A stretch of DNA of 39,067 nucleotides from IMG/VR virus record IMGVR_UViG_3300005096_000054, positions 1 through 39,067 of that record; one strand, given 5' to 3'. Under the pieces are notes generated by a model that ran no database searches, was not told where the DNA came from, and saw only the letters and a list, made by a program, of their open reading frames with translations. Both the position numbers and the translations under genes were made by a program. Position 1 is the first letter of the stretch; each line of letters starts with the position of its first letter. Origin of the DNA: a virus. Positions 1 through 39,067 of the stretch are shown here, in pieces.

Positions 1-91
1 AGGCCGCGCATATCGAATGGGCTTGAATACCAAGCAACCACAGCGGGGCAGTCAGGCGCTAAGGAACCGATATGGCCTAGCCTTGCGGCAA
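1..91. repeat. 91-bp terminal direct repeat (circular assembly overlap)
   Basis: Bases 1-91 are identical to 38977-39067. The gene cut by the window ends reads through without a frame break when the two copies are merged. This points to a circular or circularly permuted molecule of 38,976 bp, with the repeat left by the assembler, rather than to biological terminal repeats. Confidence 0.93.
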
Positions 92-342
92 CTCAAAGTG
101 ACGGCAAGGGCGCGCTGGTATGGACTGGGGTAGCATTTGCGAGTAATGCCAGCGATACCATATCGAGCCAGACAGCCACACCTGATCCGGGCTTAACGCT
201 TGACAGCAGCTCGATTGACGGAACATCAGTATTGGCCACCATCTCAGGTGGTAACAAGCCTGGTTGCTACGACGTTGTATGCCAGATCGTAACATCTGCA
301 GGCGAAACCATTGAGGCAACGAGACAAGTCAGGATTATCTGA
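1..342 (+). CDS. Fiber-tail adaptor-like protein (3' part of gene split by the window ends)
   Basis: This is the C-terminal 113 codons of a gene that starts with GTG at 38863; joined, it encodes 151 residues. The final 50 residues form an Ig-like beta domain (LTLDSSSIDG ... then GCYDVVCQIVTSAGETIEA) ending in a beta strand. This layout is typical of proteins annotated in other siphophages as fiber-tail adaptors. The stop overlaps the ATG of the next gene (TGATG), so translation is probably coupled. The role is a family-level inference; the open frame and its continuity across the circle are seen directly. Confidence 0.8.
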   Translation, partial: RPRISNGLEYQATTAGQSGAKEPIWPSLAATQSDGKGALVWTGVAFASNASDTISSQTATPDPGLTLDSSSIDGTSVLATISGGNKPGCYDVVCQIVTSAGETIEATRQVRII

Positions 343-935
343 TGGCCGTCATTAGCGTCAAGCATGATCTCGACAAGCTGAAGAAGACGCTTAATCGGTG
401 GGAAAAGAAGCAGATCCCATTCGCTACAAGTCAGGCGCTTAATGATCTGGCGTTCTCAATTAGGAAAGACACAGTTAAAGTATTGTGGCCTCGAAGCGTA
501 CAGGTTAAGCAAAGAGGATTTGCAAATGCTGCATTCAGGGTCGAGAAGGCTACCAAGCGGCACTTAACAGCAGCAGTGTTTGATAGGCTGAATTTGGCTA
601 TATTTCCACGGCAGATTAAAGGCGAGGTTCGAATACCGTATTCAAGCACGCATATGGCCGTGCCTACCTGGTGGGCCAAAACACCGACCGGGAGAATCAA
701 AAGGGCCGCGAGGCTAGGCAGCTCAAAGCTATTCAAAATGCAGAGAAACGGCAGCAGCAAGCCTGGGTTATGGATGAGAACTAGACAAGGCTTGCGATTG
801 ATGTACACGCTTGAGAAAAGGATAAAAGTGCCGAAAGCGTTTCCATTCTTTGAGCTTGGCAAGCGAACGGCAACAGTCCATTGGTCTAGGTTTATGGATA
901 AGCGGTTAAAGGCGGCACTGAAAACTGCAAGATAA
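342..935 (+). CDS. Minor tail protein, gpZ-like
   Basis: A 197-residue, very basic protein. The N-terminus has an amphipathic helix followed by a stretch on alanine/asparagine (SQALNDLAFSIRKDTVKVL), and the middle is rich in Arg and Lys. This resembles the lambda gpZ/minor_tail_Z family, which sits near the head-tail junction and makes DNA injection-competent particles. It is coupled to the fiber-tail adaptor upstream and lies before the terminase genes, a common place for this family. The assignment rests on size, charge and context, without a diagnostic motif. Confidence 0.55.
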   Translation: MAVISVKHDLDKLKKTLNRWEKKQIPFATSQALNDLAFSIRKDTVKVLWPRSVQVKQRGFANAAFRVEKATKRHLTAAVFDRLNLAIFPRQIKGEVRIPYSSTHMAVPTWWAKTPTGRIKRAARLGSSKLFKMQRNGSSKPGLWMRTRQGLRLMYTLEKRIKVPKAFPFFELGKRTATVHWSRFMDKRLKAALKTAR

Positions 936-1001
936 TCGAGCCGACCAAGTGAGTAAACACCGGGCCGACTCTAACCAAAGCAACCTATAATGGAGGTCGA
1001 A

Positions 1002-1751
1002 ATGGCTGGAAAGAAGTGTACCAAATGCGGCGTAACTAAATCTCTGTCCTCTTACTATAAGGATGGAAGGATTATCTGCGGGTATAAATCGGCGTGCAAT
1101 GACTGCATGAGGCCGCAGCAAACACGAGCCGCGAGGCATAGGAGAAAATACCAACATAGATTGGTTGAGTATTTTAGACGACTGCCGAATTATAGTGGAA
1201 GCCTTGAGGAATATGCGGAATGGGCAGAAGCAAGAGGAAGCGGTTGGAATAGTCATTCAGCACTATCTGCATGGGTTGTAAAGCATACAAAGAAACCTGC
1301 AAAGCACCTGCTCTGCAAAGAATGCAAATCGACATCAGGATCTAGGATGTATTGCAGTTCTCGATGCAATTTTAGGTGGCGGTACAACAACGATTCGTCA
1401 TTTAGGCTGTCAGAATGCTTGCGCCGGCAAGTTAACAAATCTCTTGAATGTGAAAGAGCTAACAACGCGATTCGACGGGTGTTGAGGGGCAAGGGGTCGT
1501 TCATAATTAACTTGTTGGGGTGCAATGCACAGACATTCTACGACCACATGATTAAGCAAATGCCTAATGATATGACTGAGGCAGACCTATCAAGCGGCGA
1601 TGTTCATATAGATCATATCAGAGGGCGAGCATTGTTTGACTTAACTGACCCAAAGCAATGGCAGGAATGCTGGCACTTTACAAACCTGAGACCGTTATGG
1701 GCAATTGATAATTGGTCAAGACCGAAAGACTGCAGAGACGTTCTATTGTGA
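1002..1751 (+). CDS. HNH endonuclease with zinc-finger N-terminus
   Basis: A 249-residue protein. It begins with CxxC pairs (KCTKCG, later CNDC), has a second cysteine cluster near residues 105-125, and ends with an HNH-type core: an Asp-His pair (IDHIRGR), then LRPLWAIDNWSR with the conserved Asn. The ATG at 1002 was preferred to the ATG at 990 because GGAGGT lies 5 nt before it. The gene stands between tail and terminase genes and is rich in AGG/AGA codons, which fits a free-standing homing nuclease. An HK97 gp74-like role at cos is an alternative because of its position. Confidence 0.8.
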   Translation: MAGKKCTKCGVTKSLSSYYKDGRIICGYKSACNDCMRPQQTRAARHRRKYQHRLVEYFRRLPNYSGSLEEYAEWAEARGSGWNSHSALSAWVVKHTKKPAKHLLCKECKSTSGSRMYCSSRCNFRWRYNNDSSFRLSECLRRQVNKSLECERANNAIRRVLRGKGSFIINLLGCNAQTFYDHMIKQMPNDMTEADLSSGDVHIDHIRGRALFDLTDPKQWQECWHFTNLRPLWAIDNWSRPKDCRDVLL

Positions 1752-1941
1752 CGTAAGTGATTGATAGTGCATCGGTCAGCAAGCAGTGACCTGCACTGGT
1801 CATAGATGTTGTTATTATTCAAGTACTTACGGGTCCTTCCGGCACTTGCACTCATCGGGTAGCGGGACGCAAGGCGTAGAATTAGAAAATCACCGCACTA
1901 AGGATTGTTGTTTGCAAATGCAGATATTCAAAGAAGGCGAA
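1752..1941. other. Non-coding gap before terminase; candidate packaging (cos/TerS-binding) region
   Basis: This 190-bp gap precedes the small terminase gene, where cos-type phages often keep their packaging site. It contains three copies of one pentamer in alternating orientation: GGTCA at 1774-1778, TGACC at 1787-1791 and GGTCA at 1798-1802, giving two nested dyads. A GC-rich segment lies near 1830-1870. The packaging role is inferred from position and dyads; no cosN can be proven from sequence. Confidence 0.35.
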
Positions 1942-2481
1942 ATGTGGTTGGCAAAACAAAAGGTTGCCGCAGCCTTTTTTGGCGTTTCAATCCAAGCATT
2001 TCAGAAGTGGGATGTTGAGTGCATCCGAGAAGAGGGCCGGTCAAAGCTATATGACGTTCGCGCCATCCAGGATGACAAGAATCGCCAAAGTGCTGATTCT
2101 GCGGAAGAACTTAATCTGACCGAAGAACGCGCCCGACTTGCCAAAGAGTCAGCCGATAAGTTGGAAATGGAAAACAAAGTCCGCCGTGGCGATCTGGCAG
2201 AAGTAGCTGATATTCAATCGGCTGTCGTGTCCGTGATTCACGCGACGAAAGCCCGAATACTAGCTATTCCGGCACAGTTATCACGGTATTTGGAAAATCA
2301 GACATCTCAAAACATAGAAACCCAATTACATGACGCACTCCACGATGCACTTGAAGACCTTTCTGAATTGTCTGAAAGTCGCCCACAAGCCGCCAAAAAG
2401 GCTAACGGTCAGTCAGTGGGCAGATCAGGAGCGAAAACTAAGTCCAGAGGCAAGCGCGCTGCCGGGCAGGTGGCGCACTGA
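1942..2481 (+). CDS. terS: Terminase small subunit (Nu1-like)
   Basis: A 179-residue protein. Its first 35 residues look like the Nu1 winged-helix motif (KQKVAAAFFGVSIQAFQKWD), the DNA-recognition part that binds the packaging site. A long charged helical region follows, then a basic tail. The open frame extends upstream to 1786, but the ATG at 1942 has a good Shine-Dalgarno (AGAAGGCGAA) and starts exactly at the conserved domain. The 3' end overlaps terL by about 150 bp in another frame. It should form the packaging motor with the large subunit. Confidence 0.85.
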   Translation: MWLAKQKVAAAFFGVSIQAFQKWDVECIREEGRSKLYDVRAIQDDKNRQSADSAEELNLTEERARLAKESADKLEMENKVRRGDLAEVADIQSAVVSVIHATKARILAIPAQLSRYLENQTSQNIETQLHDALHDALEDLSELSESRPQAAKKANGQSVGRSGAKTKSRGKRAAGQVAH

Positions 2482-4141
2482 TATAGCGCCGTACCAGCGC
2501 GGTGTTATGGACGCGTTCAACGATCCTGATACATGGATGGTTGTCTGGATGAAGTCTAGCCAGGTGGGGGCGACTGAGATACTGAACAACACTATCGGCT
2601 ATTACATGGACCATCAGCCGGCACCAATGCTGATACTTCAGCCCACACTTGAAATGGGCAAGGCTTGGAGCAAGGACAGACTTAGTCCGATGCTTCGGGA
2701 CACGCCGGCCATTAGTAAGCTGGTGGGCGAGAAGCGGTCGAAAGATTCAGAAAACACGATCATGCACAAGGTCTTTCCGGGCGGTCATTTAACGATTGCC
2801 GGGGCCAACTCTGCAGCGTCACTTGCTTCAAGACCAATCAGGATATTGGTTGCTGACGAAATTGATCGATACCCGCCGAGCGCTGGTGCTGAAGGCGATC
2901 CGTTGAATCTGGCAATGAAGCGGACGACGACGTTCTGGAATCGGAAAGTTTATGCCTGCAGCACGCCAACCGTGAAAGGCAAGAGCAGAATCGAGGCAGC
3001 GTTCGAGGGATCGAACCAACAGTATTATTTCGTGCCGTGCCCTGACTGTGACGAATACCAACAGTTGAAGTGGGCACAGTTGAAGTGGGATGACGGCAAG
3101 CCAGAGACAGCGTTCTATTGTTGCGAGTGCTGTGGATCTGTTATTGACCACAAGTCGAAGCGCGGCATGCTTGCACAGGGAGAATGGCGATCTACTCAGC
3201 CGGATAATGGGGTGGCCGGGTTTCACCTGTCAGAGCTTTATTCTCCGTGGGTAACTTGGGTTGAAATGGCAACGGCCTTTCTGGAAGCAAAGCGACTTCC
3301 TGAGACGCTGAAGACATTCATTAACACCTCGCTTGGCGAGACTTGGGAAGAAGAGGCCGAGAAGCTTGACCCGCATGTGATTATGGATCGGGCAGAGGAC
3401 TACGAAGTCCCTGAAGGCGTGCTTGTCATTACTGCAGCGGTTGATGTTCAAGACGACCGCATCGAGGTCGAGGCGAAAGGCTGGGGTCTTGAGTTTGAAT
3501 CCTGGTCGATAGATCACGAAATCTGGTATGGCGATCCGTCCAGGCGTGAATTGTGGGAAAGGCTGGATAAATACCTGCAGCAGATATGGCAGCGAGACGA
3601 TGGTCAGCCAATGCGCATTGCAACGGCGATGATCGACTCTGGCGGACACCATACTGATGACGTTTATCGGTTCTGTAAGAAGCGTTACGGGCGCAGGATA
3701 TTTGCCATCAAAGGCATGGGTGGTGTTCGCGAGATCGTGTCCAGACCGACGAAAAACAATCGTGTCAAATGCCCGTTGTTCAGTGTTGGCGTTGATCGCT
3801 GCAAGGACTTGATTTTCTGGCGATTGAATCTTGAAGGTCCTGGTCCGGGATATATGCACTTTCCGACTCGATACGATCAGGAGTTTTTCGAGCAACTGAC
3901 TGCCGAGGAAAGGCGCGACAAGTACATTCAGGGAAAGAAGGTTAGTTATTACCACCAGAACAGAAAGCGCAACGAGGCGCTTGATCTTAGTGTTTACAAT
4001 ATCGCTGCAGTTGAATTGCTTAATCCGGACTTTGATGCTTTATCTAAAACATCTGAGCCCGAGAAGGACAAGCCGGCACAGCGCCACCCACTTGCTTCAC
4101 ATAAACCGAGCAGAAATTTTGCGACAGGTTGGAAACGATGA
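2330..4141 (+). CDS. terL: Terminase large subunit (GpA family)
   Basis: A 603-residue ATPase-nuclease of the lambda gpA type that pumps and cuts DNA. It has a Walker A-like loop at about residues 75-82 (KSSQVGAT) and Walker B at 172-177 (ILVADE). Cysteine pairs near 237/240 and 265/268 suggest a zinc ribbon. The C-terminal nuclease starts at an acidic strand (TAAVDVQDDR). LTVSQWADQERKLSPEA near residue 25 is the usual start of conservation. The exact start (2330, 2345 or a later codon) is uncertain because of the long overlap with terS. It partners terS and the portal. Confidence 0.97.
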   Translation: MTHSTMHLKTFLNCLKVAHKPPKRLTVSQWADQERKLSPEASALPGRWRTDIAPYQRGVMDAFNDPDTWMVVWMKSSQVGATEILNNTIGYYMDHQPAPMLILQPTLEMGKAWSKDRLSPMLRDTPAISKLVGEKRSKDSENTIMHKVFPGGHLTIAGANSAASLASRPIRILVADEIDRYPPSAGAEGDPLNLAMKRTTTFWNRKVYACSTPTVKGKSRIEAAFEGSNQQYYFVPCPDCDEYQQLKWAQLKWDDGKPETAFYCCECCGSVIDHKSKRGMLAQGEWRSTQPDNGVAGFHLSELYSPWVTWVEMATAFLEAKRLPETLKTFINTSLGETWEEEAEKLDPHVIMDRAEDYEVPEGVLVITAAVDVQDDRIEVEAKGWGLEFESWSIDHEIWYGDPSRRELWERLDKYLQQIWQRDDGQPMRIATAMIDSGGHHTDDVYRFCKKRYGRRIFAIKGMGGVREIVSRPTKNNRVKCPLFSVGVDRCKDLIFWRLNLEGPGPGYMHFPTRYDQEFFEQLTAEERRDKYIQGKKVSYYHQNRKRNEALDLSVYNIAAVELLNPDFDALSKTSEPEKDKPAQRHPLASHKPSRNFATGWKR

Positions 4142-4701
4142 CGGATATAAAAGCAATCGAACCAACTGAGATTATTTCCGGCGATACGGTTGAGTGGACC
4201 ATTGCTGATGGGGATAGACCCGCTCCCACATGGGTTCTTACCTATTCACTGGTAAGGGCAGGATGCGACAAGATCGTACTCACAGCCGCCGATAATGGTG
4301 ATGGCTCGCATCTAATTTCAGAGCTTGCCGCTACAACGTCTAATTGGGATGCTGGAGAATATCACTGGCAAAGACACTTCACGAGCGGAGCCGTTAGGGA
4401 GACCAGGGGATCAGGATGGATATTAGTCAAAGCGGATTATGCGTCCACGACAGCAGATCCACGATCACATGTAAAACGAACCCTTGATGCGCTAGAGGCC
4501 GTACGTGAAAACAAAGCAAGCGGGGATCAGTTGAGCATGTCAATTCAGGGAAGATCGGTTTCTCGTATGAACTGGGATGAAATCAATTCCGCTTATGACC
4601 ACTTCAAAAGATTGTTCGATGCTGAGGTTTCAGCCGAGAAATCAAAAAGAGGCATTCCCGACAAGTCGAGCAGAATAAAGGTGCAGTTCGATAATGCGTA
4701 A
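4129..4701 (+). CDS. Head-tail connector: beta domain fused to gpW-like domain
   Basis: A 190-residue protein that starts inside terL and ends inside the portal gene. Residues 1-115 form a beta-rich domain (GDTVEWTIADGD, WDAGEYHWQRHF, GSGWILVKAD) seen as a separate small protein or N-terminal domain in related phages. Residues 120-190 resemble a gpW-like head-completion domain (SIQGRSVSRMNWDEINSA, then a helix and IKVQF at the end). gpW proteins seal the portal vertex before tail joining. The domain call rests on the short RSVSRM motif plus position between terL and portal. Confidence 0.75.
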   Translation: METMTDIKAIEPTEIISGDTVEWTIADGDRPAPTWVLTYSLVRAGCDKIVLTAADNGDGSHLISELAATTSNWDAGEYHWQRHFTSGAVRETRGSGWILVKADYASTTADPRSHVKRTLDALEAVRENKASGDQLSMSIQGRSVSRMNWDEINSAYDHFKRLFDAEVSAEKSKRGIPDKSSRIKVQFDNA

Positions 4702-6166
4702 CTTTTTGCGCAAGCTGTTCGGCTCAAAGGCGAATCATGGCAAGTCGAGCTGGAGGTCATTTAAGGCCGCGCTAGAAAATCGTATCACTAATTCGTGGAC
4801 ATCGACCGCAACGCCTGCGAATTACGACATCAGGAAAGATTTTAAGGTTTTAATCGCCCGTGCCAGAGACCTGTCAAAGAACAACGATTATGTGAAACGT
4901 TATCTGGGAATGGTCAGGTCAAATGTTGTTGGCCCGAACGGAATTACTTTGCAATCGCGCGTGCCGTCAACGACCAACATTAACGGGATTGATACCGTTG
5001 CGGCAAGCGCTATAGAGGAAGCATGGGCGGATTGGAGCATGCTTGGCGTGCCCGAGGTGACTGGGCGTCATAGCTGGATTAGCCTACAAAGCCAGTTTAT
5101 CTCTAATTTAATGTCTGAAGGTGAGGTGCTGTACCGGAAAATACCGGGTTGGCAATCAAACAAATACAGATTCGCGGTGCAAGTCCTTGATGTGATGGAC
5201 TTACCTGTAGAGCTAAATCATGAAGCGGGTGAGAATCCCGTTGTGATGGGGGTTGAGCTTAATGAATGGAACAGGCCGATTGCGTATCACATGCGTCAAC
5301 GCAGGGCAACGAACGATACTTATTCTCATAATGGCCAGAGCTTTTTAAGAGTACCTGCTGACGAAATAATTCATGCATTCTTGCCTGAAATGGTAATGCA
5401 GACTCGCGGTGTTTCGCCCATGACGTCAGCGATGATGCGGCTTAACATGCTTGAGGGTTATGAAGAAGCAGCGGTTGTGTCCGCCAGAATGGGCGCGTCA
5501 ACAATGGGATTTTTTACGCGGACCGACGAATCAGCGTCTTTTACCGGAGATGATAAAAACGAAGACGGATCGCTTGTAATGGGTGTGTCGCCGGGAGAGT
5601 TTCGAGAATTACCGCCCGGCATGGATATCAGCATGTTCGACCCAAAAACGCCTAGTGACCAATATGCGGCGTTTGTAAAGTCCACTTTACGTGGTATTTC
5701 TTCTGGTCTTGGCGTTAGCTATAACATGCTGGCAAACGATCTTGAGAACGTAAACTTTTCCAGTATTCGGACTGGCGTTCTTGAAGATCGGGAAGTATGG
5801 AAGTGCCTGCAACGATTTACGATAGACGCATTCTGTAGGCCGATTTTCGAAGAATGGACAAACAGCGCAATATTGTCAGGAGGCTTGTTAATTGCCGGAA
5901 AAGAGCCGTCATCTGGTCCTGAAAGGTACAGAGCCGCGTCATTTCAGGGCCGCCGATGGTCTTGGGTTGATCCATTTAAGGACGCAAAAACCGCGCAGAT
6001 TTTAATAAGCGAGCGACTGACTAGCCGAAGTAACATTATTCGTGACATGGGGCTTGACCCTGATGAAGTTTGGGCAGATCTTGCATTAGAAAAGCAAACG
6101 CTTGAATCGCTCGGCATACCACCAGAATCTATTGAGGTAAATGTAAATGAAAACGATCAAGCATAA
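4694..6166 (+). CDS. Portal protein (lambda gpB family)
   Basis: A 490-residue protein of normal length for the family. Near residues 55-90 it carries the helix with the alternating Arg/Asn pattern (ARDLSKNNDYVKRYLGM) and the NVVGPNGITLQ loop that mark lambda-type portals. It would form the dodecameric channel at the capsid vertex and dock terminase. It overlaps its neighbours on both sides by a few bases, so translation is coupled. Confidence 0.95.
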   Translation: MRNFLRKLFGSKANHGKSSWRSFKAALENRITNSWTSTATPANYDIRKDFKVLIARARDLSKNNDYVKRYLGMVRSNVVGPNGITLQSRVPSTTNINGIDTVAASAIEEAWADWSMLGVPEVTGRHSWISLQSQFISNLMSEGEVLYRKIPGWQSNKYRFAVQVLDVMDLPVELNHEAGENPVVMGVELNEWNRPIAYHMRQRRATNDTYSHNGQSFLRVPADEIIHAFLPEMVMQTRGVSPMTSAMMRLNMLEGYEEAAVVSARMGASTMGFFTRTDESASFTGDDKNEDGSLVMGVSPGEFRELPPGMDISMFDPKTPSDQYAAFVKSTLRGISSGLGVSYNMLANDLENVNFSSIRTGVLEDREVWKCLQRFTIDAFCRPIFEEWTNSAILSGGLLIAGKEPSSGPERYRAASFQGRRWSWVDPFKDAKTAQILISERLTSRSNIIRDMGLDPDEVWADLALEKQTLESLGIPPESIEVNVNENDQA

Positions 6167-7970
6167 CGGGCTTTTAACCCGGACATTTTGCATTCAAGAG
6201 CGTGAAGACATCGACAAAGAAAGCAGGACTGTCGAGCTTGCATTTAGCTCAGAAGAGCCTGTCGAGCGTTGGTTCGGCACAGAGATACTAGATCATAGCG
6301 CTAGCGCTGTTCGCCTGGACAGGCTAAACAACGGTGGCGCTTTGTTGGTTGATCACGACTCTAGAGACCATATCGGGGTAGTGGAATCATCAACAGTCGG
6401 AGCAGATCGGCGGGGTCGAGCTGTTGTTCGTTTTGGTAAAAGCGAGCGTGCCGATGAGATATTTAATGATGTGGTTGACGGAATTCGCAGTCTCGTTAGT
6501 GTTGGCTATCGAATTCACAAGGTCGAGGAAGACCGAAATGAAGACACGTTCAGGGCAACTGATTGGGAGCCGCATGAGATATCGATTGTCTCTGTTCCCG
6601 CTGATGCATCTGTCGGTGTTGGCCGTACTGATGAAGACACTGAATACAAATTTGACGTTCTTGAGAAAGAACAACGATCTATAGAGGTAATAAAAGTGAA
6701 AGATAAAGAAAAGAAAGTTGATGCCTTGAGCGTAGAAGAAATTCGCGCGCAGGCAGAGGCGCTTGCAGAGTCTAAGATCCTCGAACGAATGAACGAAGAG
6801 GATAAGATTCGCGAGACCGCAAAGGCACACAAGCAGGAAGAAGTCGGCGAAACCGCGATTCGTGAACGCAAGTCGTTTAACGATTTTAGGTCGATGCTTC
6901 TTGAAGACTATGTGTCCCGCGTGAAGCCGATTGATGTGTCTGTGGCAGACCCGGATTTGTCGGAAAAAGAACGCAAGCGCTATTCGATCCGAAAGGTATT
7001 GAATTTCCTCGCCAATCCGACAAACCCTGCAATTCGTAGCGATGCTGCATTCGAGCTTGAGGTATCCGGCGATATTGCTGATCGGTCGAAGTCTTCACCG
7101 CAAGGCGTGTTCATGCCTTCTGGCGCATTCCAGCGTGTTTTGACTGCTGGAACACCGACTGATGGTGCAGAAATTGTTGCAACGAACTTGCTGGCGTCTG
7201 ACTTCATTGACGTTCTTCGCAACAGCATGGCGACAATGCAACTCGGCGCAAGAGTACTTGACGGCCTGGTCGGCGATGTAGCGATTCCTCGAAAAACCTC
7301 TGGCTCTGCCGGCGGATGGATTGCGACTGAGGGCGGAAACTCCGGGCTAAGTGAGCCGCAGTTCGATCAAGTCACGCTGACACCAAGAACGGTTGGTGCT
7401 TATGGCGAATACACGAGACAGCTTCTGATGCAGTCTACACCGTCAATTGACGGGTTATTGCAGGACGATTTGTCACAAGGCATCGCACTCGCAATTGATC
7501 AGGCCGTGCTTGAAGGATCTGGTGCCGCTGGTCAGCCGACTGGTTTGCGCAATCAGACCGGCGTGTTGACTTCGACGATTGCAGCAGCAGGCTCGCCAAC
7601 CTGGACGGAAATTGTCGAGTTCGAAACCGATGTTGCGGCATCAAACGCTTTAATGGGGAGTTTGGGTTGGATCATACGGGCAGCAGTCCGAGGCAATCTG
7701 AAAACGACTGAAAAAGCGGCTGGCACTGCAAGGTTCGTTATGGGCGATAGCAATGAGCTAAATGGCTATCGCACAGAAGTAAGCGAACAGGGAGCGGCAA
7801 ACGCTTTGTACTTCGGAAACTGGGCCGATATTTTGATCGGAATGTGGGGGTCTCTGGATTTGATCGTAGATCCTTACACGAACTCCTTGTCAGGTACTGT
7901 GCGCGTTGTTGCGCTGCAGTCTGCTGATGTTGGCATTCGTCATCCGGAATCGTTCTCAATCAACGTGTAG
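6147..7970 (+). CDS. Fused prohead protease and HK97-fold major capsid protein
   Basis: A 607-residue polyprotein. Residues 1-165 are a U35-type prohead protease: candidate catalytic His70 (LLVDHDSRDH), Ser118 (VSVGY) and the EISIVSVPAD strand near 144-153. Residues about 190-255 are a highly charged coiled coil that could act as a scaffold (delta-like) segment. Residues about 300-607 are the HK97-fold capsid protein (GAEIVATNLLASDFIDVLRN, then GEYTRQLLMQS). Such proteins normally cleave themselves to release the capsid subunit. A strong terminator follows directly, so capsid message probably dominates. Confidence 0.93.
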   Translation: MKTIKHNGLLTRTFCIQEREDIDKESRTVELAFSSEEPVERWFGTEILDHSASAVRLDRLNNGGALLVDHDSRDHIGVVESSTVGADRRGRAVVRFGKSERADEIFNDVVDGIRSLVSVGYRIHKVEEDRNEDTFRATDWEPHEISIVSVPADASVGVGRTDEDTEYKFDVLEKEQRSIEVIKVKDKEKKVDALSVEEIRAQAEALAESKILERMNEEDKIRETAKAHKQEEVGETAIRERKSFNDFRSMLLEDYVSRVKPIDVSVADPDLSEKERKRYSIRKVLNFLANPTNPAIRSDAAFELEVSGDIADRSKSSPQGVFMPSGAFQRVLTAGTPTDGAEIVATNLLASDFIDVLRNSMATMQLGARVLDGLVGDVAIPRKTSGSAGGWIATEGGNSGLSEPQFDQVTLTPRTVGAYGEYTRQLLMQSTPSIDGLLQDDLSQGIALAIDQAVLEGSGAAGQPTGLRNQTGVLTSTIAAAGSPTWTEIVEFETDVAASNALMGSLGWIIRAAVRGNLKTTEKAAGTARFVMGDSNELNGYRTEVSEQGAANALYFGNWADILIGMWGSLDLIVDPYTNSLSGTVRVVALQSADVGIRHPESFSINV

Positions 7971-7978
7971 TTAGTGAG

Positions 7979-8003
7979 GCGGCCTTCGGGCCGCTTTTCT
8001 TTT
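7979..8003 (+). terminator. Rho-independent terminator after capsid gene
   Basis: GCGGCC at 7979-7984 pairs with GGCCGC at 7989-7994 across a stable TTCG tetraloop and is followed by TTTTCTTTT. It lies 9 bp after the capsid stop, inside the late operon, so it must be partial or overridden by antitermination for the tail genes to be expressed. Confidence 0.9.
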
Positions 8004-8014
8004 AAGGAAAAATT

Positions 8015-8200
8015 ATGAAAGTTGTTATGTTACGGCAATGCAATGTCGGCGGTAAGTCGCGGAAGATTGGCGAGGAAGTTGATGCAACGCCTTCTGAGGC
8101 TCATTACTTAACCGGGTCTAAACTTGCGAGACATGCAGGCGACCTTGGAAAAGCGAAATCAGAGCGGCTGACGACACGATCAATGAAGAACAAGTCTTAA
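8015..8200 (+). CDS. Small head protein, unknown
   Basis: A 61-residue protein after the capsid terminator. Its start is preceded by AAGGAAAAATT. The N-terminal beta part (KVVMLRQCNVGGKSRKIGEE) resembles short proteins found between capsid and connector genes in many siphophages. No function is known to me. Its stop overlaps the next start (TAATG). Confidence 0.7.
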   Translation: MKVVMLRQCNVGGKSRKIGEEVDATPSEAHYLTGSKLARHAGDLGKAKSERLTTRSMKNKS

Positions 8201-8487
8201 TGATTGAGTCTGAGCACGATCGACTGGAAATACTAAAGGCGTTAGGCGAGCAAGTCACGATCAATGGTGTCGAGGTGTGGGTCACTTTCGACAAATCCTA
8301 CATCGAGGAACTGGCTGGACCGGGCGCGGCATCGTCTGAACCTGAGCTGATTGGCAGAACGTCTGACCTTGATTCATTTGTGCAAAGCGACGTTGTTGAA
8401 CGCGATAACGGGGAAAAATACCGCATTCGTAAGCCTGAGCCAGATGGAACGGGCATGTCTTTAGTCAGGCTTAGAAATTATGGCTGA
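8200..8487 (+). CDS. Head-tail joining protein, probable
   Basis: A 95-residue protein with mixed beta content (VTINGVEVWVTFD, then NGEKYRIRKPEPDG). Size, order after the capsid and coupling with the tail terminator gene suggest a gpFII/head-closure type connector. No diagnostic motif is visible. Confidence 0.6.
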   Translation: MIESEHDRLEILKALGEQVTINGVEVWVTFDKSYIEELAGPGAASSEPELIGRTSDLDSFVQSDVVERDNGEKYRIRKPEPDGTGMSLVRLRNYG

Positions 8488-8935
8488 CCATCGCGCAGAA
8501 CAAATTCTCGCAGCAGTCAAAACAACACTTGAGGCTGATGGTACGTTTTCAGTGTTTCGTGACCATGTCGACGCGCTAACCGGGACGCTTCAACAGCTTC
8601 CGGCCGCCTGTATTTTCTCAGGCGATGACGTACCGCGTGGCGATACCGGCTTTGAGGTTATCGGATCATACGATTCGGTGCTGACGGTTTATATCGATGC
8701 CTGGGAACAGGCAGATCGTGATACTGGCGTCATCACGAAGTTGATGGATATTCGAAAGAAAATTCACATAGCCCTGATGGGTTCGACCCGGTTGGGGCTT
8801 TCATTCGTTTTCAATCTGTCGCCGGCTGGCGCAGATGAACCAGAGTTGTCCGCAGATGGTGAGGCAATCACCGGAAAGCTACGGACGCTTTGGATGATGG
8901 AGTATCGATCCAGTGTCACAGATCCCAGCGCATAA
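8480..8935 (+). CDS. Tail terminator protein (gpU-like)
   Basis: A 151-residue protein. The opening helix (HRAEQILAAVKTTLEADG), the central LPAACIF strand, and alternating strands and helix fit the gpU/tail-terminator family, which caps the tail tube and joins it to the head. It overlaps the upstream connector by 8 bp and lies just before the tail tube gene, the expected place. Confidence 0.7.
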   Translation: MADHRAEQILAAVKTTLEADGTFSVFRDHVDALTGTLQQLPAACIFSGDDVPRGDTGFEVIGSYDSVLTVYIDAWEQADRDTGVITKLMDIRKKIHIALMGSTRLGLSFVFNLSPAGADEPELSADGEAITGKLRTLWMMEYRSSVTDPSA

Positions 8936-9038
8936 GAAAGCCAGAGTTATTCGAAAAGGCGGTTCGACTGTTGTCAAACCAAAATCCAAGCAAAAACCAA
9001 AGAAAGAGGTGAAGACAGATGTCCCTAATAAGGAATGA
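8913..9038 (+). CDS. Possible 41-residue lysine-rich small ORF
   Basis: A GTG-initiated frame overlaps the ends of both flanking genes and fills the 83-bp gap between them. The product is very basic (VKPKSKQKPKKEVKTD). GGAG lies about 10 nt before the GTG. It may be chance, since only a GTG is available and no homolog is known to me. Confidence 0.25.
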   Translation: MSQIPAHKKARVIRKGGSTVVKPKSKQKPKKEVKTDVPNKE

Positions 9039-9951
9039 GGTTGTTCTGGCTAGAATAGAGTCGGCTTACAATACCGACTCCGTTCCGGTAGCTGCAGATG
9101 CTGTTGCTGTAAAAACAGAATTATCATGGGCGCATGAGGGCCTGAGAATTATTGAGCGGGACCTAATTAAACAAGGTCTTGATAAGCCGAAAAGAATTCA
9201 TGCAGGCATGCTGAAAACAATAACTATTCCGGTTGAGCTAAAGGGCAGCGGTTCTGCTGGAACTGCCCCTGAGTTTGGGACGCTTCTTCGTGCCTGTGGG
9301 TATGGGGAAACCATTGTTGCGTCAACTTCAGTTACCTATTTGCCAGTATCTAGCGCAATCGAGTCTTGTTCAATTTACTATTTCGAAGACGGTGGTCCTA
9401 GGCATGTTCTAACCGGATGTCGCGGCACCGTTTCGTTCAATATTAGCGTGGATGATGTTCCTGGGGCAATATTCACTATAACTGGACATACATTCGACCC
9501 AACCGATACTAGCCCCCCAACTGCTGTTTATGATGCTACTGATCCAGTTGCAGCAGTTGGATCGACGTTCACTTTCGGCGGCTTGTCGAAAGTGATTACT
9601 GAGATTGGCATTGAAACGCAAAATGAAATGGCGTTTCCAGATCACTTGTCTGCCTCAGATGGTTACGGTGAAATTAGAATCAGCGGGCGTGATTTTGTTG
9701 GGTCCTTTAATCCTGAGTCAGTATTAGTTGCGACTGATTCTGTGATTGCCGACTTTGTTGCTGGCATACAAAAAGCAGTGGTTATCGGGCCCATAGGGTC
9801 TGCCAGCGGAAATATTGTGACATTTACGGCCCCTGCAGCTAGTTACATAGATTTAAGTCCAGCGGAAAGATCAGGAATTCGCGTCTATGATCAACAGTTT
9901 GAACTAAATATTTCATCTGGTGATGACGAAATATCGTTGGCCTTCACATGA
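9019..9951 (+). CDS. Tail tube (major tail) protein
   Basis: A 310-residue beta-rich protein. It opens with a VLARIESAYNTDSVP segment and continues with the strand-rich body typical of siphophage tail tube proteins (GSGSAGTAPEFGTLLRACGY is the usual motif in this family). A clear Shine-Dalgarno (AAGAGG) precedes the ATG. It polymerises around the tape measure; the following chaperone genes and tape measure confirm the context. Confidence 0.87.
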   Translation: MSLIRNEVVLARIESAYNTDSVPVAADAVAVKTELSWAHEGLRIIERDLIKQGLDKPKRIHAGMLKTITIPVELKGSGSAGTAPEFGTLLRACGYGETIVASTSVTYLPVSSAIESCSIYYFEDGGPRHVLTGCRGTVSFNISVDDVPGAIFTITGHTFDPTDTSPPTAVYDATDPVAAVGSTFTFGGLSKVITEIGIETQNEMAFPDHLSASDGYGEIRISGRDFVGSFNPESVLVATDSVIADFVAGIQKAVVIGPIGSASGNIVTFTAPAASYIDLSPAERSGIRVYDQQFELNISSGDDEISLAFT

Positions 9952-10253
9952 TGAAACTGGCAGGGCTTGAGCCGCAGTGGGAAGAATTTGATGGCGTCAA
10001 ATTCAAGCTAAAGCCTCTTACAGCACCAGAGCGTCTTGAATGTCTTGAATACAGCAATATCGACAAGTATTCGCTGATGTTCAAAACGGCCTGCGAGTTC
10101 GGCGTTATTGACTGGGATGGAGTCGAAGACGAAAAGGGTCCGGTTGCTTTTTCGAAAGACTTGCTTGGCCGATTGCCTGAAAGCACTTGGATGGCGATTG
10201 CTCGAAAAGTTTTGCGTCTAAACGATCTCGGAGCCGAAGACCAAAAAAACTGA
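9948..10253 (+). CDS. Tail assembly chaperone, short form (gpG-like)
   Basis: A 101-residue protein whose ATG overlaps the tail tube stop (ATGA). It lies between tail tube and tape measure, the fixed place of lambda G/T-type chaperones. It ends in Gln-Lys-Asn just after an A AAA AAC slippery heptamer at 10244-10250. Most ribosomes should stop here; a minority should shift to the -1 frame and make the long form. The sequence itself carries no domain I can name beyond position. Confidence 0.85.
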   Translation: MMKLAGLEPQWEEFDGVKFKLKPLTAPERLECLEYSNIDKYSLMFKTACEFGVIDWDGVEDEKGPVAFSKDLLGRLPESTWMAIARKVLRLNDLGAEDQKN

Positions 10254-10540
10254 TTATGGCTGTCGAATTGCCCAAGCATCCGGCAGCCTGGCAATGTGAA
10301 ACCTGTGATTGTGTTGACGGCATCGCGCCAGAGAAGCGATGGCAGACGAAGGGCCATATCGATCCAACCGATATCTGTTATCGGCAGGCAGTCACAAATC
10401 GTTCTATTTTCCTTGTGTCACTTTTTGGGTTCTATCAGGACGGGCATTTGTATCGTGATGGTGGCGTGTCGAATCAGCCTGCAGTGTATACGCAGGCAAT
10501 GACTTTTCTCAGGTGGTATTTAAGTGTCAGTAAAGACTAA
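9948..10540 (+). CDS. Tail assembly chaperone, long frameshifted form (gpGT-like)
   Basis: This is the -1 frameshift product. It reads 9948-10250 in frame 0, slips on A AAA AAC, and continues from CTG at 10250 to the stop at 10538-10540, giving about 197 residues. The second part (from 10256, MAVELPKHPAAWQCETC) includes CxxC and other Cys residues. An internal ATG at 10256 could also allow separate translation of the second part (94 residues). The extension ends 17 bp inside the tape measure gene. Confidence 0.83.
10244..10288 (+). promoter_or_regulatory. Programmed -1 ribosomal frameshift signal
   Basis: The heptamer A AAA AAC (10244-10250) is in the correct reading phase. The frame-0 stop TGA follows at once (10251-10253). 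After a 7-nt spacer a stem forms: GGCTGTCG at 10258-10265 pairs with CGGCAGCC at 10281-10288 (8 bp, one G-U) around a 15-nt loop. The -1 frame is open for 97 codons downstream. Confidence 0.88.
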
Positions 10541-12380
10541 ATTACTACTTACTGCGGTTGACAAGACGAAACGGGCGTTTCAGAGCGCCGAGAAAAACGT
10601 CTCTGGTTTAACAAAATCAGTCAATAGTGCACAGCGTGCCTTTAGTGCACTAGTGGCGGGCGCGGTAGTCAAAAACATCGCAGAAGCCGGGCTTGCGATG
10701 GACCGGTTCAGACGAGCATTCAGGGTTGGAACGGGTAGCGTTGAGGCCGCCAATCGTGAAATGCAGTTCGTTATCGATACATCGCTTAAACTCGGCACAA
10801 ATCTTGAGGCATCGGCAGCAGCATATTCAAAACTAACCGCTGCATCACAAGGGACAGCGCTTCAGGGAAAGGAAACTCAAAAGATATTTGAGGCCGTCAG
10901 CAAAGCTTCCGTTGTTTTGGGGCTAACTGCCGATCAGGCCAATAATGCATTGGTCGCTTTTGAGCAGATCATATCGAAAGGAAAGGTATCTGCAGAAGAA
11001 TTAAGACGTCAGTTATCTAACGTGCTGCCGGGTTCTTTTAGCATCGCGGCACGATCAATCGGCAAAACAACTGCCGAGCTTGATGCAATGCTAAAGGCCG
11101 GCGAACTTACGGCTGAGGACTTATTGCCGAAGCTTGCACGCGAGCTGATCAGAACTTTTGACCCCGCTGTTGAGGATGCGGCCAACAGCGCACAAGCGTC
11201 ATTCGCACGCTTTCAGACATCTGTCTTTCTCCTTAAATCCGAAATCGCTGAAGGTGGATTATTGCCTGCGCTTGCGACACTTGCCGATCATATTCGTGTA
11301 TTGATTCCCGGTGGTGACATGGGTTTCGGAATGATAGCCAGCGATATTGAACGTGAAATTAAAGTTCTTGAAAAGCAGGCCCAAATAATTCGTGGCATTA
11401 TCAAACAGCTGCAGGGCACCTCTGTGGAGGACAATGCGGGTCGCTCGTTGTTCGGCGTGGTAATAAAAGGCACAGAGGATTTCCAGGCAGAGCTTGATGG
11501 TCTAATAGTTAAAATTGACAAGTTAAACCAGAAGCAACAGGACGTTATGACCAACGCGCCGACGCTGGATGCAATAAACATAACTGGTGCACTTGGGGAG
11601 ATCGGCAAGATAAGGGCCGAATACGACAAGTTTCTGGATGGTCTTGACAGCAATGCTAAGAGATCATTCGACACGCTGATAAAGCGATTCGAAACCGCCG
11701 AACAAAAAGCCGACAAGATGCGGCGAACGTTAGTCCGGTTCAAAGACGAAATGGACCCGGCAGAATTCAAGCGCATATCTGACGCAATCAAACGAACACT
11801 GACTGACGGCATTGACGAGATCGATATTGATTTCGACAAAATGCGCCGGGACTGGAAAGAGCAGCTTAAGGACATGCGTCAAAATGGCGAGAACGAATTC
11901 GATGCAATAGCTGCAGCAGCAGAGCAGGCCGCCAGAAACATACAAGACGCTTTCGCAGACTTCCTGTTCGACCCATTCGACAAGGGCATTAAGGGTATGC
12001 TGAAGTCGTTTCTTGACGCAATCCGGCGCATGCTTGCGAATCAGGCTGCCACCCAGCTGTTTGGTTTTCTGAAAAGGACGATCCCATTTCCGAAGCCCGG
12101 CGGTGGCGTTCCCGTACCGCGCGCAGATGGCGGACCTGTTTCTGCCGGTAATTCGTTTCTTGTCGGTGAGCGCGGTCCCGAGCTATTCATCCCACGAAAA
12201 TCAGGCATGATTATCCCTAACAACAAAATGGGCGGTAACACCGTAGTCGTAAATCAAAGTTACACGATCAATGGTGCAGATCCAGAACGGTCTGCTGAGT
12301 TACTCGCGCCCGTTTTCCAGCAAAACAAGCTTGACACTATAGCGATGATTCAAGACATGCGCGCAAGAAGGCAGTTCTAG
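10524..12380 (+). CDS. Tape measure protein
   Basis: A 618-residue protein. Residues about 55-215 match the tape-measure N-terminal domain (SKGKVSAEELRRQLSNVLPG is diagnostic), followed by long helical, charged coiled-coil segments. The C-terminus has the usual ending (ADGGPVSAGNSFLVGERGPE). It sets tail length; at roughly 0.15 nm per residue, about 90 nm is expected. It starts inside the frameshifted chaperone gene. Confidence 0.93.
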   Translation: MSVKTKLLLTAVDKTKRAFQSAEKNVSGLTKSVNSAQRAFSALVAGAVVKNIAEAGLAMDRFRRAFRVGTGSVEAANREMQFVIDTSLKLGTNLEASAAAYSKLTAASQGTALQGKETQKIFEAVSKASVVLGLTADQANNALVAFEQIISKGKVSAEELRRQLSNVLPGSFSIAARSIGKTTAELDAMLKAGELTAEDLLPKLARELIRTFDPAVEDAANSAQASFARFQTSVFLLKSEIAEGGLLPALATLADHIRVLIPGGDMGFGMIASDIEREIKVLEKQAQIIRGIIKQLQGTSVEDNAGRSLFGVVIKGTEDFQAELDGLIVKIDKLNQKQQDVMTNAPTLDAINITGALGEIGKIRAEYDKFLDGLDSNAKRSFDTLIKRFETAEQKADKMRRTLVRFKDEMDPAEFKRISDAIKRTLTDGIDEIDIDFDKMRRDWKEQLKDMRQNGENEFDAIAAAAEQAARNIQDAFADFLFDPFDKGIKGMLKSFLDAIRRMLANQAATQLFGFLKRTIPFPKPGGGVPVPRADGGPVSAGNSFLVGERGPELFIPRKSGMIIPNNKMGGNTVVVNQSYTINGADPERSAELLAPVFQQNKLDTIAMIQDMRARRQF

Positions 12381-13963
12381 TGGCTACCTTTCAATTTCCT
12401 GAAATTGCACCGAGCGGTCAGTCTCCGTCTATTGTTTCCAACACGGCTGTTTCTCGATCTCCGTGGGGAGCGGTTAAGACCGAAGGCAGAGGTGAGCAAT
12501 ATCTCAGATACCTGATGACGTTCAGCAACCTGTCTACTGCAGATAGGCGGCTAATGATGTCGTACTTGTCTCGACTCAATGGAATGCAGCATCGGGCATC
12601 GATACGGGATTTTTCGTATTCTGGCCCTACCGGGTCTCTTTCGATATCGGACCTTCATCCGGCGTTAGTGTCTGCAAATTATTCTGGCGCTGCATGGCAA
12701 ATAAACACGGACATTTCTGGCGGTGTACGAGTTAAGCGCGCCGGTAATACCACCAACGGCACAGTTTTCGCGCCAACATCTAACTCGATCACTGTTGCCG
12801 GGCTAAGTTACGCGTTTCGCACTGCTGTCGTTTCTTATTCAGACCTTCAATCCACTGGTCGTGTGTCCTATATAACCTCTTCTGGCGGGCCTCTTGGGGA
12901 CCTTTTCGACTCAGGTAGCATCGATCATATTACAGGCGTGTACGTTGCTGCGTTCACTGCGTCTAATACAGGCGTGCAAGCTGCATTAACTGATAATATT
13001 CCGCTTTCTGGGTCTGGCTTCTCCCAATTCGACTTATTAAGAAGCGAGTTAGCCAGATGCCTCATGGTAGATAATGGCTTTAACGCCGTAACAAGGTCTC
13101 AGGAATTCGATCACGCTGACTGGGCTAAGGTTCGAGCTACCGTGACCGCTAATGCTGCGACCGCACCAGACGGAACAACCACTGCTGATGAGCTTGTAGA
13201 GGATTCAACTGCATCAGCAACTCATCATTTAGAGCAGAGTTACGCTCGTACATCAGTTATTGAATATTGGACAGGATCTGTTCACTTCGAAGCAAATACC
13301 AGCCAAAGAATGCGGATCATTATTGATGACGGTGCCAACAATTTTGGGTCTGCCTTTTTTGATGCGACACTGGGAACGATTTCTGAAGCAGCATCGACCA
13401 ATGGCACGGCGACAAACTCTTATGCAACGATTCACGATCTTGGTGGCGGCAGATTTCGAGCTAGGCTATCCGTACGATTACCGGCGTCGACTTCGGTTAG
13501 ATTTATCATTTACTTATGCGACGGCGCAAACAACATCATCACTTTTAACGGTGATGGATCGTCAGGGCTTTACCTTTGGGGTGCCCAACTTCAGAGGGGC
13601 GGACAACTAGGGCGCTACACACCTACGACAACGACTGCCTTTCTGGGCGCAAATCAGACCGGGAAAAGTATCTGGTTAAAAGGTCTCGATTCAAATGCTG
13701 ACGGCCAACTGCTTGCTGGCGACCAAATTCAGATCGGCAGTCAACTGTTGCGTTTAGACGCAGATTTGGACGGAGATGCGTCAGGCATCGGGCTAGCGAC
13801 AATATCATCCAGAATTCGCGTTGCACCAGCAGACGAAGCGGCTTGCGTTCTTTATCGACCGCAAGGTGTGTTTATGTTGTCCAAGCAAGAATCGTCATGG
13901 CGTGACAAGCCGGGCATATTCTCTGATTTTTCAGTTGATATGACAGAGGACTTTTCGGCATGA
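12380..13963 (+). CDS. Distal tail protein with inserted carbohydrate-binding-like domain
   Basis: A 527-residue protein starting with GTG inside the tape measure stop. Residues 1-85 (FSNLSTADRRLMMSYLSRLN) and the last 90 residues (LLAGDQIQIGSQLLRLD ... SKQESSWRDKPGIF) form one distal-tail-type unit. Between them, about residues 235-405 look like the beta-sandwich domain often seen in phage spikes: APDGTTTADELVED, then GDGSSGLYLWGAQLQRGG. The insert may bind a surface glycan. The C-terminal EDFSA overlaps the next start. Confidence 0.75.
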   Translation: MATFQFPEIAPSGQSPSIVSNTAVSRSPWGAVKTEGRGEQYLRYLMTFSNLSTADRRLMMSYLSRLNGMQHRASIRDFSYSGPTGSLSISDLHPALVSANYSGAAWQINTDISGGVRVKRAGNTTNGTVFAPTSNSITVAGLSYAFRTAVVSYSDLQSTGRVSYITSSGGPLGDLFDSGSIDHITGVYVAAFTASNTGVQAALTDNIPLSGSGFSQFDLLRSELARCLMVDNGFNAVTRSQEFDHADWAKVRATVTANAATAPDGTTTADELVEDSTASATHHLEQSYARTSVIEYWTGSVHFEANTSQRMRIIIDDGANNFGSAFFDATLGTISEAASTNGTATNSYATIHDLGGGRFRARLSVRLPASTSVRFIIYLCDGANNIITFNGDGSSGLYLWGAQLQRGGQLGRYTPTTTTAFLGANQTGKSIWLKGLDSNADGQLLAGDQIQIGSQLLRLDADLDGDASGIGLATISSRIRVAPADEAACVLYRPQGVFMLSKQESSWRDKPGIFSDFSVDMTEDFSA

Positions 13964-14583
13964 GTAGAGGCATTTCAGTTGCCAATGCTGCAGAGGTCGA
14001 TGCGCCTCACAGAGAGGCAGTGGTGCTGGCTTCACTGGCATTTGATACGCCGATTTATGTTCATACAAGAATAGGGCCTATTGTTTTTGGCGGAAATACT
14101 TACGTCGGCGTCGGCGACTTTGGCGGCGTTGAGTCGGTTGAAGAAACAGAGGTTGTTGCGCCGGGTCCATTTAGGCTTGTGCTTTCTGGTGTTGATTCGA
14201 CATATATTTCTGAAGCGATGGATGCCGGAAACTACGGCGATATCGTCACCGTTTATCTTGGGTTTGTCGATGACACTGGCTCGCTTGTTTCTGATCCAGA
14301 GATACTTGGGCGCGGCGAATTTGAGTTCGCAGCGATAGAGATTGGTGAGGACGAAAGCAGAATCGTTGTCGTCGTCCAGCACGAACTTGCTGCGCTTAAC
14401 ACATCAAACGGCTCGCGATGGACTGATGAAGATCAGCAGCGCCGATTTCCCGGAGATACGTTCTTCTCATTCTCTGCCGACTCTGTCGAGAAAACACTCA
14501 GTTGGGCCGGTGGGCCAGTGTCCAGAACGGTAGTCAGCGATGGAGATCAGGACGACAGGAGAAACTCGGATGGATTTCAGTAA
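13960..14583 (+). CDS. Tail tip/hub protein (DUF2163-like)
   Basis: A 207-residue beta-rich protein. Conserved pieces such as GPIVFGGNTYVGVGDFGG and GPFRLVLSGVDSTYISEA are typical of tail-tip proteins that sit between the distal tail protein and an NlpC/P60-like protein. It probably forms part of the baseplate hub. Start and stop are both coupled to neighbours. Confidence 0.75.
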   Translation: MSRGISVANAAEVDAPHREAVVLASLAFDTPIYVHTRIGPIVFGGNTYVGVGDFGGVESVEETEVVAPGPFRLVLSGVDSTYISEAMDAGNYGDIVTVYLGFVDDTGSLVSDPEILGRGEFEFAAIEIGEDESRIVVVVQHELAALNTSNGSRWTDEDQQRRFPGDTFFSFSADSVEKTLSWAGGPVSRTVVSDGDQDDRRNSDGFQ

Positions 14584-14966
14584 TGAGCGTTGGCAGGGTT
14601 GTTCACGAATGGTCTGATAAGCCATTTTCATATGGATTGTTTGATTGTTGCCAGTTTGCCGCTGCTGTTGTCGAAGAGCAGACTGGAAAGAACCCAATGA
14701 ATGCGTTTTCTTACGATAGCAAGTTTGGCGCATATCGGATCATAAGGTCTTACGGATCACTAAAGGCTGCGATGCTTAAAGTTCTTGGAAAGCCTATCGC
14801 TGTTGATGATGCAAAGCACGGAGATGTTTTGCTAATCGAAGCAGATGGCCAGCAACTTGCAGGCGTCGTCTATCTTGGGCGCGCTGTTGTCAGGTCGAGA
14901 AATGGGTTGATCGATATGGAACAATCGTCAGCATCCGCTGCATGGAGTGTTTCGTGCCACAAATAA
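14583..14966 (+). CDS. NlpC/P60-like tail protein (DUF6950-like)
   Basis: A 127-residue protein. The N-terminal FSYGLFDCCQFAA motif at 15-27 supplies the Cys of papain-like NlpC/P60 folds, and KHGDVLLIE near 79-87 is the usual second block. It may cut peptidoglycan during DNA entry, or be an inactive tail-tip adaptor. An open frame reaches back to 14502, but the ATG at 14583 overlaps the previous stop (TAATG) and begins at the domain. Confidence 0.8.
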   Translation: MSVGRVVHEWSDKPFSYGLFDCCQFAAAVVEEQTGKNPMNAFSYDSKFGAYRIIRSYGSLKAAMLKVLGKPIAVDDAKHGDVLLIEADGQQLAGVVYLGRAVVRSRNGLIDMEQSSASAAWSVSCHK

Positions 14967-17224
14967 TTGCCGTTATCGCAGCGAAAACAATATTTGCGAA
15001 AGGAATAATCGGGTTTATTTCGAGGGTTATTTTCTCTCAGATACTTGGCTCAATTGCGGACCGATTGTCTTCCCCTGATGCACCGGCAGGAACCGGAATC
15101 AGTGGGCGAGACATTACGGTACGCGGCACACTTGAATATCGAAAGGTCGTTTACGGCACTGCCAGGTTATCTGGACCAAATGTTTATCCAAACGTATCTG
15201 GGGCTGATCGTGAAGACCTTTGGTTCGTTATCCCGTTATCTCATGGCCGCAGCGAATCAATTGAAGCAATCTGGATTGATGATGTTCGAATTCTTGCATC
15301 AGATATTGACTGGACGCCGGGGTCAGGATCGTCTGATGGGACCGGAACAGGTGCGGTTACTGACAGCGCATGGCAGGGGCCGGGAAGCGCTACGGCAGTA
15401 TTCTGTTACTGGTATCTCGGCTACGATGACCAGCCTGTGTGCGGGCCTCTCAATGCGGCATTTGTAGATATTGCGCTCACCCATCGCGGTCGCGGCATTA
15501 CTTATTTCATTGTCAGGTGCCGCTTTACGGAAGCAACGAAATCAATATGGGAAAAGGGCGCGCCGCAAAACGTCAGGGCAGAATTAAAGGGCCGTTTAGT
15601 TTATGACCCTAGACTTGACTCTACGAATGGAGGTTCCGGCAGCCACAGATATGCCGATTCGACAACATGGGCATGGTCTGAAAATCCGGCATTGTGCGTT
15701 TCTGATTATTTAATTACCTATCAAAATGTTAGTCCGTCAGTAGGCATTAATTGGCCTGCTGTTGTTGTTGCTGCAGACGCTTCTGATGTAACTGTTTCTG
15801 TGCCATCTGCCACGCAAAACAGATTTACCTGCAACGGCTCACTGTCTTTGGGTGTTAGGCACATCACCAATATTGAGAACCTGCTGTCTTCTATGGCGGG
15901 CAAATGGGGATATTGGGCGGGTCAGTTTACGATTCGCGCATCAGTATGGTCTGCTTCTGTCGCGTCTTTTGGCGTGTCGGATATCGCCGGCAAGGTTGTG
16001 CTGCAGGGATCAAGGCCAACAGCTTCTCGATGGAATGTTATTAAAGGGTTTTACGTTGATCCTGATCGGTCATACGCGCCAGTAGAGTTCCAGCAAATAA
16101 CGGCTAGTGAATTCACGGTAAGGGATAACAATAAAGAGCTTTCGAAGGATATCCAGCTTCCGTTTACCAACGACGAATGGATGGCGCAACGAATCGCATA
16201 CCGTCTTTTAGAGCAGGGCGATAACCAAGAATCATTTAGCTGCCCTATGATGCCGGTTGGGCTAAAGGTCGTTCCGGGCGATGTGGTGGACTGGACCATT
16301 AGCGAGGTCTCTTACTCAGCCAAAACATTCAGAATTACGAAATGGGCTCCAACAGCAGCGGGAGAATATGAGCTTTCATTTCAGGAAGATGATGCGACTC
16401 GATATGCAGACCCGCTGGTTGGTGAATACGTCACCAAGTCAGGGGGGTCTATTACTATTCCGTCGGTTGTCGTATCCGCACCAACGTCTTTGACTGCAAC
16501 ATCACAAGCAAACGGAATTCTGTTGGCATGGACAAATCCTGCGAGCAGGCTGTTTGAGCAGATCAATATTTATGAGTCGAGCACATCAGCCTGGGCAGGC
16601 GCTAGTCTGGTTGCTACGGTGCGCGGTAACAGCTTAACGATCCCATATGCTCCGGGAACGGCTCGTTGGTTTTGGATAACGGCGGTCAATTTTGAAGGTG
16701 TTGAGAGCCTGAGAAACCCAGATAACGACACATCAACGATTACTGCGGTGGCAGGCGTCTCTGTGATCGACGTTCCGGTTATAAATGATTTCGCTGATGG
16801 AAGTGTTGTTTATACAGCCGGGACTCAGCCAAGAATTGAAGCAAGTGCATTAAACCAAACACAGGCATTTACATCGCCGAGCAATATCAACACGCGCTGT
16901 CTTGTAAATTGGACGGTTCAAGGACAAGCATCAAATTCAGCTAGCGGTGTTGCTGTAGGAGAATCCAGGCTAAGGATTAGGATAAACGTTAATGCAGTTC
17001 AGCAATATAGTAAATATATGATATTTGATGGGTTTTTGACGGCAAACGGTTTGTGGGCAACATTATCAGGAAGTTTTGTAATACAGGTTCCTGCAGGTCA
17101 AGACATTGATGTTTTCCTTGAATCGTTTCGCAATTTCTCAACAAGCGGAACCTCACCGGCTCAGACACATTATTGGCAAAACGGCGTTATTACGATTACA
17201 CCGTTGCGAGAAGCAATTGCATAG
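14954..17224 (+). CDS. Host-specificity/tail tip protein (J-like, phage-tail_3)
   Basis: A 756-residue central tail fiber/hub. The N-terminus (PQIIAVIAAKTIFAKGIIGF) is a hydrophobic segment typical of this family. Residues about 45-480 form the tail-hub domains (GTLEYRKVVYGTARLSGPN, VPGDVVDWTISEV). An Fn3-like domain follows at about 505-590 (LLAWTNPASRLFEQINIYES), then a beta-rich C-terminal tip that probably touches the receptor. GTG at 14954 was chosen because GGAG lies 8 nt upstream; an in-frame ATG at 14942 would add four residues. Confidence 0.87.
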   Translation: MPQIIAVIAAKTIFAKGIIGFISRVIFSQILGSIADRLSSPDAPAGTGISGRDITVRGTLEYRKVVYGTARLSGPNVYPNVSGADREDLWFVIPLSHGRSESIEAIWIDDVRILASDIDWTPGSGSSDGTGTGAVTDSAWQGPGSATAVFCYWYLGYDDQPVCGPLNAAFVDIALTHRGRGITYFIVRCRFTEATKSIWEKGAPQNVRAELKGRLVYDPRLDSTNGGSGSHRYADSTTWAWSENPALCVSDYLITYQNVSPSVGINWPAVVVAADASDVTVSVPSATQNRFTCNGSLSLGVRHITNIENLLSSMAGKWGYWAGQFTIRASVWSASVASFGVSDIAGKVVLQGSRPTASRWNVIKGFYVDPDRSYAPVEFQQITASEFTVRDNNKELSKDIQLPFTNDEWMAQRIAYRLLEQGDNQESFSCPMMPVGLKVVPGDVVDWTISEVSYSAKTFRITKWAPTAAGEYELSFQEDDATRYADPLVGEYVTKSGGSITIPSVVVSAPTSLTATSQANGILLAWTNPASRLFEQINIYESSTSAWAGASLVATVRGNSLTIPYAPGTARWFWITAVNFEGVESLRNPDNDTSTITAVAGVSVIDVPVINDFADGSVVYTAGTQPRIEASALNQTQAFTSPSNINTRCLVNWTVQGQASNSASGVAVGESRLRIRINVNAVQQYSKYMIFDGFLTANGLWATLSGSFVIQVPAGQDIDVFLESFRNFSTSGTSPAQTHYWQNGVITITPLREAIA

Positions 17225-17227
17225 GAA

Positions 17228-17623
17228 ATGACAGTGACCACATTCAACGGAAAAGAAATCAACAAGAACACGGTCGTCGGGCTAAGTCTTGGCACAATCA
17301 TCGCCATAGTCGCATTCGTCTGGACCGCGATGGGAATTGGCAGGCCACTGTTTGCTTCCGATCTAAAATCAATCTCGCATGACATCGAAACGCTGGTTTC
17401 TGTGATTGACTCTAACCAGACATCGACTGCAATCCAGATTTTGAATATCAGGAAATCTGCATTGCAGTCTGAGTTACGGGCTGCGAGACGAGAGCTAAGG
17501 GCCAGCACAGGCGATCAGAATGTGGCAGACGACGTTCATGCGATCGAGGCGCAAATCCAAGAGATCGATCAGAAGATTCTTTGCTATCGAACGGTTAATT
17601 GCATTGTAGAGCCTGACTTCTGA
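17228..17623 (+). CDS. Membrane-anchored coiled-coil protein, possible lysis factor
   Basis: A 131-residue protein with one N-terminal membrane helix (about 16-40, VVGLSLGTIIAIVAFVW) followed by a charged helical region (SALQSELRAARRELRAS) and a Cys pair near the C-terminus. It opens the lysis cassette just before the endolysin, so a holin or accessory lysis role is possible. One membrane helix plus a long soluble domain is not a classical holin. Confidence 0.65.
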   Translation: MTVTTFNGKEINKNTVVGLSLGTIIAIVAFVWTAMGIGRPLFASDLKSISHDIETLVSVIDSNQTSTAIQILNIRKSALQSELRAARRELRASTGDQNVADDVHAIEAQIQEIDQKILCYRTVNCIVEPDF

Positions 17624-18084
17624 TGCGCCTTTCTAAGTCGTTTAAGTTAGAAGAATTCCTGCGCAGCCAGACCGCTGAACGTAATGGCATCGACATGGAG
17701 CCTGATGACGAAGTTATTGAGAACCTGCAGACACTGGTCGATACGTGCCTGCAACCGCTTCGCGACAGTCTTGGATCAGTGATCTACATTTCATCAGGTT
17801 ATCGGCCAAGAATACTGAACACGCTGATTGGCGGGTCATTGAAATCAGCGCACATGACAGGCAGTGCCGCTGATTTTATTGCGGTTGGGTATACGCCGCT
17901 TGAGGTGTGTTCGCGCGTAGTTGAGCTAGAGCTGCCGATAGACCAAATTATTAATGAGTTCGCAAAATGGTCACATCTTGGAATATCTGACAGTCCGCGC
18001 GGACAGAAACTCACGGCCTATCGACGCAAGGGCAAGACCCGTTACGCGCTTGGGCTGTCAGTGGTATCGGAGCTAATGGCATGA
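17623..18084 (+). CDS. Endolysin, M15-type D,D-/L,D-peptidase
   Basis: A 153-residue zinc peptidase. The metal ligands are visible: His77 and Asp84 in SAHMTGSAADF, and His118 in WSHLGIS. SSGYRPRILN near 57-66 is the usual substrate strand of the M15_3 family. It should cut peptide cross-links of peptidoglycan at lysis. No signal peptide is present, so a holin is needed for release. It overlaps both neighbours by 1 to 4 bp. Confidence 0.9.
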   Translation: MRLSKSFKLEEFLRSQTAERNGIDMEPDDEVIENLQTLVDTCLQPLRDSLGSVIYISSGYRPRILNTLIGGSLKSAHMTGSAADFIAVGYTPLEVCSRVVELELPIDQIINEFAKWSHLGISDSPRGQKLTAYRRKGKTRYALGLSVVSELMA

Positions 18085-18422
18085 GACAGAAAATAATCGA
18101 CTTTATTGGCCGCTGGTGGGTGTGGATAAGTGCCGCTATTGGCATCGTGTATGGCCTTAGCGCTATCAGGCGAGCAAACGTGCGGACCGAAAGGGCCAAT
18201 CAATCAATACAGGATGCGTCAGAGGCTGAAATTGAGGATGGATGGAGCGCCGTAGAAGACGCAACTGATAAGTTCTTTGAGGCACAGAAGAAATCGAGGC
18301 TGGTGAGGGAAAATGCGAACAAACAACTGGACAGGATTGCAACGACAGACGCGAGCGTGTCTGATCTTATTTCTGATTGGAACGCTGCTAACCGGCTGTC
18401 AGACGACGAGAACGTTACCTGA
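18081..18422 (+). CDS. Inner-membrane spanin candidate (Rz-like)
   Basis: A 113-residue protein with one N-terminal membrane helix (about 8-28, FIGRWWVWISAAIGIVYGL) and then a helical, charged periplasmic part with coiled-coil character (EDATDKFFEAQKKSRLVREN). Its ATG overlaps the endolysin stop. A lipoprotein gene starts inside it in the +1 frame, as in Rz/Rz1 pairs. The spanin function is inferred from topology and arrangement. Confidence 0.7.
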   Translation: MRQKIIDFIGRWWVWISAAIGIVYGLSAIRRANVRTERANQSIQDASEAEIEDGWSAVEDATDKFFEAQKKSRLVRENANKQLDRIATTDASVSDLISDWNAANRLSDDENVT

Positions 18423-18783
18423 CTGGCAGGGCCAACCTATTGCCGAAACGGCTGTCAGGCCAATTGAGCGATGTCAGTGGCCTGAGTCGGTCCAGGTTGA
18501 CGTAAATGGCAATCCCGGTGCCTTTCTCGATGCCAACGCATTAAAGGCGCTGACGGCCTGTCGCGCTGTCTCAGACGCGAATTATGATATCGCCAAGGCT
18601 AATGCAGAGGCCATTGATGCCCTGATCATCGCCTACAACGAGACACAGAAGCAGGGCCAGCGATATATCGAACTGGCTGAGTTTCAACTCAATGAGATTG
18701 AGGCTGACAGGCGTGAAGCGAATATAGAATCTTGGACTTACAAGGGGCTGCTCGGCCTCGTATTGATAGGGGTTGCATTTTGA
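18313..18783 (+). CDS. Outer-membrane lipoprotein spanin candidate (o- or u-spanin)
   Basis: A 156-residue protein that begins 110 bp before the end of the i-spanin-like gene, in another frame. It has a signal peptide with lipobox LLTGC (Cys29). It is much longer than a usual Rz1 and ends in a hydrophobic stretch (GLLGLVLIGVAF). A lipid anchor at one end and a membrane-like segment at the other is the layout of unimolecular spanins. Which type it is cannot be settled here. A GTGAGGGAAA Shine-Dalgarno precedes the ATG. Confidence 0.75.
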   Translation: MRTNNWTGLQRQTRACLILFLIGTLLTGCQTTRTLPDWQGQPIAETAVRPIERCQWPESVQVDVNGNPGAFLDANALKALTACRAVSDANYDIAKANAEAIDALIIAYNETQKQGQRYIELAEFQLNEIEADRREANIESWTYKGLLGLVLIGVAF

Positions 18784-19307
18784 AAAACTTCAAACTTAAA
18801 ACCGGGGCTATCTTGGTTGTCACGGCGTTGCTTATTTTCGTCTGGTGGGGATCTGCTGATGCCGGCGAGCTCTACATCGATGTTGGCCCGACACAGGTTG
18901 GTTCGACATTCTCCGGTGCCGGCATGCTCCAACTGAATAACCGTATTTCAAAGCACTTCGATATCGGGTTCGGCTACATCGGTGAGCAGGAATATGACGG
19001 GTTTAGGATTCGTGAACAGCTTTATGCTGGTGCTGAGTTCGTTGTCACTGATCCGTGGAAGCAGAGGGCCCGGATTGGATTCGGACCGTACTTCTTTCAG
19101 AGCGCGGACAGAATAGGTACGTCAAAATTCAGGGCCGGAATCAGCTTCGAGTATCGATTCACAGACAGAATAGGATTCAAGGCGCGCCATTTCTCTACTG
19201 CCGGCAGCGCGCCTGAGATTACCGTTTGTCGGATTAACGGCGTGTGTGAAACGAATGACTGGAATAGTGGAAATGATAGCTGGGCTAGGATTGTCTGGTA
19301 TTTCTGA
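18780..19307 (+). CDS. Outer-membrane beta-barrel, PagL-like lipid A deacylase candidate
   Basis: A 175-residue protein. The likely start is TTG at 18780, overlapping the previous TGA, with AGGGG upstream; a longer ATG frame from 18732 would put a charged leader before the signal peptide. Residues 8-28 are a signal peptide ending ADA-G. Alternating strands follow (FDIGFGYIGEQEYDG, RARIGFGPYFF), ending in an aromatic residue (WYF) as barrel proteins do. RHFSTAG places His137 and Ser139 as H-x-S, as in PagL. The third catalytic residue (Glu) is not at the usual spacing. It could remodel LPS or merely be a barrel. Confidence 0.55.
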   Translation: MKNFKLKTGAILVVTALLIFVWWGSADAGELYIDVGPTQVGSTFSGAGMLQLNNRISKHFDIGFGYIGEQEYDGFRIREQLYAGAEFVVTDPWKQRARIGFGPYFFQSADRIGTSKFRAGISFEYRFTDRIGFKARHFSTAGSAPEITVCRINGVCETNDWNSGNDSWARIVWYF

Positions 19308-19848
19308 ATTCGACAGGCGTTGTAATAGCCCTTTCTGCAGGCCATTTATAGCGAGCGATTCGCTTGTATAGTGCCGCATAATTGGCAACGCACCTCGGAT
19401 CACGCGCCCAGGCAGCAATACATTTTGTTTCTCCGAAAACCGTAATCAGCGTACCGCCTGTATCTTTGTTTCTAGCCTGTGTTGTTGCGTCTGCCCATCG
19501 GCAATTGCCGGGCTTATAGTCACCATCATTGTCAATACGGTCAATAGACATGCCTGCTGGCCTCTCTCCCATATCGGCAAGGAAGTTTTTGAATTTCAGC
19601 CAGGGACCGTGAAGCTTAATTCCTCTCCCGCCGTAGTGCTTGAACCTGATATGTCCTTCATATAGGCACCGTTGTTTCATCCCCTGCCATGTCATATAAG
19701 TAGGCGAAAGCGGCGCGTCACCGTGTCCACGGAGGAATTTCATAGGCCCGCCCGCTACTACGCCACGCTTCTTCACTGCGTGCCTTGCAATGAACGTATA
19801 TTGCCCACAACCGCACTCGCAGAGTTTGTCAGATTGGATTCTGCCCAC
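19285..19848 (-). CDS. HNH/AP2-type endonuclease
   Basis: About 187 residues if GTG at 19848 is the start, 1 nt after the upstream stop; ATGs at 19893 and 19941 would extend it. CECGCG near the N-terminus is a zinc-type cluster. TYMTWQGMKQRC, HYGGRGIKLHGPW and IDRIDNDGDYKPGNCRW are the hallmarks of a widespread phage HNH family. It is the last gene of the leftward operon and its 3' end overlaps that of the convergent barrel gene by 23 bp. It may be a homing nuclease. Confidence 0.85.
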   Translation of the reverse strand: MGRIQSDKLCECGCGQYTFIARHAVKKRGVVAGGPMKFLRGHGDAPLSPTYMTWQGMKQRCLYEGHIRFKHYGGRGIKLHGPWLKFKNFLADMGERPAGMSIDRIDNDGDYKPGNCRWADATTQARNKDTGGTLITVFGETKCIAAWARDPRCVANYAALYKRIARYKWPAERAITTPVEFRNTRQS

Positions 19849-19849
19849 C

Positions 19850-20065
19850 TCAACAAGCCCGCCGCTCAACAGTTCCAGGCGGAACCAAAACATAACAATT
19901 TCTATTAATGGCGATGCTTCCATCGTCCTGTGATGCAACAATTGCGCCAGCTACTACAACTACGCCAACTGCAATTATCGTGTTGCGCTTTTGCTCGTAC
20001 GTCATATTCGCGCATCCAGCCATAAGCATAATCGTCAAAAGTACTATTGTATTTTTCATTATCAT
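19850..20065 (-). CDS. Small lipoprotein
   Basis: A 71-residue protein with signal peptide and lipobox (LLTIMLMAGC), then a second hydrophobic helix (NTIIAVGVVVVAGAIVA). It starts with an ATGA overlap. An envelope protein expressed early could serve superinfection exclusion; this is inference only. Confidence 0.7.
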   Translation of the reverse strand: MIMKNTIVLLTIMLMAGCANMTYEQKRNTIIAVGVVVVAGAIVASQDDGSIAINRNCYVLVPPGTVERRAC

Positions 20066-20298
20066 TCCTTTGAGTTGTTAGTAAATTCAGCTCGCTTTCC
20101 AGGCGTTAATGCGGGAGCCGGCTGAGTAGTTTGTTTGTCATGGTCAAAATCTACGATGATCGGATTATAGCTCAGTACTTCAATTTCCAATATTTCGCCT
20201 GAATGATGTTTTTCGAATGCAGCCGCCGCTTCCGGCATGGTGTTCGCAATGACGCATTGCGATTCATGGAGCGCGCTTTTTATTCTGTAGACGATCAT
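20062..20298 (-). CDS. Hypothetical early protein, 78 aa
   Basis: A protein of unknown role. Its N-terminus has a mixed alpha/beta look (VYRIKSALHESQCVIANTM, then AAAAFEKHH). ATGA overlaps on both sides place it in the same leftward operon. Confidence 0.7.
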   Translation of the reverse strand: MIVYRIKSALHESQCVIANTMPEAAAAFEKHHSGEILEIEVLSYNPIIVDFDHDKQTTQPAPALTPGKRAEFTNNSKE

Positions 20299-20702
20299 GG
20301 AGTTTGCTCTTTACCGGGAGTCTCTGGACTACCTGAATCAGAGCCGCCAACTGATTCCAGCGGTATCTTGCCGGCATTATCCAGCCTGACGTATTCCTCA
20401 AGCATCATCGTCAATCGACTGACCTCAGCAGTCAGGCGCTCGACGCTGTCAACCATGTCATTCGCCGACTGCTCATGGGTTACTCGCCACATTGGTCCGC
20501 ACCCATTGGCGCAATCATGTGGCTTGTCATTGGCGCTAAAATTGCCGGACGCAGCGTGTAGATTCGTGGACACCAAGTAAAAATCGCAATTCTGACATTT
20601 CCAATGACCCGGAAGATGCACTAACTTCTCAAGTCGCTCGACATCGCAGTACGGGCACGTCTTATCGTGCGGCCAGTTAAATCCGTGTTTTCGGCAGTTC
20701 AT
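20295..20702 (-). CDS. Zinc-ribbon early protein, 135 aa
   Basis: Cysteine pairs appear at CPYC near 16-19, CQNC near 36-39, and a C-x3-C pair (CANGC) near 64-68 that leads into GPMWRV, followed by a coiled coil (VERLTAEVSRLTMMLEEYV). It resembles a family of phage proteins of unknown function with a zinc-binding head. Coupled on both sides. Confidence 0.75.
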   Translation of the reverse strand: MNCRKHGFNWPHDKTCPYCDVERLEKLVHLPGHWKCQNCDFYLVSTNLHAASGNFSANDKPHDCANGCGPMWRVTHEQSANDMVDSVERLTAEVSRLTMMLEEYVRLDNAGKIPLESVGGSDSGSPETPGKEQTP

Positions 20703-21394
20703 TGTTTATCTCCGCCATCCGAACTACCAACATCGGTAGATACTGGTATTTCGTTGGTAGTTGGGACATCTCTTTTGTCCAGAACGGACTGCGCTTGCTC
20801 TGATGGAAGAGGTCCGCCGTTGTAGAATGTGTCCCGAACCCATTGCTGCCCCTCTAAGAACTCCGGATGCTTTCGCCAGTCTTGGCCATACAGCTTTTCG
20901 CACATCTCTTCAGGAGTTAGGAATGGACTTAGAGCTATGCCCACGGCGGCCTCAGTACTGTCACTCGTAAACGAATCAACATTTTTGAGAGTTGACGGCT
21001 GACTCAGGTCATCACCGGGCCCAAGCGCTTCATTACACTCGTCCCAAATGCTCTTCATAGTAAACGCAGCCCCGTCCTCTCCCGCTCCCTGATACCAGTC
21101 ACCGGATTGCTTTTGGATTGATTTGAGGGTGGATTCCAAAGCTGTATTTCGTTCCCTAAGTGCAGTATCACAGTCAAGCAAATAATCTAGCGAGATCTCT
21201 TTGTGGTGCGCGACTGCGATTTCTAAGGATTCGATCTCATGCTTCATATCTTCGATGCCACGATTCGTTAGCCTGTCGATCTTGGCCTGCGCCTGTTCCA
21301 GTTCATCGCACACATCGAGACAATTCTGCCTATGCATGGACGTGGTTGTATAGCTTGCCACATGTCGTCGCAACGTCTCCATGTTAGTACTCAC
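20699..21394 (-). CDS. Hypothetical coiled-coil protein, 231 aa
   Basis: Helical heptad-like segments at the N-terminus (CDVCDELEQAQAKIDRL type pattern) are followed by an acidic, low-complexity C-terminus. The segment FLTPEEMCEKLYGQDWRKHP looks conserved. The function is unknown to me. Confidence 0.7.
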   Translation of the reverse strand: MSTNMETLRRHVASYTTTSMHRQNCLDVCDELEQAQAKIDRLTNRGIEDMKHEIESLEIAVAHHKEISLDYLLDCDTALRERNTALESTLKSIQKQSGDWYQGAGEDGAAFTMKSIWDECNEALGPGDDLSQPSTLKNVDSFTSDSTEAAVGIALSPFLTPEEMCEKLYGQDWRKHPEFLEGQQWVRDTFYNGGPLPSEQAQSVLDKRDVPTTNEIPVSTDVGSSDGGDKQ

Positions 21395-21678
21395 GTTTGC
21401 TCTCCAGATGGATCGTCAGTCGTTTTACAATCCGTGTCGTCCTGACATCGATGGCTTTGCCAAGCCCGTTCTTTGTCCGGCATACAGTCTCCGTCCCAGT
21501 GCATAGCAGTTTCGAAACCAGCCATAAACGCAGCCTTTTCTCTGGCGTTGGCCTTTTTGAGTTCGTCACACATCTCGATCAATCGTTGACGAGCACATAG
21601 AATATTGGCAGAGGACGATACACTCATGGCCGAAATCATTTCATCGGTGGTCATTGGTGATTTGAATGCGTCACTCAT
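21391..21678 (-). CDS. Hypothetical early protein, 95 aa
   Basis: The start at 21678 (MSDAFKSP) overlaps the upstream stop as ATGA; the frame stays open to 21720. The middle is helical (LIEMCDELKKANAREKAAFM), and the end is acidic and polar. Unknown function. Confidence 0.65.
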   Translation of the reverse strand: MSDAFKSPMTTDEMISAMSVSSSANILCARQRLIEMCDELKKANAREKAAFMAGFETAMHWDGDCMPDKERAWQSHRCQDDTDCKTTDDPSGEQT

Positions 21679-21971
21679 TCCTGATCCCCAGCAAGCACGT
21701 ATCGGTATGTGCCTAGGCAATTATTAGTTGCACGTTCAAGCGCCTTTTCTCTCGAAGCATGGACGTAACGATGCATGCTGTGTGGGTAATGGTTTACCCA
21801 TAATTCTTCCATCGGCAGATCGGGCTTGACTCGGTATTCAGTTGTATTGAACCAGCATGGCGAATCTATTATAGGACGCCACTCTATATCGTCCTCAACA
21901 TCACGAAATTCAATCTTAGCCCCATCCGCCCACTTTTTTATCAGCGTTGCGTGCTTGTGTGGTTTGTTCAT
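21675..21971 (-). CDS. Phage protein with WADGA...YRVKP domain
   Basis: A 98-residue protein. KKWADGAKIEFR, then CWFNTTEYRVKP, is a widespread phage pattern of unknown function. The start at 21971 has a strong GGAGAGAGGA; a GTG at 21983 lies upstream. Confidence 0.75.
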   Translation of the reverse strand: MNKPHKHATLIKKWADGAKIEFRDVEDDIEWRPIIDSPCWFNTTEYRVKPDLPMEELWVNHYPHSMHRYVHASREKALERATNNCLGTYRYVLAGDQE

Positions 21972-22102
21972 TCCTCTCTCCACTTCTGAATTTCAAGGAT
22001 TACAAATATCAACGCTAATGTCGTCGTAGTCCACGGCCCCGCTTCGCCGTAGACGGCAAATAACAGGGCGATTGCTATGGCCGCTCGGAGTAGCTCTTTC
22101 AT
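21968..22102 (-). CDS. Small membrane protein, 44 aa
   Basis: This short frame fills the gap between annotated-size genes. It encodes two hydrophobic stretches (AAIAIALLFAVYGEAG and TLALIFVILEIQ) with a Lys/Glu-rich start and a charged end. ATG and stop both overlap neighbours (TGATG upstream, ATGA downstream), strong evidence for a real gene. Function unknown. Confidence 0.65.
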   Translation of the reverse strand: MKELLRAAIAIALLFAVYGEAGPWTTTTLALIFVILEIQKWREE

Positions 22103-22233
22103 CAGTCAATGCCCCTCTCGCGCCTTCGGTTTCGATTAGCAGACCAAGCTATTGCGAGGAAAGACGCGATTAGCAATATGCCACCTATTACTGCGTATCC
22201 CATTATCATGGCTATCAAGTTCATTGTTTGCAT
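22102..22233 (-). CDS. Small membrane protein, 43 aa
   Basis: One long hydrophobic helix (MGYAVIGGILLIASFLAIAW) is followed by a strongly basic tail (NRNRRRERG), the layout of a single-pass protein with its C-terminus inside the cell. GGAAG precedes the ATG. It is coupled to the next small membrane gene. Confidence 0.65.
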   Translation of the reverse strand: MQTMNLIAMIMGYAVIGGILLIASFLAIAWSANRNRRRERGID

Positions 22234-22433
22234 GGCTGTCTTCCAAGTAGTGCCTCACGAGAAATGGCCCGCACTGCTCCGGCATAGCCGAATAACGAGT
22301 CTGTTTTTTCGTTTACTGGCAAAGAGATAAGCCGTCGCAACGCTTCCTCAAGCTCCGCAATCCGCAAAGCATTCTCATCCAGTATCTTGCGTGATCCGGT
22401 TTGGCAGACATCGAAATCTTCTGGGGCATTCAC
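22221..22433 (-). CDS. Hypothetical early protein, 70 aa
   Basis: The start is GTG at 22433, overlapping the upstream stop (GTGA). The protein has a short DFDVCQTG segment, a helical heptad stretch (RIAELEEALRRLISL) and an EALLGR ending seen in small phage proteins. Unknown function. Confidence 0.65.
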   Translation of the reverse strand: MNAPEDFDVCQTGSRKILDENALRIAELEEALRRLISLPVNEKTDSLFGYAGAVRAISREALLGRQPCKQ

Positions 22434-22765
22434 GACCTAAAGGCCCATTCGGGAGATTCGGCAAAATTAGCTGCGGTCGGCAAGAGATCAAGCCGCTTAT
22501 TCTGGATTAGCCTGCCGAACTTGTCAGCCTGTCTGCGTCCAAAGTGACGAACCAGCTTGTCGTGATAAGAAATAGTTCCAGGCTCACATTTCAGCACACG
22601 GCGAATACGAGGCTTGCCGACGACCCTTGATCGCCTTAGCTTCTTATATGGGTCGCTAAGCACAGGATCAGGATAGTGCGTTGCTCGTATCGGAACCCTT
22701 TCTTTTATGCTGTAAACAAATCCAGCCATTGCGGTTATGAAACCGCGAAATACTCCACCTTTCAT
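22430..22765 (-). CDS. Hypothetical basic protein, 111 aa
   Basis: The start at 22765 overlaps the upstream stop (ATGA); the frame extends to 22882 without that coupling. The N-terminus is hydrophobic (VFRGFITAMAGFVYSI), and the middle is very basic (KKLRRSRVVGKPRIRRVLK). Unknown function. Confidence 0.6.
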   Translation of the reverse strand: MKGGVFRGFITAMAGFVYSIKERVPIRATHYPDPVLSDPYKKLRRSRVVGKPRIRRVLKCEPGTISYHDKLVRHFGRRQADKFGRLIQNKRLDLLPTAANFAESPEWAFRS

Positions 22766-23214
22766 GATTCTTCCTCCGGTTGGCAAGTTGATTTCGTTAC
22801 CTGCTTTTGTTTGTCGTCGACTCGCTCCGCACCGTCCGCCGTCCTTCGATATGTGAGGTCCGGCAGAGAATTGAGCGTGCAAAATCCTGGTTGAAGATTG
22901 TGCTTATCGAGAATATCGTCAACAGCCTTTTCACAGGTGGCCTGTAGCTCATTGGCAATCTTGTCGATATCGCAGCACCAATCTTCAGTACCCTCCGACA
23001 TCTCACTGCAAGCCCCATTCGTAAGCCCGTCTCCAATGTTATCGAGATACCATGAGCCCTTGTTTGGCGCACCTTCCCCGGCGTAAATCACGAACGTCTC
23101 ACCGATCTTCGGCTCATCGTTTATATCAACATAGTCGCAAGCGCATTCATCGGCATCGTCGTAATTGTACGGGTCACAATCGTTGTGGCCGTAATGGGTT
23201 GTCTTTTCAGTCAT
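22762..23214 (-). CDS. Acidic cysteine-rich protein, 150 aa
   Basis: Very acidic, Asp/Tyr/Cys-rich start (NDCDPYNYDDADECACDY), and more Cys in the middle (CSEMSEGTEDWCCD). An acidic surface could mimic DNA, as some phage inhibitors of host nucleases do, but this is only a composition-based thought. ATG start next to the upstream stop. Confidence 0.65.
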   Translation of the reverse strand: MTEKTTHYGHNDCDPYNYDDADECACDYVDINDEPKIGETFVIYAGEGAPNKGSWYLDNIGDGLTNGACSEMSEGTEDWCCDIDKIANELQATCEKAVDDILDKHNLQPGFCTLNSLPDLTYRRTADGAERVDDKQKQVTKSTCQPEEES

Positions 23215-23509
23215 GCTCCTGTTCTCCCTCTGCCATCTCCACAGTTTCCGGTTGATGCGTTATCGACGTTAGCTTTGATATCTGATCGTCGATGTGGGCC
23301 TTAGCTGCAAGGTATTTTTCCTGCAATTCGCTCTGCTTTTCCTTGAGAGCAGCGACCTGTTTTGACACGTATTCCTTTGCGTCTAGGTCGGGGAAGTATA
23401 CTGTGACGTATTCGGTGATTCGAACATCCTCCGAATATTTCTTTATTCTCTCTTCGCCAAAAGACTCATAGCCGCCAAGGCTTCTGAATGCCGCAATCGT
23501 TCTCTTCAT
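23207..23509 (-). CDS. Coiled-coil protein, 100 aa
   Basis: The start at 23509 overlaps the stop of the small upstream gene (ATGA); a start at 23527 would add six residues. A long helix (ALKEKQSELQEKYLAAKAH) suggests oligomerisation. Unknown function. Confidence 0.65.
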   Translation of the reverse strand: MKRTIAAFRSLGGYESFGEERIKKYSEDVRITEYVTVYFPDLDAKEYVSKQVAALKEKQSELQEKYLAAKAHIDDQISKLTSITHQPETVEMAEGEQEHD

Positions 23510-23640
23510 AACGCCCTCACCAGCCAAAGCCGATCATTCTCGATCTTGACCCGATACCCGTTGCTGCAAAGCCAGGTGTAGATTGTGTGGCCGATTGGAT
23601 AGCGAGTGCAGTCTATGCGGTTGAGTGGTTTGATGGTCAT
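23506..23640 (-). CDS. Small protein, 44 aa
   Basis: Both ends are coupled by ATGA overlaps. The product is compact and mixed (CTRYPIGHTIYTWLCSNGYR, then RLWLVRAL). It fills a gap between the HTH gene and the coiled-coil gene. A longer alternative frame in this region (23534-23779) was judged a shadow. Confidence 0.6.
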   Translation of the reverse strand: MTIKPLNRIDCTRYPIGHTIYTWLCSNGYRVKIENDRLWLVRAL

Positions 23641-23843
23641 AGTACTCTCCAAGACAAAAGGTATTGACGCTGGCGAATTGATAGTTCGTTACTCTTAACT
23701 GGTGCCGACCAGCCCGGATCAAGGCCCAAAATGCGACGAACCTGAGCGCGCGGGACGCCGGTATATCGCTCGATAGCACACTGGCTCAAGCCTTGATTGT
23801 GTAGCTCTCGCACTTGGTTGAAATTGTCGGCAGGGAGGCTCAT
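23637..23843 (-). CDS. Helix-turn-helix protein, 68 aa
   Basis: Residues 8-37 form a resolvase-like HTH (VRELHNQGLSQCAIERYTGV, then RAQVRRIL). It follows the exonuclease gene with an ATGA overlap. A DNA-binding regulator is likely; the target is unknown. Confidence 0.7.
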   Translation of the reverse strand: MSLPADNFNQVRELHNQGLSQCAIERYTGVPRAQVRRILGLDPGWSAPVKSNELSIRQRQYLLSWRVL

Positions 23844-24448
23844 GCAGCTTTCCTGTTTAGGAGTTTATCCCGCGTTTCGCTCAGGTCTTTGGCGAACTGA
23901 GTCAGCGCCTTGCCGACCAGATCCGTGTAATCGTCCGGCTCTACCGATACCACCAGCGGATCAAAGTCAGGGTGATACGAAATGAACCGCCACGGCAGGC
24001 CAGTAATGAACATGGAGCCGTGAACCTGTGGCTTGTAGAAATCAGGCAGCGTTCCGTTTAGCAGGTAGCCAACGTGGGTCGATGCCTTGGGACACTTTAT
24101 CTCGACGCCGTAGGTTTCAGTGAGTGAGTCGGGGCTACAGCCTAATGTCGCCTCGTCGTTTGTCACAAAGCCAACTTGGTCGAGATCGCAATTGTGGTGC
24201 ATCTCATACCAATCCCTAGCTTCCTCTTCCAGCTCAATTCCACGAAGCATCCATTTCGTCGGCTCGAAACCTTCCTCTTCCTCTTTTGAGACGGGTTCGG
24301 CGATAAGTTCATGCATGTATTGGCGAGACTGAGCCGACAGCTTGGCTGTCTTTGGCGTGATGATTTTGTCGCACTTCGACATCGTGGGAACGCCTCGCCT
24401 GATCTGCCACCAGAGCTCTGAATACTGATCCATTTTGTGGACAATCAT
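23840..24448 (-). CDS. YqaJ-type recombination exonuclease
   Basis: A 202-residue PD-(D/E)XK nuclease of the YqaJ/lambda-exo type. The catalytic set is visible: Glu72 region (GIELEEEARDWYE), Asp107 in GCSPDSL, and Glu116-x-Lys118 in GVEIKCP, followed by a YKPQVHG strand. It makes 3' overhangs that the ERF protein next to it anneals. A start at 24433 is also possible. Confidence 0.93.
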   Translation of the reverse strand: MIVHKMDQYSELWWQIRRGVPTMSKCDKIITPKTAKLSAQSRQYMHELIAEPVSKEEEEGFEPTKWMLRGIELEEEARDWYEMHHNCDLDQVGFVTNDEATLGCSPDSLTETYGVEIKCPKASTHVGYLLNGTLPDFYKPQVHGSMFITGLPWRFISYHPDFDPLVVSVEPDDYTDLVGKALTQFAKDLSETRDKLLNRKAA

Positions 24449-25155
24449 CGCGAAGCCTCCAGCTTAGTAATGCAGCGCCCGTGGTTCTCAAGCGGTATTT
24501 CGTCAATGGCCGGAACTCTGGCCCACTTCAGGAATCGACCCAGATCAACGCCTACCTCTTCTCGTAGGGCGTCAAGGTCGGCTGCTTGATCTTCAGTGAT
24601 AACCTCTGCTAACACGCCTGAGTTTCCATCATCGTCAGGCGTATCCTGAGCGATAACTCCGGTAACAGCCTGAAGCGTAGATCCCTGTAAATAGGTAATT
24701 GTGGATTTGATCTGCTGTAGCTGGTTCTTGCTGCCAGAAGTATCGGGCGGGCCGGACATTGATACATTCTCGCTGTGCCCAAGCGTATGAGTCAGATAGC
24801 AAGTTGCAGTGATTAGTTCGCCCTGCTCTATCTTCCATGTGGCATTCAGGCCAAAAGGTGCAAGTGCCGCGGCAAGCGTGTTAGCGATATTACCGATGCT
24901 GGCGTATCGAGAGCCATATTGAGAGTTCGTCTTGTCTTTAGTGATGACAACTCCCTGCTTGTTGAATTCAGCCATCGCCTCGAAATAAGCCTCTCTGGCC
25001 TTGTCGTCTTTCCAGCGACGTTCGAGCTCCATTAGCTTCTCGATCTTTTCCAGGTCGTGACCCTGCTCAACCGCAGAGGCCAGCATGTGCATTGGTGTTA
25101 TAACAGCTACCTCCTGAATAACCGCCGTGTCTTTTTCCGCATTTGCCTTGTTCAT
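24445..25155 (-). CDS. erf: ERF-family single-strand annealing protein
   Basis: A 236-residue protein. The ERF core is clear: FNKQGVVITKDKTNSQYGSR, then YASIGNIANTLAAALAPFGL, and SGSKNQLQQIKSTITYLQG. It binds single strands and anneals homologous DNA, together with the exonuclease encoded downstream with an ATGA overlap. The acidic C-terminal region is variable in the family. Confidence 0.93.
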   Translation of the reverse strand: MNKANAEKDTAVIQEVAVITPMHMLASAVEQGHDLEKIEKLMELERRWKDDKAREAYFEAMAEFNKQGVVITKDKTNSQYGSRYASIGNIANTLAAALAPFGLNATWKIEQGELITATCYLTHTLGHSENVSMSGPPDTSGSKNQLQQIKSTITYLQGSTLQAVTGVIAQDTPDDDGNSGVLAEVITEDQAADLDALREEVGVDLGRFLKWARVPAIDEIPLENHGRCITKLEASR

Positions 25156-25373
25156 TTCTTATCCCTCTCCAAAACCCTGTTCCCAGCATCCACAACACAA
25201 TCCCGAAATACTTTCCCAGCAGCCTCGAAATCCCCGATCAGAATGTATCCCTTCATATCCTCAAGATAAGAGCCGACAGGTCCGTAGTCTTCGTTGATCT
25301 GATCGGTGATGTATTCGTTCGCGACGGAATCTTTCATGCGCTCGATGATTGTGAGGCCGGATTCATATGTCAT
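25152..25373 (-). CDS. Hypothetical protein, 73 aa, first gene of leftward operon
   Basis: A mainly helical protein (GLTIIERMKDSVANEYI, DFEAAGKVFRDCVVDAGN). A Shine-Dalgarno AGAGGAAG precedes the ATG, 20 bp after the predicted transcription start. It is the first gene of the recombination operon and is coupled to erf. Unknown function. Confidence 0.7.
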   Translation of the reverse strand: MTYESGLTIIERMKDSVANEYITDQINEDYGPVGSYLEDMKGYILIGDFEAAGKVFRDCVVDAGNRVLERDKK

Positions 25374-25397
25374 GGGTGCTTCCTCTGTGAATAAAAC

Positions 25398-25422
25398 AAC
25401 GATAGCAGCTAGCTATTGCGTT
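25398..25422. promoter_or_regulatory. Operator-like dyad between early promoters
   Basis: An imperfect palindrome with AACG at 25398-25401, a central AGCTAGCT at 25407-25414 and CGTT at 25419-25422. It covers the leftward -10 and spacer and the rightward -35, so a bound Cro-like dimer could block both. Binding is inferred. Confidence 0.45.
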
Positions 25423-25427
25423 GTCCA
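25399..25427 (-). promoter_or_regulatory. Leftward early promoter (PL-like)
   Basis: On the - strand TGGACA (25427-25422), a 17-bp spacer and TATCGT (25404-25399) form a sigma70-like promoter that would start near 25392 and serve the recombination operon. Its -35 side overlaps the rightward promoter. Confidence 0.55.
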
Positions 25428-25444
25428 GCACTTCTTGCTATATT
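25416..25444 (+). promoter_or_regulatory. Rightward early promoter (PR-like), leaderless
   Basis: TTGCGT at 25416-25421, a 17-bp spacer and TATATT at 25439-25444. The start is expected about 7 nt later, at the ATG of the Cro-like gene (25451). Confidence 0.65.
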
Positions 25445-25450
25445 TGCAGC

Positions 25451-25636
25451 ATGAGAACATTCACTGACGTATGGATTTCGTTAAATCCAGAACAAAAACA
25501 GCGGCTTGCCGATAAATTGGAAAGCTCGAAAGCGTATTTATCGCAGATCGCACACGGCAAAAGGACGCCAAGCGTTGATATGATTCAACGGCTTGTTGCT
25601 GCCGATAAGAGAATTCATGCGGGGATGTTCTTGTAA
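25451..25636 (+). CDS. Cro-like helix-turn-helix repressor
   Basis: A 61-residue protein with a lambda-Cro/YdaS-like HTH (QRLADKLESSKAYLSQIAHG, then KRTPSVDMIQRL). The ATG at 25451 follows the -10 box by only six bases and has no Shine-Dalgarno, so the message is probably leaderless, as for lambda cI from PRM. The frame extends to 25421, upstream of the likely transcription start. No larger CI-type gene is found opposite. It probably controls the divergent early promoters. Confidence 0.8.
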   Translation: MRTFTDVWISLNPEQKQRLADKLESSKAYLSQIAHGKRTPSVDMIQRLVAADKRIHAGMFL

Positions 25637-26226
25637 TGATCGTCAGCATGGAAAGACTGAGGTCGGTGGCGAGAGGTCGCGTACAGGCCGCCGTGAAAAA
25701 CGGAACCTTGCCAAGCCCTAAAGGTTTACTTTGCATTGATTGTGGTGATCCCGCTCAGTGCTATGACCATCGGGATTATACGAAGCCGCTTAAGGTTGAT
25801 TCAGTGTGCAAAACGTGCGACGCACAAAGAGGCGCTGGAATGCCGTTGCCAACATCTCCTGATATGGAGGTTGAGTGGATAACTCACTATAGGCCAACAA
25901 CTGTTGGTTGGCGATGGGGGTGGTTAGATTGGAGCTCTCGTATTGCTCACCACTGGAATGTCAAGGGCAAGGTTGCGGTTTCAAAATGCGGCATATTAAG
26001 TAGCGACATAAGGTTTGGTCTTAAGTGCTCAAAGAGAAAGTGCATGCGTTGTACAAATGAACCAACAAAGAAAAAAACAACAAAGAAAATTGATCTTTTA
26101 ATTACTGCTCAAGAATTGAATTCGCTCAAAAAACTCGCTAATCATAAGGGCATTACGATGACGGACATAGTTAGGGGAATGATTCGTCGCTCTGCGAAAC
26201 GAAAAAAGATATGGGATTACGAGTGA
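25636..26226 (+). CDS. Zinc-finger/HNH-like protein with ribbon-helix-helix tail
   Basis: A 196-residue protein. The N-terminal part has CIDCG, the DHRDYTKPLKVDSVCKTCDA pattern resembling an HNH/recombination-endonuclease zinc core, and later Cys pairs. The last 45 residues (ITAQELNSLKKLANHKGI, then MTDIVRGMIRRS) look like a ribbon-helix-helix DNA-binding domain. Its ATG overlaps the Cro stop; a second ATG lies at 25648. A nuclease or transcription factor is possible. Confidence 0.65.
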   Translation: MIVSMERLRSVARGRVQAAVKNGTLPSPKGLLCIDCGDPAQCYDHRDYTKPLKVDSVCKTCDAQRGAGMPLPTSPDMEVEWITHYRPTTVGWRWGWLDWSSRIAHHWNVKGKVAVSKCGILSSDIRFGLKCSKRKCMRCTNEPTKKKTTKKIDLLITAQELNSLKKLANHKGITMTDIVRGMIRRSAKRKKIWDYE

Positions 26227-26250
26227 CCTTGAGCTAAACGACTATCGGGA

Positions 26251-26547
26251 ATGAAGATGAAAGAGATTAGGTTGAAAAGGGGCAATTACAAACATTGGTG
26301 GATTGGTGATCTTGGCAAGATGTTATGCCATTACCATCTTGTTAAAAACATCTATTTGCCAAAAAGGATTAGCACTATATTCATAACTTTTTCTAAACAC
26401 CGGCGCGCAGAAGACTTTAGGCTGATTGACAGCAATCGACCTATAAAATCGCTGCCCAATATTTACGTAATGTCGGTTTTAGGTGAAAGACTAAGAGACG
26501 CTGTACGTACAGGCTACAAATACGCTCGCATCGAGTACGAAGAATGA
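26251..26547 (+). CDS. Hypothetical basic protein, 98 aa
   Basis: A mixed protein, rich in Lys, Arg and aromatic residues (NYKHWWIGDLGKMLCHYHL). Two adjacent ATGs (26251 and 26257) follow a weak CGGGA. Coupled to the next gene by ATGA. Unknown function. Confidence 0.6.
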   Translation: MKMKEIRLKRGNYKHWWIGDLGKMLCHYHLVKNIYLPKRISTIFITFSKHRRAEDFRLIDSNRPIKSLPNIYVMSVLGERLRDAVRTGYKYARIEYEE

Positions 26548-26756
26548 AAACCTTCACCACAATCCTGCTAATCCTAATCGCCTACGCAGTCATAACCAGC
26601 ATTCAAACAATCCATTCCGCACACGAAGATCGAATCGCTGCGAAACAGGAAAGACTGGACGAGATAGCTGAGAAAACGTTGGAACAATGCAAGCTGGCTT
26701 TTCCAGGGACTTATGCGAATCAGAAATGGTGTGCTGAGGAGATTAACAATGAATAA
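26544..26756 (+). CDS. Small single-pass membrane protein, 70 aa
   Basis: One N-terminal membrane helix (FTTILLILIAYAVITSI) is followed by a charged helix (DRIAAKQERLDEIAEKT) and two cysteines near the C-terminus. An early inner-membrane protein of unknown role. Confidence 0.65.
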   Translation: MKTFTTILLILIAYAVITSIQTIHSAHEDRIAAKQERLDEIAEKTLEQCKLAFPGTYANQKWCAEEINNE

Positions 26757-27027
26757 GGTTCAGACTCGGAAATCCACTATCAACTTCGCTAAAATTATGG
26801 CCGAGACAGAAGCGAAGATACATGCATATAAAATGACCGCCGCCCCAAAAAGGAAGATCGTCACAAGTTGTCGCAATCCATTAACGAGACACACAGCAAC
26901 TCAGCGCGGCTTTCATATCACGGTAGAACTAGAGTGTGGCCATCTGGACACCGTAAACGCAACCGAATTGAGGCTTGGCAAGGTTTACTGCTTTAAGTGT
27001 TTTTACGAAGCAAGGAAAAACAAATGA
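26749..27027 (+). CDS. Zinc-binding hypothetical protein, 92 aa
   Basis: The ATG at 26749 was preferred to the upstream 26713 because it sits at the overlap with the previous gene. The C-terminal half has a zinc-ribbon pattern (LECGHLDT, then YCFKCFYE). Unknown function. Confidence 0.65.
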   Translation: MNKVQTRKSTINFAKIMAETEAKIHAYKMTAAPKRKIVTSCRNPLTRHTATQRGFHITVELECGHLDTVNATELRLGKVYCFKCFYEARKNK

Positions 27028-27224
27028 GTCAGGCAGCGTGGGAAACCGCGATGGGTATGCGTGGATACAGTGGATCGCCGGCAGAGCGCGAAGACAGAAA
27101 AAATAAAGCGTATACCTGCGGGACGACTGGATGCGTGAATAGGGTTTCGACCAGCTCTAGATATTGTTACGAGTGCAATAATGGCGTTCGGAATATGCCA
27201 GACAAGCGATTCACGAAACGATGA
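27024..27224 (+). CDS. Zinc-knuckle protein, 66 aa
   Basis: The ATG overlaps the previous stop (ATGA). Cys residues in CGTTGC and YCYECN could hold one zinc ion. It is the last gene before a 157-bp non-coding gap with a strongly folded RNA. Confidence 0.65.
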   Translation: MSQAAWETAMGMRGYSGSPAEREDRKNKAYTCGTTGCVNRVSTSSRYCYECNNGVRNMPDKRFTKR

Positions 27225-27238
27225 GGGAGAATGACTAA

Positions 27239-27365
27239 GAGTTGGTTTTGATGGTTGCTTCAATAGTCGAGGTGACGGCTGGCCGCACTCTGGTGAGAAT
27301 TGGGGGACTGAGGTTCGATTCCTTATCCCGGCGGTTTCACTCGGAGCAACCTTCAAAGCCAATTC
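27239..27365 (+). ncRNA. Candidate structured RNA with long stem and tRNA-like T-arm
   Basis: The gap between two genes folds almost completely. The base stem pairs 27239-27259 with 27345-27365 (20 of 21 positions, two G-U). A second stem pairs 27268-27275 with 27337-27343 with one bulge. Further in, CCGC at 27283-27286 pairs with GCGG at 27331-27334. The tip pairs GGGA at 27304-27307 and TGAGG at 27309-27313 with CCTTA at 27321-27325 and TCCC at 27326-27329, around the loop TTCGATT, exactly a T-arm loop. No full cloverleaf forms and the 5' acceptor strand is missing. Function unknown. Confidence 0.6.
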
Positions 27366-27381
27366 ACACTAGGAGAGAACA

Positions 27382-27561
27382 GTGAACAAATATTTTGGAG
27401 GCATTCGATTCACTATCGTAGCAGATAGTGAGGAAGAAGCCGAAGAGATTCAGGGGCTTGTTCGAAGCGCTGCTTTTTCGTTCAAGAACATTATTGATGC
27501 CAGCGCAGATGAACGTGTTGAATTTGATGAATTTGGACATGCGGACCAGAGAATGGAATAG
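27382..27561 (+). CDS. Small acidic protein, 59 aa
   Basis: It starts at GTG 27382 behind a strong AGGAGAG. The product (KYFGGIRFTIVADSEEEAEE, then IIDASADERVEFDEFG) looks like a short alpha/beta protein. It immediately follows the folded RNA, so that RNA would lie in its leader. Unknown function. Confidence 0.6.
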   Translation: MNKYFGGIRFTIVADSEEEAEEIQGLVRSAAFSFKNIIDASADERVEFDEFGHADQRME

Positions 27562-27570
27562 GAGAGAGAT

Positions 27571-27804
27571 GTGAGTGGAACAACTAAAGCTACAAGCTGG
27601 ATTTCGCGAGAAACTGAATTGCCGCCGCCGCATGAAGATTTTATTGCTTTGAATCGCTGCGGCAGAATCTTTCGTTCTTGTATGTGTTATGGAATGCATG
27701 AACCGTGGTTTACATATCCGAGAGGGGATAAAGACGCATCTGATACAGCGCCATCATGGATTGATGTGACTCACTGGATTCCAATGCCGGAACAGACCCA
27801 ATGA
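27571..27804 (+). CDS. DUF551-like protein, 77 aa
   Basis: The pattern WISRETELPPPHEDFIALN, then WIDVTHWIPMPE, is typical of the DUF551 family common in phages. The start is GTG behind GGAGAGAGAT. The biochemical role is unknown. Confidence 0.75.
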   Translation: MSGTTKATSWISRETELPPPHEDFIALNRCGRIFRSCMCYGMHEPWFTYPRGDKDASDTAPSWIDVTHWIPMPEQTQ

Positions 27805-28199
27805 CAAACAATGACTACATACGCAGGGCCGTGGATACTTGCTTTGAGTGGAAGGGCGGAAAGTCCAGCGGTTACGGAAGAAAGCACTTTAATGGTCGCA
27901 CGGATTACACGCACAGAATCGCTTGGGAGTGGGCTAATGGCCCTATACCTGATGGAGCATGTGTTCTGCATAAATGCGACAACCGTGCTTGTTGCAATCC
28001 TGAGCATCTATTTCTTGGTAGCAAGGGTGATAACGCTAGAGACATGTGCGAAAAGGGTCGTCACGCAAGCCAAGTTAAAACGCATTGCGCTCATGGTCAT
28101 GAATTTACGCCAGATAATACGTGGCTAGACAAAAATGATTGGCGGCGCTGCCGAACGTGCAGGAGATATCAACAGAGGGTTAGAAATGGACTCGAATGA
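27801..28199 (+). CDS. HNH endonuclease (HNH_3 type)
   Basis: A 132-residue protein. The core is VLHKCDNRACCNPEHLFLG with His57, Asn61 and His69, preceded by HRIAWEWANGPIP. A second Cys/His cluster (THCAHGHEF ... CRTC) follows. It may be a homing nuclease in the early operon. It overlaps its neighbours at both ends. Confidence 0.88.
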   Translation: MTNNDYIRRAVDTCFEWKGGKSSGYGRKHFNGRTDYTHRIAWEWANGPIPDGACVLHKCDNRACCNPEHLFLGSKGDNARDMCEKGRHASQVKTHCAHGHEFTPDNTWLDKNDWRRCRTCRRYQQRVRNGLE

Positions 28200-28572
28200 A
28201 TATATTAAAAACGCAGTGCTTCTGGCTGATGGTTGGGACATCGACAACTGCGAAAGTGGAGATCCTGACTATGACTACATTAGTTTCGCTGGTGGCGGAG
28301 AGTGGCATTATAACGAAGACCCTATGTGGATTGCCGATATACCAGAAATATTCCTCGACGCGCTCGCAGCCCAGCTCACGAGACAGGTGGATGCAGTTAT
28401 CTTATTCGATATACGTGTTCGCGAAGATGGTGTAGAAATGTGGCAATTACTTGAAGCCAGCAGTCAGTGGGAGATGACTAAAACACAAAGCCCAGACAGA
28501 ACAATGAACACCATAAAAGCAATCATCGATTCCAAGGTGCTTAACACAGACGGATTAGGGGAAGGGGGGTGA
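28186..28572 (+). CDS. Hypothetical acidic protein, 128 aa
   Basis: The start at 28186 is preceded by AGAGGG and overlaps the HNH gene by 14 bp; the frame is open upstream to 28135. Acidic and aromatic (SGDPDYDYISFAGGGEWHY). Unknown function. Confidence 0.65.
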   Translation: MDSNEYIKNAVLLADGWDIDNCESGDPDYDYISFAGGGEWHYNEDPMWIADIPEIFLDALAAQLTRQVDAVILFDIRVREDGVEMWQLLEASSQWEMTKTQSPDRTMNTIKAIIDSKVLNTDGLGEGG

Positions 28573-28772
28573 GCAAACTTTCAGACGAAATTGATGAGAG
28601 CGCTAGGCGCTGGCTTGATCCTATCAAGGATACACCATTAGAAATTCGTTATCAGTTGCCTAACTTCGCCATAGGAACTGCTCTACAAGAAGTTGCACGA
28701 GCTATTCGATCAGTTGAAGCGACCCACCCCAAGCAATCCAAGCAAGTTGCAAACACAGGAGATAGAGGGTGA
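28569..28772 (+). CDS. Hypothetical protein, 67 aa
   Basis: It starts at GTG behind GAAGGGG, overlapping the previous stop. A helical protein (FAIGTALQEVARAIRSVEAT) with no recognised domain. Confidence 0.6.
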   Translation: MSKLSDEIDESARRWLDPIKDTPLEIRYQLPNFAIGTALQEVARAIRSVEATHPKQSKQVANTGDRG

Positions 28773-28933
28773 CTAATAAAACATGCTCATGGAGTCACGA
28801 CCCTGATGATATTTACGACTCAGAGTGCGGCCATACGTTTTATTTGGTTGACGCAGAATCAAGACGCCCTGATCTAAAATGGTGTTTGTACTGCGGACTT
28901 CCATTGGATATCGAGTTGCAAACAAATGCCTAA
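28769..28933 (+). CDS. Zinc-ribbon micro-protein, 54 aa
   Basis: It starts at GTG overlapping the previous stop, behind AGAGG. Pattern CSWSHDP, then ECGHTFYL and KWCFYCGLPL, provides at least four Cys/His ligands. Homologous short zinc proteins are common in phage early operons; the function is unknown. Confidence 0.6.
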   Translation: MTNKTCSWSHDPDDIYDSECGHTFYLVDAESRRPDLKWCLYCGLPLDIELQTNA

Positions 28934-29218
28934 TGCCGAAATAATTATTCGAAGGAAATCGAATTTACAGTCTCTACAAAGATTTCGACCTCCGGGGCCA
29001 AAGTATCGGGCTTCCCTTTTCCTCGGCATTTCCCGGAGGTCGTCTTAGATTCCCGGAAGCATCAGTGGATGCACGGTGAGTAGGTAGCTGCAAATACGAT
29101 CATAACGGGTTTGTAGAGAGTCAGAACTATAGCTCGGCGTTCGTGGGCTCACCTTTTCAACAGGAGAATAAAATGCACTTCCCCAACAGAGTATGGCAAC
29201 CAGGCGATAGGAGTTGAA
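28934..29218 (+). other. 285-bp gene-poor stretch with several inverted repeats
   Basis: No convincing protein gene is present. The first part has an 11-bp perfect stem: CGACCTCCGGG at 28986-28996 with CCCGGAGGTCG at 29032-29042. Next come GCATC/GATGC (29059-29063 with 29068-29072, loop AGTG), CTGCAAA/TTTGTAG (29088-29094 with 29110-29116) and a closing GGTGAG/CTCACC (29075-29080 with 29148-29153). At the end, a 14-codon ORF (29173-29217) has AGGAG before it and stops at the next gene, so it could be a leader peptide. Confidence 0.5.
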
Positions 29219-29476
29219 ATGGCTTTTCGACGAGAATACAAGTTAGCGTGCGGAGCGGGGGTCCTCCAGATAATTGGAAGCCACTCTGAAGCGCCGGAAG
29301 TAACGCCGTATCTACGCATTGAAGATGCCCACGGACGCTATATCGGATCGCTTGATGGTGCAAGTTTGAATCATTTTCGGAATGCGCTAGATCGATCCCT
29401 GCACCCCTCAAAAGAAGACAAAGAGCGCCGTGCGGAGTTGGAGCGGGATCTTGAGGACAGGACCGAGTTGAGTTAG
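29219..29476 (+). CDS. Hypothetical protein, 85 aa
   Basis: The start follows AGGAG within the end of a 14-codon ORF. The strand-rich first half (KLACGAGVLQIIGSHSEAP, RIEDAHGRYIGSLDG) is followed by a charged helix. Unknown function. Confidence 0.65.
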   Translation: MAFRREYKLACGAGVLQIIGSHSEAPEVTPYLRIEDAHGRYIGSLDGASLNHFRNALDRSLHPSKEDKERRAELERDLEDRTELS

Positions 29477-29478
29477 CT

Positions 29479-30120
29479 ATGATTGTGCTGAGCTTATTTG
29501 ATTACACTGGAATTATGGTCGAGCCCTGGGGGGAAAGCGGGGCAACATGTGTATGTGTCGATATTCAACATAGTGATGAGCCGTTGCCGGCGATCTTGGA
29601 AAGCGGCACCGTTTACAAAATAGGATGCAGTGTTAGCGATATCGCCCAACACTTGCCGAGCAACTTTTGCCCTGACATCATCTTCGGTTTCCCGCCCTGT
29701 ACAGACTTGGCTGTAAGTGGTGCGCGCTGGTTTTCAGACAAGAGAGCCTCAAACCCAAGGTTCCAGGATGACGCTGTTGCTTTGTGCCGGCAGGTTGAAA
29801 CGCTTGGTAATTTGTATGGCGTGCCGTGGTTTGCGGAAAATCCCGTAAGCGTTCTTTCTACGCTCTGGCGAAAATCAAATCATTGGTTTCATCCTTGGAT
29901 GTTTGCTGATTTGGAGCCAGAAGACAATTACACGAAGCGTACGCATATCTGGTGCGGCAATGGATTTATGATGCCAGCCGGATTGAGCGAACCGATAGGC
30001 GTGCCAGATTCAAGAATACACCGCGCGCCGCCTGGTCCTAATCGAGCTAACTTCCGGTCTGCGACACCGCGGGGATTTGCTCATGCTGTTTTCAATGCCA
30101 ATCATGCCGAGTTGAAATAG
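29479..30120 (+). CDS. Minimal C5 cytosine methyltransferase-like protein
   Basis: A 213-residue protein. Motif I is FDYTG (7-11), motif IV is GFPPCTDLAVSGARWF with candidate catalytic Cys74, motif VI is ENP (120-122), and the C-terminal RSATPRGFAHAVFNAN resembles motif X. A clear target-recognition domain is missing; usual Dcm-type enzymes have 300 or more residues. It may methylate phage DNA to avoid restriction, with a short or unusual specificity. It starts two bases after the previous stop. Confidence 0.75.
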   Translation: MIVLSLFDYTGIMVEPWGESGATCVCVDIQHSDEPLPAILESGTVYKIGCSVSDIAQHLPSNFCPDIIFGFPPCTDLAVSGARWFSDKRASNPRFQDDAVALCRQVETLGNLYGVPWFAENPVSVLSTLWRKSNHWFHPWMFADLEPEDNYTKRTHIWCGNGFMMPAGLSEPIGVPDSRIHRAPPGPNRANFRSATPRGFAHAVFNANHAELK

Positions 30121-30123
30121 CCA

Positions 30124-30501
30124 ATGATTCGCGCTATTGTACCCCCTCGAAACGAAAGAAGCCCTAGACGCATGGCGACTAAGGCTTTGTTTCGAATCTG
30201 GTCATTGCTTGGCGGCACACCATATGTAGGGACACTCTATCATAAAACCTCTACATATAGTAAATCCCTAAGCCGCAGCCAGCGGCAGAACCCCGAAAGA
30301 CTTGGCCTTATTGCGTGGCTGTTGTTCAAAAAAGTGCATTTGCGATATCGGACGGTCTTAAGACCAGCCGAACAGGCCAAAAAGAAGCTCCGTGTATCGG
30401 AGGCCCCGCAGGATCGTCGTCCTGAAACTTATTTGAAAGACAGCCTGGTTTCTGATAGTTGCATCGAGATTGAAAGCAGCAGGAGATTACTGTTGTGCTA
30501 G
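30124..30501 (+). CDS. Doubtful basic ORF over a hairpin-rich region
   Basis: An open frame of 125 codons, very rich in Arg, Lys and Ser, without a clear Shine-Dalgarno and without recognisable domains. The DNA holds several hairpins that are not explained by coding, so this stretch may be a non-coding RNA or a mixture. It could still be a small DNA-binding protein. Confidence 0.35.
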   Translation: MIRAIVPPRNERSPRRMATKALFRIWSLLGGTPYVGTLYHKTSTYSKSLSRSQRQNPERLGLIAWLLFKKVHLRYRTVLRPAEQAKKKLRVSEAPQDRRPETYLKDSLVSDSCIEIESSRRLLLC

Positions 30502-30523
30502 GCCCCTTCTTTTAAGGGTCTAA
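30200..30523 (+). other. Hairpin-rich region, candidate RNA element
   Basis: ATATGTAG at 30222-30229 pairs with CTACATAT at 30251-30258 (10 bp with two inner pairs). GCCGC-AGCCA-GCGGC lies at 30272-30286. A 12-bp palindrome GGTCTTAAGACC is at 30354-30365 flanked by CGG/CCG. A short CCCTT/AAGGG hairpin lies just before the next gene. Confidence 0.4.
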
Positions 30524-30859
30524 ATGATTGATATGGAGAAACTAATGCGAGAACAGCTAGCAAGCAGGGAGTCGGAATATTTCGTAAAGAATATTTCAAG
30601 AAACCAGCTTGATCGTTGTATTTATGGGCTGCTTCAGGAAATTAGATACGCCGCTGATGACGACAGTCTTTCTGCAAAAAGAATTATTTATCGGTCGCAC
30701 AAATTGATGAATTTCAAATATAACAAAACCCAGCCGAGACGATTGGCAAACCTGTTAGCCGTTCGCGGAGTGCTGGCAACATCAAACAGTAAAAGGGCGG
30801 CGAGTATCGTGTCTTCTGTAGATGAGCAATTGCTAGGGGAGCTATTACCAACCCAATGA
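30524..30859 (+). CDS. Hypothetical protein, 111 aa
   Basis: The start is uncertain: ATGs at 30524, 30536 and 30545 are in frame, the last behind GGAGAAACTA. A helical, basic protein (NISRNQLDRCIYGLLQEI, RRLANLLAVRGVL). Coupled by ATGA to the DnaT-like gene, so a replication-related role is conceivable. Not recognised. Confidence 0.6.
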   Translation: MIDMEKLMREQLASRESEYFVKNISRNQLDRCIYGLLQEIRYAADDDSLSAKRIIYRSHKLMNFKYNKTQPRRLANLLAVRGVLATSNSKRAASIVSSVDEQLLGELLPTQ

Positions 30860-31167
30860 AACGCACCTACTTCGCCCCCGACGACTTCGATGTCACACCA
30901 GACCGCCTGAAATGGGCAATGCAAACCTTTTCGATCACAGAGAAGGAAGTCAAGCGCCAAACAGAAGAATGGCATGACCACGAATACAAGCGAGCCTACA
31001 GCGATTGGAACAGGGCTTGGAAACGATGGTTCAGACAGGCCGATAAATTCGGAACCTTGCATCGTGACAGGAAGTTGAGGGTTGTTGAGGAAGTATCGGA
31101 CGAACAAAGGCAAGCCGACATATTATCATTTGAAAACGACCCGCTTATTAGGAGGGCTAGGGGATGA
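30856..31167 (+). CDS. DnaT-like DNA-binding protein
   Basis: A 103-residue protein. YKRAYSDWNRAWKRWFRQA near 45-63 matches the single-strand DNA-binding tail of primosomal DnaT-like and phage replication proteins, usually written as RFxDWxxAWRxWxRNA. The TPDRLKWAMQTFSI part before it also fits. It may load host helicase on phage DNA. It is the only replication-like gene recognised. Confidence 0.7.
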   Translation: MKRTYFAPDDFDVTPDRLKWAMQTFSITEKEVKRQTEEWHDHEYKRAYSDWNRAWKRWFRQADKFGTLHRDRKLRVVEEVSDEQRQADILSFENDPLIRRARG

Positions 31168-31448
31168 TTAGAGCAAGATTTGAAGCAAATTTTGACGACT
31201 ATCGGCCGGTGAAATTTCCACCACCACATCCTTTTTGGTGTACTGGCCATGCTGGTGATGAAAGCCATTCAATTGTTGTTGCTTACGCTGATAGCGAAGA
31301 GCAGATTTTAGAGTTCTGGCCAGAAGCCGCACAAATTGATTCAGAGGAAGCCAGCGAGTATTTCTTTAGTGATCGATTTCCAAAACCAGAGTGGCTTGCA
31401 GACCAAGACACGAAAGACATTGACCAGGAAGGCACTGGGACAAAGTGA
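31164..31448 (+). CDS. Hypothetical phage protein, 94 aa
   Basis: DYRPVKFPPPHPFWCTGHAG and SHSIVVAYADSEEQI look like a conserved small phage protein family of unknown function. ATGA coupled upstream. Confidence 0.65.
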   Translation: MIRARFEANFDDYRPVKFPPPHPFWCTGHAGDESHSIVVAYADSEEQILEFWPEAAQIDSEEASEYFFSDRFPKPEWLADQDTKDIDQEGTGTK

Positions 31449-31601
31449 ATGAGCTTTCATGCACCGACTAAGGGCAACGAGATGACCCACTACCTCTGCA
31501 AAACCTGCGGGGCATGGAAATATAGTCCACCTATCGCAGCATGTTCTTTTTGCGGGGTTTGGGATTGGGCCAAAAGAAGAAGGAAGAGACATTATGAATA
31601 A
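31449..31601 (+). CDS. Zinc-ribbon micro-protein, 50 aa
   Basis: The ATG sits directly after the previous stop. YLCKTCGAW and CSFCGVWDW give two CxxC pairs (17/20 and 32/35), a classic zinc ribbon, followed by a basic tail (KRRRKRHYE). Confidence 0.6.
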   Translation: MSFHAPTKGNEMTHYLCKTCGAWKYSPPIAACSFCGVWDWAKRRRKRHYE

Positions 31602-31722
31602 GCACCGAGTGAATTTTGATTGTGGCTGCGTCGGCCAAGAAGCAGGCTTTACTGCATTTAGCAACTGGCGTTTTTGGGACGCAAAAGGGCTTCGACCAGC
31701 TACATTCAAAGATTATGTGTGA
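31594..31722 (+). CDS. Micro-protein, 42 aa
   Basis: ATG and stop overlap both neighbours by 8 bp. CGCVGQEAGF, then FSNWRFWDAKG. The phage function is unknown; the real status rests on the tight overlaps and a GGAAGAGAC Shine-Dalgarno. Confidence 0.5.
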   Translation: MNKHRVNFDCGCVGQEAGFTAFSNWRFWDAKGLRPATFKDYV

Positions 31723-31900
31723 ATGTTTGATGACAAATTGCCGAAAACAAGCCCCCAAGGGCGAGGCGATGTGTGGCGAACACCGGCATAAAGATCGAAT
31801 AACAACGTCACAAGAGTTAATTGATGCCGCTCAATCGCCAGAATGCCAGAGAGTGATTTATAACTCAAAGCAACCCAAGCCACAGAGGCATAGGAAATGA
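31715..31900 (+). CDS. Cysteine-rich micro-protein, 61 aa
   Basis: The ATG at 31715 (MCECLMTNC) overlaps the previous stop; the frame stays open to 31616. Four Cys and a His (CECLMTNC ... MCGEHR) suggest zinc binding. Unknown function. Confidence 0.55.
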   Translation: MCECLMTNCRKQAPKGEAMCGEHRHKDRITTSQELIDAAQSPECQRVIYNSKQPKPQRHRK

Positions 31901-32073
31901 CTACACCGAGAGCAAAACGAAAGAATAAGCCGCCGAGTTATACGTGGCTTGTGGGATGCGTCGGTAATAAGAATGTCGTTTATCGAGTAACCGGGCCATT
32001 GCAACCTAAGCACTGCCCAGCTTGCGGTGGCGGCGCTTCCTCGGTCTTACAACAACAAAAGGAGCATCAATGA
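31897..32073 (+). CDS. Small zinc-knuckle protein, 58 aa
   Basis: Both ends are coupled by ATGA overlaps. Basic start (TPRAKRKNKPPSYTWLVG), then HCPACGGG. Unknown function. Confidence 0.55.
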   Translation: MTTPRAKRKNKPPSYTWLVGCVGNKNVVYRVTGPLQPKHCPACGGGASSVLQQQKEHQ

Positions 32074-32426
32074 AAACTCCGGGCGGTGGTACACCACGCG
32101 AAGACTACGAAATTCTCTGCGAGGATGCTGCCCGCGAGATCGTCGAGTTCATGGAATGCAAGCGGGATGTTTCCTTTGAGGATAGTCAGGCCGATTTCTG
32201 GGGCGAGGATGATGATGGCTGGGACTGGCAAGCGACTATGGTTTTGTCGATGGAATACCGGGATCGCGTTTACCGTATTCCAGTCTTCTGTCAGGACGAC
32301 TCTGGGCAAGTCGAGTTCGGAGAGTCAGACATGCCGTGGGGCGACACTGAGCGCGATTTATGGAGAATAATCTGGATCTCAGAGGTTGATGCGACAACTG
32401 ACCTGCAAAAACAGGAACCAAAATGA
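32070..32426 (+). CDS. Acidic protein, 118 aa
   Basis: The start at 32070 overlaps the previous stop. Strong acidic segment (DSQADFWGEDDDGWDWQAT). An acidic DNA-mimic is one possibility, but nothing in the sequence proves it. Unknown function. Confidence 0.65.
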   Translation: MKTPGGGTPREDYEILCEDAAREIVEFMECKRDVSFEDSQADFWGEDDDGWDWQATMVLSMEYRDRVYRIPVFCQDDSGQVEFGESDMPWGDTERDLWRIIWISEVDATTDLQKQEPK

Positions 32427-32635
32427 ACGACGCTACAGAAGAAACTATCATTGAGCGTGGAGACCTGTTGTTGAAATGCGGCTACGAGATTCGCGTAATG
32501 GCAAATGTGGACAAATGGGTAATGGCTCGACGCAAAGGATGCTCTCCATTTTTGATTGACCTTCGCACAGCAAGCGAGATGCCTATTGCCAAGCAAGCTA
32601 AGCGCCCAAAGGGATGGAAGGTAACTCCAAAATGA
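32423..32635 (+). CDS. Hypothetical protein, 70 aa
   Basis: A small mixed protein (RGDLLLKCGYEIRVMANVD). ATGA overlaps on both sides. Not recognised. Confidence 0.6.
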   Translation: MNDATEETIIERGDLLLKCGYEIRVMANVDKWVMARRKGCSPFLIDLRTASEMPIAKQAKRPKGWKVTPK

Positions 32636-32799
32636 AACACCCAGACTGCACAGAGAACCTACTAGAAAGGTGGGAGCGTGAGGATTTTGAGGATTGCCAG
32701 CCAGCGTCTCGGCGGAAGATGCGATGGAAGCTTCGCGAACTGACATGGATGAAAGCGACGCGCCCATACGTCTTGTGGAGCATAAATGAACCAAGCTAA
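32632..32799 (+). CDS. Hypothetical basic protein, 55 aa
   Basis: The start at 32632 overlaps the previous stop; the product is helical and charged (RWEREDFEDCQPASRRKMRW). It overlaps the next gene by 14 bp. Unknown function. Confidence 0.55.
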   Translation: MKHPDCTENLLERWEREDFEDCQPASRRKMRWKLRELTWMKATRPYVLWSINEPS

Positions 32800-33082
32800 C
32801 TTTAACTTGGAGCCAGATCCCTATCCATCAGGATTCGAATTCTGGCTGCGCAAGAACGCCCACATATATCGGGCCTTCGAATACAGAGCGCTTGAAATGG
32901 CCATGTCGGGTCGTAAGAGGTATTCGGCACGCTGTATCATCGAGAGCATCAGGTACGACACTGATCTATCGGATTCTGGTGTGTTGTTCAAATGTGATGG
33001 AAATCATGTTCCAGGTCTTGCGAGATTATTTCTTGAAAAATATGGCGAACGCTTTCCGAAGTTTTTTGAGTTGAGGGGATGA
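32786..33082 (+). CDS. Hypothetical phage protein, 98 aa
   Basis: PSGFEFWLRKNAHIYRAFEY and YSARCIIESIRYDTDL look like a widespread small phage family of unknown function. Coupled to both neighbours. Confidence 0.7.
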   Translation: MNQANFNLEPDPYPSGFEFWLRKNAHIYRAFEYRALEMAMSGRKRYSARCIIESIRYDTDLSDSGVLFKCDGNHVPGLARLFLEKYGERFPKFFELRG

Positions 33083-33285
33083 GCAAGATAATGGCTAAAT
33101 GCGTTTGCACCTCGATTTTTGACAATGTTATTTCATGCGAAGCCACTTGTATGCGAGATGCGCCAACGCCGTGGATCTGCACAAGGGAGCGAGGACACAC
33201 AGGCGAACATATTGCCTGCGGCGGAAGCCATAACCATAAGATGTTCACTTGGAATGATGACGCTGATGAACAGGCAATAAAGTGA
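33079..33285 (+). CDS. Cys/His-rich small protein, 68 aa
   Basis: Many zinc-type ligands (KCVCTSIFDN, CEATCMRD, WICTRERGHTGEHIACGGSH). Probably a zinc-binding fold. ATGA coupled upstream. Confidence 0.65.
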   Translation: MSKIMAKCVCTSIFDNVISCEATCMRDAPTPWICTRERGHTGEHIACGGSHNHKMFTWNDDADEQAIK

Positions 33286-33647
33286 GAGCAATAATCCGCA
33301 CCAGCGATGATATCCGAAAGTTCGCGAATCAGATCAGCGACAAGCTAACTGGCAAGCCCTACCAGATTGATATTCGTCCATTCAAGCGATCAAGAACATT
33401 GCCACAAAACGCGAAACTGCATGCGATGATTCGATCACTTGGCCTGCACTGCGGATACACCGACTCGCAAATGAAAGATATCGTCAAGCAAGAATTTGGA
33501 ACGGTCAAGGTCGTTGAGCTAGGAGGACGTATCGTCGAGGTCGCAAAACCAACATCAGAATATAACGTAGAGGAACTGGCTATGGTCATCGAGCATCTTT
33601 ATCAATTAGGCGCAGAAATTGGATGCGTGTTTGGTAATGAATCCTAA
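33282..33647 (+). CDS. ninB: NinB-type recombination mediator (lambda Orf-like)
   Basis: A 121-residue protein starting with GTG at the overlap with the previous stop. TLPQNAKLHAMIRSLG near 38-53 and VAKPTSEYNVEELAMVIEHL near 87-106 are typical of NinB/Orf, which helps load annealing proteins on SSB-coated DNA. It fits with the ERF and exonuclease of the other operon. Confidence 0.88.
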   Translation: MRAIIRTSDDIRKFANQISDKLTGKPYQIDIRPFKRSRTLPQNAKLHAMIRSLGLHCGYTDSQMKDIVKQEFGTVKVVELGGRIVEVAKPTSEYNVEELAMVIEHLYQLGAEIGCVFGNES

Positions 33648-33957
33648 AAAATACACCGAACTAGCCAAGATAGCCCCGCAATGTTTCGGCTGTCGTCAAA
33701 CACCACAGGACGGGGAGCTAGTTCTCGCACATCGAAACCTCAACGGATGGGGCATGTTATTCGGCAGGGGGATAAAGTCTCTGTCGCTGGCTGGTGCGAT
33801 ACTGTGCGGATCGTGTCACCGATATGGCGACAACGAAGGACGCAACGATTCTGAGTTTTGGGAAATGGCTGTGCAGAGGACGCTTACATGGTCTTTTGAA
33901 TCTGGGTTTCTACAATTTAATTCAGAAGGTGGCGATGAATCTAAGGCATTACGATAG
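33637..33957 (+). CDS. DUF1364-like putative nuclease
   Basis: A 106-residue protein; the start at 33637 overlaps the ninB stop. Zinc/HNH-like pattern: CFGCRQTP, then AHRNLNGWGMLFGRGIK, and CGSCHRYGDNEGRND. This family lies next to ninB in many phages and is thought to be nuclease-related. Confidence 0.75.
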   Translation: MNPKKYTELAKIAPQCFGCRQTPQDGELVLAHRNLNGWGMLFGRGIKSLSLAGAILCGSCHRYGDNEGRNDSEFWEMAVQRTLTWSFESGFLQFNSEGGDESKALR

Positions 33958-34005
33958 GGGCTGGAATTATGAACGACTCAGAAAAGGACAGGCAGGTGCA
34001 ATCTT

Positions 34006-34305
34006 GTGAGTGAAATTATCGAACAACTCCGGGAGGCATGTAAAGGGCATCCCAGCGCACAAATTCCGTGGCCACATCGGCTGCTCCACGACGCTGCAGA
34101 CAAAATCGACCAACTACTAACTGACAATATGATTCTTGCCGACAATCGTATGGACGAGTATCGGGAGAATATCAAGCTCACAGAGAAAATAGGTCGTCTG
34201 AATGATGAAGTCTCACGACTTCGTGACACGCTTGAGATTTTAGGGATCGACTCGTCTGCTGTATTGGCTTCCGAACCGGTTCGAGAAATGACGGAAAAAC
34301 CATGA
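34006..34305 (+). CDS. Phage HAADxI-type coiled-coil protein, 99 aa
   Basis: It starts at GTG 34006. HRLLHDAADKIDQLL is a common motif of small phage proteins of unknown role; a long coiled coil follows (TEKIGRLNDEVSRLRDTLE). Coupled by ATGA to the next gene. Confidence 0.7.
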   Translation: MSEIIEQLREACKGHPSAQIPWPHRLLHDAADKIDQLLTDNMILADNRMDEYRENIKLTEKIGRLNDEVSRLRDTLEILGIDSSAVLASEPVREMTEKP

Positions 34306-34772
34306 CTGAAACAGAATGGATCAAAACAGAAAAAGCAGCGTTAGTTTCTAACGCGAAACTAAGTACCTTCAAAGGCATGTCGAAACACGATTTCTATGGA
34401 CTGGATCGAGTTTATGAGGGCGGTCACGCATCGCCACTTCAAGGCAGGGCAATGTATTTCAATTCAGCCCAAATCGAAAGAGTTGCTGACTTGTGCGCAA
34501 TATCAGGAATTACACTCCCATCTGCAATCAAGGTCGTCATTGCTCAGGGAGGTGAGCCGCCTGAACCATGGAATACACCGGAAGGAAAAGCAGCGAAGGG
34601 CAAGAACTATCTCGGACCATTGAAAAACAGAATCAGCCAGATTCGTGAGCTTGTGCCGCAAAAAGAGTATAATTCACCAGTATACCGATATGTTTGCGAG
34701 CTCATTAAAATCTGCGACAGATTGCTTTCTGAGCTAGGCGAATCAAGAAATGGACAAGACTATAAAATATGA
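34302..34772 (+). CDS. Hypothetical protein, 156 aa
   Basis: Mostly helical, with GLDRVYEGGHASPLQGRAMY and an extended C-terminal helix region. It precedes the antitermination gene. No domain recognised. Confidence 0.6.
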   Translation: MTETEWIKTEKAALVSNAKLSTFKGMSKHDFYGLDRVYEGGHASPLQGRAMYFNSAQIERVADLCAISGITLPSAIKVVIAQGGEPPEPWNTPEGKAAKGKNYLGPLKNRISQIRELVPQKEYNSPVYRYVCELIKICDRLLSELGESRNGQDYKI

Positions 34773-34932
34773 GCGTACATGCCAGAAAAACCCGAAGTAT
34801 CCGATTGTTCGGCTGGTATGTGGCGACATTGAATACATTCTGAAGAGGGGTGGCGCGCTTGTTCGCTCAAAAAACCAGTATGGCCTCGGATACTGTGGTC
34901 AACGAACTGATCAGAACGTGGAGGCGCGCTAG
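34750..34932 (+). CDS. Possible small protein, 60 aa
   Basis: It overlaps both neighbours (23 bp upstream, about 80 bp downstream). CQKNPKYPIVRLVCGDIEYI looks protein-like. The Shine-Dalgarno is weak, so it may only serve to couple translation of the Q-like gene. Confidence 0.45.
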   Translation: MDKTIKYERTCQKNPKYPIVRLVCGDIEYILKRGGALVRSKNQYGLGYCGQRTDQNVEAR

Positions 34933-35293
34933 ATTAAGCTCAGACAGCGGGGCGCTAGGCTTTCCGAGTATCAGCATATTGGGCAAGGTCGCTGAAATGG
35001 GTGGCGTAAACATACGTGGCGGAAAAGGCTCAAGGCCGGTTGAGGCCGCCGCAGAATGCTTGACAGATGCAGATAGGGTTCAAAGCGTAGTAACAAATAT
35101 GCCGGAATCCGAAAGCTCTGCTTTCCAGGCATACCACCTAGGCATCGTTCGTGGCGACAGTTGTCGAGGAAGGCCGCACAAATATCGGGCGCTTATTCTC
35201 GGCATATCACAGAAAACCTATAAAAAACGGGTAGATAGGGCTTGGCGCATATTGCAAATGCAAGTCATTGAAATGCTTGACAGGGTTCCATGA
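34859..35293 (+). CDS. Q-like late antitermination/regulator protein
   Basis: About 144 residues if TTG at 34859 is the start, which has AGAGGGG at proper spacing; GTG 34850 and ATG 34880 are alternatives. WRRARLSSDSGALGFPS, AYHLGIVRGDSC and a C-terminal HTH (YRALILGISQKTYKKRVDRA) fit the antitermQ/ArpU-like group with a sigma-region-4-type end. It is the last gene of the early operon, directly before the late genes, as expected for Q. Confidence 0.75.
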   Translation: MFAQKTSMASDTVVNELIRTWRRARLSSDSGALGFPSISILGKVAEMGGVNIRGGKGSRPVEAAAECLTDADRVQSVVTNMPESESSAFQAYHLGIVRGDSCRGRPHKYRALILGISQKTYKKRVDRAWRILQMQVIEMLDRVP

Positions 35294-35296
35294 AAA

Positions 35297-35326
35297 AGTC
35301 AGACTACGCTTCATTCATAGCTGACT
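35297..35326 (+). promoter_or_regulatory. Hairpin between Q-like gene and late operon
   Basis: AGTCAG (35297-35302) pairs with CTGACT (35321-35326); CTA (35304-35306) pairs with TAG (35318-35320) inside. No U-tract follows, so it is not a classical terminator. Its position suggests a late control site. Confidence 0.4.
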
Positions 35327-35351
35327 AAGAAACCAGCCAAGAGGGCCGTCA

Positions 35352-35540
35352 ATGAATGTTTTCAAAAGCAAGACCATCCTTTTTTCTACGGCTCTCGGCA
35401 TGCTCGGCGCGGCACAACTTAGCCTTTCAGCCATTCAAGAGGTTATTTCTCCGGCAATTTACGGCTGGCTAACACTGGCGATCGCAGTCGCCGTCGCTGG
35501 ACTACGGGCCGTGACGACAGATGCGTTGGCCGACAAGTGA
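35352..35540 (+). CDS. Holin-like membrane protein, 62 aa
   Basis: Two hydrophobic helices (ILFSTALGMLGAAQLSLSAI and YGWLTLAIAVAVAGL) with short loops and a charged C-terminus. It is the first late gene, far from the endolysin on the linear map. It resembles small phage holin-like proteins. Confidence 0.65.
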   Translation: MNVFKSKTILFSTALGMLGAAQLSLSAIQEVISPAIYGWLTLAIAVAVAGLRAVTTDALADK

Positions 35541-35559
35541 CGAGCAAAGGAACCAAGAT

Positions 35560-35952
35560 ATGAGAATCGTTGTTTTTGTACTAGCACTTTTGCTTTCACT
35601 GGTTGCCTATGCCGCCCCTCCGTACGATACGACCGTGATATTCTCGCCGCCCATTACTGGCCCCGTTCCTGACGGCTACAATTTTTATATCGATGATTGC
35701 ACCGCATTAGGTCCAGTTGCAGCCCCAGTCGGCACAGTAACGTTAGGCCAGACCTTCCCCGCGATCTTAACAAGCGACGGCACATACCTAATGTGCGTAC
35801 GATCTTTCAATGCCGCTGGTGAGAATCCAGATCCCGGTCAAGTCGCAACAGTCATTGTCGCCGATCTCCCTCTCCCGAATCCGGTAGACAGCCTTGATAT
35901 TCAGGTTGCTTGCCCAGCTTCGAGTTGCACAGTAGGCATTACCATTAACTAG
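35560..35952 (+). CDS. Secreted Fn3-like protein, 130 aa
   Basis: The ATG at 35560 gives a clean signal peptide (IVVFVLALLLSLVAYAA) with cleavage near AYAA-P; the frame is open upstream to 35521. The mature part is one Fn3/Ig-like domain (GYNFYIDDC, YLMCVRSFNAAGENP) with paired cysteines. It shares the phrase VADLPxP with the next large protein, so the two may come from a duplication. A Sec-exported virion-operon protein is unusual. Confidence 0.65.
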   Translation: MRIVVFVLALLLSLVAYAAPPYDTTVIFSPPITGPVPDGYNFYIDDCTALGPVAAPVGTVTLGQTFPAILTSDGTYLMCVRSFNAAGENPDPGQVATVIVADLPLPNPVDSLDIQVACPASSCTVGITIN

Positions 35953-35961
35953 AAAACGCTA

Positions 35962-36207
35962 ATGCCTTCTGTTGATCAACATCTAGAGAAGTATCTGCTT
36001 GCCAGATATTACAGATGGAAGCAGCCAAAGCGCGATACGGGAGGGGCGTTGTTCTTGTATCCGCCAATAAAGATGACGGGTACTGGATATCACGTACTGA
36101 ATCTTAATCGTGTTGAGAGCCTGCATCCAGACTACGTGATGGGCCTGATAATTGACAGTGATGGCAACCCTCGGTTTCTCGGTAAAAACATGGGACAGAG
36201 CGCATGA
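35962..36207 (+). CDS. Hypothetical protein, 81 aa
   Basis: A small mixed protein (YYRWKQPKRDTGGALFLYPP, then YVMGLIIDSDGNPRFLGKN). It overlaps the fiber gene start (ATGA). Unknown function. Confidence 0.6.
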   Translation: MPSVDQHLEKYLLARYYRWKQPKRDTGGALFLYPPIKMTGTGYHVLNLNRVESLHPDYVMGLIIDSDGNPRFLGKNMGQSA

Positions 36208-38039
36208 AGGGCTTTGCTCGACACATGATAGGAATATGGCTTCTCACTTTATCTGCTATCGCTACATCCGCGTCGGTAACACTTACGTGGGACGAGCCAA
36301 CAGAAAACGAGAACGGAACGCCATTAACCGATCTTGCCAGTTATGAGATTCACAGCGGATGTACAATACCGGGCGCTTATGATCGAGTTGATACGCTATC
36401 AGCGCCGGCAACCGCTTATATAGTTGAGAACATCTTTGGCGATACCTGCTATTTTGCGGCAATTGCTGTTAATTCAGGTGGCGTTAAGAGCTTATTTTCC
36501 AACGAAGCAATAAAGATTCTGGCAGACCTCCCAGATCCGCCAAGTAGTTTATCAATCACATGGACAGAATCAGAGGGCAATGAATTGGCATTTGGTTATA
36601 CGGGCGGGGCTTTTAATACCGGCAATAGTGCCTCTGCTTCTGTCACGCATGGACTAACGATAAACAGCGGCGATCTCGTTGTCGCTTATATTAACTCGAA
36701 TTCAACAACAGCAGTTTCTGCGGATGCCGGCGGAACGACTTTCACAGATGCCGCAAACGAAGTTCCTACAAGTGAAACGGCCAGACAGGCATTATTCTGG
36801 AAGATAGCCGGAGCGAGCGAGCCTGCTAGTTATTCATTCACAGTCGGGAGCGCTAATTGGCAGGTTTTTGTCAAGGTATTCACCTCAGCTAATGACGCAG
36901 TTGTAGATGCTGCGGCTAGAACGCAAAGAGAAGCTACCAGCGCAACCACCATTGTTGCCGGAGCGATTGACACCCAAGTCATTAGCGATAATGCGGTCAG
37001 TGTTATTTTTGGCGGCAAGGACAATCGACGAGGATCAACAGAGCTTTACACGGTTGCAGATAATAGCTACGTGGGGATTCTGGGCGACGCCGCTGTGCAA
37101 ATGGCTGCTGGTGCACATCGAATCTACACGACCGGAGAGACCTTCAGTGGTACCGTTACGATAGAAACAGCAGACGCTAATGATAGTAGAAACGACAGAA
37201 CCTATAGCATTCATATGTCGTTTGTTGAGGGCGGTGGAGGCGGTACGACGTACAACGAGTCGTTTTCTTCTCCGTTAGATTTGACATACGCCGCTGCTTC
37301 TATAGCGAATAGACAGGGACCAATGTCCGGCCAAATGGATCTGGCAACAACGTTGTCTGCAGCATTGATCTCGCCTCAATCGGTTTCAGAGGACGTTGAT
37401 TTTTCTGAAGTAAGTGCTGGAAGTGCACTAATCAATGATTCGATGTCCGAGCAAATAGATTTCGCCGATACAGAGACAGGACTAATCGGGCAGATATCCA
37501 GCATTTCAGGCCAGATTGATTTAGCGACATCAATGGTGTCAGTAATTGATGCCGCTTTGGCAATAGAGGCAGCGGTTGAGTTTGGCGAATTGTGGGCCTT
37601 TATGGCCACCGCAATTGCTGAGACAGCATCGGCTGTTGATTTTGATGAGTCGCTGGATGGAGGTAATTCTGCCATTCAGGCGACAATTATCGCCGATATC
37701 GCGCTTTCTGAGGCTTTTGCGACGGAGCTAATCTTCAGATCAGACTTTTCTGGCGTGCTTGATGTAAGCGAAGCAACAGACACTGTTTTGCAAGCAATCG
37801 GCAATGTGACAGATGTGCTTGATCTGTCAGATATTCAAACAGCACTAATTGATGCTGGCATGTCCTTTTCTGACGCAATCGACTTGTCGGAAGTATGGTC
37901 GTCGCTTTCTGGTGAGATTGCAGCGGCAGTTCATATTATTGTCGCTGCCAGAGATCGCCGGTTTGTTGCAGGGCCAAGAGAAAGGCTTATGGTCGTAAAA
38001 TCTCGACCAAGACGCACAATCGTTAAAAAACTTCATTGA
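36204..38039 (+). CDS. Fiber-like repeat protein with signal peptide
   Basis: A 611-residue protein. Residues 1-23 are signal-peptide-like (MIGIWLLTLSAIATSAS). Residues 24-110 form an Fn3-like domain and about 115-340 a beta-sandwich domain (GDLVVAYINSNSTTAVSADA). A Gly-rich hinge follows (EGGGGGTTYNE). Residues 354-573 are eleven 20-residue repeats. The last 35 residues are basic with a roughly 10-residue pattern (AARDRRF, GPRERLM, SRPRRT). It lies before the structural genes near the fiber-tail adaptor. It could be a virion fiber or a secreted surface protein. Confidence 0.75.
   Translation: MKGFARHMIGIWLLTLSAIATSASVTLTWDEPTENENGTPLTDLASYEIHSGCTIPGAYDRVDTLSAPATAYIVENIFGDTCYFAAIAVNSGGVKSLFSNEAIKILADLPDPPSSLSITWTESEGNELAFGYTGGAFNTGNSASASVTHGLTINSGDLVVAYINSNSTTAVSADAGGTTFTDAANEVPTSETARQALFWKIAGASEPASYSFTVGSANWQVFVKVFTSANDAVVDAAARTQREATSATTIVAGAIDTQVISDNAVSVIFGGKDNRRGSTELYTVADNSYVGILGDAAVQMAAGAHRIYTTGETFSGTVTIETADANDSRNDRTYSIHMSFVEGGGGGTTYNESFSSPLDLTYAAASIANRQGPMSGQMDLATTLSAALISPQSVSEDVDFSEVSAGSALINDSMSEQIDFADTETGLIGQISSISGQIDLATSMVSVIDAALAIEAAVEFGELWAFMATAIAETASAVDFDESLDGGNSAIQATIIADIALSEAFATELIFRSDFSGVLDVSEATDTVLQAIGNVTDVLDLSDIQTALIDAGMSFSDAIDLSEVWSSLSGEIAAAVHIIVAARDRRFVAGPRERLMVVKSRPRRTIVKKLH
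37263..37922 (+). repeat. Eleven tandem 60-bp units coding 20-residue repeats
   Basis: Units share the core hydrophobic-Asp-hydrophobic, as in MSGQMDLATT, VSEDVDFSEV, MSEQIDFADT, ISGQIDLATS, FSGVLDVSEA, VTDVLDLSDI and FSDAIDLSEV. The first core Asp is residue 359 and the last is 560, an average spacing of 20.1. The DNA is diverged, so the repeat is old. Confidence 0.8.
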
Positions 38040-38049
38040 GGTAAACACC

Positions 38050-38610
38050 ATGCAAGCAAACATTCAGTCTGAAATGGCTGTCAACGGGCAGGCGTGTATG
38101 CAATCTGCCGTAAAGGACGAACTCGGCTTGAAAGGCAAATGGAACGTTATTTGCTTTGGTAAAGACGGCAAAGAGAAATGGCGAGATACGATTGAGAATC
38201 TCGTCACGAATGCCGGCGAGTCCATGATGCTGCAGGTTGGTCTTGATGCTCAGACGCAAATCACTGCCTGGCATGTTGGATTGACCGATGGCACACCAAC
38301 GGTCGCAGAAACCGACACAATGGCCAGTCATGCCGGCTGGGTTGAGGTTACGGCCTACACAGAAGGCATCAGGCAGCCATGGACGGGCGGTACTGAGTCG
38401 GGACAGTCCATTAGTAATAGTGCGTCACAGGCTTCATTCGCTATAAACGCGACAACGACTGTCGGCGGTGCTTTTCTAAATAGCGTCAACACCAAGAGCG
38501 GTACCACAGGCACCCTGTATGCCGTAGGCGCGTTTTCAGGCGGTGATAGGGCGTTGGCTAATCTAGATACACTTCAGGTTACAGCAACATTCACAGCGGG
38601 TGGCGCGTAA
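38050..38610 (+). CDS. Structural protein (phage fiber/decoration family)
   Basis: A 186-residue protein. KGKWNVICFGKDGKEKWRDT, then NLVTNAGESMMLQVGL and ITAWHVGLTDGTPTVAETDT, followed by a beta-rich end (TTTVGGAFLNSVNTKSGTTG), is a well-spread family annotated as tail-fiber, capsid-decoration or unknown structural protein. The late-gene context supports a virion role. It precedes the tail adaptor pair. Confidence 0.75.
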   Translation: MQANIQSEMAVNGQACMQSAVKDELGLKGKWNVICFGKDGKEKWRDTIENLVTNAGESMMLQVGLDAQTQITAWHVGLTDGTPTVAETDTMASHAGWVEVTAYTEGIRQPWTGGTESGQSISNSASQASFAINATTTVGGAFLNSVNTKSGTTGTLYAVGAFSGGDRALANLDTLQVTATFTAGGA

Positions 38611-38861
38611 TGAAAATCGTAGTTAAGAATCGATGTGAGTCTGGTGACATGATCTCACTGCCGGCAAAAGACAAAGCGGCGGCGGAAAGGGCTTGCACTG
38701 GACTTACTAAAGACGCTCACGTTCAGGGTGCTACAGTCGTCGCTGTAATCGGCGGTAAGGCCATTATCAATCATGTCGCGAGGTTTGCTCCGGGAGCATA
38801 TACGGTGCCTGCAGAGGTAGGTGAGAACCTGATCAAGCACAAGCTGGCTGTTAAGGCGTAA
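38610..38861 (+). CDS. Hypothetical late protein, 83 aa
   Basis: An alpha/beta protein (KIVVKNRCESGDMISLPAKD), then GAYTVPAEVGENLIKHKLA. It starts at the overlap with the previous stop (TAATG) and ends 1 bp before the GTG of the adaptor gene. Unknown structural role. Confidence 0.65.
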   Translation: MKIVVKNRCESGDMISLPAKDKAAAERACTGLTKDAHVQGATVVAVIGGKAIINHVARFAPGAYTVPAEVGENLIKHKLAVKA

Positions 38862-38862
38862 C

Positions 38863-39067
38863 GTGCAACCGTTTGAGAAAACTGCCAACGAGGTCATTGC
38901 TCTCGAATTTGACTTTGCGCGCGAGCTTGAGACGGTTTGGCGTCCCGGTAAAGACTATGCCATCAATGCATATGTCAGGCCGCGCATATCGAATGGGCTT
39001 GAATACCAAGCAACCACAGCGGGGCAGTCAGGCGCTAAGGAACCGATATGGCCTAGCCTTGCGGCAA
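38863..39067 (+). CDS. Fiber-tail adaptor-like protein (5' part, continues at base 1)
   Basis: GTG start 1 nt after the previous stop. The 38 codons up to 38976 continue in frame at base 1 (the last 91 bases repeat the first 91). The N-terminal part (FEKTANEVIALEFDFAREL) is the usual opening of this family. The complete protein is 151 residues. Confidence 0.8.
   Translation, partial: MQPFEKTANEVIALEFDFARELETVWRPGKDYAINAYVRPRISNGLEYQATTAGQSGAKEPIWPSLAA
38977..39067. repeat. Second copy of 91-bp terminal repeat
   Basis: Identical to bases 1-91; see the first entry. Confidence 0.93.

Follow-up and report, generated by a model that had tools for sequence, protein, structure and literature searches.

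A predicted programmed -1 ribosomal frameshift in a phage tail assembly chaperone gene, with a slippery heptamer conserved across a family of related junctions

A programmed -1 ribosomal frameshift is very probably encoded in the tail assembly chaperone gene of an uncultured tailed phage, virus record IMGVR_UViG_3300005096_000054, whose full length of 39,067 bases is hereafter called the window. The original prediction, made from the sequence of the window, that a pair of tail assembly chaperone genes carries a -1 signal is supported by the phase of the heptamer, the 3' stem present in the family, and the predicted fold of the upstream product, G. The majority of ribosomes would terminate at the TGA at position 10251 and release G, a protein of 101 aa, and a minority would step back by one base on A_AAA_AAC and read on to position 10540, yielding a 197-aa G-T fusion. 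The stem-loop, separated from the heptamer by 7 nt, probably aids the slip, to which the GGAG on the 5' side may also contribute. By analogy with phage lambda, G would coat the tape measure protein, and tail tube subunits would be recruited by the T part of the fusion. The occurrence and rate of slippage, like the roles of the two products, are our reading of the sequence, heptamer phase, conservation, family-wide folding, and predicted fold of G that are described below.

Gene order and organization of the predicted frameshift site

Profile matches of the neighboring genes to Pfam and PHROG define the gene order tube, G, T, tape measure (Table 1), so that the candidate pair lies between the tail tube and tape measure genes, the position of G/GT-type pairs. 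The 3' end of the ORF at 9948-10253 reads GAC CAA AAA AAC TGA and thus contains an in-phase heptamer of the X_XXY_YYZ type close to the end of G, within a -1 frame that is open from 10181 and ends with TAA at 10538-10540. A single slip joins the 101 residues of G to 96 residues of T, for a computed fusion of 197 aa.

Table 1. Features of the predicted frameshift region and its flanking genes (window coordinates)
Feature	Position	Strand	Basis or remark
Major tail (tube) protein gene	9019..9951	+	Pfam Phage_tube_2, E 3.8e-10; PHROG 290 tail protein, E 8.8e-15
Gene G, encoding a predicted tail assembly chaperone of 101 aa in the zero frame	9948..10253	+	Predicted fold and structural matches
SD-like GGAG, possible 5' stimulator	10230..10233	+	Sequence, suggestive; 10 nt 5' of heptamer
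Slippery heptamer A_AAA_AAC, in phase, last two sense codons AAA AAC	10244..10250	+	Sequence; homolog junctions
T domain, -1 frame, 96 residues plus stop, predicted to be joined to G by the shift	10250..10540	+	Homologs
Zero-frame stop TGA, abutting the heptamer	10251..10253	+	-1 frame reads part of CTG ATT
Conceivable independent start codon of T (ATG)	10256..10258	+	2 nt past the TGA of G; no SD upstream; lacking in most relatives
3' stem-loop, arms 10258-10265 and 10281-10288	10258..10288	+	MFE; family-wide excess folding
Tape measure protein gene	10524..12380	+	Pfam TMP_3, E 1.1e-29; overlaps the end of T

The original prediction placed A AAA AAC in phase and directly before the frame-0 TGA, which is correct to the base (10244-10250, with TGA at 10251-10253), and the coordinates it gave for the open -1 frame, up to 10540, and the resulting 197-residue product length also hold. 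It was right, too, about the 7-nt spacer and the stem of 8 bp (10258-10265 with 10281-10288), one pair of which (10263/10283) is G-U. The loop consists of 15 nt, and the stem is both the MFE and the centroid structure, at -16.4 kcal/mol.

Elsewhere in the window, genes for a YqaJ-type exonuclease and an ERF-type single-strand annealing protein lie side by side (complement 23840-25155), forming a phage recombination pair. By eye, three ORFs (27801-28199, 990-1751, and complement 19285-19941) resemble HNH-type homing endonucleases, one of them located 5' of the terminase gene. A Pfam scan of two of the three (990-1751 and 19285-19941) gave no match at E 0.001. An ORF of 611 aa (36204-38039) seems, again by eye, to contain imperfect internal repeats and has no Pfam match.

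Predicted fold of G

In a model built from 18 sequences (mean pLDDT 85.7), G has the predicted fold of the HK97 tail chaperone. The best Foldseek match in the PDB was the HK97 tail assembly chaperone 2OB9 (probability 0.90, E 0.2). A second aligner (VIA) gave Z scores of 7.7 to 3FGX, an uncharacterized Bacillus protein, and 6.5 to both 2OB9 and YqbN (3KLU), although Z values near 6.5-7.7 can reflect common arrangements. Among the predicted viral structures in BFVD, the best matches of G include named tail assembly chaperones, with the CcrColossus pre-tape measure chaperone among them. The sequence profile of G produced weak matches to chaperones (PHROG 313, E 0.036). The chaperone fold indicated by the predicted model, the gene order, and the frameshift signal agree.

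Conservation of the heptamer and the adjacent stop

Three scans of viral contigs, together with loci collected earlier, provided 163 usable junctions that fall into 61 clusters at 70% T identity; a search of plasmids found no relatives, and a tape measure search of viral contigs gave no matches. The heptamer is A_AAA_AAC in 35 clusters, G_GGA_AAC in 21, A_AAA_AAA in four, and A_AAA_AAG in one. The AAA and GGG triplets are exchanged as a block, with the ability to re-pair kept, in the manner that tandem re-pairing demands. All junctions first found with a T homolog carry A_AAA_AAC in the identical phase, and the heptamer and its phase are kept among homologs in general. The proposed alignment of homologs thus bears out the heptamer, whose phase is kept in every close relative, with A_AAA_AAC or G_GGA_AAC at the junction in 56 of the 61 clusters.

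The same two heptamers occupy the equivalent junction in phages related through the tube protein, namely, Synechococcus S-CBS1, S-CBS3, and S-LBS1, as well as Rhodobacter RC1 and RcWaterboi, Thiobacimonas P1, Rhodovulum P1, Rhizobium TM16 and L338C, and Agrobacterium JP1; the RcDurkin junction contains A_AAA_AAG. The G homolog of Alteromonas phage P24 ends with AGA AAA AAC TAA, and its -1 frame, which reads LIIAVEV..., lacks a start codon. One member of the set, L181, is doubtful, with its candidate site 93 nt off.

The zero-frame stop follows the heptamer at once in 46 of the 61 clusters, one codon later in 10, two codons later in two, and farther on in three. JP1 and L165, with the zero-frame stop 27 and 126 nt on, respectively, keep A_AAA_AAC, so that the core of the site is the heptamer rather than the stop. 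Loci with A_AAA_AAC and a stop 27 or 126 nt downstream (L018, 4127-4163, and L165, 1495-1630, respectively) are natural tests of adjacency. A weak-stop signal in the identity of the stop codon was considered and dropped, TGA accounting for 72% of these stops compared to 70% in other frames of the same loci.

RNA structure downstream and upstream of the heptamer

Across the family, the 55 nt downstream of the heptamer fold more stably than shuffled sequences, with a mean z of -2.25, compared to about -0.2 for controls at offsets of 100-200 nt (range of means, 0.05 to -0.46; difference, p 8.5e-15). Under a synonymous-codon control, the mean z was -1.69 (p 3e-10). In the T clade that includes the window, a 12-bp stem pairs the codons of A-V-E-V with those of F-N/D-C (alignment columns 15-26/44-55). 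Standard pairs occupy 85.2% of the cells of this stem, compared to 29.5-42.8% in slid registers, and 15 cells show double changes. In shuffles that ignore relatedness, the paired percentage was reached in 1 of 500, and the count of pairs with a double change in 130 of 500, which is not unusual. Because part of this signal comes from shared codon constraint, we grade the stem as supported rather than proven by covariation; as a family property, conservation of a 3' stem is supported.

The window itself pairs columns 15-22 with 38-45, having lost the 3' partner used in the register of its relatives; the alternative 3' partner is nearer, and the distance of the stem from the heptamer is unchanged. 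A stable stem 5-9 nt past the heptamer is thus present, strong in the family and unexceptional in the window, and the register of the relatives was not found there. Hence, the proposed check of whether homologs share the stem gives a positive answer for the excess of folding across the family and a negative one for the register of the window, where the strength of the stem is also unremarkable. The average stem of the window, outside the register of its relatives, and P24 (L001), where no significant stem was detected in the synonymous-codon test (z 0.09), speak against the preferred explanation.

Upstream of the heptamer, anti-SD pairing in the family peaks in 9-nt windows ending 3-6 nt 5' of it, with means at the peak of -4.1 and -4.9, compared to about -1 in most other places. 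Much of this peak follows from Glu and Lys codons; the synonymous control gave p 0.002 overall and 0.2 outside the clade of the window. The GGAG or a similar SD-like element is therefore a suggestive lead only, read from sequence, as a possible 5' stimulator.

The T domain and its expression

Searches of Pfam and PHROG with T of the window and 25 relatives gave no match, and phage records contain a single match, in a part of Alteromonas phage P24 that carries no annotation (38% identity, E 2e-8). Alignments of T across the whole clade were too divergent for a pattern search, and narrower alignments were used. Four invariant cysteines and a GG..QP..Y motif are shared by 25 sequences, and the sequence conservation clearly points to selection on T. 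The structural model of T, of modest confidence (pLDDT 77), had no useful match in the PDB. Among the T domains of S-CBS/RC1-type phages (junctions L019-L025), six of seven match Pfam DUF1799 (PF08809), a profile to which neither T of the window nor its four-Cys relatives scored above the cutoff. DUF1799 apparently represents the T part that tail chaperones of Synechococcus and Rhodobacter-type phages gain only by frameshifting.

The -1 frame lacks an ATG or GTG for T within 30 nt of the junction in 45 of the 61 clusters, and P24, L003, and others have no ATG, GTG, or TTG for T near the junction. T is conserved and yet often has no start of its own; therefore, the -1 product is needed, and fusion is the simplest route to its expression. 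A nearby ATG initially seemed unique to the window, a distinction that failed in the larger set, where L149, L157, and L179 have one as well. The P24 record does not annotate the four-Cys T family (10250-10540 in the window; 2995-3300 in L001), an omission that the frequent lack of a start codon in the -1 frame probably explains. Gene catalogs seem to miss a conserved tail domain that was found here by reading through the shift.

Alternative explanations

Taken alone, the evidence from the window is only moderate and describes a plausible, if unproven, site. A_AAA_AAC occurs eight times in the window, counting both strands; about 2.2% of its 50-nt stretches fold equally well or better, an 8-bp stem at a comparable distance is found at 3.4% of positions, and the stem has a z of -1.6 against the dinucleotide control and -1.35 against the synonymous control. 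With the heptamer this frequent and comparable stems at 2-3% of positions, G and T could be ordinary neighboring genes and the signal a coincidence. We exclude chance, a scarcely conceivable explanation here, because the phase and position of the heptamer are conserved across the 61 clusters. Furthermore, the representative loci contain 545 open frames with 80 codons or more, of which 46 end in a stop-abutting A- or G-type heptamer with AAC, the same count as at the G/T junctions; of 366 other frames, only 4 have AAC as the final codon. The seven consecutive A residues at 10243-10249 could also induce RNA polymerase to slip, creating a mixed mRNA pool from which the fusion would be made by normal translation. 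A-runs can slip in transcription, as described for runs of 9 (PMC5009743), but GGGAAAC, which lacks such a run, occupies the same place in 21 of the 61 clusters, and the conserved 3' RNA folding points to the ribosome, so that this route is highly improbable. Translation of T as a separate protein, through reinitiation at the ATG at 10256 once ribosomes have terminated at the TGA of G, with the heptamer incidental, is very unlikely as well. That ATG lies only 2 nt past the TGA, and a few relatives (L149, L157, and L179) have a nearby ATG, too. However, anti-SD pairing at the ATG is -1.0 kcal/mol, compared to -7.1 for the tube gene and -7.2 for the tape measure gene (G itself reaches only -1.5), the T frame of the 45 clusters mentioned above offers no ATG or GTG for reinitiation, the conserved peptide L-I-x-A-V-E starts upstream of the ATG, and the in-phase heptamer would be left unexplained.

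The adjacent stop raises another possibility, namely, that these genes form a distinct G-T class in which the stop belongs to the signal itself: slippage would involve the E-site and P-site tRNAs while the A site holds the stop, and the speed of the release factor would set the G:G-T ratio. This reading builds on the last sense codon, AAC, which slips poorly in E. coli, the stop directly behind it, the conserved 3' stem, and perhaps the upstream SD-like element; we consider it rather unlikely. In E. coli, which may not be the host here, A_AAA_AAC is a weaker site than A_AAA_AAG (PMC5009743, PMC4066793), a point against the preferred explanation. Work on the HIV-1 site, with a stop introduced at this position, indicated that some of the shifts can follow reading of the stop, that such a stop lowers the shift, and that the release factor competes with it, in bacteria too (PMC4373837). 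The adjacent stop may therefore act as a brake and hold G-T at a low level, or it may simply result from compact overlapping with the conserved Leu codon, CTG or CTA.

Comparison with known frameshift systems

Frameshifting by -1 in the tail chaperone gene is a textbook phenomenon of tailed phages. The G/GT pair of lambda (NC_001416) is similarly located between the tail tube and tape measure genes and is expressed through a -1 shift near the end of G that yields a fusion; in lambda, the T part binds the tail tube protein and G binds the tape measure protein (PMC5009743). The contrast with lambda drawn in the original prediction holds, given that the lambda site is GGGAAAG, with the zero-frame stop 15 nt downstream and a weak 3' fold (NC_001416). 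Lambda T was not recovered as a homolog in the sequence searches of this analysis. Some G-T frameshifts have been described as working without stimulators (PMC5009743), and in annotated SEA-PHAGES sites, the distance from the slip site to the stop averages 26 nt (PMC10885494).

Closer parallels come from predictions in other phages. In Burkholderia phage KL1 (gp18/gp19; PMC3483164), a predicted -1 site abuts the TGA of the chaperone gene, followed by a predicted 3' stem-loop, and would give a fusion, but the heptamer is GGGAAAC instead of AAAAAAC and an additional tail gene precedes the tape measure gene. Acinetobacter phage vB_AbaS_Loki (gp12/gp13; PMC5313236) has AAAAAAC adjoining the stop, likewise as a prediction, with one more gene before the tape measure gene; the available part of that report does not discuss a stem. 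The two heptamers of the present family are those of the Caulobacter phages, AAAAAAC in the phiCbK group and GGGAAAC in Colossus (PMC3556154), although these phages have large genomes; the CcrColossus chaperone is also among the structural matches of G. A_AAA_AAC has also been published for the haloarchaeal virus HCTV-2. Outside phage tails, E. coli dnaX (PMC3711429) combines an A-type heptamer with an upstream SD-like element (suggestive here) and a downstream stem-loop; unlike the present case, its heptamer is A_AAA_AAG, the gene is unrelated, and the shift ends translation early instead of extending the product.

The claim that the window site is a clean variant does not amount to novelty, the stop-abutting arrangement, with or without a stem, having already been published (PMC3483164, PMC5313236; for the heptamers, also PMC3556154). 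Compared to these systems, modest novelty lies only in the statistics for the whole family and in the role that the adjacent stop may play. The 61 clusters, which mostly share an AAC-ending heptamer, an abutting stop, and excess 3' folding, form a large, coherent comparative set that makes this role testable.
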